The position numbers were made by a program, and so were the translations under genes. The notes under the pieces were generated by a model. It was not told the DNA's origin, did not search any database, and saw nothing but the letters and a program-made list of their open reading frames with translations. DNA of 64,000 nt, taken from the NCBI GenBank assembly GCA_033065855.1, contig JAVXUO010002005.1:434001-498000 (forward strand). Reading direction: 5' to 3'. This DNA comes from Escallonia rubra (taxonomy: Eukaryota > Streptophyta > Magnoliopsida > Escalloniales > Escalloniaceae). Shown here in pieces: positions 1 to 64,000 of the stretch (positions are counted from its first letter, which is position 1; each line of letters opens with the position of its first letter).

Positions 1-62
1 AAAAAGAGCAGGTTAGGTTGAGTCTTAGGAGCCCGAAGAACATCATGGCATATTGGAGTAGT

Positions 63-705
63 GTGGACTGCCTGGAAAAAAGTCCTGGATTTGGCTCATG
101 ATCTTGAGCTCATAACAAGTAAGCATTCTACCCCTTTACATAGACCACCCAAACTGATTAAATGGTTAATGCCTTCCACAGATAACCTCAAATGCAACAC
201 AGATGGATGCGCCAAAGATAGCTGCCAAGGAGGATATGGAGGCATCATCAGGGATGACCAAGGCCATTGGAAAGGAGGCTTTTGGGGATGCTTATCTACT
301 AAAGATAGCTTAGAAGCCGAAGTGTTTGGAATACTCAAAGCGCTACAAGTTATTAAAGAGCAACTTTTGCACGGAGTGACGATCGAAACTGATTCTTTGA
401 TAGCCCAAAAGTTGTTGACAGCTGAAGATTATGATCGATTTCATCCATTATGTAATATTATACATGATTGTCGCTTTTTAATTAGGGAGACAAATTCTAG
501 CATTTTTCACATATATCGTGAGAGCAACCAATGTGCGGACATGCTAGCGAATTGTGGTAGTAGACAGGATGGGGCTTTTGTTTATCTCGACCTCCCCCCT
601 GTTGAATTATATGAACTGCTTGTTGCAGATGTAAACGGGGTGGAATATCCTCGGTCCTAGTTTTTGTTCGTATTAATATAGTTGTTTCCTTTTGAAGCAA
701 AAAAA
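63..705 (+). mobile_element. 5'-truncated LINE insertion with RNase H domain
   Basis: A short non-LTR retrotransposon copy. The 13-bp repeat ATATTGGAGTAGT occurs at 50-62 and again at 706-718 and brackets the segment exactly, as a target-site duplication should. The segment ends in an A run (698-706), as expected at a LINE 3' end. Nearly all of it is one open frame (stop at 658-660) encoding a plant LINE-type RNase H (RVT_3) domain. The four acidic catalytic positions can be seen: D in CNTDG, E in SLEAEVFG, D in ETDS, D in CADMLA. The rest of the LINE (endonuclease, reverse transcriptase) is absent, as expected for 5' truncation. The unbroken frame and perfect duplication suggest a fairly recent insertion. 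A domesticated RNase H gene is a less likely reading because the frame has no start of its own inside the duplicated target. Confidence 0.8.
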
Positions 706-718
706 ATATTGGAGTAGT

Positions 719-2174
719 TTTATGGGACCTGTAAAGATTTAAACCCATGACAAGGCCCTGGAGGCCTCTCCCTAGTTAGACCCTTTCTATAAATGCGGAT
801 CTCATCTCATCTGATTTGAATTTTAATCGTAATCCTAAAAATTCTTTTTTTTTTCTTTTAATCAAACGAACGAGGCTCAACACATCTTAAATATTAAAAA
901 CAACTTGGCATTATGGCTCACAATTGTTTCAAAGTTGCCACTTTCGCGTTATTTAAGTATAAACTTTTGAATTAAGGCTGGACACTCTCATCATTTTTCC
1001 TATATTTTTGGGTCCCTTACGGTCTTCAGCTTGCGCCTATAACCTTCGCTCATCCAATGTTAGGAGGACTAGAGGGAGTACGACCTGAATGTCTTTCATT
1101 TATCTATTTTTTGGTTCACAGAAAGTTAGTTGAGTATTAGATTAGATTTTCATTAGAATGCAGCCTTCATGAACGTGGCACGACGGACGAATGAGATGAG
1201 ATGAAAAGACTTTCAGACAATAAGAGTTAGCAGCTTATTCTCATCTAACTTTATCCGTTTAATTCTACTGCGTTATCTCTATCACCACTCTAATCAATAA
1301 GAGATTTTCAGCTTTCTCGGTAACGCACGGATAATCTCCAAAGTGTTGTCACGGCTCAAGTCTCGACCCAAATCAAGCTCCATATCTAACCCACAAGAAT
1401 ACCTGACCTTTACATTAGGCTTTGCTCCAATTTGATTCATCTCATGTACAACTAAGCTCGTTTAGAGTGAGACACTGGGGCCTATCTGGTTAAGTCTTTC
1501 TCTTTCGTGTCTTCGTTTCAATATTATTGTTTTAATCATTGCTGAGCAAACGTTTGGTAAGTGAATATCAAAAATATCTTGAGTGTGTTTATATAAGGTA
1601 TTTCAAGTGTAAATTTCACTTTGTCTTGAGCATCTGAAAGCATCTTGAATGAAATTTCAAGTGTAAATTTCACTTTGTCTTCATCAAAATACACTTTGAA
1701 GGTGTTTTCAGAATTCTCAATAACCTTTTTGGCTTAGGTAACAACTACTTACTATATGCATTTTTTGCTCTCGTGAAGAAAACAAAAATTAAAATCAGAA
1801 AATTGACCCAATTTTTACTTAGGGCCTATAATCTTCTTCTTTAAACCCCCCCCTCCCCTCCGGCGCCATGGTATGAGTGGCTAACAAGCTACAAGTCCCA
1901 TGGAATATTAATCCACCAATGCTTGGTGTAACATACTAGTATAATGATCTGTTATAACATGTCAGTCCGCTTTGAAGAATGTTGCGAGCCCGAAAAAGAA
2001 AAAAGAACGCAAAGTAAAATCAAAGACAACAGCGACCGTCTAGGTTGGTTTGTTTTTGTGAACTAATTGTTGCATAAAGAGGCTGGTTTTTAACTCGAAA
2101 AGCTACCTGTTCATCCAAATTGCCACACGGTCAAACCTCTCTTAAACAAAAGCAAAACAGTTACCGCTAGAAAT
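719..2174. other. Intergenic, no gene recognised
   Basis: AT-rich sequence between the LINE copy and the MYB gene. It holds a pyrimidine/C-rich stretch (about 1843-1862) and scattered short direct repeats such as the phrase GTGTAAATTTCACTTTGTCTT near 1610 and 1660. No reading frame with family resemblance was found on either strand. The segment next to 2174 is probably the downstream part of the minus-strand MYB transcription unit. Confidence 0.5.
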
Positions 2175-2296
2175 TGTCAAGTCCCACATCGACAATACAT
2201 GGAGTTTATTCTTATATCTTGAATTTTTTCATCAGAGCTATGCCGCATTCGATCCAATGGGACCACCTCTTATCTGAACTTGGGTTGACTTCAACA
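2175..2296. mobile_element. Small solo LTR (TRIM-like fossil)
   Basis: A 122-bp segment that starts TGTCAAGTCCCACATCG and ends GACTTCAACA, with TG...CA termini. The 5-bp repeat GAAAT flanks it on both sides (2170-2174 and 2297-2301). Size, termini and duplication fit a solo LTR of a terminal-repeat retrotransposon in miniature. No internal region is present. It lies only 13 bp beyond the stop codon of the MYB gene, so it probably forms part of that gene's 3' untranslated region or its poly(A) region. Confidence 0.7.
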
Positions 2297-2309
2297 GAAA
2301 TGACCACAA

Positions 2310-3689
2310 CTATCTTGAATTTCCTTCATCATCTTTGCCATTGAACCAACCCCATTGTTGGTTGCTGGACGGAGGAAGTAGGAATGAAGCGGAAGGTACT
2401 TGGCTGATGATAGGGCTGGCCACCGGGAATGCGTTGGTCATGGCCGGCAAAACGGGGCTCGCGTTGGCAAAACGATCACCAGTTAGTTCATGATGACCCC
2501 CATGGTAATTACGGTTGAACATAGGAGCCATCTGGGAGTAGAGAAGGGAACCACCGAAGGGGGAGCTATGAACAGCTTGAACGTCGTTAATGCTGGGCCG
2601 GCGCTTGTCGACCGGCGTAGAGCTGTTCTGGCGTTTGAAGTACTTCTGAGCATGGCTGGCCACTTGGGTTGGGGTTCTGGTCACCACATAAAACCTTGAT
2701 ATGCTCCTCCAATCTCCTTTTCCATACTTGTTCAGTCCCATTAGAAACAACCTGCATGGTTTAAGCGACGCCAAATAAGTAAGAAACTGCTATCCGGTAA
2801 ACTCAGAGATAGACAATCATGACGTGACAATGTTGCTAGTGTAGATACAAAAACATGCTTGCTTTAATGATGCCGCTTGCACTTTAGTGTGGGCGCTTGC
2901 GTAATTGTTTGTTCATGCAATAATGGTGTACCAAATGTAAACTCAATTATTAGTATATGAAAACCAAGAATAACTATATATGAGAAATAAAAACCGACGT
3001 GCCAATTTTCCATGAAGAAATGCAGAGAAGGTGTTGTGGTATTCAGGACTAGGAACCTGAGTTTCATTTGGAAGAATGTGAACAACTTTGGCTTTGGCTT
3101 ATGTTAGGTGACAGATTTAACAACAAAGCCAAGAAAACCTTTGGTTTTATTTGCAAAAAACCAAGAAAACCACCCGGCACAAATTTAACAAAAGTTTACG
3201 TGCTGACTTTGAAACGTTAAAACCAATAAATTGTTGAAGTATATCAAATCAAGCTAAGGAACAATACTGGTGTTCTTCTTCTGTCCATGGCAACCCCCTT
3301 CGCCTTGGTTGACTAGGGTTTGCTCTTTTAGCCTGTGATGAAGACCCCCGCGTCTCAGCCTGTGATGAAGACCCCCGCGTCTCATTCTTCGTCTTCAGTC
3401 CATCATCTGTCTCATAGTTAGGCAATGGGAATCGATCCGACTCTATCATTTCTATGTCTTCAACCAAGGCTTCGTAGTGCTTTATGACATCTTCAATGGG
3501 TTTTCGAGGAACCCTAGAAGCAACATTCTCAAAGAAGGCTGGAGAAGAAGGATCAAACTCGGCCAAAGCATTCTCAAACAACTTGTTCTCCTCATAAGTC
3601 CACTCCCTGTGCTCAACCTCGAGTTGGGGTGGCAGAGAATCCAATAAGTAGTGGTCCGACGGTGATTCACAAAATTCTGGCCACTCCAT
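2310..3689 (-). CDS. DIVARICATA-type SHAQKYF MYB transcription factor
   Basis: A two-exon gene: exon 1 3689-3268, GT-AG intron 3267-2752, exon 2 2751-2310, 287 residues. The exons join in phase inside the second domain (PWTEEEHQ to LFLMGLNKYG). Residues 28-80 form a first SANT/MYB domain and 132-181 a second one with the diagnostic SHAQKYF at 173-179, followed by KRRPSINDV. This two-domain layout is that of plant DIVARICATA/SRM1/MYBS-type regulators, nuclear DNA-binding proteins that bind I-box/TATCCA-type sites. The C-terminus is low in charge and rich in P, S and N, with GWFN near the end. The linker holds an exact tandem duplication of nine residues (ETRGSSSQA, residues 103-120), encoded by a 27-bp repeat. 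A (GT)n tract lies just upstream of the start. Family assignment is firm; the exact orthologue is not. Confidence 0.93.
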
Positions 3690-3703
3690 TGCTCCAAGTA
3701 CTC

Positions 3704-3726
3704 TTGTGTGTGTGTGTGTGTGTGTG
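3704..3726. repeat. (TG)n microsatellite
   Basis: About eleven uninterrupted TG units, 15 bp upstream of the MYB start codon (minus strand), so inside its 5' untranslated region or core promoter. Its length is likely to vary between individuals. Confidence 0.9.
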
Positions 3727-4925
3727 AAAAGGAGAGATGATTAGAAACTCTGGTCGCAACAAAATATCATCCCAAGTGAGATTTGTGAAGCATTTCTTGT
3801 TTAGTTGATTAAACAAGTCTTTCTTGAGTAAATGGTTATTACTGAACGGAACGATGTTTAAATAGATACCTAATTTGCCTTAATTAATAAGGTCTACGTA
3901 ATTTTACATCTTTAGGCTATAAATCTTCCTGGATTCTTTGAGATTTTTTGATTTTGTCTGGCCTGAGGGAGATGTTGTTGAAAAGCAGACAATGGCAAAA
4001 GCATTAAAGGCATCCGCCAAATAAAAGAGAAAAGTTTAAGTACATAATAATTTCGAAGATCTTCGGGCATTTGATGATCTTATTAAATGCTAATTACGAC
4101 AAACTTTCAAGATAAATTTCAAATAAAACTTACCTTAAAAAATGACTCGATTTAGCAATGTTCATCATACAATTCTCAGCTGTACAATGTAAGAAAATTA
4201 AAATGTTTTAGTGCTTCGAAGCTTTGCACTTTTTGTACTTGGGAGATTAGTCGACACAAAATGACCCTCCGTCCCCTTCTTATTTTTATCTCAATTTGTG
4301 TACTTCAAAGGGAATGAACCAACCCGTTAGCTGAAGCGCTCGAGAGAAGAGAAACACATATGATTAAGGAACGATAAAACCACAAAGTATCAAAGCTAAG
4401 AATAACAAGTTACTTGTATATATAAACTAGAGTCAAGTGATTTCGAATGCATGTCCATATTTGGACATAGAAATGGCTATGAAGTGCTAAGATCATTCAA
4501 TAGGAGTGAGGGATGATTGAGATTTCAATAAATGCTGGGACATCGAGGTACTAGTGGTTGAACTATTTTCATTAGCAATGCGGGTGCCAAGGTTGTTATC
4601 GAAGCTCAACTTCAAGATTGGCCTCATTGCTGTCAGATGTTTATCGAACGATGATAGATTCCACTGCAACTTCGCGATCCTTCGAGCAACGACTATCCTC
4701 TAATTAAGCCTTGTAAACACTGTTTCTTACGCTTAAAAAATAATAGACCGTAGCTTACACTATCCATCACGACTCGAAATTTCAGCTTTTCATTTGACTA
4801 AACTCGTGCTTTACGATGACAATGTCGTATACTGCGAAAGCATCACAAGCACTAGTGACCCTTATATAGAGGTCGAGTGGGTTAAATTCTTTCCAATGGC
4901 TAGTTCAAGACTTTTGGATTTTCTT
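3727..4925. other. Promoter-side intergenic DNA of the MYB gene
   Basis: AT-rich DNA with no recognisable gene. The part near 3727 should contain the MYB promoter. Near 4800-4925 a degenerate copy of the opening of block A appears (phrases on AACTCGTG, CATCACAAG, ACTAG and TAGTTCAAGACTTTT recur about 150 bp later), which suggests an older local duplication at the edge of the block. Confidence 0.4.
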
Positions 4926-5477
4926 TGTAACAGTTACTCTTACCAGCTTTGAATTGAACTCGTGTTTCACTGTATTTACCACTAATTAATTACGAAATCA
5001 TCACAAGTACTAGCTAGTCAGTCTTGCATGGAACTCTTTCAAATAGCTAATTAAATTCTCTCGATCTGTAATGGTCACTTAACAACATCGATCTGGATTT
5101 TGAGTTCTCTTAACGTCTATAGATAAAAGTTTGTCAGTAATAACTGTAACTAAAATGGTAGACTGTATATTTCTCTCTTCAAAAGTTATTTGTTCCAAAT
5201 TGCTAACTATAGTTACACTCAGTAAAAAGTAATATTTTTCCTGTCAAAAAGATTCATTACCCAAGAGAGAAGTAACAAAAAGGCCAAAGTCAATAGACTA
5301 ACAAAAGTCTTGTTCTCTTGGAGCAACTCCTTTGTTTACCTAACTATTTTCACGTTTCCGGTGTATATATATATATATGATTGAAGTGTTTTTTTTTCTT
5401 TTTCCTGAGAGAAGATTAAGAATATATGATTGAAATTAATGGTTAGATTACAACAATGTTAAAACAGTAATCTCAAG

Positions 5478-5633
5478 AAAATTGACAATCTCACTCCTTA
5501 TTTAAACTAATCCAGTCCATTATTTCACTTCCCTTCAGTACAATATCAATTAGAAACGCCACTTAAAGTCATTTGGAGTGGACTAGTTTAAATTAGGAGT
5601 GAGATTATTGTCTCCCTAATTTTAAAATGAAAT
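5478..5633. mobile_element. MITE-like foldback element 1 (copy A)
   Basis: Inverted arms of about 45 bp: the left arm contains AATCTCACTCC then TTTAAACTAATCCAGTCC. The right arm read backwards gives AATCTCACTCC then TTTAAACTAGTCCACTCC. The counterpart in copy B is at about 12834-12990. It has no coding capacity and no clear target duplication was found. Confidence 0.6.
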
Positions 5634-5663
5634 TTTTTTACTGCTATCTTATTTGTAAGAAAA

Positions 5664-5830
5664 TAGTTACTACCTCTTGTATAGCGAAAATTAATTATCA
5701 TTAAATATTTTTAATGACTTTTTTTTCAGCGTAGATTCTCAGCAGTACTTTCGTAACGTCACTAAATAAAAGTCACTGAAAATTTTTAACGACAATTAAC
5801 TGTCGCTATATGAGAAATTGTAGATATCTT
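5664..5830. mobile_element. MITE-like foldback element 2 (copy A)
   Basis: The left arm reads TATAGCGAAAATTAATTATC, and the right arm read backwards gives TATAGCGACAGTTAATTGTC. Arms of about 50 bp surround a short centre. In copy B the same element is split by the Mutator-like insertion at 13071-14217. Copy C at 24363 starts inside it. Confidence 0.6.
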
Positions 5831-7860
5831 CCTACAACCTAGCTAGCAGTCAAAAAATTTTCTTTTAAAATCTCCTTTATCATAACATCTAGGGATATGA
5901 TTAGTCCTGCTATATATAATAGCTCAGAATCCCGTGCCAAGCACGGGACTGTTTATTAACATTAACTTATTTTAGTAGTTTTGAAATGCACAATTTTATT
6001 ATTTTATTATGGTTATTTCATCAAAGATAGCTATTTTAATTTTTATCTTGAACTCGCTTGTAATAAAATAAATTAATCTTTATGGTAAAATATCATTAAG
6101 CAATGTCCTTGTGCATATTTGTTAATTCTGATTTGGTAACTATGTAGATGAACAAAAATTAAAAGTTCATTTAGTAAACAAAAAAGAAAAAGTAAATTCT
6201 CTACTGATAAAATTATGCGGAGAACATATTGAGATCAATTTGTTATTGCTTAAGACATTTTTATTATTTTCTAAGAACTTTTTAAATATAATTTGTACCT
6301 TGAATGCGTTACCCATAACGTTAATTAAATATTAGTTTAATTTTGATAGAGAAAATTTTGGTCCATATATTTGTTTATAGCATAGACTAATTAAGTAAGG
6401 ATGATGTGCCACTTTCAAAAGCAAATGTAATCTACCAACAAAGTATACATAGAATATAGTAATCATTGCATGAGATAATTATATAAAGTTTAACTAACAT
6501 GACTACATAAGATAACTTAAAAATCTCGTAGTAAGGAAATTGTTGAATAAAATTTAACCAAGATTTCACAAAGCATACAATAAGTATTCCTACTAAGTAA
6601 GATTTATCTTAAGAGATGATAAGGTTTTTAATCTAAGTTTTAATTTGCATTCATCACAACATAACTAATATCTTTTTAGATTTTATATGCAATTATATTC
6701 AAAAGTATAAAAGTTAACATAAAATCATAAATGGTATAATAATATAGAATTTAGAATGCTTAAGAGTTTAATTACTCACAATAAAAGTACCATAGAAAAA
6801 AATTGGTTCAAAACTTTTCCAACATAAAATTAGTTGAATTTAAGAAATGCTCACATAATTAATGTTTTAAATTTACACTATTTATTTAATTTATCTCATA
6901 TAGAATCTGCATATTATGGTAAATATGCATTTAACCATTGCGACTAAATAGGATAGTGCAAAACCTTAGAGTAATGAAATTATTGACCAAAACTTTTAAC
7001 CAACATATTTAGTTATATTCATATTTGAATTTACAGGAAACTTAGATATGAATTTCAAATAGTACCTATTTTTTCTTATTAAATATTTTAAGTAATTTTT
7101 ATTTTACAGGTTAATATTTCATGCTAGAGAGCTTTCGATATATAATATTTAAATAAAGTCATAATAGTTTACTATATTGGTTAGAATATTTTGAATGTTT
7201 CAAATTGTTTTTTCGAATTGCATATGGCTTATTATTGAAATGTTTATTATATTTGCCGATTTAATTAATTGCAAAATTAAGAATCTCGTTCAAAATAATG
7301 TTTGGAGATCTTTAGCAACATTAATATGTTTAAGCTTAGTTTTTATAACTCTTATTCTATTAGAAATACAATGCAAAGACGTGTCATGAGCTATAATTGT
7401 ATTTCTCGGCTCAGTTATTAGATATTTTAATTTGGGATCCTGAATCTAGCTCGAGTAAATTAGTAAAATATTTTAAAAAGTTACGAAAAGTGTATCAATG
7501 CATACCACATTCAAGAAACAAAAAGAGATTATCTTATACTTTTGTTAAAACTATAATTGTTAGTAAGAAATTTTTAATACTTTATTTGTAAAACTTTCAA
7601 GTAATTTGTCAAGACTATATTATTATTAAGCTCTTTTAGTGGTTCAACATGTAACGTCTCAAAACCAAATCTCTTAGCTTCAAAAGTTAAGTTAAGAGTT
7701 CTTAATGTTTGGAATCGTAAATGTCAAACTCCGTTCTTATCTTTTTCATGGATCATTGCTTTAAGAATTCACCAATTTATTAAGATACAAACATGATATC
7801 TAGTAGAATATTTTTTTGTCTCATACACCTCTAAAATTATAGTCTTGATTAATTAAATGG

Positions 7861-8112
7861 TCATGCAATTATTGCAGAATATTTGCTAGGTATATATGTT
7901 TGCTTTAGTTCCTCTGAACTGTAAGTTTAAAGAATAATGAGTAGATTGTGTTACAGTGTCGTAGCTAGATTTTTGCGTTCTTTAAGCTTTTTTTTTACAC
8001 CATCAGGCGGTTCTGTAACACAATTTACTCATTCTTCTTTCAACTTACAGTTTAAAGGAACCAAAGCAAACATATATGCGTATGCAAATATTACGCAAGA
8101 ATTGCATAACAA
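7861..8112. repeat. Long inverted repeat inside the Helitron
   Basis: Arms of about 100 bp (7861-7960 and 8010-8112) around a spacer of about 50 bp. Matching phrases include CTGTAAGTTTAAAGAATAATG on the left and its near-perfect complement on the right. A transcript would fold into a long, slightly imperfect hairpin. It could be a foldback MITE nested in the Helitron. Confidence 0.75.
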
Positions 8113-8400
8113 TCTAATCAATATTTTAATAGTCAAAATCAGAACCTAATACGTAAATATGTCTGTAGCATAGAGTTTAAATGTTTTACAATTGATATTT
8201 ATAAGGTTTACAAATATCGCGACAATTATACCATGAATTTTTCAACAATAAATCGTAGTAAAGAGTTTGATTTTTTTCTATATATGGGATATAACCAGTT
8301 TGGTGGTCGTGAGGTCTTATTTAAAAATGTTGACTTCTAATTCGTTTATTAAATCTATATATCACATTATTAAAGATGACAATCTTATGTATGTTACGTG

Positions 8401-8401
<1 letters not shown>

Positions 8402-8437
<36 letters not shown>
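8402..8437. repeat. (TA)n microsatellite
   Basis: About eighteen TA units inside the Helitron. Confidence 0.9.
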
Positions 8438-8439
<2 letters not shown>

Positions 8440-8548
8440 AGAACATTTGACTTAATTAGAACGTTATTTTTTCCCCTTCTAAATCTAATATGTTATTTTC
8501 ATCTTTTTTCGATATATGAATTTTTATATTCACATTAAAGAGTAATTT

Positions 8549-8843
8549 TTAAAATACAATAGTTAAAATTAAGTCATAATAAGTTAGTGTATGGATTAGG
8601 TTGAGTTCTAAAATATTTAGAATTAAATCTTAAATTATACAACCCTTATTATTCTTGTAAAATTAATCAAATTTAAATTGAAAGGCACTTATCAGTAATT
8701 TTGAAAATACAATAGTTAAAATTAAGTCATAATAAGTTAGTGTATGAATTAGGTTGAGTTCTAAAATATTTAGAATTAAATTTTAAATTGTAAAGCCCTT
8801 ATCATTCTTGCAAAATTAATCAAATTTAAATTGAAAGGCACTA
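8549..8843. repeat. Tandem repeat, about 147 bp x 2
   Basis: Two adjacent copies about 95% alike, from ACAATAGTTAAAATTAAGTC to AATTGAAAGGCAC. Weaker relatives follow at 8990-9360. Tandem arrays are common inside Helitrons. Confidence 0.85.
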
Positions 8844-11030
8844 ATCAAAATTCGTTTAGATCAATTTTTTTCCTAAGTCTCGTAAGTTGTTTAATCTTAA
8901 TTGTAACATTAATATTTTTTTTATAAATCAACCGTATTATTTTCGTTTTTTTTATATATATGAGTTTTTATATTCAAGTTAGAAAGTAATTTTAAAGATA
9001 CAATAGTCAATGTTAAGTCCTAATAAGTTAATATAATGATAAGGTTAAATTTATAATTAGTTTTGAATTTTAAGAACATAGTTGTTAGAAATAAGCCTTA
9101 ATAGATTAGTACATTGATTAGGTAGAATTTTAGAATGATTAATATATATGAGTTATTATATTCATATTAGATAGTAGATTTAAAGATATAATAGTCAATA
9201 TTAACTCCTAATAAGTTAGTATAATGACAAGGTAGAGTTTTAGAATGATTAAAATTATTCTTTGAATTTTAAGGACATAATTATAAAAAAGAAGTCTTAA
9301 TAGATTAGTATGTTGAATAGGTTGAGTTTTAGAATGATTAAAATTACTTTTAAATTAAAAAAGACTTACTTATATATAAGTTAATTAATCTTAAAATAAG
9401 AATCTGATGATGTGTCATATAAAGAAACGATGACGTGTCGCGCAAAGAAGCTATCAATGTCTTTCTCGCTTCGCTTATTATATATTATATAGATATAGAT
9501 ATGTTTGTCACTGAAGAAACACTCTGTAGCCGGACTTTTGCTTAATTCCGACGTCTACTTCTTATTGTTTGAAATTCAAGACTTTTGAACTTTCTCTGTA
9601 GAGGTTACTTTGACAACATCTAGCTCTATTTTTTTTTTGGGGTAAAATTCAAGAACTTCATTGACAAATGATAGATTCAATAAAGGTAATTTTGTAGTTC
9701 ACCTCTAAACCCCGTCATGTGGATGCATAGCACGTAACCACATGCATTCGCATTGGAGTCATAAGAAGACTCACAGGACAAATGATCTGCAGAAAATATA
9801 AAGAAAACATCTTGGCTTTAGAAAGACTATTTAATTGGTAGGCTAGACAGTCAGGTTCAAGTCCACATAATTAGGAAATTAAAGCTATAAACGCAACCTT
9901 ATTCTTAACAAATTTTTTTTTTTTGGCTTCAGGTTAGCAGATTTAACATAGTAATTAACTTATTATATATTATCGGTTTATTGCCACTTTCTGGGGTAAA
10001 CTGTTTTTATTTACAGAACGGAAGTTGTTTGGATTTATCAATTATTGGTCATTAATTAATAGAGTAAATGGCATTTTACATCTTTAGGTTTTACTGGATC
10101 TGACTAGATTCTTGAGATGTTTATTTGTCGGGCCTAGTCGTTGACAAATAGGAAAAAAGCCAAACAATTTAAGGCATCCACCAAACAAAGAGAAAATTTA
10201 ACTACCTAATAACTTTGAAGATTTGGGTATCTGATTATCACATTAAATGTTACAAGTGCAAAAGTTACGAAATTTTCTTAAACTCGAGGGTTGATTTTAA
10301 AAAAGATATTTAAGCTTCATAAGTGACACTAAAATGATGATATAATGACGCTTGAGATACGTTCAGCTGCTAAAGCAGGGTTCCAGTAACTAAAAGTGAA
10401 GCTCAAATATATATTGAAATATTGAAACAATATAGATAGATATAATAAGTCGATTTGGATGGCCGATAGACAAGATGATGGTATTGCTAGACGCCAGAGC
10501 CACCAAATCAATTTGAGTGGTTGACTAGCAGTACGAGAATAACTTTGGCCACTGCTGGTGCCACCAAATCTATATGAGTGGTTGCTGACAAAGTAAGGAT
10601 TTAACTAAGAGTCGGCGCCAACAACGCGTCCATGCGGTTGGTCACTTAGTCAAAACCGGACTTATATCCTATAGTCAACAATCCCCTTAAGCAGTTGGTC
10701 GTTTAGATTTAAGGGAACTTCAAAAATATCTCTCAAAGCTGGAGCCAACTGTGTCCAGAGATAGCTAGTCGTTAGTGCCGAACATATCAGTCCACGGAAT
10801 ATGAAAAAAGTGTTACTTCTGGCAACAAAACATGAGATGTTGCATTGGCCTTACACTGCACAACATCGCTGAACTGAGCAACAAGTTCGAATAATTGGAT
10901 CAAAAAAATAACTCTAGGATGCGGGAGCAAATATGCACAGTCAAGCATGCGAGCACACAAATATTGGACAAAAACGTCTTAGGCGAATAAGCTAGTTATC
11001 ATGCAAAAGACATAAGCAGGCTGTAGTATC

Positions 11031-11377
11031 CCGTATTTTTTGAGTAGTTTAAAATAATTATCGGTGACCTGAAAAATAAGCGGGAGATAATTCTGAGCAA
11101 TGCTCGGGTACTGGTAGAGTATTGAAACATAAAAGAATTTTGGGACAAAAATATAATTTTGAAAACTTTTGGGGTCATTTTGTAATTTTAGAAAAGTTAG
11201 GCATTATGTATCAAATTTTTGGTGACTAGTTAGAATAAATTATAAACTAATGATTTATTTTTTTTAGGAAATTAAAAGGAAAGAAAATTTGGAAAGAAGG
11301 AAAAAAAAAGAGAGAAACAGTAACAGAACAGAGAAGAGAAAACATGAAAAGAAGAAGAAGAAGAATTTCGGGCAAGG

Positions 11378-11420
<43 letters not shown>

Positions 11421-11470
11421 AAAAGGAATTCGCAAGGGTAATTCTTCTACCCATTACACTGTACGTAATT
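11031..11470 (+). mobile_element. Possible LTR fragment in copy A (fossil)
   Basis: Starts TGTAGTATCCCGTATTTTT, close to the TGTAATATCCCG start of the solo LTR at 29713, and contains purine-rich and (GA)n tracts. No matching LTR end is found, so it is at most a fragment. The copy-B counterpart begins at 16143. Confidence 0.35.
11386..11417. repeat. (GA)n microsatellite
   Basis: About sixteen GA units in copy A; the copy-B counterpart near 16508-16526 is shorter. Confidence 0.9.
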
Positions 11471-11484
11471 TAGTATGTGCTTGT

Positions 11485-11841
11485 GTGTTTTCTATGTGCG
11501 TAGTGTCTAATTACTCTGTGTGTGATATGCATAGATGTGGTGCAACAACGATATCTTTTCCTCTGTTAGATATTTACTCAGCTTATGGACGGGGTTTATT
11601 ATTAGCTACAACCTGGGCTACAACAAAGCAATTTGAACATATAACTATACTAACAAATTATAAATTTCTTCTTTCACATATGTCTGAATCTGCCGACATA
11701 CTAGATTTGGTGCCACCGATCAGGTACGACTTTTACTTTATTTTGCCAGACCTCTACTCTTTGGGTGTACATAGTTTTTTTTACATGAAGCCTGTACCTT
11801 ATCAAAGTCCGTGTGCAAAGCTTAAATACAGGAACTACTGA
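11485..11841 (+). pseudogene. RNase H-like relic, copy A
   Basis: A 118-codon frame matching the first three quarters of the copy-B frame at 16594-16968, then diverging in its last third. See the copy-B entry for the fold argument. It is the less complete of the two and is unlikely to be functional. Confidence 0.35.
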
Positions 11842-12013
11842 CCGGATAAATAAAACCTTTTGTTTACCTAGTCATTTGTTTCTACCTGTTTTTGTTTTAG
11901 TAAATGTAAATATGAAGGTTTGCTATTATTTTTGTGTATATTTGTAAGCCATGGAGATATCATGGCTAGTATGAAGCTAGTTTATGTTTGTAACATTTAC
12001 TCTTAACTTTTAG

Positions 12014-12280
12014 GATCATTTGTACATAAAGCCCTATAGTTTGAGGGTTTGTGCGCATTTCACCTTGCTTTTTCAATTTTGGCACAATTCACCTCTCTGT
12101 TCATTAATTTGTGTTCAATTTACCAATTAAACGGCTGAAATCCAATTTATTGGATGGCCGTCAAAATTTTAAGGGTAAAAAAGTCAATTCAACCCCTAAA
12201 CCACATTGTCAGCCTTAATCACCCACTTCAACCTCTTGTCCAACCTTCCTTAGCCCCAAAGGCAGCTTCAGCTCTGCCAA
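12014..12280. other. Spacer between copies A and B
   Basis: A 267-bp spacer. Its start (phrases AAGCCCTATAGTTTGAGGG and CATTTCACCTTG) resembles the terminal repeats of plant Mutator-like elements, but no partner end is present. Probably a remnant. Confidence 0.35.
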
Positions 12281-13070
12281 TGTAACGGTTACTCTTGCCA
12301 GCTTTGAATTGAACTCGTGTTTCACTGTATTTACCACTAATTACGAAATCATCACAAGTACTAGCTAGTCAGTCTTGCATGGAACTGTTTCAAAAGGCTA
12401 GTTCAAGACTTTTGAACTCTCTCGATCTGTAATGGTCACTTAACAACATCGATCTGGATTTTGAGTTCTCTTAACGTCTATAGATAAAAGTTTGTCAGTA
12501 ATAACTGTAACTAAAATGTATATTTCTCTCTTCAAAAGTTATTTGTTCCAAATTGCTAACTATAGTTACACTCAGTAAAAAGTAATATTTTTCCTGTCAA
12601 AAAGATTCATTACCCAAGAGAGAAGTAACAAAAAGGCCAAAGTCAATAGACTAACAAAAGTCTTGTTCTCTTGGAGCAACTCCTTTGTTTACCTAACTAT
12701 TTTCACGTTTCCGGTGTGTATATATATATATATATATGATTGAAGTGTTTTTTTTCTTTTTCCTGAGAGAAGATTAAGAATATATGATTGAAATGGTTAG
12801 ATTACAACAATGCAAAAACAGCAATCTCAAGAAAATTGACAATCTCACTCCTTATTTAAACTAATCCAGTCCATTATTTCACTTCCCTTTAGTACAATGT
12901 CAATTAGAAACGCCACTTAAAGTCATTTGGAGTGGACTAGTCTAAATTACTAGTGAGATTATTATCTCCCTAATTTTAAAATGAATTTTTTTTTTACTAC
13001 TACCTTATTTGTAAGAAAATAGTTACTACCTCTTGTATAGCAAAAATTAATTAGCACTAAATATTTTTAA

Positions 13071-14217
13071 GGTTAATTACACCTATGTCCCTGAGGTTAG
13101 GCTATAATTACAGGTAAGGACAATAGTTTGGACAAATTACACTTATGTCCGTTGACCAAACAAAATCTTAATTAAAAACCCTAACGGTTTTAATGAAAAA
13201 ACTTTATTGTCCCTAAGTTGGAACCTTATTTTTTTTTAATGCCATTACTTCATCTTAAAAAAAGAAAAAAAGAAAAAGAAAGATTAATGCGCCATTACTC
13301 TCCCCCCACCCCCCAACCCCATTTATGTCTCTCAAACTCCCCCCCAACCGTCGCCCCCCTTCGCCGCCCTGTCTGCCTCCCCCTTCCCCGTCGCCGCAAC
13401 CACCCTCCCCATTGTACTTCTTTATATATACCTTCGCACCACCTTATTTTTCTCTCTAATCTCTACCACAAATGCCTTCCTTGCCAACAAAATCCACCGG
13501 CGATGAGATATGGGTAAGGCTAGCAGGTGGTTGAGGTCCCTTTTCGGCGGCAAGAGGTCGTTGTAATCTTCAGGCGACCGAGATTCCCGGCGGGGTCCTC
13601 TCAGGTCCTTCAACGGCAATGGGGGGTGGGCAGAGCTTCCAAGTACGAGGAGTCGGTGGACGCCAACAAGCACGCGATAGCGGTGGCGGCGACCAAAAGG
13701 GGCCTAACCTTCCTTCTTTCTCAATCTGCCGGTGTGGGGCGAGGGGAAGGGGCTGCCGGCGTGGGAGAGGGCTGCCAGCGCGTGGGGAGGATTTTAGTGA
13801 GAAAAATTGAAGTTTAATTTGCAGATTGAGAATTAGGGTTTTGAAACCCTAATTTGTAGATTAAGACCCTTAGGGTTTTGATGCAGATTGAGAAATTTTG
13901 ATGAAATAGACTGCAAAGATAGAGAACAAATCAATTTTAGGATTTTAAAACCCTAATATTTAAATTAAGGCTTGAAATCTCAATTTAAAAATTTTAAAAA
14001 TATTCAGTATATACAGTACAAGGAGTAGTATCGTCATTTTAAAAATAGGTATTGATGACATAATAAAAAAGTACACTTTTTGGACGGAACCCTGATGGAT
14101 GGACACGGCTGATACATTTTAAAAGTGTTTGGTCACGGTATGTTACATTTTAAAACATAATGTTCTTGACTGTAATTATACCCTAATCTCAGGGACATAT
14201 GTGTAATTAATTAACTC
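13071..14217 (+). mobile_element. Pack-MULE carrying an IQD gene fragment
   Basis: A 1147-bp element flanked by the 9-bp duplication TATTTTTAA (13062-13070 and 14218-14226). The uninterrupted site is visible at the same place in copy A (5705 region) and copy C (24370 region). Terminal inverted repeats of about 40 bp: AATTACACCTATGTCCCTGA at the left matches AATTACACATATGTCCCTGA at the right read backwards. A 9-bp duplication is typical of Mutator-like elements. There is no transposase. The C-rich interior contains a host-gene fragment at 13510-13710. A relative without this fragment lies at 34502-35587. Confidence 0.85.
13510..13715 (+). pseudogene. Captured IQ67-domain (IQD) gene fragment
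   Basis: Two stretches of plant IQD proteins are readable. At 13510 the frame starts MGKASRWLRSLFGGK, the typical IQD N-terminus, and stops after 18 codons. Shifted by frame, 13640-13690 reads SKYEESVDANKHAIAVAAT, the conserved stretch before the alanine-rich region and IQ motifs. IQD proteins are calmodulin-binding scaffolds at microtubules and membranes. Here the IQ motifs and the rest are missing and the reading frame is broken, so this is a captured non-functional fragment, not a gene. It may still be transcribed and could give rise to small RNAs matching an IQD parent gene. Confidence 0.72.
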
Positions 14218-14528
14218 TATTTTTAATGACTTTTTTTCAGCATAGATTCTCAACAGTACTTTCGTAACGTCATTAAATAAAAGTCCCTGAAATTTTTTAA
14301 AGATAATTAACTATCGCTATATGAGAAGTTGTAATTATCTTTCTACAACTCAGCTAGCAGTCAAAAGTTTTTCTTTTAAAATCTCCTTTATCCTAACATC
14401 TAGGGATATGATTAGTCCTGCTATATATTTATGTTTGTGATTTTTTTCTAAGGCACATGTCCAGATCAAATTTGTCACTGAAGAAACACTCTGTAGCCGG
14501 ACTTTTGCTTAATTCCAACGTCTACTTA

Positions 14529-14666
14529 TGTGAAATCCCACATTGAATGCAGGATAATTTGTGATTGATCTTATAAGACCCTGCTCATGAACTCATAAAT
14601 ACCTATTGACTAGCCCATTTGAGAGAGACAATGCCCTGTTGTGGGGCCGTGGACCGAGTTGTTACA
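14529..14666. mobile_element. Small solo LTR (TRIM-like fossil) in copy B
   Basis: A 138-bp insertion relative to copy A (empty site near 9560). It starts TGTGAAATCCCACATTG and ends GTTGTTACA. The flanking pentamers ACTTA and ATTTC each differ by one base from the empty site ACTTC, consistent with an aged 5-bp duplication. It has TG...CA termini and no internal region. Confidence 0.55.
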
Positions 14667-16142
14667 ATTTCTTATCTTTTTAAATTCAAAACTCATGAAT
14701 TCTCTCTGTAGAGGTTACTTTGACAACATCTAGCTCTATTTTTTTTGGGGTAAAATTCAAGAACTTCATTGACAAATAATAGATTCTACAAATAAAGGTA
14801 ATTTTGTAGTTCACCTCTAAACCCCGCCATGTGGATGCATAACACTTAACTACATGCATTCGCATTGGAGTCATAAAAGACTCACAGGACAAATGATCCG
14901 CAGAAAATATAAAGAAAACATCTGGCTTTAGAAAGACTATTTAATTGGTAGGTTAGACAGTCAAGTTCAAGTCCACATAATTAGGAAATTAAAGCTATAA
15001 ACACAACCTTATTCTTAACAAATTTTTTTTTTTGGCTTCAGGTTAGCAGATTTAACATAGTAATTAACTTATTATTATCGGTTTATTGCCACTTTCTGGA
15101 GTAAACTGTTTTTATTTACAGAACGGAAGTTGTTTGGATTTACCCATTATTGGTCATTAATTTATAGAGTAAATGGCATTTTACATCTTTAGGTTATACT
15201 GGATCTTACTAGATTCTTGAGATGTTTATTTGTCGGGCCTAGTCGTTGACAAGTAGGAAAAGAGCCAAACAATTTAAGGCATCCACCAAACAAAGATAAA
15301 ATTTAACTACCTAATAACTTTGAAGATTTGGGTATCTGATTATCACATTAAATGTTACAAGTGCAAAAGTTACGAAATTTTCTTAAACTCGAGGGTTGAT
15401 TTTAAAAAAATATTTAAGCTTCATTTTTTGAATTTGAGCTTCAGAAGTGACACTAAAGTGATGATATAATGACGCGTGAGATACCTTCAGTTGCTAAAGC
15501 AGGTTCCAGTAACTGAAAGTGAAGCTCAAATATATATTGAAATATTGAAACAATATAGATAGATAGAATAAGTCGATTTGGATGGCCGATAGACAAGATG
15601 ATGGTATTGCTAGACGCCCGAGCCACCAAATCAATTTGAGTCGTCGACTAGCAATACGAGAATAACTCTGGCTACTGCTGGTGCCACCAAATCTATATGC
15701 TGACAAAGTAAGGGTTTAACTAAGAGTCGGTGCCAACAACGCATCCACGCGGTTGGTCACTTAGTCAAAACCGGACTTATATCCTATAGTCGGAGTCAAC
15801 AATGCCCTCAAGCAGTTGGCCGTTTAGATTTAAGGGAACTTCAGAAATATCTCTCAAAGCTGGAGCCAACTGTGTCCAGAGATAGCTAGTCGTTAGTGCC
15901 GAACATATCAGTTCACGGAATATGAAAAAAGTGTTACTTCTGGTAACAAAACATGAGATGTTGCATTGGCCTTACACTGCACGTCATCGTTGAACTGAGC
16001 AACAAGTTTGAATAATTGGATCAAAAAAATAATTCTAGGATGCGGGAGCAAATATGCACAGTCAAGCATGCGAGTACACAAATATTGGACAAAAACGTCT
16101 TAGGCAAATAAGCTAGTTATCATGCAAAAGACATAAGCAGAC

Positions 16143-16570
16143 TGTAATATCCCGTATTTTTCGAGCAGTTTAAAATAATTATCGGTGACTTGAAAAATAA
16201 ACGGGAGATAATTCTGAGCAATGCTCGGGTACTGGTAGAGTATCGAAACTTAAAAGAATTTTGGGGCAAAAATATAATTTTGAAAACTTTTGGGGGTCAT
16301 TTTGTAATTTTAGGAAAGTTAGGCATTATGTATAAAATTTTTGGTGACTAGTCAGAATAAATTATAAACTAATGATTTTTTTTTTAGGAAATTAAAAGGA
16401 AAGAAAATTGAAAGAAATTCGGAAAGAAGGAAAAAAAAAGAGAGAAACAGTAACAGAACAGAGAAGAGAAAACAGGAGAAGAAGAAGAAGAATTTCTGGC
16501 AAGGATCAGAGAGAGAGAGAGAGAGATTGAAAAGGAATTCGCAAGGATAATTCTTCTACCCATTATACTG
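16143..16570 (+). mobile_element. Possible LTR fragment in copy B (fossil)
   Basis: Counterpart of 11031-11470, starting TGTAATATCCCGTATTTTT. No closing LTR end was found. Confidence 0.35.
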
Positions 16571-16593
16571 TACGTAATTTAGTATGTGTTTGT

Positions 16594-16968
16594 TTGTTTT
16601 CTATGTGCGCAGTGTCTAATTACTCGGTGTGTGATATGCATAGATGTGGTGCAACAACGATATCTTTTCCTTCGTCAGATATTTACTCAGCTTATGGACG
16701 AGGTTTATTATTAGCTGCAACTTGGGCTACAACAAAGCAATTTCAACATATAACTATACTAACAAATTTTAAATTTCTTCTTTCACAGCTGTTTGAATCT
16801 GCCGACATACTAGATTTGGTGCCACCGATCATGTACGATTTTTACTCAATTTTGCTAGACTTCCACTCTTTGGGTGTACATAGCTTGGCAGCAGGTATTT
16901 TACATGAAGCCCGTACCTTATCAAAGTCCGTGTGCAAAGCTCAAATACAGGAACAATTGACTGGATAA
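16594..16968 (+). CDS. Small RNase H-like open frame in block B
   Basis: A 124-codon frame of unknown status. The segment SAYGRGLLLAATWATTKQFQ followed by HITILTNFKFLLSQL has the spacing of the second helix and fourth strand of plant RVT_3-type RNase H domains (usually AEARALLLALxWA then xxETDSxxLVxxL). A later SVC-rich helix follows. The acidic catalytic residues expected at these points are replaced (G for E, N for D), so catalysis is unlikely. The frame has remained open while the surrounding DNA decayed. It may be a LINE-derived relic or an exapted binding domain. It has no recognised promoter and resemblance to the family is weak. Confidence 0.3.
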   Translation: MFSMCAVSNYSVCDMHRCGATTISFPSSDIYSAYGRGLLLAATWATTKQFQHITILTNFKFLLSQLFESADILDLVPPIMYDFYSILLDFHSLGVHSLAAGILHEARTLSKSVCKAQIQEQLTG

Positions 16969-17131
16969 GTAAAACCTTTTGTCTGCCTAGTCATTTGTTT
17001 CTACCTGTTTTTGTTTGAGTAAATGTAAATATGATGGTTTGCTATTATTTTTGTGTATATTTGTAAGCCATGGAGATATCATGGCTAGTGTGAAGCTAGT
17101 TTATGTTTGTAACATTTACTCTTAACTTTTA

Positions 17132-18250
17132 ATATTATGTCACTCTCTAATTAACCAATTTTTTTTTTTACTGTGTGTGTGTTCTTGTGTGTTTGTGTGT
17201 GTGTTTTCAGCCTATATTCGGGTGTGTTGGGTGCCGTAGTGTGTGTTAATGTATGGTTCATGTGTGTTTAGTGGTCGGGGAAGGGGTAGCAGGTAGGTCT
17301 TCAGCGTCTATTTCTGTGTGTGTAGATGTGTATGTGTTGTGTGTGTTTGAACCTCGGGTGTGAGTGTTTGGTGAGGAATTCTGTTTATAATGTCTGTATG
17401 CAGTGACAATGTGTGTGTAGGGGTGAATTGAGTAGGACTGGTATATGTTTCAGAGTGGTCGAGGGTGTGTGTGTGTGTGTAAACTGCTTGTGCAGTGTGT
17501 GTTCTTGAGTGACAGTGGTTGGGGTGTGTGGGTGATTGTGTGTGTAATATGTTTAATTATGTATTAGTGTGTATTTTGGTGTAACGTATATATGTAGGTG
17601 TTTTGGGTGTGTTTGAACAGTGGCCATGTGTGTAAAATAAGTGTGTGTTCGGTAGAAGGTAGAAGAAGATAAGTGTGTGTTTAAGGTGTAATAGTGTGTG
17701 GGTTGATGTGAACAGTAATTGTTTTTGTCACTAAAAATAGGACATTATTTAGACAATTTTTTATACGAATTTTTTTAAATAGTTAGGATCAAAATCTGAC
17801 AAAGTCTCAAACAGTAACTTCCTTATTTTTACGAGAAGTACGTTATAGAATTATTTTCGAAATAGCATGAAATGTTAGACACAGACGTCTCAATATATAA
17901 GATTTTCCTGAAATTTTCAGACAAGCATAACATGATTTGGTATATTAAATAAATTGAGAACCCCTTTTTACAAATACAATTATTTAGCATTCTTCGCGGA
18001 CGGGTCTTCTTTTTGCACTTGGCCAAAATCTGCTAAGAACTATCGTTAAAAAATGAAGTTTGGAATCACTAAAAACCTAACCACCTATAGCGACATTTAC
18101 GCTAGCTATTCCTAAATCACTGCACACACTATCACACCTTACCACACACACACAGTCTTCTCCCTCCCCTCTCTGCCGAAACGCGCACAGACCATTATCA
18201 CGTAGACCCACACTCATACACATTGGGAGCCTTCAGCGGCATCTCCATGT
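17132..18250. other. G+T-rich tract and flanking AT-rich DNA
   Basis: 17173-17720 is a degenerate TGTG-rich tract of about 550 bp with strong strand bias. 17721-18110 is AT-rich. 18120-18240 is A+C-rich on the same strand. No gene was recognised. The complementary composition at both ends hints at an old inverted repeat. Confidence 0.45.
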
Positions 18251-20330
18251 CTCGGTTTGCTAGAAAATAGCAGGATTACGCTTTGGTCTGAGATTGGCAG
18301 CATTGTTACGCTGGAATCAGATTGTGAATTGGCGATGCAGATCTATGCCCTCGAGTTTATAAACATTTTAGGCTGTCTGTTTCATGAATCACCTACTCTA
18401 AATCCCCTCATTGTAGGCTTAGGAGGAAAGAAAAAGCTCCCCTCTCGTAGGCGAGTTGCAGACCTTGTAAGTCCCAAATTTTGGCTGTCATACTTAATGC
18501 TGGCGATAAAGCGAACTTGAATTAGTCCTATGAACTGGTTGGCATACTTGGCGCATGGGTTGTCTGTCTCTTGGTTTCTTGTCTTGGTTCTTGGTGCATG
18601 TCCTCTTGGCTTCTCTATATTTTCAGTTAGTAACAGGAGGCAGCTGTGGGCGAGAGTCTGGGTAAAGGTGACAAAACTGAGTGGCACTTCTCGTGAAATC
18701 AATTACTAAATGTTGATCATGCCCAACACCTTCGGTCTGCCACACCGAGTAGTAGGAAAAACTCCAGTACCTCCACCGAGTAGTAAGAAAGCGTCTCTGT
18801 TTCGCTTCTTTGAGCGAAATCTTGCTGTTCATCATGTGCTTTTTTTAGGAAATAGTAGAAATATATACAAAGGTACAGGCCTGCAAGTGGTACAGGAGGA
18901 CAAAAAGAGTAGAAGAGACCTGAGTTCCACGGGTGTCAATCTATTGGGCTCTACTAGAGACACAAACAAGAGAAGAAATAAAACAACTGCCCCAGAGCAA
19001 TAGCGCGGAACCTTGAATCCCAAAGGGGGCTAGAGCAAGCAAAAAACAATCGATAGAAGCAAGCAAAAAACAATCGATAGAAGCAAGCAGAAGCACCATC
19101 CGGCATATGGACAAACCACCGTTGGTGCACAAAAACCCTCTCTCGACCTGCATAGTCTGCCAGCGCATGGGCTAGGCTAAGAAACCACTATTACCTTGCG
19201 CAGAACGTACGTTATGCAGAATTTGTGGTCTCATGAACCTGTTTTCGGATCTCACAGGCATTGGCCATATTACCACTGTGGGAATTAGTCTATGCTACCC
19301 GCAAAGCAACATCTCATGGGTGTCCTAGGTGAAGAAATAGCAACACCCTCTACATTTCTGTGAGATTTGTCCCAGCGGTGGTCGTACTGCGTTCTCATCA
19401 ATAGAGCAGTGAGAATTCCATTACCTAATCATCGGTTTGTGGCCCCTTAAGTTAGCTAACCGTATATTTGTAGAGCATAAAAGAGTTCCAGACTAAGGAG
19501 GGATGTCCTAACGGAGGTTGTAATGCATACAGCTCACCAAAAGTTTGATGGTGATAAACTAAACACCATATGAAATAATTTGTCCCATCCCCCGTGGCAG
19601 GGCTTATCTGAGTTAAGGCTAAGAAGAAGCAGACAGCGCAAAATATTTAGAGCGAGAGGGGTGGTCAGTAAGAGGCAGCAGATAGCTGAAAACAGAGCGC
19701 TGTTTCACACATCGGATTCAAGAAGAGTTGCACGAAGGAGAGAGATTAAGAGAGGGATAGAGGGAGAGGGAGAGGGAGAGGGAGAGGAAGAGGGCTGGAG
19801 AAACAATAACCGCAACGTTTCCAGATAAGACAGAAAAAAGAACTACAAACAAAAGGCGGAAGGGCTGAAATAGGACATGAAGGTCTTTGGCTTAATCCTA
19901 CTATTTCTATATCCCGTTTAGAATGAGAATCTTACAACTTACTTGCCCTACCCATTGTTTATGTGCAGGCACAAACATATGATACTTATATAAAGAAGCA
20001 GGTACTTTTTAACCTTGAATTTGCAAGAGGAGACTATAAAACACTTTCACGTAATGCGATATACAGATTGTCGCTATAAGGCAAACCATAAGATTAGACA
20101 GGTGATCTGCAAGCAAAAAGGAAAGAGAAACTAACTACTATAAGCTTAGATAAGAACAAAAACCCCAGGTTTGCTAGGCGGATAGATCACAAGAAAAGCC
20201 CCTCATATGCAGTTACCAAAATTCACAGAGAGAGCAGACTAGCTAGACTATTCAGAAAAAACAATGACGCCTAAAGAGAAAAGAAAGAGAGTGATCCAAA
20301 GCCTAAATAAGGAAACTGGAACCTTTCAGC
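18251..20330. other. Gene-poor region, possible mitochondrial insert
   Basis: Base composition here is more balanced than in the neighbouring DNA, there are no familiar nuclear repeats, and several overlapping short frames are open on both strands without family resemblance. This texture resembles plant mitochondrial intergenic DNA. A 24-bp unit (GCAAGCAAAAAACAATCGAT plus AGAA) is repeated about 2.5 times at 19034-19090, and a GGGAGA tract lies at 19755-19792. No mitochondrial gene could be read, so the origin is only a suspicion. Confidence 0.3.
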
Positions 20331-20374
20331 ATGTCTGAATGTCGAGTACAACTGCGAAAAGGGCGCGACAACAT

Positions 20375-21139
20375 TCAGCCGCTGATCCTAAGATCCTCAA
20401 TAAGCTTCATGACTTCATCTCTCAATGTCAACTCCACGGACGCATTCACGTGCTTCTGGAGAGCAGGGAACCAGTTTTCAGCCTTCTTCTTTGAATTGCT
20501 AGTATGCCACTGACATATGATCCTGGCAATGGCGATGACATAGAGACCACAGTCGTAACCGTTCATCTGCTGAGGTGTAGAAGAGCTCTCTATGAAGGCA
20601 GGAGGGGTGGTGGAAGCAGCGGAGGGCTTGGATTTGTTTGCTGCTGGCTCCTTCTTCTTCTTATTGTTCCTTGCGCTGGAAGAGGATGACTTTGGCTTGG
20701 CGGAGGCAACTGCGGCGCGGCCTACAAAGGGCTTCACAGCTTCATAAAGCTTGACGGCGTGAAGATTATTAGCTCCTTCCATGCTGTCATGGTGTACAAA
20801 AGCATTCATGGACCTGTCATAAACAAGGAGGCTCCAGTGGGAGCCATCGTCGCCTCTACCAAAGTCCTCATTATCGTTAACGCTAAAGATAATGACTCTC
20901 TTGCTACAGAAATCCATAGGAGCGACATTCTGATTATCAAGGTCTTGGGTATGGGTAAGCCAGAAGGACAAGGATGGTGGAACCAGCAGAATGTCATCGC
21001 AATCAAACGATGAAGCAAGATACTGGAAATAGAATCCTATAATCTGGTCGTTCAAATAACAGGGTCCCCTCAAAATATCCAGATCAGAATTCCTTAAAAC
21101 AATATCTTTGTACTCCAAAACCCTGGCGTCATCAGCCAT
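20375..21139 (-). CDS. NEDD8-specific protease (Ulp1/SENP8 family)
   Basis: An intronless gene for a 254-residue C48-family cysteine protease, closest in layout to NEDP1/DEN1 (SENP8), which matures NEDD8/RUB1 and removes it from substrates. The N-terminus reads DIVLRNSDLDILRGPCYLND, the family's substrate-binding start. The catalytic set can be seen: His101 (GSHWSLLVYD), Asp118 (HHDSM), Gln190/191 (TPQQMNG) and Cys197 (YDCGLYV). Between Asp and Cys lies a 40-45 residue insert rich in K, S, A and P (about 143-186), longer than in animal SENP8 and probably a disordered surface loop. Size is close to the family norm of about 210-250. It is expected in cytosol and nucleus. It is intact; SUMO protease activity is less likely given the short N-terminus. 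Confidence 0.9.
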   Translation of the reverse strand: MADDARVLEYKDIVLRNSDLDILRGPCYLNDQIIGFYFQYLASSFDCDDILLVPPSLSFWLTHTQDLDNQNVAPMDFCSKRVIIFSVNDNEDFGRGDDGSHWSLLVYDRSMNAFVHHDSMEGANNLHAVKLYEAVKPFVGRAAVASAKPKSSSSSARNNKKKKEPAANKSKPSAASTTPPAFIESSSTPQQMNGYDCGLYVIAIARIICQWHTSNSKKKAENWFPALQKHVNASVELTLRDEVMKLIEDLRISG

Positions 21140-21573
21140 GGCAGGACAAAAATCTCGAACCCTTGCAGTCGACTTACAAATTGAATAGTAGTATCAGATG
21201 GAAAACAAGACACGGTTTGTGAGGGGTGGGAATTCAACTTACCTATTCAATGCCCAGTGGCCAATTTATTCAGCATTACGCCGGATTAAGGGGATTTATG
21301 TACTGCTCCACGGAATCCTCTCTGCATTTGGATTCCTTTCCTCTTTCTTTTTCCTTTCCTTTTTTACCACCTAATTTTTTGGACCCCTCGGATAAAAAGT
21401 AAGAAATTTCAAATCCTTTCACCGAAAAAGCTTTTTAAAACCATTAAGATTTTTTTTTTCAAAAGTCTCTTGGGATTCATGCTGTAGGTAATTTTGTAAG
21501 GTGGGTATAATGGGTAACTTCATTATATTGTCTATGTGTATGTATAGGGATCTGATCTACATCTATTACTGGA

Positions 21574-22808
21574 TGATTAATTTTACGGTACACCCCATAC
21601 TTAGGGATCAGTTGCACCCAGCACCCCAGTGTTTTAAAATTAGCACCCAGTACCAAAAATTCAAAAAACTTGACTTCCATCACCAAATGACGGTCAAAAT
21701 GCTTGTTGACCAGACGTCTGTTAGTTTTTCAGGGGCAAAATGATCATTTGCCCGTAAAAGCTTAACTGCCAGTGGGGATGACCCTACACAGAGCAACCAG
21801 CCAATCATTGTTGCTGGAGTAGCAATCAACTCCTTCTTTGATCACTAGCGGGCTAGCCATGCCAACCAAGGTTAGCCACCAAAGAGCCCTACCAGCGTTC
21901 AACGTCATCACCGTAGAAAATGCCCATGGGCCCACTACCATGGGATTCTCATGGAAAGTTCGCCGTAGAGTTTCACCACCGCGGTGCCACCAAAAAAAAA
22001 AGAGTACCAGACGGGAGCGGTGCCGCCGGATCCACAACCACCAGTTGACCCACCATCGCCAGTAAACAACCCAACAGTAATTTTTCTGTAATTCCAACAA
22101 CCAAATTAAGACGTACTTTTGATTGGAATAACCACGGCGATTAGCGCAGCGTCAATCGGCGCCATCACCACCACGACTGGCAATAGCGCTAGTCGGCGCA
22201 TCACCACCACTACTGCTCGACGTTTGCAACGAGACTACAACTGTCGCACCAAAAATCACTCCATACACCGCCGGTGACAAAACTTATTAAACATCATCGC
22301 CATCGTTTTGCCCAGGTGAATGCCACACAGCCTCCACTTTCCTGTCCGAATATGTGCCACCACCACCAAAGCTCTACCTTTCAACTCTGGGTTTCATCGT
22401 TGCCGAGGGAGCCACCACAATGACGAAGATTAGCAAGTAGAAGAGGGTGATAACCACGAAGTCAGAATCCACGGTGACGGCTTGCGGAGAGAGAAGATAG
22501 GGCTGTTGGAGGGAAAGACCATTTGGGGATCGATGGGATCGAGGGTGTTTTGTTACAAGTCCGAGGATGGGTTTGGGTAACATGGGAATTAGGGATTTTG
22601 ATGTGTTCATATGGAAAGAGAATTAACAGGCAAACATACGTGTTTGCCCCTTTAAAATGAACAGACGTGTGGTCAAAGTGCTTCTTGACCGTCATCTAGT
22701 GTTAAAAACCAAGATTTTCAAAATTTTGGTGCTGGGTGCCAAAATTAGAACCATGAGGTGCTGGGTACAACTGACCTCTAAGTATGGAGTGTAGCGTAAA
22801 ATTAATCC
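21574..22808 (-). mobile_element. Pack-MULE carrying an ATL gene fragment
   Basis: A 1235-bp element flanked by the perfect 9-bp duplication ATTACTGGA (21565-21573 and 22809-22817). Terminal inverted repeats of about 190 bp: GATTAATTTTACG at the left matches GGATTAATTTTACG at the right read backwards, and both continue with CAGTTG-ACCCAGCACC and a shared TGACGGTCAA. This is the signature of a Mutator-like element. There is no transposase. The interior is rich in CCACCA/GGTGGT and holds a captured RING-H2 (ATL) gene segment at about 22395-22495. Confidence 0.85.
22395..22495 (-). pseudogene. Captured ATL RING-H2 gene fragment (TM segment)
   Basis: On the minus strand this reads PQAVTVDSDFVVIT followed by hydrophobic residues. 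The intact ATL80-like gene at 55676-56233 has PPQAVAVESDFVVILAALLC at its transmembrane segment. The DNA match is also close around CAAGCCGTC and GACTTCGTGGT. Only the stretch before and within the membrane helix is present; the GLD motif and RING domain are missing. It is thus a captured piece of this gene or a paralogue, non-functional as a ligase. Confidence 0.65.
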
Positions 22809-22953
22809 ATTACTGGAATTTGTTATACTTTTCAACTCCTACCTAATCGTCTATGTGTACTCTTGGACGGTCTAGATCTGCTTTATCTTTTTTTCTCCTC
22901 GCCTAATCTCCCTTCGTTGGATCAGTTAGCAAATATGAGTATTATGCACCTCC

Positions 22954-23640
22954 CCATCCCAAATTGTCCCCCCTGTCCCTTAACGACCTAGTAACTCATC
23001 TAACCACCCATCTTAGAGGCGGTTAGAGGAGTTACTCCCCAATTAAGTTGCCACCAACCCGTCTTCTAACTTTTTTTTCCATTTCATCCTCCCTTGACCC
23101 CTAATCGAGACCAACTGCTCTACCTCCATTTTTATTGTCCTCAAGCTTCTTCCCGTTAGAAGATTGGTGGATGATCGCTAGAAAATTGTTGAAAATTACT
23201 CCCCCGCCCCTTTACCCATTTCTCTCGTCATCCTTTCATCGAAAAAGCCTTTCACCGAATAAGCTTCTTAAAACCATCCCAAACTGTCCCCCTTGTTCCC
23301 TAACTGCCTAGTAACTCATCTAACCACCCATCTTAGAAGCGGTTAGACGACCTACTCCTTAATTAAGTCCCCACCAATCTGCCTTTTTACACATTGCTTT
23401 CTAACTCTTTTTACCTCTTCTAACTTCATCCTCCTTTGACCCTTAATGGAGACCAATTGCTCCACTTCCATTTTTAATGTCCTCAGGCTTCTTCCTGTTA
23501 GAAGATCGGTGGATGATCGTTAGAAAACCATTAAAAATTACTCCCCCACCCTTACCCATTTCTCTCATCACCCTAATCGAGACCACCCCGACCTCTTTTT
23601 TTTCCCACCTAAAGCTTCTCCTCACTAGAAGATCGACGGT
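22954..23640. repeat. Tandem repeat, about 320 bp x 2 plus a partial copy
   Basis: Copy 1 from 22954 (CATCCCAAATTGTCCCCC) and copy 2 from 23275 (CATCCCAAACTGTCCCCC), about 85-90% alike. A partial third copy of the GAAGATCG(G/A)TGG part starts near 23573. A related short phrase on CCGAAAAAGCTTTTTAAAACC occurs at 21422, on the other side of the Pack-MULE, so the element probably landed inside this repeat family. Non-coding. Confidence 0.75.
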
Positions 23641-23649
23641 TGAGCATTA

Positions 23650-24362
23650 AACATCGATGGATATCCAAAAATTACTCCATCAAAGCTTATAATCCAGAAA
23701 TTTTAAGTTACTGAAACCTAATTTATGATATTTCATTTTATTGTTAGGGTCTTATCGATAAACTCACTTTTAAAACGCAATGCGTATGCTTGAATTTATT
23801 GTAGATTCTTGAATTAGGGCTTTTTAGGGTATTAAAATCAATGTTTTTTATGTTTATAAAATTAGAGCTTTTTTATGCCTTTTTTAAGGCTTCAAAATAA
23901 GGACTTTTTCGGTGTTTCAAAATTAGGTTTTTTTAGAGCTTCAAAATAAGGGCTTTTTTTCGTTCAAGGGTTAGAAGTTTTTTTAAATTGTTACAGATTT
24001 GGTTTTAGTGATGTAATAGAGATTGAAAAATATGGATTTTATAGCTTGTTAGGCTTCTTTTGGGTTACATTTATTTTCCTCACTTCTTTCGCATGTTGTA
24101 AGATGAGAATTGCAAATGAGTTTGATTAATAGTTACATTAATGTTTAGGATTTATATTTTATTTGATTGTGGTGATTTGTCACATTAATTATTTTCAACA
24201 CCAAATTAAGAGCTTCAGATTGGTTAAAATTAAGGAGTTCAACCCCAAACCTTATAATTTATCGGTCCTTTATGACAACGCTGACCATGTTGTTGTAGCG
24301 AACCGCCTTGAAAAAATTCCCCGAAGGAGAATTTTAGGGAGTCGCCATCTTATTTCGTGTGG
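23650..24362. other. AT-rich DNA with short degenerate repeats
   Basis: Phrases of the type CTTCAAAATAAGG(A/G)CTTTTT recur at roughly 35-bp spacing (23885-23960). A C/G-richer phrase ending GGGAGTCGCCATCTT lies at 24320-24350, just before copy C. No gene recognised. Confidence 0.4.
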
Positions 24363-24573
24363 TCACTAAATATTTTTAATGACTTTTTTTCAGCGTAGAT
24401 TCTCAGAAGTACTTTTGCAACGACACTAAATAAAAGTCACTGAAATTTTTTAACGACAATTAACTGTCGCTATATGGGAGGTTGTAGTTATCTTCTTACA
24501 ACCTATGTAGCAGTCAAAATTTTTTCTTTTAAAATCTCCTTTATCCTAACATCTAGGGATATGATTAGTCATG

Positions 24574-24622
<49 letters not shown>

Positions 24623-24957
24623 GACTTTTGCTTAATTCCGACGTTTACTTCTTATTATTTGAAATTCAAGACTTTTGAACTCTCTGTAGAGGTTACTTTG
24701 ACAACATCTAGCTCAATTTTTTTTTTTTGGGTAAAATTCAAGAACTTCATTGACAAATAATAGATTCTACAAATAAAGGTAATTTTGTAGTTCACCTCTA
24801 AACCCCGTCATGTGGATGCATTGCACACGTAACCACATGCATTCGCATTGGAGTCATAAGAAGACTCACAGGACAAATGATCTGCAGAAAATATAAAGAA
24901 AACATATTGGCTTTAGAAAGACTATTTAATTGGTAGGCTAGACATTCAAGTTCAAGG
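24363..24957. repeat. Partial third copy (C) of the A/B block
   Basis: Matches copy A around 5697-5910 and then 9530-9860, and the equivalent parts of copy B, without the Helitron, the Pack-MULE or the small LTR. A (TA)n tract (24580-24616) sits where copy A has its Helitron. It ends abruptly at 24957. Confidence 0.8.
24580..24616. repeat. (TA)n microsatellite
   Basis: About eighteen TA units inside copy C. Confidence 0.9.
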
Positions 24958-25417
24958 CTCCCCAGATAGGCCGCGAGGGCTGGCAAAGCTGCGCAGACAA
25001 GGCGACAACGAACAAGGCCGGCAGTCGACAATCCGTGTCGAGGTCCAAGTCAAGGGTTTGATGTCAAAAGTCCAAATGTGTTTATCTCACTAGAATTCCA
25101 GAGAGAATAGGTTTTTAGAGAGAGAAAGTGAAAATGTCAGAATGAGATCCCTTTAATGAGCTCCAGAGTCCACTATTTATAGGCAAAAATGTGCCTGTGT
25201 CATTAGCCGACATGTGTCGTCCCCTGGGAGTGACACGTCACCAGGGGGTCCCAAGGTACCGATTCTCCGTTGGACTGTCGGTCCCCGTATTCGTGCTGCC
25301 CTGCCCTTGCAGTATCTCTCTGCCTGTCTGAGAAGACTGACCATACCGCGGTAGCATGATCAGAGTAAGCCCGTTGCCCCAGCCACCGGTCCAAGCCCTT
25401 ACTGAATCCCACGAGGT
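24958..25417. other. GC-richer flank of the inverted-arm element
   Basis: Composition changes sharply at 24958. The segment has promoter-like features read on the minus strand (TATA-like CTATAAATAG near 25175-25184). It may be the outermost, unmatched part of the large element at 25418-34125, since no equivalent exists beyond the other arm. No gene recognised. Confidence 0.35.
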
Positions 25418-25639
25418 GCGTCAAGAGACTCGCATAGAATCTGACAGCGGTGAGGGTTGCCCCTGTATCCAACTACCAGGCAGACTAGGGGCGGTGCCCT
25501 CTAAGAACCTGCTCCCGTCCCGGAGTGACCCGGGGGTCATTGTCTTGGTGGTGTCGACGATCAACGATAACATGAGCAGATATGATTCCAGCTCAGTGCT
25601 CAGAGTCACGCAAGTCAAACCAAGCAGCGATAGCTTCGT

Positions 25640-26130
25640 GGTAATGAGCCCATCTCGGTGCGAGGGGTCCTCGTGCCGAAGCACTACGAGTGAAGCCCCC
25701 CGTGATTGTGACGGCGATGGCTTTCTGGTAATGAGCCCATCCCGTGGCGACGATGACTTTAAAGTAGTGAGTCCATCCCGCTGCGAGGGGTCCTCGTGCC
25801 GGAGCCCCCCGTGATTATGACGGCGATGGCTTTAAGGTAATGAGCCCATCCCGTGGCGGCGATGATTTTATGGTAACGAGTCCATCCCGCTGCGAGGGGT
25901 CCTCGTGCTGGAGCCCCCGTGATTGTGACGGCGATGGCTTTAAGGTAATGAGCCCATCCCGTGGCGGCGATGACTTTGTGGTAACGAGTCCATCCCGCTG
26001 TGAGCGGTCCTCGTACCGAAGCCCCCGTAATTATGATGGCGATGGCTTTAAGGTAATGAGCCCATCCCGTGGCGGCGATGACTTTGTGGTAATGAGTCCA
26101 TCTCGCTACGAGGAGTCCTCGTGCCAGAGC
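25640..26130. repeat. Minisatellite of about 108-bp units
   Basis: About four and a half copies of a unit containing AATGAGCCCATCCCGTGGCG and GGGGTCCTCGTGCC (for example starts near 25728, 25838, 25948 and 26055). It lies in the left arm; the right arm has only about two units (33640-33900). The open frames here are produced by the unit length being divisible by three. Confidence 0.85.
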
Positions 26131-26394
26131 ACTACGAGCGGAGCCCCTTTGGAAACATGTAACATAATTGTGGCGCGTGGGCGCGAGACGAGTGTTAAAG
26201 AGCGTGCATGTGATAGTTTTCGTGGAGACAGTACCCAGATGACAATGCACGGCCACGAGTGACTGTTGTCGCGACAACGACGCGCGGGCGACAACGAGCG
26301 TCGTGCGACCACTGGTGGTGAGTGAGCACTGTAGAGAGTGCGTTGAGTAAGATGCCAGAAGGGGTCAGCAGCCGCCCCCCCCCCCCAAGACAAG

Positions 26395-26490
26395 GACGGC
26401 CGACCCCTCCTTAAATAGGGTGGCCGACCCCTTCTTTAAGGAGGTGGCCGGACCTCTTCTTAGGGAGGTGGCCGACCCCCTCGAGGGATT
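26395..26490. repeat. 24-bp minisatellite, left arm
   Basis: About four units built on GTGGCCGACCCC and CTTTAAGGAG. The inverted counterpart in the right arm (33085-33370) has about twelve. Confidence 0.8.
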
Positions 26491-27880
26491 TGCGTTCTTT
26501 CAAGCAACTATAGTGACAGACAACCTGATTGCCTGTGAATGTTCGAAGGGAGATGTACTTTGACTTGCTGATGGCGTTGAATAATTGACTGGCGAATTGG
26601 TGATGTGTCGCGCAAAATAGGTCCCTTAGCGGGCCCTGGGGTACGATCCGAATAGGTTAGGAACATAAGCCCCCTGCATGTGGTGTGCGCGGAGAGGCAA
26701 CCAGAGCCGGCGCCGCACGCATAAATGGTGTAGCTTGCGATCGGGTAGCGTGCACTTTGTAAAATAACGAATAAGAAATTGTAATGCAAATTTGGCTAGC
26801 GATAATTGTGAATTATGAGGAAAAAAGTTATGACGATTTTGCTTAGTGGAAATGCAGCGAGCCAAAAGAAATTAAGCGCGAAAAGGTTTAATCGTTTGAA
26901 AAATAGAGCTGTTGGGTTTTGGCGGGAAAAAAATTTGGTTTGAATTTGAATAGGTGGTTGAGATTGAAAGATGGCCCACCCCAATAAATAGTGAAGGAGG
27001 GAAGGGATTTTTGCAAGAATCCTTATTTACAAACTTTATTCAAAAGAGAGAGGATAGAAAATAGAGAAAAACGAGATGGTGAGAGAAGGAAAGCAAGTGG
27101 CCGAGGGGTCGGCCGGTGTAGGGGGTCGGCGAGGCCAAAGGGTCGGCGGGGGTGGTGGGGAGAGGGAAAGAAGGGGGGAAGGAGGAGGAGAGGGGGAAAG
27201 GGGAGGGGGGTCGGCCTCTCGGGGTGGGGTCGGCCAGCGCTAGGGAAAGAGAGGGAAGGGCAGGGGGAAGGGAAGATATGGGAGAAAAGGGAGGGGGGCC
27301 GGCCGCTTGGGGAGGGTCAGCCTCCCTGAGGGGGTCAGCTAGCCAGGCGACATCAGCGGGTGGTGGGGCTGCAGGGGGAAGAAGAGGGGAAATGGTTGTC
27401 TTGCCCCGCGCGGGGGGGTCTGCGGTAGCAGGGGGGTCGGCGGGGCCAAGGGTCAGGGCTAGGGCCACGCATGTTGAGCCGACGCTTGTTCTGAAATAAA
27501 TGAAGCAGAAGATGTGGGTGAAGCCGCGAGGTGTGGCAACTAGCGCATCGCGACCACCACAAGTTATGACGACAGAACCTGTGGCCGCGTCGCCGACAGA
27601 TGAGGCCGCATTCCGCCGGGAGGGGATACAGCAGTGCCCTTGACTTTTGACCATGGGGAGGTGCAAACATATGATCCAGACTTGGATAAGAAGAACACGC
27701 TGCTGGGGGTGAAGGGAGTAGTGCCGGCCGTACCTGACTGTTATACCACTCCCACCCACTACACATGGCTCCGGGCTCCGATGACACTCATGCCGTCTGC
27801 ACACCAACAGACTCTGAATGCATCGCTAACAACGTCGCACCAGCATCGAACGCCGACCCCGACGATGCGTCCTGCTGACG

Positions 27881-29702
27881 CTACACTGTAGGCTGAATAG
27901 GCACCTCCTGCTCACACGCCCGGGCTGCAACCATAAGTTCCAGCTCTATCGGGCCCTCCTGCTCACCCACGGCGGCCTCAGTCTCTGTGCTCGTCCACCA
28001 GTAGGCACTGGCATCAAACATCAGTGACTCGTCGACCGATCCACCGTACACATCCTCCACTCTCTCCTCAGCGCCCGACAATGGACTCTCCCTCCTACTC
28101 ACCCCGACCCCCGACGTGCCGGCAGCCTCCGGCTCATCCCTATCTATCGGCTCATCAACCTCGGTCGCCAACACCTGGAAGCCGCTCCTGTACCGTTGCC
28201 CCCCTCAGCTGCCTGCTCCTCGTACTCCTGCCAAAGTTACCATCAGTCCATATTCATTCATCATTATGTGCAATCAATAAACAAAACTTAACAATCAACA
28301 GCAATGCTTACCTCAAACTCCGGCTCCTCCAATGCCTCGCGCGGCCTCTTCAATCCGGCTAAACGTGAGCCTGATGTACCTACCCTAGCCTGACGAGCAC
28401 TCTTCATCATCCCCACTCGAAGTGCCGACAGAGGCCCCTTGTCGGCCCCCGTCACCCTTAGTGCCTGCACCGCTGGCTCCTCGCCACGGTCTTCCAACGG
28501 AGCATCATCCTCAGACCCCTCCGTCTCTTCATTTGCATCCCTCTCCGAGCTCACAGCAGAGCTCCCAACCACTAACGCCATCATGCCCGCCTGTCTCACA
28601 ATTGTAGCCGATATCAAGCTCAAGGCCCGATCACATGCAAACACATCAACCCTCCGACGCATAGCCGACGGCTGTGCTAACCACTCTACCCAGCTACCAC
28701 GTAACTGCTCCCACCACCGTGCATACTCCACTGTCACTACCCCCGATACTGCCGTCCCCGGCCGCCTCTACTCTGTCACCGGTGTCGGTTACTCACGGAC
28801 TCTGTCATACCGCGTATACCCAAACGAAGTCGTCACACTCCACGGGCTGCGATACTCGCACGGCGGCTCTAAGTCATAACCAAACGGCAGAGACAGTCGG
28901 TCTGGGCAATACCTGGCACATAGTACATATTCTCTGCAGGCTTCCCGCCATCATCTGTCATCACTGGAAGGCAACCCAAAAAATATGCCACCAACAGTAC
29001 AACATGCGCCACCACCAACTCACCTCTCTTACTCAAGTCTATCGTCATCTCATGTGCATGTAGCCGGGGGGGACTCCATATGACGAATGCATATCTCTGT
29101 ACGGCCGTGCCAAGCATGCCTCCCGCGTATCTATCAGCCGTGACAACGGACAATCCAGCCTCTTGATGCCCGCCCATGCAAATACCCGTGACCCGCTGCA
29201 CCACAATGTAACCTCCTGTGACTTGCCTGCCTATGTCACAGTTCTCATCCTCGGTACCAGATGCTCGAGCGGATATCCTGTTGGCTGATAATCCGGAAAG
29301 CACTCGTATAAATATCGTTGTAGAAACATCTAGTCTACGTACGTCGCCACCTGATACCGCCCGTGCGACCGCTTCACATCATTTACGAACTGATCCAGCC
29401 ACGAATACAGGGTGCCAAGATACACAGGAGCCAGCCCGACCCGCTTCCTCTGCGCCATCCGAATCGCCAGGGGAATCCCCCTCGGGGAAATGCCATCCTC
29501 CGGCGTCCCCTCAAACACAAATCTGCAAGCACATAGCAATTCATTATCCATGACAAGAATAGCATATCACATCTACACACATACAGTAAATCAACAATAT
29601 AATGCTCACCTCGACATGAACATCACCAAGAATGTCACCATCTCGTACCGCTCATCCTTGTGATACGGCCCAATCACGAAATGTGTGGCATTGCCCAACT
29701 TC
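27881..29702 (-). pseudogene. Plant mobile domain gene remnant, C-terminal half
   Basis: Decayed coding sequence between the arms. Readable pieces include GTPEDGISPRGIPLAIRMAQ, GTLYSWLDQFV and, further on, EYARWWEQLRGSW, in the order expected for a plant mobile domain protein with a charged C-terminus. The gene continues on the other side of the solo LTR at 29713-31254. Treated as a fossil; it is broken in several places. Confidence 0.55.
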
Positions 29703-29712
29703 TGCCCATACT

Positions 29713-30172
29713 TGTAATATCCCGAAAATTTCCTTTTTCCGTGTGTGAAATTTTTATTTTTAATAAATAAGCTTGTGGTCTTTTTGAGAATATTGAGAAA
29801 GTGATTTTTATCATTTTTTTGAAGTTTTAGTCGAATGGAAAGTGTTCAATATTTTGATAAGGAAGTTTTTAAAGGTTTTAGTCGAATTAAAGAGATTTTA
29901 GTCGACTAAAAGTGTGTTTTAGTCGACGAAAAGTGTGTTTTAGTCGACTAAAAGTGAAAAAAAAAACTTTCGCCTAAAAAGTTTTTAGTTGAGTCAAAGT
30001 GTTTCATTCGACTCAAATGTTTTTAGTCGAATGCAAACTTAAATTTTTGTCCCTCTATATAAATAGTGTCTTATTTCATTTTCTTGCTTTTTCGGGGTTT
30101 CTCTGTTTCTTCCTCCTTTGTGAGAGCGAGCGAGCGAGCGAGCGAGAGAGCGAGCGAGCGAGCGAGCGAGCG

Positions 30173-30232
<60 letters not shown>

Positions 30233-31254
30233 CCTTGGAAGTTTGGAAGATCTAAGGTGAAGCTTAAGGTTTTGCTTTTCTCAAAGGCTTGGCTAAGGTA
30301 AGGGTTATTTTCGAAATTCACATCAGCGATGGACCAATCGCTCTTGTAAGTCTTTAGTTCCTTTTTGAAATCCGAATTTTTTCGAGTTGAGTTAAGTGAT
30401 TCTTCTTCTCCTCTTTGCTTTGAGATTTACTATGAATAACTTGTTCTAAATGTTATGACTTGTGAAATTCAATTTTTTGTCAAATTTGTCTGATCTTAGA
30501 ATTTGCAGTATTGATATCGTTTGTTTTAGAGATTATCATTATTTCAGAAACTCCGTATATTGTTTGACATGTCCGGTATTTGATTTGGTTAAATTGAATT
30601 TTTTGTTTTGATAACTCTATGAGCCATGTCACAGTGTATGTGACTTATGTCTGACTTACCCACGTGGATTGAAACGTGGGCTAACTCAGGGGAATTGAGC
30701 TAGAGATCGTGATCTTACTTTCTGAACCGGCCTCATATGTCAGTGATGACGTATGTGACCACCTTCTGAATGGCTCTCTAGTGTCTGTTTCTTTATTTAG
30801 ATATGTTTTGACATTCGAAATCTGGTTTGATTGTCCGTTATGTTGAGATCCTTTGTGCTTCCAAAATATTCGTTTCTCTGATAGTTTCGTTTCCGTTTGA
30901 TTGGTCATTTGAGCGACCTTACTGGGCATTTGGCTCATCCTCTTATTGTTGTTCCTTTCAGGAGACCAGTAGGTGAAACCCTGTATTGGAGGGCTAGCTA
31001 AACGATCAAGAGTTAGTTGTTTTGTTTCAGATATTAATTCTGACGCTATTTGGGTATATTTTTGGAAACTCCGTGTTGGAGATCATGACTTATATAAAAG
31101 CTTTGGGGTCATTTTGATACACGTTGATGTATTTTGGGAATTATTAGAATATGCTCTAATTTACCATTTTGGAGTTTTTATGATAGTTATAAGATTTTAT
31201 CTGATCTCTGTGTATTCGGCGTTAACGCTCTGGAAATAAATCTGGGGTGTTACA
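29713..31254 (+). mobile_element. Solo LTR (fossil)
   Basis: A 1542-bp segment starting TGTAATATCCCG and ending GGGGTGTTACA, imperfect inverted termini, with the 5-bp duplication ATACT on both sides (29708-29712 and 31255-31259). No internal retrotransposon region is present, so it is a solo LTR, probably of a Ty3-type element. It interrupts the plant-mobile-domain gene and is therefore younger than the surrounding element. It contains TTTAGTCGA-type repeats (29826-30035) and a GCGA/GA tract. The perfect duplication suggests moderate age. Confidence 0.88.
30122..30230. repeat. (GCGA)n/(GA)n compound microsatellite
   Basis: About 55 bp of GAGC/GCGA units followed by more than 30 GA units, inside the solo LTR. 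It explains the long serine-leucine and glutamate-arginine open frames on both strands here. Confidence 0.92.
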
Positions 31255-31259
31255 ATACT

Positions 31260-32500
31260 TCACCTGCGGCGTCCCATAGAACAATCGGAGCCACCCCCCG
31301 TACGTCCCCTTCCGATGCTGCCTCATCTCCGACAGGGTATCCAGTAGCTGCGTCTGCAACACCCACTCCTCTCCATCAGTCGCGTCACCCGTGCATCCAA
31401 CTCCCCATGCATCGGCAGCCCTGTCAGCATCATCACATCCAACAGCGTCGGCCCGATCTCTCCAAACTCAGTCACAAAGGTATGTGACAGCACGCTCTAC
31501 CTCGATAGCAGTAGGGTCATCCCGGGCGTATCTCTATATAACTCCAGTCCCCTCCCAGTAATATCTATCGTCGGTAGTAACCCCAACGCCTGCAACAACG
31601 CCGCCCACCACGGCGTCTCCACCATATGCTCGCACCAGAAGTCCCACCCAATCGGCATCGCACCACCCTTGAAAACCACAGGCGACCAGGGTATATCTTG
31701 CCACTCCACCAATAACCCCGGAACATATCGCAGTGACATCACAGGTGCCTCCTACCAGCTCAAAGCCCGCACATATGGTGACGGCACCAGTGGCTCCTCT
31801 CCCATCGACGGACCACTCCACGGCACCGTAAAAGCTCCATCAGCCACCCGGATGGCTAGCTCTCTCCTCAGCTCCCGGTCAGGTACGGTCGGCACCACTC
31901 TCTTCACTCCCAGTAGTGTGTTCATCTTATCCGGGTCCGGATCATATGTTCGTACATCCCCATCGTCAAAAGTCAAGGGCACTGCTGTCTCCCCGCCCAG
32001 CACAGCTACGGCCTCATCTGTCGGCGGCGTAGCCACAGGTTCCGTCGTCATAACCCCCGGTGGTTGCGATGCGCTAGTTGCCGCACCTCGCGGCTTCGCC
32101 CACATCTTATGCTTCACATTTTTCAGAACCAGCGTCGGCTCAACATGCGTGGCCGTACCCCTAACCCCTCTACTACCGTCGACCCCCCCGCGCAGGGCAA
32201 GACAACCCTTTCCCCTCTCCTTCCTCCTACAGCCCCGCCACCCGCCGATGTCGCCTGGCTGGCCGACCCCCCAGGGTGACCGACCTTCCCAGAGCGGTCG
32301 ACCCCCTCCCATTTCTTCCCTTTCCTCCCTTCCCTCTCTTTCCCCGTCGCTGGCCGACCCACCCTGAGAGGACGACCCCCTCCCCTTCCCCCCTCCTTCC
32401 CCCTTTCTTTCCCTCTCCCCACCAACCCCGCCAACCCTTGGCCCCACTGACCCCCTACACCGGCCGACCCCTCGGCCACTTGCTTGCCTTCTCTTACCAT
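31260..32500 (-). pseudogene. Plant mobile domain gene remnant, N-terminal half
   Basis: Minus-strand coding remnant running from the right arm inwards. Signature pieces are DVRTYDPDPDKMNTLLGVKR and FVTEFGEIGPTLLDVMMLTG, the latter a hallmark of plant mobile domains (F-x-EFGE-x4-LLDV-x2-LTGLP). The left arm carries an inverted duplicate of the most N-terminal part only (up to 27738). Fossil; not intact. Confidence 0.6.
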
Positions 32501-33084
32501 CTCGTTTTTCTCTCCTCTCTCTCTTGAATAAAGTTTACAAATGAGGGTTCTTGCAAAAATCCCTTCCCTCCTTCACTATTTATAGGGGTGGGCCATCTTT
32601 CAATCTCAACCACCCATTCAAATTCAAACCAATTTTTTTTCCCACCAAAACCCAGCAGCTATATTTTTCAAACGGTTAAACCTTTTCACGCTTAATTTTT
32701 TTTGGCGCACTGCGTTTCTACTAAGCAAAATCGTCACAACTTTTTTCCTCATAATTCATAATTACCGCTAGCCAAATTTGCATTTCAATTTCTTATTCGA
32801 TATTTTACAAAGTGCACGCTACCCAATCGCAAGCTACACCATTTATACGTGCGGCGCCCGCTCTGGTTGCCTCTCCGCGCACACCACACGTAAGGGGCTT
32901 ATGTTCCCAACCTATTCGAATCGCACCCCAGGGCCTGCTAAGGGACCCATTTTGCACGACACATCACCCATTTCCCAGTCAATTATTCAACGCCATAAGC
33001 CGGTCAAAGTGCATCTCCCTTCGAATATTCACAGGCAATCAAATTGTCTGTCGCTATCGTTGCTTGGAAGAGCGCAAATCCCCC

Positions 33085-33370
33085 GAGGGGGTCGGCCACC
33101 TCCCTAAGAAGGGGGTCGGCCACCTCCTTAAAGAGGGGGTCAGCCACCCTCTTTAAGGGGGGGTCGGTCACCCTCTTTAAGGAGGGGTCGGCCTCTTTAA
33201 GGGGGGGTCGGCCACCCTCTTTAAGGGGGGATCAGCCACCCTATTTAAAGAGGGGTCAGCCACCTCCTTAAAGAAGGGGTCGGCCACCCTATCCAAAAGG
33301 GGGTCGGCCACCTTCTTTAAGGAGGGGTCGGCCACCTTCTTTAAGGAGGGGTCGACCACCTTTGTCTTGG
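33085..33370. repeat. 24-bp minisatellite, right arm
   Basis: About twelve units of the type GGGGTCGGCCACC plus CTCTTTAAGG, ending in a G run at 33368-33380. Expanded threefold relative to the left arm. Confidence 0.88.
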
Positions 33371-34149
33371 GGGGGGGGGGAGGAGGCTGCTGACCTCTTT
33401 CTGGTATCTCACTCAACGCACTCTCTACAGTGCTCACTCACCACCAGTGGTCGCATGACGCTCGTTGTCACCCGCGCATCGTTGTCGTGACAACCATCAC
33501 TCGCGGCCGTGCATTGTCATCTGGGTACCGTCTCCTTGACAACTATCACCTGCACGCTCCTTAACACTCGTCGCCGCGCCCATACGCCACAATCATGTTA
33601 CATGTTTCCAAAGGGGCTTCGCTCGTAGTGCTCCGGCACGAGGACCCCTCGCACGAGATGGACTCATTATCACAAAGTCATCTCCGCCACGGGATGGGCT
33701 CATTACCTTAAAGCCATCGCCGTCACAATCACGGGTGGCTCCGGCACGAGGACCCCTTACAGCGGGATGGACTCACTACCCTAAAGTCATCGTTGCCATA
33801 GGATGTGCTCATTACCAGAAAGTCATCGCTGTCACAATCACGGGGAGGTCCGCTCGTAGTGCTCCGGCACGAGGACCCCTCGCACCGAGATGGGCTCGTT
33901 ACCACAAAGTTATCGCCGCCTGGTTTGACTTGCATGACTCTGAGCACTGAGCTGCGATCATATCCGCTCATGTTATCATTGATCGTCGACATTACCAGGA
34001 CAATGACCCCCGGGTCACTCCGGGACGGGAGCAGGTCCTTGGAGGGCATCGCGCCTAGTCCGCCTGGCAGTTGGCTACAGGGGCAACCCTCACCGCTGTC
34101 AGGTTCTTTGTGCGTGTCTTGACGCTATCTTCTAAAACTATTGTCCCTT

Positions 34150-34215
34150 GGATATGTAAGATAATGGCTAGCGAAGGCATGGTACATGCCTTCGCCAGCC
34201 GCTATCTTCATATCC
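34150..34215. repeat. 66-bp near-perfect palindrome
   Basis: The core GCGAAGGCATG-GTA-CATGCCTTCGC has 11-bp perfect arms (34171-34195). Pairing continues outward to GGATATG and CATATCC with a few mismatches. It lies 25 bp outside the right inverted arm. Confidence 0.85.
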
Positions 34216-34424
34216 AGCTTCATCTCACTCCTTCTGGTCGTGATATTTAAAGGGGGATCCTGCAAGTTTTGACAGACATGTATCCTCTAGTAGAAAGGAG
34301 CAGAATCCAACGAAAGAAGATGTCGGAATACATTGTTGGGGTCAGTGGTGGCGGCGATGGAATTCACAGTGCAATCACAAATTTAAAAGCTTGGAGCTTT
34401 GTGATGTAAATTTTGCCTTTAAAA

Positions 34425-36020
34425 GTAATGAGTCTTCGTGACACGTGCGATGCGTGTGTAAAAAGGAAGTTAAAAATATCAATTTTGTTTAAAAAAATTA
34501 AAGGTTAATTACACATATATCCCTGAGGTTAGGGTATAATTACAGACAATGACAATAGTTTGGACAAATTACACTAATGTCCGTTGACCAAACGGAAGCT
34601 TAAAAACCCTAACGGTTTTAATGAAAAGACTTTATCGCCCTTAAGTTGGAACTTTATTTATTTTTAATGCCATCAATTTCTTCTTTAAAAAAAAGAGAAA
34701 AAGAAAGATTAATGTACCCCCCGCCCCCAACCCCATTGGCCATTTCTGTCTCAAACTCCCCCCGCAGAACACCTTTGTCGCCCATCGGCCTCCCTGTCGC
34801 CGCACCCACCCTCCTTCTTCCCCTTCTCCGTCGCCACACCCACCCTCCCTATTCCTCTTCCCCGTCGCCGCCTCCACCCTCCCCCCCTTCCCCTTCCCCA
34901 TCGCCGCAACGCCGTACCTCCTACCGTAAAGATATTCGCCGTTGCTCAGTTGTGATGGCGTCGATCACGTTGCGATTTTGGACGTTGCAGATCTGGACAA
35001 CCGGCTACTTTGTCGTTGTTCTCATGGTAACGGAGGGCCAGTCACGGTGGTGATGGTGATGGCATCTTTGCTTTGCAAATTAGGGAATGTCAAATAAGGG
35101 AAGGTGATGGCATCACCGTGACTGGCATCTTTGCTTTGCAGATTTGGACAACCAGTAAGGTACCGTTGTTCTGATGTTTAGGCACCGACGACTTTGCTTT
35201 GCAAATTAGGGTTTTGAAACCCTAATTGGCAGATTGAGACCCTTTGAGAAATTGCAGATTGAGAAATTGCAGATTGAGAGTAGACTGCAAAGATAGAGAA
35301 CAAATTAATTTTAGGCTTTTAAAACCCTAATGTTGAAATTAAGGCTTGAAATCTTAATTTAAAATTTTAAAAATATTATGTATATAAAGTACAAGGGGTA
35401 GTATTGTCATTTTAAAAATACGTATTGCTGACATCATTAAAAAAGTACACTTTTTGGACGGAACCCTAACGGATGGACACGGCTGATACATTTTAAAAGT
35501 GTTTGGTCATAGAATGTTACATTTTAAAACTTTGTGTTCTTGACTGTAATTACACCCTAACCTCAGGGACATAAGTGTAATTAGCTCAAAAATTAAGCAT
35601 CGCGTATAAGTGTTTATTGTCACAAATGAATCTTAAGTTGCTGAAAAAAAAAGTTAGTTATGCGTGTGACAAAATAAGTTAGTAAAATATTATCATCATA
35701 TGACACTTAGATTTAATTTTAACTACAATTTTTTAATGGATTTGAAATTGTTAAAACCAAACATGTGAAAAGATAAAGTTACCAATATGATATTTTTGTA
35801 ATATCAAGTTTGGGCTTTAAAATTTATATTCATTATATTTTTTTTAGTAAAGTTTAAATTATGAAAACCAAACATGTCTTTATAGGTAGTTATTTATCAT
35901 TTAAGATTTGTATTTTATGTCATCTTGGAACGTCACTTGTCACCATTTTAAATAGGTAGTTAATAATATCAAAGATGTGTTATACCAAAAGAAGTTTTTC
36001 CTTTATATATAGTATAGATA
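34425..36020 (-). mobile_element. Probable second Helitron, interrupted
   Basis: The minus-strand 5' end at about 36020 reads TCTATACTATATATAAAGG next to a host A, matching plant Helitron starts. A GC-richer palindromic phrase, ACACGTGCGATGCGTGTGT, lies near 34441-34459 and could be the 3' hairpin. The interior is AT-rich and split by the Mutator-like element at 34502-35587. The 3' limit is uncertain. Confidence 0.42.
34502..35587 (+). mobile_element. Mutator-like non-autonomous element, relative of 13071-14217
   Basis: Shares terminal inverted repeats with 13071-14217 (GGTTAATTACACATATATCC at the left, CAGGGACATAAGTGTAATTAG at the right) and is flanked by AAAAATTAA on both sides (34493-34501 and 35588-35596), a 9-bp duplication. 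The left C-rich interior and the tail before the right end are shared with the first copy. The IQD fragment is missing; a different central stretch (34920-35160) of unknown origin takes its place. Confidence 0.82.
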
Positions 36021-37804
36021 TAAGAAATGGACCCATGACAATTGTTTAGGTCATCTTGCTACCTTTGACAAAAACAAGTTTGCTGCCAAGTTTTTTCCAT
36101 TTTGAACGACCATTTGATCGAGCTAGACGTTTATGTTGAAGTTTACACAATGAAACTAGCTAGCTTCAAATGAGTCAACCTTGTTTTCAATAATTTCGCC
36201 TTGGATTAACTGATAATCACAAGGATTAATTTGTTCTCGATTCAAAATAACGCACCGTAAGATATTCTTTTACGTGGTTCAACGCATTGAAATTGTGTGG
36301 TATGCTCTATACGAAAAAATATATATTAAGCATTACGATAGAATCACTAATACAAAGATATAAGTAACTTCAATTTCATAGTCACAAAGATAGAATATCC
36401 TTATGCTAAACATTTACACATCACGGGACTCTTTTTGAGTACGTGACTTTGCACATATGACAATGAGACACTTTTTCATTAGGCTAACAACCTATTTTGT
36501 TTGAACAGTAAATGCTATTTACTGTTCAAGTTGGGATCTTCTCAACTAAAATACAAAGAGAGGCCATGTGTACAAATGGGAGGAAACAGTTCAGCGAAGC
36601 ACTTTGCGCGGTCGTACACACACCCAAATTTGAACCGGTATTACGAGTGGTGAGTGTGTGTTGCCACTCGCTTTTCTGATTAGCTTATCTCACTTTTGTC
36701 GCTCAAAACTTAAAATTGTCGTTAATAAGCATTTATAAATGCCACAAAAAAAATGTGTGGAGCGTGAATATCATTTCTCTCGATCGCGACTCACTTCAAG
36801 CAATGGCTTTCATTTAGACAGCTAGAGATATTCCTGGTTTCTTTCTGCCATTTTTGTTACTTTAATCATTAGAAAAAGGTGAATTTTGCTGTTTTTCACA
36901 TCTAAACTTGTTTTTTTGTGCCCTGCAACAATAAAAATACTGTCTTTTTGTTGGTTTGTGTCAAGCTGACAAGATCTGCAACAAGTTTCAATTCACCTTA
37001 CAGGTCTCTCGATCTCTCCCTGTCTCTCTCTACATATATTTATGTATGTGTACCTTTTATGTACTTATATGCCTGCATCCCTAAAATAGTAAATTAATGG
37101 TCAGTTTCCAAGAAGTATAGTTCCTAAAAATTATAGCTCTATTTTGCATGTATACATATAAGCCATTAATTTCTTGCATCAATATGGATTTTGCATGCAA
37201 AGAACTGCAGGGGCCAACCAAGCACCCATAGATTCAAGATTCAGTCTTCTTGTAGCAAAGGTACCCTGAAAAGTTTTAGACGTGTTATACATGTTTATAT
37301 ATGAATCAGCTTCAGATGGTTTGCGTTTCCTGATAAAACGCACATTGAATTTGTTTTGTGCGTATATATTTGTTGAATCATTGATGGGTTCTGCTTTTCT
37401 TTACGGATTTATGGATTCACACACACACACAGACACTCGTATCAAAAAGATCTTTGCACGCCTGTATTGGCATCAATGAATTGCACATATAGATGTGGAT
37501 TCAGATTTTGCTGCAATCCGCATCCTCTCCATTTCTTGTTATATCTTTAGTTACTAATGACTTCGTCATTACATATTTGACAAAACTGACGAATGGAAAA
37601 AATTTGGGTTAAAGACAATGTACTGGCAATGTCATCTCTTTGTGGTTTGAATATCAGATCCTGAGTTTGCCTTGCATTTTGTTATGGAGAAAGTGCAAGA
37701 CCCATGTTTGGGAAATAGCTGCAGCACCTTGTACTTTTACACTTCATCAGCATCTGAATCTCGACTGCTTTTCAGGATCAAATAGCTCAATATACTGAGG
37801 AAGG
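36021..37804 (+). promoter_or_regulatory. Upstream region of the sugar transporter gene
   Basis: Contains a perfect hairpin at 36501-36529 and, before the start codon, a likely 5'-UTR intron: possible donor at 37261 (CAAAG|GTACCC) and acceptor at 37774-37775 (TTTTCAG|GATC). That would place a non-coding exon ending at 37260 and the promoter roughly at 36600-37100. This is inference from splice signals only. Confidence 0.4.
36501..36529. repeat. Perfect 13-bp hairpin
   Basis: TTGAACAGTAAAT-GCT-ATTTACTGTTCAA. Could be the end of a MITE or a paired binding site. Confidence 0.85.
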
Positions 37805-40800
37805 ATGAGTGGAGCTGTCCAAGTAGCAATTGCTGCAGCAATTGGCAACTTGTTGCAAGGATGGGATAATGCAACTATAGCTGGTATGCGCCCACATTTA
37901 CTACTCCCTCCGTTCCATTCAATTTTCTCTCCTTCGAGTTTTTCCGAATTTCTAGGATAGATTTAGTACATGTAGACATAATTTACTCACTGTTTATACA
38001 CTGGCCTGACTTGCCAAACGACACTTATGTAATCTATCTTTGCTAATTGAGTTCGAATTTTTAATGTATAGATGAACAAAATCTATCCTAGGATTTTGCA
38101 AAGTTCCAATGTGGGCTGCGCTCTAGTATATCAATTCCATATTCGAGTATAGCATGATTTAGTCTTATGATCGTTGCTGAGATTTATGTCTGATCTGGTG
38201 TAGGGGCGGTTCTTTACATCAAGAGGGAATTTAATTTGCAAACTCAACCTACTATAGAAGGCCTAATTGTAGCAATGTCATTGATTGGAGCAACTGCTAT
38301 TACAACATTCTCTGGACCTGTATCAGATTGGCTTGGGCGACGTCCCATGCTAATAATCTCATCGGTTCTGTATTTTCTTAGTGGTCTAGTAATGTTGTGG
38401 TCTCCAAATGTTTATGTGCTGCTACTTGCAAGGCTACTGGATGGTTTTGGAATTGGTCTCGCGGTAACTCTAGTTCCCGTCTATATATCTGAGACTGCTC
38501 CACCAGAAATAAGGGGGCTCTTAAACACCCTCCCACAGTTCACTGGTTGTATTGGAATGTTTTTGTCATACTGCATGGTCTTTGGAATGTCGTTAATGGA
38601 TTCACCAAACTGGAGGTTGATGCTTGGGATTCTTTCTATTCCTTCTGTTATATATTTTGTACTGGCGGTGTATTTTTTACCTGAATCTCCAAGGTGGCTT
38701 GTGAGTAAAGGGCGTATGGAAGAGGCTAAACAGGTTTTACAGCGACTACGTGGCAGGGAAGATGTCTCAGGTTTGTTCACTCGTGTTCAATTCCTTTTGC
38801 AACCTGATTTATGACAATATTGGGGCTTTGCTAGGAGATAACCTACAGAATGGAAAAACCTTGGTAATGTTTAACTGATGTACAGGACGCTAAGGGGTGT
38901 CAAATTCTTTGTCAGCAAAAGCCAGCATCTAGATGCACTTATTAATCAATATACGTTGTGAACCCAGTATCTTAGAAAATTTTGTATCCCATCAGCCACT
39001 CTTTTTTGTGGCGAGAAAGAATTTTCACCTCGTTGGTCAAATTTTCTGTCTTAAAAGATAGATCTATTCGACATATTACTACATTAGTGTATGGTAACCA
39101 ACTTGTTTCCAGATTGAGAGTTGGACTTGATAAGATTGCTCCATATCCCTTTTGTGACCAAACTCTGATCCTGATTTTACACTCTTTCTATATACAGGCG
39201 AAATGGCTTTACTCGTTGAAGGTCTAGGAAGTGGAGGTGAAACATCTATAGAAGAGTACATAATTGGTCCAGACAATGAGCTCAGAGACAACCAGGAGCA
39301 TCCTATGGAGAAAGATCGTATAAAGTTATACGGGGCTGAAGAGGGCCTCTCGTGGATTGCCAAGCCAGTCAGTGGCCAGAGTACTCTTGGTCTAGTTTCA
39401 CGTTATGGGAGCATGGCGAATCAGAGCATGTCTCTTATGGATCCACTGGTCACTCTTTTTGGCAGTGTTCACGAGAAACTGCCAGAGATGGGAAGCATGC
39501 GGAGTATGCTTTTCTCACATTCCGGTAGCATGTTCAACGTGGCAGAACAACATAGTAAAATTGAACAGTGGGATGAGGAGAGCCCCTATAAGTACACCGA
39601 GCACCATGCATCTGATAATTCTGGAATGGAATCTGATGACAACTTACGGAGCCCATTGCTCTCGCGCGAGGCTACTGATGCAGACAAGAATATGGGACCT
39701 TCCAATGGGAGCTTGTATGCCATGAGAGAGCATAGCAGCCTCATGCAAGGAAATGCTGGTGAACAAGCCAGTGGCATGGGCATTGGTGGTGGTTGGCAGC
39801 TGGCATATAAATGGTCGGAGAAGAAAGGCGAAGACGGGAAGAAGGGACTCAAAAGGATCTATTTGCATCAGGAGGGTTCACTTGGCTCTCGGCGTGGGTC
39901 CCTTGTTTCATTTTCTGGTGGTGATGTGCCTGCAGAAGGTGAATTGATTCACGCAGCCGCTCTTGTGAGCCAGTCTGTTCTTCGTTCTGATCTTACTGGT
40001 CAACACCCAGTTGGAGCAGCCATGGTTCAACCATCTGAATCTGCTGCAAAAGGGCCAAGTTGGGGTGATCTTTTTGAACCAGGTGTTAAGCATGCATTGA
40101 TTGTTGGGGTAGGAATTCAAATTCTTCAGCAGGTAATATGCTTACCCTCCAAGTTTATTACAGTCACAAGCTTCTGCATATGGTTAGTTTGTTGTTGTTG
40201 TTTTCCTCCTTCTGTCACTACTAGACTTTTCTCCTCCTGAAATTTAAAATCGTGTCAATTTCGTGGAAAATTTGCACTTGCTATTTGGTTATACCATCCT
40301 CTGCCATGGTAGATCGTAGGGAGATTTGCAGATTATTATGGTTCTCGGACTAACTAGTAAAGGTCTTACAATTTCTATCTATGTTTAAATTTTCTAAAGT
40401 ACTCACATTAACGCATTTCTCCTTTCATTATCGAAGAATATAATAACTTGGGGCCCATTACAGTCGATATTATGCATCCTAGCAGCATTTCTGTGTCCAG
40501 CTAAGCAGAAAACTTGTGCTAAATCATGATTAAAACCTCCTCAATCATGCTTCTTTGAAGAAGATTTTGCAACTTAAAGCAAGTGTCCAATCTGCTTTTC
40601 AAAGTTAGATAAAAAATACTTGCTTCAAGTTGCCGAAGTAGGTGTAAAAAGGAGGATTCGATTATGACAAAAGAAAGTGCTCTGGCCAAACATATTTTTA
40701 AAGGATTTTGCTGCTCATTCCATAAGAATTTGACTTAGAATTCATTGCTATCTGTAAAAATTGGCACTCTTAAGCGAACTTGTAGCTCTAGGTCTAATTG

Positions 40801-42554
40801 ATTGCATAATCTGCTTAGTTGTGTTTGTCTACATTTCAAGACGAGTTTGGTTGGCTATTGAACTGAAACTTGTGATCTGCCACCTAAAATCTATCTTCTA
40901 AGTAGTCCAGCTAAATATAGTTTCAATACCCTCGTGTGCTTTTCTCTCACAATAATCTGTTAATCCAGATCAAGCAATGAACACAGGGCTGGAAGAAGCC
41001 CGGGAGTGACAGGTCTAATAGGTTCTTTTTTCCCACCCCACCTTTCCCACTTTCCGTCATCTTCAGATTTTTAAACTCCATGTATTAAAGTACGAGGATC
41101 ATTCTTTGTAACAAAGGGAAGACAACATAATATGATTTAACATGTAAGTTAGATGAAACAACCAAAACCTGCATAAGTCTTGAACTGTGCTGTGGGTGGA
41201 TCTACTCATGTCTCGACTGCAATATATATATATGGCATTGAGCTAAATATACCTAGTTGCAAACCATAGCGCACACATGCTTACACAGGGTTACTCTTTG
41301 GAAATAAATGCAAGGTTTGCTAAATTCCGTGTTCTCTTTTCCCATTTATTTCTAGGTTGAACACTTCTGATAGTAGTTTTGTCTTCTCTTCTTCCTTCAT
41401 TTCAGTTTTCTGGCATAAATGGGGTTCTCTACTACACTCCTCAAATTCTTGAGCAGGCGGGTGTAGGAGTTCTTCTATCAAATATGGGCATCAGTTCAGA
41501 ATCTGCATCTCTGCTTATAAGTGGTGTCACAACCTTGTTGATGCTTCCAAGCATAGGTGTTGCCATGAGACTGATGGATATTGCTGGCAGAAGGTAATTG
41601 TCTTCTTTGATGGAAACCTGGACTCCTTGTGATTCCATTGCATGCCTAAAATATTGAAAGTTTCTAGATTTCTAGCACTTAGCAACTGAAAGATATGGGT
41701 CACAATATACACATCAATGTCTGTTCTTCTTTTCAAAACTTTGCTTCTATCTGTGTGCTCTATTTCGTTATATGTTGGCATTTATCTGCAACTCTAATTC
41801 CTAAGTTTGAATATAGGGATATCATGCTCAAATGCAAAAAGTTAGTCCTGCTGATGTTCGGATATACAAGTATTTTTTCTGGAATGCTAATATACAATGC
41901 AAATTGGCTTATTTAACTAAAGACTTTCAAGATGGAATATTCGCATATATTGCCTTTGTAGCCAATACAATTCAAAATCCGTTAGATCATATCGTCAGTA
42001 CATACTCTATAAACTGCCGGGAGACATGCAAGAAAAGATGCATGTTGAAAAATCTGCATTTGGTTTTGTCATACCTTTAATCTTAATCCTGTATTTTCTT
42101 CTGTAGGTCGCTGCTGCTGACTACGTTACCTGTCCTACTAGCATCACTAATTATTCTAGTGCTGGGCAATGTTGTTCACATGAGCTCTGTCACCCATGCC
42201 ATCATATCTACTGTTAGTGTTGTGGTATACTTCTGCTGCTTCGTTATGGGCTTCGGCCCAATCCCCAACATTCTATGTGCAGAGATCTTTCCCACCCGTG
42301 TTCGTGGCCTTTGCATTGCAATATGTGCTCTCACATTCTGGGTTGGAGACATCATCGTCACTTACTCACTCCCGGTTATGCTCACCTCCATTGGCCTTGC
42401 TGGTGTTTTTGGCATCTATGCTGTCGTGTGCACTCTATCATGGTTTTTCGTTTTCATGAAAGTCCCCGAAACAAAGGGCATGCCCCTCGAAGTCATTTCA
42501 GAGTTCTTTGCTGTTGGTGCAAAGCAAGCGGCTGCCGCTGCCAAGGAAAACTAA
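37805..42554 (+). CDS. Tonoplast monosaccharide/sucrose transporter (TMT/TST)
   Basis: Five exons: 37805-37883, 38204-38770, 39198-40132, 41406-41593 and 42107-42554, all GT-AG and in phase, giving 738 residues, the usual TST length. It is a twelve-helix major-facilitator sugar carrier of the vacuolar membrane that moves sugars into the vacuole against protons. Seen: N-terminus MSGAVQVAIAAAIGNLLQGWDNATIAG, GRRP at 71-74 (loop 2-3), PESPRWL at 186-192 after helix 6, the long hydrophilic central loop of about 300 residues encoded by exon 3 (the TMT hallmark, rich in S and G, a known phosphorylation region), MDIAGRR after helix 8, and VPETKGMPLEVI near the C-terminus. The loop contains SRRGSLVSFSGGD, a plausible kinase site. 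No lesion was seen. TMT subtype (1/2/3) cannot be set by eye. Confidence 0.95.
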
Positions 42555-44031
42555 CTGTACTTAAAGGGCTGCTAATTTTGATAGCATTCGAGGCACTTGG
42601 AGATGAAAATACAACAGTGGTGGTTATTACCCGGGAGAAAAGAAGAATAATCATCAACAATGTTGGGATCACTGGATACTGGATCAAGTTGTCTTTTGTA
42701 TCTTTTTTATGTGTTATTTTAGGTTGGTTCTTGCCTCAACTTTTGCTCTACTAGAGGTCTTCAAGTGGGGATATGAGCCTTCTTTCACATGTCAATTCAG
42801 GGTACTTCATTTACTTTAGATTTGTCTGCCTGATTGTCCTCAAGCTGTGTGTTTTAAGCTGGTAAACAAATTGGAATTCATGCAAAATTCAAAGATTGAG
42901 CTTTAGAAGCTATTACTATTGCACTGAACATTGTTTGGGCACACTGCTTAACAATCAGGTAAGCAGGAAAGTCAGTGGATGAGCTTCCTTTTCTGTTTTA
43001 GCTGGATTTGAAGCATTAGCTTGTAGGCTCTATAACTTTCAGAATCCTTACCCAAAAGTAAATCCAAAGGTCTTTTTGTCTCCCTATGTGGTATTTCAGC
43101 AGCAAAATCACAAGGTATTATTTTGCATGTGTTATATACTTCAAGCAACTACAGGTTTTTCTGCAAGTTTGTGAATCATGCCATCTCTCTCTCAGCTTCT
43201 TGTCTTGTGCAAGATCACAATCCTGAGTCTCTCAGCTTCTTGTCTTGTGCAAGATCACAATCCTGAGTCTCTCAGGAGTGGGTGTTTAAGCTAAATAGAG
43301 TCTACTATTGTGATTATACAAAAAAAAAAAAAAAAAAAATTCATGGAGCAACTTAATTAATTTGCAATTGAATTTCAAAGCTCACTTAGAAAATAAAGTT
43401 AGTGAATAGTTGGGGGGTAGCCCTGATGGAATTCCCTTTTGTGGCTAATGGCACTCTCTATCTGCAACCAATTTATGAATAAGGTAAAATTATACCGTGT
43501 ATCAGGATTATTATTGGCCAAAAATCAGTACCAATAGGACTACCTCATATGCAATTGTGATAAAATAACAATTATGGGATTTGTACCGATCCACGCAAAA
43601 AATTTCGAAGTTTTTTTTTTTTTTTGGAGACTTATAGCATTTTAAGACCTACTTAGAGAGTATTACATTACATCGTCAAAAGGGCGTCAAATTGTTTGTA
43701 TAAATGAATTGTTTTTGTATTAATTAGAACTGCAACTGCCCCAACCATTTGTCCTAATACTCAATATCCGTACTAGTTTAGGGTCAAAATTGAGCTAGTT
43801 TTAAATATCCTAAGCATGACACAAAAAAGTTTCAAAGGAGTAATTCTCAGGTTGAGAGGCTCCAATACTTCATTTTTCGAGCTGTAATCTGCTCGTACTT
43901 GCAACTTTCATTTATACACGTGATGATCTGTTGCGGCCTTTCTGCTGCAGTATTACCGGCAATTCCTATTTCGAATAAATTAGGGTTTAGAAATTGAGAA
44001 TTGTGAGATCTGTGCTAGTGGCAGAGTAAAA
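42555..44031 (+). other. 3' UTR of the transporter and intergenic DNA
   Basis: The first few hundred bases should be the transporter 3' UTR. A 40-bp tandem duplication built on CTCAGCTTCTTGTCTTGTGC lies at 43194-43273, and an A run of about 20 at 43321-43340. Otherwise AT-rich. The promoter of the next gene should lie before 44032 (ATTAGGGTTTAG at 43979). Confidence 0.5.
43194..43273. repeat. 40-bp direct tandem duplication
   Basis: Two identical adjacent copies from CTCTCAGC to CCTGAGT. Perfect identity suggests a very recent event. Confidence 0.9.
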
Positions 44032-47000
44032 ATGGAAGAACAGGCGGTGGCGGTGGATAGGGAATCGCTGCAGAAGAGGCCCGGTATCTTCATCGTCGGT
44101 TGCCCTAACGTTGGCAAGCGCACCCTACTCTCCCGTAAGCCCTCTTTTCTCTCTTCGCTACACTGTAGTTTGAACCCGTGACCATTGGCTTATTTCGTTG
44201 TTCTTTCTTGCCCTAGTTTGACTCGTTAGAGTATACTTATTTCCACGTTTAGATATTCGAATCGTATTCTAGAATTTCACCGAAATTCGATTGCGCAAAC
44301 ATCGTGGGAAGGAGTAATTTGAATCACTGTGTTCAATTTCAAACACGCATATAATTGGTATATTGGTGATTTGAACTGAATTTTGTGATTTGCTTTGAGC
44401 TTTTCTGGCCGTGGAAGTTTAATTTCGTACAAAGTACTCCCTCTGTTTCGCTGGGTGAATTTTTGTGAAATACGTGTAAAGATTGAAGTGAACTCAAATA
44501 GCAATGATAGGTTAAATTAGCATTGTTTGGCAAGTCGATTTAGTGACCATAGCCATTCACAAAAAGTCCAAGGGGGAAATCGAATGAGGTGGAGGGAGGG
44601 GTTTTCTTAGGTTCATTACTTGAGCAAAATTTGTGCCTACTTTTTAGGATTTAAGAGAAGATTGGTTGGTGTTGTTTCTCTTGGCAGTTTTTTTCAAGTA
44701 CAATTGTTATTTGGTAATTGCTGGTTTTATCTTTTCCCTGGTTGGAAATTGGCAGGGGTTTCTGATTCTGCAATAAGCTTTAAATGCCTTCGTTATGTTA
44801 TGACTTATGAGTTTTGAACCTACCCACCTATGGCTCGATACTGGTTGACTCCATATTGGAGAGATGAACAAGTTCACTTCCTTTAACTGATTATGTTGCG
44901 CATTGGTAATCTCAGGCGATGTTATGGTTGGTTGTAGATTTATGGCGGTCATGGTGGGGGAGTAGGTTTATGAATGGGGGTCTCTTCTTTGAAGAAAGAG
45001 AATGGGCATTTAACAAGCATTCTTTTCAAGTTCTTTAGTCATGTGAGCTTTGGATGATTGCGGACTTCGTGGGTTCTTTGAAAGATTTTTTCGAGAAAGT
45101 GATCCATCAGGCGCATTTCTTCACTTTTTATCCTTGTTCTTCGCATACATGGTTTCTGCATCCGTGGTGCATGTACTTGTCCAGCCTTTGGCATTTTCAA
45201 GTTTGACTTTAGCTTTGCTGCTTCCCTGCTGCTTTCTCTTCCATTTATGAATTCTTCCTCTTCAATTGCTTTTTGATTTTTTTCCCCCTTTCATTAGAAG
45301 TAAAGTACGAGCCAGTTTTGGTAGTTTAAGCTTTCTTGCTGCTTAAAGGGGGTAAGTAAGGGTAGAATTGAAATCACTTGATATATTGGTCCACATAAGC
45401 AATATCTTGTAAATGCTATTGCCTAATGATATTGCGCAAGCAACTAATTCTGTTAATGTTCCTCATGCAGATACTATTGAGCTAGAATATGCTTTTTTAA
45501 ATACCAACATGGTATGCACGCTCTAACTAACGTAATTTTGTTTATTGAAGGATTACTCTCTTTAGATTTTGAAGACGCATCTGATTCATCATCTGATGTC
45601 CTTGCCTATGGGTAAGTTGATCAAATATTCATTTGTTTAGGGAGCTAAATGGTTGCTGGCTTTATTCCTGTGCCATTGTATGCGGTGTTCTGCTGAAGCT
45701 TGCTCAGTATGTGTTTTGTGTAATACCGCGGTTTATTTATCAGGTGGACTATCAATACAAAGTATTACATGGCAGATGTTTCTTTGTGGATGGCTGATTT
45801 GTCTGATGAATTTTCAATTGGGCCCCTGCCAATGTTTGACCAGTTGGCTGCCTTGGTGATGGTTTACAACATGAGTGATGTTAGCCTTCTCCTCTTTGGG
45901 CATTTTTTTTTTGGGTGTATTTTGCTATAACTTTAGTGAATGCAAAAGTGTGCCTGCTGCGGCCTGATGTGTTGACTTGCTGCGTTTTTTTGATACCATT
46001 ATATGCAGCTATCATCTTTTCTCGCACTTAAGGATTGGGTTTCACGTACTGACATCCAGAAGTTTGACATACTACTATGCATTGGGAATAAAGTGGATCT
46101 TCTTCCTGATCATCCAGCCCATGTTGAATACAAAAGACGTATGCAGAAACTTGGAGAATCCTGGAGCGATCCTCATCCAGAGTTCTCTGAATATGGAATT
46201 AATGAAACCGAAGGAAGTAGTTTATTGGGAGATGAAGAACCATCGATGGAGATTAAGAGTTCTTGTGTGGAATGGTGCTGCGAACACAATATTGAATACA
46301 TAGAAGCTTGTGCATCAAATGCCGATTTTGACAAATGTAAGCACTTACTTTTTTAGGCACAAAAAAGGTCATCAGCTCACGGTCTAAATGAGATTCATCA
46401 CCCTACTGCCCATGCAAGAATGTTGTAGTAGTAGCAGTAGTAGTAGTGCACATGTGAATTTGTTAGCGAACATGTAGTAGTAGTTGTGGTAGTAGTAAAA
46501 GGAACATGACCTATGCATCCTTATGTAAAATGGAAATGCCGTAGTCATCAGTCAACATGACCTTTGTATCTCATCAAACCGCCATATCATCAAACGCCAT
46601 ATGTTAAATGAAAGGTCATTTTGACAGATATATTTGGAGAGGCAGCGCTTGATGACATGGCAGTTCCTAATGCAAATGGCTCTGCGGAGATTGAAACGAT
46701 GATCTGATTTACCTGTAAACTGTATTGTTTGCCACAACTGAATGTGGATATTCAAGTGGTACAAGAATCGTTCTGAGAACACAACTTTCTTGAGAACGGT
46801 GCATGGTAGGAAGGAGTGACGGCCTTCTATAGATTATTGTTAGGAGATTTACTTTAGGCAAAACAAAGGTGGAAAACTGTAGTGGGTCATTCTTTCTATT
46901 TTAGCTTCCTTCTCATGAGGAAGCATAGTGGATCGTGGGCCAATAGAAGTGGGCCAAAGATTGAGGTAAGTAGGCTAGCAGCAAACATTTGCAACCTGAT

Positions 47001-50000
47001 TTTTCTTCATAGACCAACTTCCCATTTTAGGGTGTCGTAGGGATGGGATTAGGCTAATGAAATACTGGTTTGGAGGAGCTGGAGAAGAGGAATAATTTGA
47101 AGAGAGATAGTAGATAGTTTATTGTAGAGGCTAAGCTACCATCTCTTTTAAGGTTTTTACAAAGTGGGTCCAACTCTGTATGTCATTGCAATCCCACAGT
47201 TGCACTTGGATATTCAAACAAATGATTGCTAATCTTTAGTATTTTGAGGAACAAAAGTGGTCTGAAAGGCCTTTCTTGAACGAAAGCTCTCCATTTTTTT
47301 TTTTATCAATGTGCATCTGAGTAGGAGAGAGGATAAGGATATCATGGGTGGTTCTTCTTCTTCTCTGAATCCCAAGTTGAGGGTATGCTTCTCTCAATCC
47401 CGCTTCTGTGAGGGAAAGTCTCGGTCATTTGGTAGTTACTGATGGCAAGGGTGGTTATTCTGCGGGGCAACAGTTTATATCTATGAAGCATGGTGGCCAT
47501 TTGGGTGTCAGGTACGGACCAGTGCGGGTGCACCTTGGGTGCAGCTGAGTGGGCACCAGGTGCTGGTAAACCTGTGTCCTATTTTCGGTTCAAGTGTTTC
47601 AATTTCGGTTGCGTCCTGGATATGCATCGGGTAATTTTGTGTAGGTCAGAAAGAGAAGATGCAAAGAATAAGAAAAAGGAGATGGAATCTTTGTCGATGT
47701 CGCACTATTTGAGTGATGGTTCTGACTTTCTCCTTGACCAGGCTCTTTGTCGTTAGGGGGCTTTGTGGTTTCGTTTGTCTCTGGTTTTGACACATGCAGT
47801 ACTTACAAGGGGTGTTGTTACAGCTGTTCTTTGGTATTTTCAAACTAATTCCACAGTTTCAACATATTTACTGTAACGCACTTACACTTTTACTATTTCT
47901 CAAATACAAGATATTAACCAGAAGTGACTTTGATGTTTCCCAACACATATTGATCTTTTTATATATATATATATTCGATGTTTTTATACCATTACGTAAA
48001 TAATGTTTATTTATTTAATTCTAGAATTGTTGTATCCTCGCCGCACACGTATCCTTTTTTTCCCCGAAAAATGACCAGCACCCGCACCGGAATAGGTTCA
48101 TATCAGTCTGTCCTCACTTACTATCTGCTTATAACATTCGCTGATGCGGAGGATAGACAGTCTAGTTACCTGGGTTTTTCTAATTTTTACTGGACTTTGT
48201 TTAAGATTGCTGAGTGGTGGAGGCTCTGGCAGGTACATTAGGTTGCATGGTTGTTCTCTTTTAGCTTACTGTCTTCCCTTAAATCTATGGTGGTGTGGGA
48301 GACTGGTGGGGTTTAGTAGAGGTACTCTTGATAAGAAGTACCTTCTAAGCCTGGCGGCTTATTTAGTCCTAATATGAAGAAATAAAGTTCATGTTTTGAG
48401 GTCTCCTAATAAAAAAGTTTTCAAATTTCAAATTTGTATTGGGCAAGTGAATGAGAGGGCTTATTAGAAGGCTTATCGCGAAATGTTTGGGGGAGGAGTT
48501 GATGGTAGGCTCCTAGTGATGGTAGGCTCCTAGCGACATTAGGATGTCTGTGGTATGAGTTTGTGGACCTTTAGAGAATGAGGGGAGGAGTACGCTGGGT
48601 GCGAGGTGAAGGATAGGTCCAAGGCGAGAGTTTGGAAGATGGTAATGTGAGGAACAGGAGCTGTTAAGTGTCTTTCTACACTCTATGGCCTTGTCTCTGA
48701 TAAGGCTAAGGCGGTTATGTCTCTTGTCTCAGGATCAGGATCGGCAGAGACCACGGTGTGGAACCCTGCTTCTAGAAGGTGTTCTCAGTATTCGGAGCTC
48801 AATGCTATTTGCCTCCTATATGGAATGTGTTATGCATTCGAGTTTAGTGGGACGGGTGAAGCTGGGGTAACGTAAAAGGGAACTACACGGTTAAATTTCC
48901 ATCTGGGTCGTATGATCGCACTTAGAGTGGTGGGATAGTCCCTTGGAAAGTGATTTGAAGTCTTGGGGCTGCCATGGGAGTTGCTATCTTTGTTTAGAGG
49001 GCGACTTGGGCTTCCACTTAGACTGGGGATGATCTTTGGAGGCCAAAGAATTGGTGAAGTATGGATACTCTAGGGCATTAGACATATAGCTGCACCAGAA
49101 ACATTGTTCCAAGTCCATTCAAGTAGCTCTTTACCTGGATGTTGATGTGGGATGCTCTCTTATATGTCTACTTGGTATAAGTTGTAATGACTGAAAAGTT
49201 CAGAATAGAAAATCGTCTAATCTTTTACATAGGAGTTGTGGCCTGCCTTAAAATACTCTTTGTTGCAGAGTTTTTGGTCAACACCTTGGTTTAAGGACCC
49301 CTTTGTACATACTGTTTGTACATGAGTGCATCGCCTTTGACGCTTCTTGGTTTAATTCTTCTTTACTGTGTCGTCGTTCCAAATTCATAAATGTTTTCTG
49401 TCATTCCAAATTAGGGTTTGTTTCAAAGTCCACAGACATCTCTGGAAATTTAGAGTTCTGTTTTATCCCTATTCGGGGTTACTTTTAAACAAGTCGTCAC
49501 CTTCTTTTGAATTGACTTAGAAGACTTAATACTAGTGAAGTTGGGGTGTCTTTCTGTGGTATATTGCTATTTTCTTTCCTCGCAAGATGTAGTTCCTGCT
49601 CTCTCTGTGAACTTTGCACACTTATTGAAGTGAAACAGTTTTCCTTGGCAGGTTTGTCAGTTGATGGTGATTCACAGGGTGTTGAACGACTTCTTGAGGC
49701 TCTATCTGCTAATATGTGGCCTGGAATGGTCTTGAAATCTGGTGATAAAATAGTTGAACCTTCATTACCTGAAAAACAAGGTTTGCCGGACTACGCTTAT
49801 TAATTCTAAACACTTCTGCCTGTTATTGTGTCAATTTACTGAAACACATTAATTACCACTACCCAGACTTATCAGAAGAAGAATCGGACTATGAAATCGA
49901 GTATGAAATGTTGTCTGCGGGCTCAGCAGAACCATGGGATGATACAGATGGAGGGTGGGTTACTGCAAATGGAACTACTGCATCCACAGAAACAGGGGGG

Positions 50001-50321
50001 TTGGTTGCTCAGAATCGTGATGCTAAGGATTCTGATGGAGAGAGAGTAATTCGACCAGTTGGAGAGGAGCTGCCGCCCTCTACGTCAACTTCTCAGCTGC
50101 AGGAAGAGATTGACACGGAAGCAATTCCTAGTGCACAAGAAGCTGATGGAGGTACACATTATGAATTTGAGGATTTGGAACAGTTGATGTCTGAAATCGG
50201 GAATATGCGTGACAGCTTGAGGCTGATGCCTGATTTTCAAAGGAGGGAAATGGCAGCAAACTTGGCAATGAAAATGGCTGTCATGTTTGGCGACAGTAGT
50301 GGCGATGAGGGGGGGAGTTGA
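44032..50321 (+). CDS. p34/AAGAB-like adaptin-binding protein
   Basis: Six exons: 44032-44134, 45551-45611, 45744-45879, 46009-46336, 49652-49780 and 49867-50321. All junctions are GT-AG and in phase, giving 403 residues. Family: alpha/gamma-adaptin-binding protein p34, a cytosolic chaperone-like factor for clathrin adaptor assembly, with a Ras-like fold. Seen: IVGCPNVGKRT at 21-31, a P-loop in which the usual S/T after GK is R; GNKVDL at 126-131 (G4 motif); SSCVEWCCEHNIEYIEACAS before the exon 4/5 joint; the acidic tail with DTDGGW; and a C-terminal helix with FEDLEQLMSEIGNMRDSLR (about 345-365), which fits the adaptin-binding end. Intron 4 is 3.3 kb and holds nothing recognisable. The P-loop change is probably family-wide and suggests weak or absent GTPase action. 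Confidence 0.9.
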
Positions 50322-53902
<3,581 letters not shown>

Positions 53903-54411
53903 TTGAATGATGGATCTTGGGTGGCAAATACAGGTAAAGGAGGAGTTGGCGTGGTCATTCGAGATAACTTTGGAATGTTTGTTGCAGGTCAAAATAAACC
54001 ATTGGAAAATTGCGCAAGCGCTCTCGTATCTGAAGCAATTGCAGCAAAAAGAAGGATTGAAGTTGGCATAAGAACTGAGATTCAGATCAGTCATTTTAGA
54101 AGGAGACAATAAATGCATTATTAACCTGCTACAAAGACAATATCTGGACCAAGACATGAGATTGAAGTAATCATACATGACTGTCATTCTATAGCTAGAT
54201 CTTTCAGTCAATATCGCCTTTCGTATAACGAACGTAGGGGGAACGATATAACTCATAGGTTAGCTGAGCATGCTCGTAATGAGCCACATAGAAATACATG
54301 GTTGAATGTATCACCGGAGTGGTTGGTGAACTCTCTCAAGAAAGATGTTGGTTTTTGTTAATTTTCAAGCGCAATAAAACTTTTCTTATCGGTTGAAAAA
54401 ATAAAAAAAAA
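53903..54411 (+). mobile_element. LINE 3' fragment with decayed RNase H domain
   Basis: The plus strand reads NDGSWVANTGKGGVGVVIRD, then ALVSEAIAAKRR, then ILEGDNKCIINLL, then DITHRLAEHARNE, the ordered blocks of a plant LINE RNase H domain. At least two frame changes are needed to pass through them (near 54085 and near 54150), so it is broken. An A-rich tail lies at 54394-54411. No target duplication was found. It is older than the LINE at 63-705. Confidence 0.72.
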
Positions 54412-55675
54412 AGAACATGTATGAATGATAGGATAAGGCTGCACCAAAACCGTGAAACCGAAAAGGTTACTCTTGCCTAAAAGATCCCCAACTTGCAAAA
54501 GTAAAGGGCACAAACCTGCAAAAGTGAAGGGCACAACCTGCAAAAGTGGATAGGATAGGCATCTCATTTTAGGTAAATATCACTTCGAGTCAGGGGGACT
54601 AAAAGGACCTACCCAGTACCCAGTACCAACCATAACCGTACAGACTGCATGCTCCTCCCAAAACCTACTGCCACCTGTCCATAATACCCATACCTTCTGT
54701 CCTTCTCCAAGCTGAACAAGACCTTTGTGACGAAATGAATGTGCTTACACTTGTTAGCCTCATATTAGGTGCCACTGCCACATAACAACACCCTAAAGTA
54801 AACTGTAAACCAAAGAAAGCATTTCAGCACAAGAAGTTGGGATTTAATTCACAAGCTTATAACTTTTTCAGCTTAGTAACTCCACAACAATGTTATAGAT
54901 CCCCCCGTGCTTGTGTCTACATTAAAAAACACAGTAAATACAAGATTTAATTCCTACGGAAGCCGCGGACAACGACAATACCAAGCAGGCAAGACATTTG
55001 CTTAAACAGCGATTGAATAACAATGTGATCACGCGTCAAGCTAAAGCAAAGAACTAAAATGTAGGCAGATATGACATTTGCTTAGACTAACGCAAATCGA
55101 AATAGGGGGTGTGATCGTACTCGTACATCAAATTTTGCTTAAATGACAAGCCTCGCCCAAATCGAATATCAGCGTAATCATGCGTCGAGCTCAAGCAAAG
55201 TACCAAAATACAAGTAAGTAATATCAGCTAGAAAGAATGCTGGAGTGGAAATTTAATGTACATTGCTAATGAGTGCTTCGGCGATATTGCATTTACATGT
55301 ACATGGTAGAGAGGCAAATAGGCCAACACAAGCTTGATAGCTGATTTCACGAGATGAGGCCCCTCCCACGGCCCTACACTCTCTGCAACTACAGACAAAC
55401 TAAGACCCCCAACCCAACCGTCACTCACATGAGCATTGCCTCCCGTGTCACGGACTCACTCATGACTCACCCTCTCCGAACCAACAACAGAAACAAGAAT
55501 TTAATGCGACAGAGATTGGACATAATACAACCTGAACAAGTTTTGTGTAGAAAGAAGGTTTCTATCTCGTTAAATCGGAACCGGTCCCGTCATTTCTGAT
55601 ATCTGTATTCGTTACGCCGAGGATTTTCTAGAACCAACCTGACAGAGCCCGGTTGAGCCGTCTGATCGCCGGTTT
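54412..55675. other. Intergenic and 3' region of the RING-H2 gene
   Basis: Contains a short tandem phrase (TGCAAAAGT-AAGGGCACAA) repeated three times at 54497-54550 and two relatives of an AAGCAAAG phrase near 55045 and 55195. The part next to 55675 should be the 3' UTR of the minus-strand ATL gene. No gene recognised. Confidence 0.45.
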
Positions 55676-56233
55676 TCACGGCAAGAATCCACCAGAACCA
55701 GCAGCTCCGTCTTGCCTCGTCTTCATTTCCGCCGCCGCCACCGGGAACTCGCCGCACTTTCGGCACCTCGCCACGACCAGCGTCTGTCTACACGACGGGC
55801 ACGACGAATGCGAGCCCAGCCACATGTCAATGCACTCGACGTGGAACCCGTGGCCGCACTGCGGCATGACGCGGATCTCGTCGCCGCCGGCGTACTCCGT
55901 CAGGCAGATGGCGCACTCCGGCGTGAACTTCCCGGCCGAGGAGGCGTCGTAGGCGAACTTGGGGAGGGACTGGAGGATCTTCTTCTTGAGGCCCCTGTTG
56001 GCGGAGGGCTGGCCTCCTGGGGAGCTGCCGCTGGCGGGAGCGCCGCCGCGGCGGAGCCAGGCGCAGCGGGCCACGGCTATGAGGCCGACGACGCAGATGA
56101 GGGCGCAGAGGAGGGCGGCGAGGATGACCACGAAGTCGGACTCGACGGCGACGGCTTGAGGCGGCTCGGCTGCGGCTGGGGTCGAAGTGGAGGTTGAGGT
56201 GAGGGCCGAGAGGAGTCTGAGTGGACGAGTCAT
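55676..56233 (-). CDS. ATL80-like RING-H2 E3 ubiquitin ligase
   Basis: An intronless gene of 185 residues, like most ATL genes. N-terminus MTRPLRLL, one membrane helix at about 34-55 (DFVVILAALLCALICVVGLI), the plant-specific GLD motif in GLKKKILQSLPKFAY (81-95), and a RING-H2 domain with C107, C110, C126, H128, H131, C134, C145 and C148 plus the conserved W138. The order and the C-terminal CRKCGEF and GGFLP resemble Arabidopsis ATL79/ATL80. It is expected to anchor in the endomembrane or plasma membrane and, with an E2 enzyme, ubiquitinate partners; ATL genes often respond to stress. Very GC-rich compared with its surroundings, which is typical for the family. Intact. Its 5' flank is tandemly duplicated. 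Confidence 0.93.
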   Translation of the reverse strand: MTRPLRLLSALTSTSTSTPAAAEPPQAVAVESDFVVILAALLCALICVVGLIAVARCAWLRRGGAPASGSSPGGQPSANRGLKKKILQSLPKFAYDASSAGKFTPECAICLTEYAGGDEIRVMPQCGHGFHVECIDMWLGSHSSCPSCRQTLVVARCRKCGEFPVAAAEMKTRQDGAAGSGGFLP

Positions 56234-56692
56234 GACTCATATGACATGTGTGTGTGTGTGGGTGTGGGTGTGGGTGTGGGTGTGTGTTAGAGGGAGAAAT
56301 TGGGATATTTTAGAGGCATTTTTGGGCTTATGGAAGGAAGAGTACAAAGTGTGTCACATGGAGGGAGGGCTATGTGTTGTGTATTTATATGGAGTGAACA
56401 TGTGGGTTGGGGTGGGGGAGAGGATCAATGTGGAGTTCAAAGTATTCTACTCTCTCAACTACACAATGCCCATGTACTCGCTTTGAGAAAAGCAAATGCG
56501 CAGTATTTTGATCTGCCTTTTTTTGAATTCTTACGATAGAATTATCGGTTCGAGTATCAAATAAAATTGAAATAGCAATTTCAAATGAATAAGTATAATT
56601 TGACAAGGGTAAAAGGTAAAAGTAATGTTATTATGTATACCTACATGAATTAAATTTATCTCAAGAATTTATTAAAAACTAAGCATGACTCA

Positions 56693-56734
<42 letters not shown>

Positions 56735-57109
56735 AGGGAAAGAGGGAGTAATTGGGATAATTTAGAGGTGTTTTTGGGGTTTTGGAAGAGTACAAATTGT
56801 CTCACATGAAGGATGGGGTTTCCAATTTCATGTGGGGTGTGGGTGGGTGGGGACTGGGCAGTGAACATGTTGGTGGGTGGGTGGCGTGGGGGAGAGGACC
56901 AATGTGGAGTTCAGAGTTCCCTACTCTCTTAACCATACAATGCTCGTCTATTGGATCTGGCTTTTTACGAAATTTTAAAATAGATTAGTATTGTATAGAA
57001 TTTAAAGAGCATGTATAAAGTAATAAGTATAGTTTGACAAGGGTAAAAACATAAGTAAAGTCAATATTTATATTTACATGTATTAAATCTATCTCAAGGA
57101 TTTATCATT
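56231..57109 (-). promoter_or_regulatory. Tandemly duplicated proximal promoter of the ATL gene
   Basis: Copy 1 (56231-56683) and copy 2 (56684-57109) are collinear: CATGACTCAT at the start, a (GT)n tract, GGGATA(T/A)TTTAGAGG, TGTCTCACATG-type phrase, GGGGGAGAGGA(T/C)CAATGTGG, CTACTCTCT, GTTTGACAAGGGTAAAA, ATCTCAAG(A/G)ATTTAT. About 80-85% alike by eye. Copy 1 begins on the start codon itself. Copy 1 should hold the working core promoter (minus strand, TATA-like TATATAAATAC at about 56381-56391). Confidence 0.8.
56697..56733. repeat. (GT)n microsatellite
   Basis: About eighteen GT units at the head of promoter copy 2. The counterpart in copy 1 (56247-56287) is an imperfect GTGTGG repeat. Confidence 0.9.
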
Positions 57110-58385
57110 CGTTAAGTAAGAAAATCTAATAAGACAGAGCGATTAATGATTCTTAGTAGAACGCTAAGTTTCGTCCTTAACAAAAGAGCAACTACATATG
57201 AGCAATGTTGCACAGGGGCGTAGACATGCACACCTAAGCTACGTACAATGAGGACTACGCTTCACTTGATTTACTCCAAACTCGGGGTTACTCCCCGTTA
57301 AAGTATCAATACTAGAAAATATTTGGGTTGATTCGGGTTTAATAGCTTTGAGTATCTAGGACCGCTGGATATGCAGTAAAATATGTAACTCTCTGCTGCC
57401 ATTACTCCCCCTTCCGATCTCATTCAACAATCCTAAATGGTCGGGATGAATAGAACCATATAACACTTATTCCACCAAGAGAAATGAGCTCAAAGCAATT
57501 GACAACTAAAGTTAAATGATAATAACAAGCAGCTCCTCTTCTCTCTTGTCTAATCTCTTAAAAGTGCATAAAATTCTCAGAAAGTGACTTGTGCCATGGT
57601 TAAAAACTAAATGAAAACTAGCTCATCTTGATTTGCTAGATACCATTTGCTTAATGAAAACTAAAATTAAGTAAATGGTTTACTAAAGTACTGCTCTCAG
57701 GTCACGTCTACTACTTACTTCGCACGGAGAAGCATCTTCAAATAGTGACTTGTATTTTCTTCACTCTTTAAAAACATATTGTTTGCAAACACAAGAACAA
57801 GAATGTACAAGCACCAAATTTTGTTGTGTATCCTCTTAACTTGTTGCACTAATAAACTAAGGCCGACAGATTGGGAGTACTTCATTGCATTATACACGTG
57901 CCCTAGGATATTTCTCCTTGGAAGTTTGATATCCAGCTCTTAAACACCCAATTCTATATACAAAGTAAGATACACGTCTTGCAAAAGTATCTCTCATCTT
58001 TTAGTTTGGAAAACTCTTAAACATCTTACCTCAAGTTGATCGTGACTGTACGGGGACCGTCTCCTCATGTAAAGAGAGGCGTGTTAAGTCTTTTAAGGAA
58101 CCGGATGAAAATATACCTATATTGCGGTTCAAGTTCAAGTAACCTCCAATAGACCGAAAACAATTCGATATGAAGGTTCTTGACGCGACAATTAGATTGG
58201 AAAACACGCGGGACACAAGGTTTGAGCAGACTATTATCCTCATGTGGAAATGCCGTTCATAAAAGGATTCTCCTCGGCATCGAAACTGCCCGAGAAAGGA
58301 AAGATTTATTTGATTTGCATCTGCCATGCATTGCCAGCTTCAGACTTGTCTCTTTGTTTCCGTCCGGACCAAAACATGTGATCCC
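57110..58385. other. Intergenic, nothing recognised
   Basis: AT-rich, with only short open frames without family resemblance on either strand. The part nearest 57110 may hold distal regulatory DNA of the ATL gene. Confidence 0.4.
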
Positions 58386-58660
58386 TCTTTTTCTTTTTTT
58401 TGATAGAAATAGAGAATTGCATTGAAATTTTCAAAAGATTACAGTGATTTTCAGATCAAGCCATCGCGGGTTTACATAAGAGTCAAACATCCAACAGTAA
58501 GAACGTTCAAAAGCCAAAGTACAACATACCAAATAATTTACACAAAATAGAATAGTCAGATCACATTGCACCAGAAATCATCGACCCAGTCATGATATAC
58601 GGCGATACGGGCGTGACATGCAAAAGTTGCTAATGATCTGGCCTCCTTCATGAGCAGTCC
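58386..58660 (-). mobile_element. Reverse-oriented LINE 3' fragment
   Basis: Begins on the plus strand with a T-rich tract (58384-58403), as expected for an A tail on the minus strand. On the minus strand a frame ends EARSLATFACHARIAVYHDW and then VDDFWCNVI before a stop near 58563, matching the usual end of plant LINE RNase H domains (helix followed by W-x-DD-x-P). Strongly 5'-truncated. No target duplication was identified. Confidence 0.45.
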
Positions 58661-59215
58661 ACCAGTCCTGCTAATACTAAAGTAGTGCATATCGGTAATG
58701 ATATAACATATATCATACATAATCAGTGCCACTCTATCAGCGATTCCTCTTTTTCTTTGGCGTGGGCTTGTTTATCCACTTGGGCGAGGTAAACTATACA
58801 GTGTACACCCCTGTCATCAGCAAAAAAGGTAACTACCAAGTGTCAAAACTGAACCTTTTAGCTATAAAAGAAGGTCAACTTGCACGCTGTCACGTCCAAG
58901 TGAGCACAGGTTTCAAGAAGTATGTGAAGATGGCAATTAGGCCTTTGATTTCTTGGGACAAAATTGAAATTGTGCTTTGATGACAAGTTCTACCTTACTC
59001 TCTGTATAAACTCTTAGATCTTGATTGGTGTGTGAAATATACAAGAAGTTAGATTATAATCAGTATAAAGCTAATGAACCAGTATGCTAAGTATACAACA
59101 GCAGCAATACTCGACGAGCTGCTTTCAAAGTACAAAAGAATCATACTACTAGCTTGAAAATACCCTAAAAAATACTCGTGTGCGCGCGCTAAACGGAATT
59201 TGCTAGCACCTATCG
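58661..59215. other. Intergenic, 3' side of the MLO gene
   Basis: One 84-codon plus-strand frame (58726-58980) has no recognisable domain. The stretch near 59150-59215 should be the 3' UTR of the minus-strand MLO gene. Confidence 0.4.
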
Positions 59216-62200
59216 TCACTTCGGTGGCGCCAGCTTCACGAATGAGAAATCATCTACATTTTGCATTTCTCCCTCTGGGTGGGGTGGGCTTGTTTCAGCC
59301 TCCGTATCACTTGGATCAACTCTAACAATCAATTTGGTGGTCTGTGACTCGGAATGATCCCCTTCCACATCAGAGGCTTCGTGGTCCTCATATGCAGAGG
59401 AATGGGTTGAGTGACCGGTAGTCTTGAAGCGATGAAGTGTAGCTCCCTGGGAGAGCACTGTCGATCCCATGGAAGTTGTGGGGCTAGCGCTACCATCGCC
59501 CAGGGTTCGAGTAGGAGACCTTCCTGCCTTTCCCCGCCTCTTTTTCACAGCCATGTGCCACTTCTTAAGGGCTTTGGAGGTTTGCTCGTCAAAGATGGAT
59601 CTTTTCATGTTTGAACCCATCTGCAAAATCCCACCAGGAAAAATGACGGTAAAGTGAATCAAAATAGGCCAAATCATAAATGTTTTTAAAACAAGATTTA
59701 TCAGCTAAACGTAAGAATGACAGGTCAAAGGTCAGTAGTTCAACCATCATGCTAATCGTGGTTGAACCGTGACGTCATTAATGCATACACAACTGGATTA
59801 TAATCTCAAAACATATTATTTCCCTCATAGTTGCTTCACAAATATATCGAATACTTGAGACTGTGTTCTTTATTACCAGAAAATTTGAAGAGTATTCAAA
59901 TATTTGTAGTTCTGGAAAAGTGCATCTGTGGCTTCAACAAATAAGTTGTCTCTGCAGCGTATTGACAAGTCATACGACATGCATCACATATTGAACTTCT
60001 GCTGATTACAAGATGATGTTCACAAAATGCTCAAGTATGATGGATATGTGCAACCTTTCATAGCGTAACCACAGGCGACTTATCGTTCTCAGCTTCAGAT
60101 TCAGATTCAGTACTCCTTTATAGGAAATGCTACAGAAAAACTTTGAAGTTCCTGCCAGTTTTATACTATTCGAGCCATTAACTCTGGATGATACTGGTCA
60201 ATTGCTTAAATTTTACTCAAAGCATGACAATAGTGCCTCTGCTAATCCGTACAAGTTTGTACTATACAAACTTCGCTAGCAAGTTTTTACCAGAAAAGAA
60301 CTTGATTTTTTGGCGTAACTTCTAAAGTTACATAACAATAGTCGATCTCTACAAGTCAAATATATTATGGAACTTTCACAACTTATCACTGATTTTGAAG
60401 GATCTGGGTGAATTTTTTATGAAGTTTAATGCTTGTTGCGGAGATTTTAATCTTAGAGATGAACTTGACAGATCATGTGGCATTACCATCTAAATTCAGA
60501 AATTGTACTCGCATTTCGCAACATGTCAGGAAAGGAATGGACGGAGTATAAAAAATTGCTGGAAAAAACATGGAGTAGTTACAGTACCTGCGTTACGAGG
60601 GCATATAGTGGAAGCGTGATATAGCTACATAAGATTAGGAGTCCTCCCCTGTTAAAGAAAACCACAATAGAAATCATTCATTCATAATCTCTAGTCTAGA
60701 GCTCCAGCGTGGAACTGCCAAAGTTAGCTTCTCCCATTATGGATTATATTGTTGGATAAAGGCTTACCCTAAAGCAACTTTTGCAATTACAAGCCCAAGT
60801 TTCTCATGAAAGCAAGAATTCAGGCCAAATGAGTACTGCATGGAAGCAAAACATGTCTCATTTAAATGGGAAAAGTTACAAACTAAAGCATCACAGTCAT
60901 TGTGACTATATAAATAGCTAATTACCCAAATCCACAGGAAATACGTTATTTGGAATGCATTCTGCAAGCACAACAAAGGCGTGATTAGTTGATAACCAAA
61001 CGGAGTCTAAAAGTAACTAAAACAATTGACTTGAAATTTGGTAAATGTACACAGAGTGACTTGTCTCAATATTGGAATTCTACACTGAAGGTACGAACCA
61101 AAAAGTAATTAATCCATGTTCTTTCAATCTCACAAACTAAAACCTAATCAGAAAAGAACATTAAATCAAAAATTTCAAGTATATTCCATGTCCTAAAAAT
61201 ATTCGGAACTATTTGAAACCTATTATTATCTATAAGCGAAGACCAAGTACCTGAAACAAAGCAAAGTGAATAAGACTAAGAACCAACTGAGGTCGACCAA
61301 ACCAGAAATACTTGTTCGAGGCTTGCACAAGTGGAATTCCTTGGACCACTGCGTGTCTTTCTGTGATCTCAAGAGCCATCTTTGTTAAGATGGCTTGAAG
61401 TTTTGTTCCAACAGCTAAAATAATCTGAGCACAATAAAAAAAGATCAGGGCCTTCTCTTACATATTTAATCTAAGAAGGCACTGAAAGAGAAAATATCTC
61501 TTACAATGAGAGGAATTAATGATGCCCAAAATAACGCTTCCCAACCTGAAAGTGCTAAACCGTGTTATAATACATAATAGTGATCTTTAAGTTGGAAGTG
61601 GAAAATGTACCATACTGGAACCATCCATTGTTTTTGCTAGGAAAGAGTGCCATACCACTAACATTTAGCAGCAAGAAAATCACAAAAGATGCCCATAACA
61701 CAGGACTGCATTGTCATGACAATCTCGGTAAGGAAAAAGACTTCATTTAAAAGGATTTAGACAACATTACTTGAAAATTTGAAAACAATACATCAACTTA
61801 AGCATACTACCTGATTCCCACAACCACCTGGAAGTCATCTTCTAATGACCTTTTGATATACTTTTGGAAGTTAAATTTACTTCCAGGAGCTAAATGGACC
61901 TGCAGAAACAGCATTCACGGATTGATTGACCAAGATGTGATGCTCACGAATTGACCATGCAAAAATATCCTAATCAACTCAAAAGAAGACAAAGAATATA
62001 TAGAAATATGGATGTATGTACGTGTCGTTAACTATTTATGGATTATGTGCGGTTGAAAACTCACATTGATGAACCCGTTTCGCAGGGTCAAGTAGTCAGA
62101 CCTGTTAACAGACCTGAAAAATTGTCGAAAGAAGCATCCCTGCCAAAAAAAATAAAAAAATCACAAGCTGATTGAACATCATATTTCATAAAGTAGCAAC

Positions 62201-63662
62201 TAATATGAGCAGCAAAGTCAACTCCACTCAACACAGCCAGCCTATTTACAACGGCAGTTGTATGTGCCAGTCCTCGTTACAAAATTGTGGTTTCAAACCC
62301 TTATCAAACGAGTTCCACTACTTCATATGAAGACTAAGACCAAAAACAAAGTATCAGATTCAGAAAAGTTATCTTACAACATAGAAGAAGAATGGAATCC
62401 TGGTCCAGAAGCTAGTGTGTGATCTCACAAAAGATGTCTCATGGGTAAGCCTGAATCTTGAAGGATCTGCACACTCGATTGTGGAAACATGGTAGTTTAG
62501 AAACCGATATATACAGGGGTTATTTGTCGACATAGAAGGTCAAATGATAGCAATTTTGATACCATTAGAAAACTCATAGTCATGAGATAAAGTCTCCAGC
62601 TCCCACACCTTCCAGCGTCGTATCTGCAGAAGATAGCTAACGTTAAATAGTACAATTTAGAGAAAACTCTGCATTCGAAAGTACCATCTTTGGGACTAGG
62701 ATCAAAAATCAGGACAAAGGCCGCATCCCCACTTTAAGAATTAGGATAGAACAGATCATGTAGTCTGGTTCATTAATCAGAGTGACCCTTTATTAAGTCT
62801 AGTTCTATAGCACCTGGTTCTTGTTCAAACCACTCAAATTGGTTATCCAGATATAGCATTCACCAGATACAGATGGTTGAGAAGATTATGGCTTCAATTA
62901 ATCCTATGCCATGCATATCGTATTCTGATAAGCCTTTTTTTGTCCCAGCCAATATCAAGTCCGAGCCATCTTTAACTCGCTTTCTCCAAGTCGTTATGAC
63001 TTCAGGATAGTCATCAAAACTTTAATATTCCAATGGCAAGACATCATGTTTAACATGATATATGCATAATATAAGAACATAACTACAAATAATAACAGAA
63101 TCACAACAATAATACCGAAGACCAAATAAACACCAGCAAATTACTATAAGTAAAGAACTTCAAGTAGAAGAGACCGTAAGGAAAACAGTTGATGCAAGGC
63201 CAACGAGACACAAACCAAGATAGGCTCAACTCAGATCTTGTTATGGATTGGTAATACCACTAACGAGCCAAATTTAATTTTGACTTGCACCATAAATATT
63301 CTACATGTGCAGAGACTTGCTCTAAGAAGAACTCATTAGGCAGACAAATTCCAGACTATATTCTTGGGGCTGTTTTTGTTACAGAAGTTTCAATTCTTCA
63401 ACAGAAAAAAATAGCAGTGAAAACAAAAACAGGTTGAGGGTAGAATGTTAAGGTATGACCAGCTTCCCGCCAAATATAGGAGCATCAAAAAGATGATATT
63501 GTAATTTCAGAAATAAAATTACACCATTTAAATAACCAAAATTACCTTCAGTCTTCCAAGCGCCATAGTAACAGCACTGTATATCACATGAAAGACTGCC
63601 AAAAAGAATATCAATATGTGTAACTGATGCAGTCCTTTGACAGTTATGATTGGTACTTCCCC
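59216..63662 (-). CDS. MLO seven-transmembrane protein, 3' part of the gene
   Basis: Twelve exons, in order of transcription: 63662-63546, 62623-62563, 62466-62378, 62139-62065, 61899-61811, 61705-61656, 61545-61505, 61424-61251, 60961-60926, 60835-60768, 60648-60588 and 59620-59216. All junctions are GT-AG and close in phase, giving 421 C-terminal residues. The first 100-150 residues lie past the window end. Seen: [20 protein letters not shown] (membrane helix), [54 protein letters not shown], and the calmodulin-binding helix [16 protein letters not shown] after the last membrane helix. MLO proteins are plant plasma-membrane calcium-channel-like proteins; some are powdery mildew susceptibility factors, and clade I members (MLO4/MLO11) act in root touch response. 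[13 protein letters not shown] favours clade I. No lesion was seen in this part. Confidence 0.93.
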
Positions 63663-64000
63663 CTGTTTACAAGTGTCATGTTAGCTTAGAAAAGGCCGGA
63701 TTGCACGCAGTGATGCAAAATTAACGCCTAGAAGTAAAACAAAAGAAATTAAGAATGGGCAGTTAAGGAAACAATTGAAGAATACCAGAAATTATAGGTA
63801 AAGTTGGACTCCAAGAAGAATGAATTAGATAAGGAACAGTTATAACAGAATTTGAAATGATAACAATAAAATGACAAATTTGGGAAGAGTACAATGATGC
63901 TGGGGATTGTGGTGACAATGGTTACAGGACTTTTTGTGTTGCAGGCATTCAGCGAGAAACAGAACTCCATTGGATTTTAAAGCCCTAACAGAGACAACGT

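Follow-up and report, generated by a model that had tools for sequence, protein, structure and literature searches.

A probable Pack-MULE carrying the start of an IQD gene in Escallonia rubra, and nested remnants of the same gene piece in its element family

Pack-MULEs are Mutator-like elements that carry pieces of other genes, in rice with a bias to the 5′ ends of genes, and the ways in which they gain and exchange gene pieces are still debated. In tomato, the Pack-MULE family PM-ZIBP carries a fragment of a zinc-ion-binding-protein gene that traces to a single parental gene; it has 14 copies, each at its own locus, with tabulated elements of 944–1372 bp and AT-rich duplications of 9–10 bp (PMC3310237). 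More than 3,000 Pack-MULEs in rice contain fragments drawn from over 1,000 genes, and captured pieces have been linked to small RNAs able to silence their donor genes (PMC13317346). In most of the Oryza species studied, at least two parents are recorded for 5–10% of putative genes derived from MULEs (PMC4858842). For captures by animal Pack-TIR elements, the models proposed are gap filling and FoSTeST template switching (PMC8277862). At the tomato sun locus, IQD12 was moved beside another gene (PMC5056178). The one paper found to name both Pack-MULEs and IQD genes treats them separately, and none of the titles and abstract openings found, outside which much literature lies, concerned the exchange of captured pieces between MULE lineages.

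The element and its donor gene

We analysed a 64,000-nucleotide stretch of the Escallonia rubra genome (contig JAVXUO010002005.1, positions 434,001 to 498,000 of the forward strand), referred to here as the window. Window positions 13071-14217 constitute a non-autonomous, putatively Mutator-like DNA element with imperfect inverted ends of ~53 bp and a perfect 9-bp target-site duplication, which very probably is a Pack-MULE carrying a fragment of one particular IQD gene. A sequence-only reading of the window had described inverted termini of about 40 bp and a perfect 9-bp duplication, and both were found. The element is laid out as follows:

13062..13070, no strand: left target-site duplication TATTTTTAA, an exact repeat of 14218-14226
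13073..13125, + strand: left terminal inverted repeat, 46/53 identical to the reverse complement of the right end
13071..13402, + strand: 5′ backbone, AT-rich subterminal and then C-rich; common, to element position 316-339, to family members without the IQD block (L028, L029, L074)
13403..13509, + strand: captured IQD leader, including a TATA-like stretch TTTATATATACC (named by eye); colinear with L006:1501-1620, with 11 substitutions at 107 aligned sites
13510..13695, + strand: captured start of IQD exon 1, ~62 codons with broken frame; 8 substitutions at 186 aligned sites compared with the donor
13692..14211, + strand: 3′ backbone, comprising a GC-rich linker (to ~13830), AAACCCTAA-like repeats and an AT-rich subterminal part; common from element position 621-622 to L029 and L074 (no IQD block)
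14158..14211, − strand: right terminal inverted repeat, pairing with the left end at 46/53
14218..14226, no strand: right target-site duplication TATTTTTAA, an exact repeat of 13062-13070

An exact 9-bp match at the spacing of the duplication arose in 7 of ~200,000 random draws from the window. The captured block has a GC content of 0.546, compared with 0.383 for the remaining element and 0.40 for the window. The AAACCCTAA-like repeat units, which we take to resemble plant telomere-type boxes, are found in the 3′ interior at 13830-13970, again at 35200-35340, and in many family loci, with many copies in the type IV elements described below.

A search of the whole genome (566 Mb, 3222 contigs) with the element interior identified a single donor, an IQD gene with its ATG at C2365:583210, whose exons match the Pfam IQ family in two stretches (PF00612, 5.6e-10) and DUF4005 (PF13178, 8.5e-14). 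Element positions 333-625 (window 13403-13695, 293 bp) align with this gene, at C2365:583090-583396, as one colinear block (274/307 columns, 89%), and the stretch that starts 19 bases before the ATG is identical to the donor at 197 of 206 positions. In the donor, the block covers the leader, TATA-like stretch included, and exon 1 as far as codon ~62. This exon continues beyond the block (MGKASRWFRSLFGGKRSLESSADRDSRRGPLRSFNGNGGVGGASKYEESVDANKHAIAVAAATAAVAEAALAAAQ...KIQSAFRAYL) and further exons encode the remainder of the IQD protein; the capture stops before the IQ motifs, which are not in the element. The next gene in the match list is a paralogue, C2065 (84% over 114 bp), and since its coding sequence runs on past the block in the same way as in the donor, the direction of copying is from gene to element. 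The sequence-only reading had proposed a Pack-MULE with a captured IQD gene start and had held that a sole parent gene, closely matching along an exon, would confirm it; the C2365 gene is such a parent, colinear with the element over leader and exon 1.

Two separate IQD signatures had also been recognised within the element. Both are present, but they are not separate, as they belong to the one colinear block, in which a stop and a frameshift disrupt the coding sequence. The first, MGKASRWLRSL, begins at 13510 and is part of a reading of 18 codons from the ATG, ended by a TAA stop at codon 19 (13564-13566), whereas the second, SVDANKHAIAVAAT, lies at 13653-13694 in a different frame owing to the absence of one G from a G run. 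The 3′ joint has a 3-bp microhomology (CCA) between donor and backbone, and at least 3 bp would be shared at 5% of random joints; the 5′ joint lies within a C-rich stretch, where microhomology carries little meaning. A literature search for the peptide VDANKHAIAVA found none.

Nested remnants and the order of events

To the extent that remnants were long enough to be found, since shorter ones may be missed, a genome search with the donor first exon and leader gave 33 matches from 32 candidates, all of which were scored. Apart from the donor and two pieces of the paralogue C2065, there are 30 matches, every one of which sits in sequence of the same element family. Both inverted ends flank 28 of the 30 loci, the exceptions being L019 and L069, which have each lost one. 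A target duplication with no more than one mismatch accompanies 25 loci, for which random pairs from the same locus were equally good in at most 1 of 60 draws, and five have no clear duplication. Among the 23 perfect duplications, 17 are of 9 bp, two of 8 bp and four of 11 bp, the last including one insertion seen twice and one duplication in a TA run. Shared flanks indicate that L003 and L005 (95–97%) and L022 and L023 (98.5–99.8%) are each one insertion seen twice, so the loci represent at most 28 insertions. The pieces fall into four types, with positions given on the donor query:

Type I: long block, 162/191-468; 5 loci, with L003-L005 lacking the TATA-like part
Type II: same 3′ joint as type I, other 5′ neighbour; 2 loci, one with a further internal insertion
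Type III: ~90 bp, 294-383; 9 loci
Type IV: 44–54 bp, 302-345/355; 14 loci

Two loci, L008 (C2632) and L007 (C2097), were considered as donor genes with a spliced capture and rejected, as both are further family elements. In L008, the gap of ~1 kb reflects an insertion into the element rather than an intron: at L008:1637-2660, the IQD remnant of a type II copy is interrupted by a sequence of ~1.0 kb that has TAGACCTGGCAAA.../...TTTGCCAGGTCTA as its inverted ends and ACGCGATA as an 8-base duplication, and that looks like a hAT-type element.

The family to which these loci belong is large, as indicated by the 2392 first-look candidates in a genome search with the left end, 40 of which were scored and all matched at 91–100%. 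Across 39 element rows, at least ~180 bp is shared on the left and a variable part on the right (62 bp in L044, 180–380 bp in most), and the interiors differ. L028, L029 and L074 keep the backbone of the window element to 316-339 and again from 621-622, with other sequence between, and this retention of both sides around another filling means that the IQD block occupies a slot. In five loci, namely the window element and four others (three other insertions), that slot (element positions ~340-621) is filled by the IQD block, and in other members by other sequence; a single insertion may account for both L028 and L029, which are alike where compared and carry identical duplications.

The window itself contains a second family member:

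34502..35587, + strand: sister element of the same family but another end-lineage, with unrelated interior and perfect duplication AAAAATTAA

It shares element positions 1-343 (79%) and 761-1139 (89%), and its interior (34850-35200) has its best match among the family loci compared in L032 (79 bp, 87%), the rest being short C-rich stretches. The sequence-only reading was correct that this sister lacks the IQD signatures, as there is no IQD block in it. Its suggestion that the capture followed the parting of the two copies, or was lost in the sister, does not hold: the tree described next places the sister in another end-lineage, and, its interior being unrelated, it gives no date for the capture and no evidence of a loss. 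Dating by the sister was therefore rejected.

The tree was built on element ends alone, with 58 rows, 30 with the block and 28 without. It contains three supported clades (bootstrap/SH-aLRT), formed by type I (99/87), type IV (100/99) and seven of the nine type III loci (100/99), the type I clade also holding three elements without the block. The types require 8 changes on this tree compared with a mean of 27.1 after shuffling (0/200 as low), a difference to which near-copies alone would also contribute by lowering the count. Therefore, the same exon start is found on at least three end-lineages.

Our preferred reading, held with some reserve, is one capture of 293 bp, which was then trimmed to ~90, 54 and 44 bp while being copied into the interiors of at least two further lineages of the family. 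This is the best reading because the type III and IV pieces are nested within the type I block. The capture would have taken place when gap repair within the element switched its template to the donor gene, and the spread by cut-and-paste transposition with the transposase supplied in trans. Later, and less surely, trimmed pieces of the block may have been copied into other element lineages by similar switching between elements.

The principal alternative is that the same IQD exon was captured at least twice, once as the long form (types I and II) and once as the short (types III and IV), the donor being a hot spot of capture. We consider this a possible but doubtful account. The end-clades that bear types III and IV are not that of type I, no derived base links these two types to types I and II, and they are joined to element sequence differently. 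Set against this, a second draw from a gene of ~3.6 kb, let alone from a genome, would be unlikely to fall wholly inside the first, and exchange between elements is visible in any case, since type IIIa (L018, L019) has the left neighbour sequence of type IV and the joints of IIIb. Types III and IV are tied to each other by shared neighbours as well as by a common derived base (12/14 in type IV). A longer source for type III is also indicated, weakly, by a displaced scrap of donor leader: an exact 13-base match, CGGCGATGAGATA, lies on the far side of the piece in two of the three type III neighbours tested (L019 and L022; L018 has one mismatch). Leader matches of at least 12 bases occurred in 0 of 300 shuffled type III neighbours, in a test made after the scrap had been sighted by eye, so the derivation of type III from a longer block, as if scrambled, is only hinted at. 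A base at alignment column 183 shared by the elements was rejected as proof of one capture because the paralogue has it too; its presence in nearly all elements and the paralogue indicates that the donor itself changed.

Superfamily, landing site and direction

The assignment to the Mutator-like superfamily is probable rather than direct, as it is based on the ends and the target duplication, no transposase-bearing relative with these ends having been found at the two places examined. A PF10551 profile search scored the best 150 of 3309 first-look candidates; two of the at least 150 places with MULE transposase were examined for these ends, and neither was in such an element. Many of the best 150 matches had the same score and frames of 777–783 aa, as if recently multiplied; one such MULE-type transposase frame, of 777 aa, begins at L077:3253 (C1232).

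An element of another superfamily with duplications of 8–9 bp, such as hAT, is an improbable alternative. It would accommodate the missing transposase partner at the two places examined and the short, imperfect inverted ends, which extend over ~38–63 columns in most of 41 aligned rows, compared with a requirement of 100 bp for MULE ends in work on tomato. However, that work gives duplications of 9–11 bp as the mark of MULEs (PMC3310237), and the perfect duplications here are mostly of 9 bp (17/23), with four of 11 bp; in addition, the many kinds of interior between common ends correspond to the habit of Pack-MULEs.

The landing site of the window element lies in a local duplication, comprising block A (4926-5917 and 9504-12012), block B (12281-17131) and a third fragment, C (24364-24956). 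A stretch of ~3.6 kb (5918-9503) splits block A and is largely absent from B. Querying with the element flanks joined by one copy of the duplication recovered two empty sites:

4926..5917, + strand: empty site in paralogous block A; single TATTTTTAA at 5706-5714, joined flanks matching contiguously at 92.5%
24364..24585, + strand: empty site in fragment C; single TATTTTTAA at 24371-24379, joined flanks matching contiguously at 88%

Across the joint, each has a single TATTTTTAA and zero residue of the element, so that the unoccupied target noted in both places by the sequence-only reading is exact. The K2P divergence between blocks A and B is 0.030 to the left of the element (772 sites) and 0.049 from 450 bp to its right (2413 sites). 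Together with the empty sites, this divergence indicates that the element inserted after the local duplication; precise excision from both A and C would be a poor substitute for a later insertion.

Other window frames with Pfam matches are an Ulp1 protease C48 (20375-21139, − strand), a sugar transporter (38236-38814, + strand), a RING finger (55676-56233, − strand) and a reverse-transcriptase-like RVT_3 (61-660, + strand). Ulp1 domains occur in MULEs.

The reverse direction, in which the IQD first exon would derive from the element, is scarcely credible: the shared block by itself gives no direction, but the coding continuation of the donor is also present in C2065 (MGKASKWFRGLLG... and NKHAIAVAAATAAVAEAA), the donor has IQ and DUF4005 exons in addition, and other family members fill the slot with other sequence.

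Decay, possible effects and known systems

Each of the five type I copies is disrupted by a stop, loss of the ATG or a frameshift, and a protein-coding role for these full copies was rejected because the frame is kept in none of them. The window copy differs from the donor by three synonymous and five nonsynonymous codon differences, and nonsynonymous differences equal or exceed synonymous ones in nine of nine copies counted. As judged from its reading frame, the element is predicted to make no IQD protein. The coding part of the window copy has a K2P divergence of 0.044 to the donor, compared with 0.063–0.099 for the other four full copies, whereas its leader is the farthest of the five (0.112 versus 0.051–0.107). 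Among themselves, the type I copies diverge by 0.03–0.11 at the ends and 0.07–0.14 in the block. One old capture followed by equal rates does not predict the closeness of the window copy's coding part, and unequal decay or conversion by the donor is therefore needed; the former is likely and the latter conceivable.

Sharing with the donor was counted as exact 21- and 24-mers. The window copy has 95 shared 21-mer positions, in runs of 55, 23, 52 and 45 bases, while the other four full copies have 27–43 and the two type II copies 10 and 22; 7 of 9 type III and 13 of 14 type IV loci share none. On this basis, small RNAs perfectly matching the donor could arise mainly from types I and II. Small-RNA action on the donor is thus possible, and an effect on the host could arise through such RNAs or through the moved leader.

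Capture by a Pack-MULE is a known kind of event, but here the donor, the edges of the captured block and the untouched landing site are all readable. Since these are found in one genome together with other fillings of the slot and nested remnants, the order of events becomes testable: capture, spread, insertion at this site after the local duplication, and transfer to other end-lineages. If the hand-over between lineages is true, the family consists of exchangeable interior cassettes between interchangeable ends, and one capture can be traced through successive transfers. For annotation, IQD-like signatures in such elements should be regarded as remnants and not as calmodulin-binding genes.

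As at the tomato sun locus, where the mover is reportedly the retrotransposon Rider, an IQD gene has been moved by a transposable element, but sun involves a working gene with changed expression, whereas here only a broken copy of a gene start was moved. The element resembles rice Pack-MULEs, whose fragments sometimes come from several parents, in having a GC-rich gene fragment between MULE ends and in being a possible source of small RNAs, and differs in concerning another plant and another donor. With animal Pack-TIR elements it has in common a capture with microhomology at a joint and copies multiplied by later transposition; those models were shown in animals, and their application to plant Pack-MULEs is called worth exploring there (PMC8277862). 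PM-ZIBP likewise is a non-autonomous MULE with one captured fragment from one parent. However, the variation of PM-ZIBP lies in tandem terminal repeats, whereas in the Escallonia family it is the captured piece itself that varies, in nested shortened types on several end-lineages.
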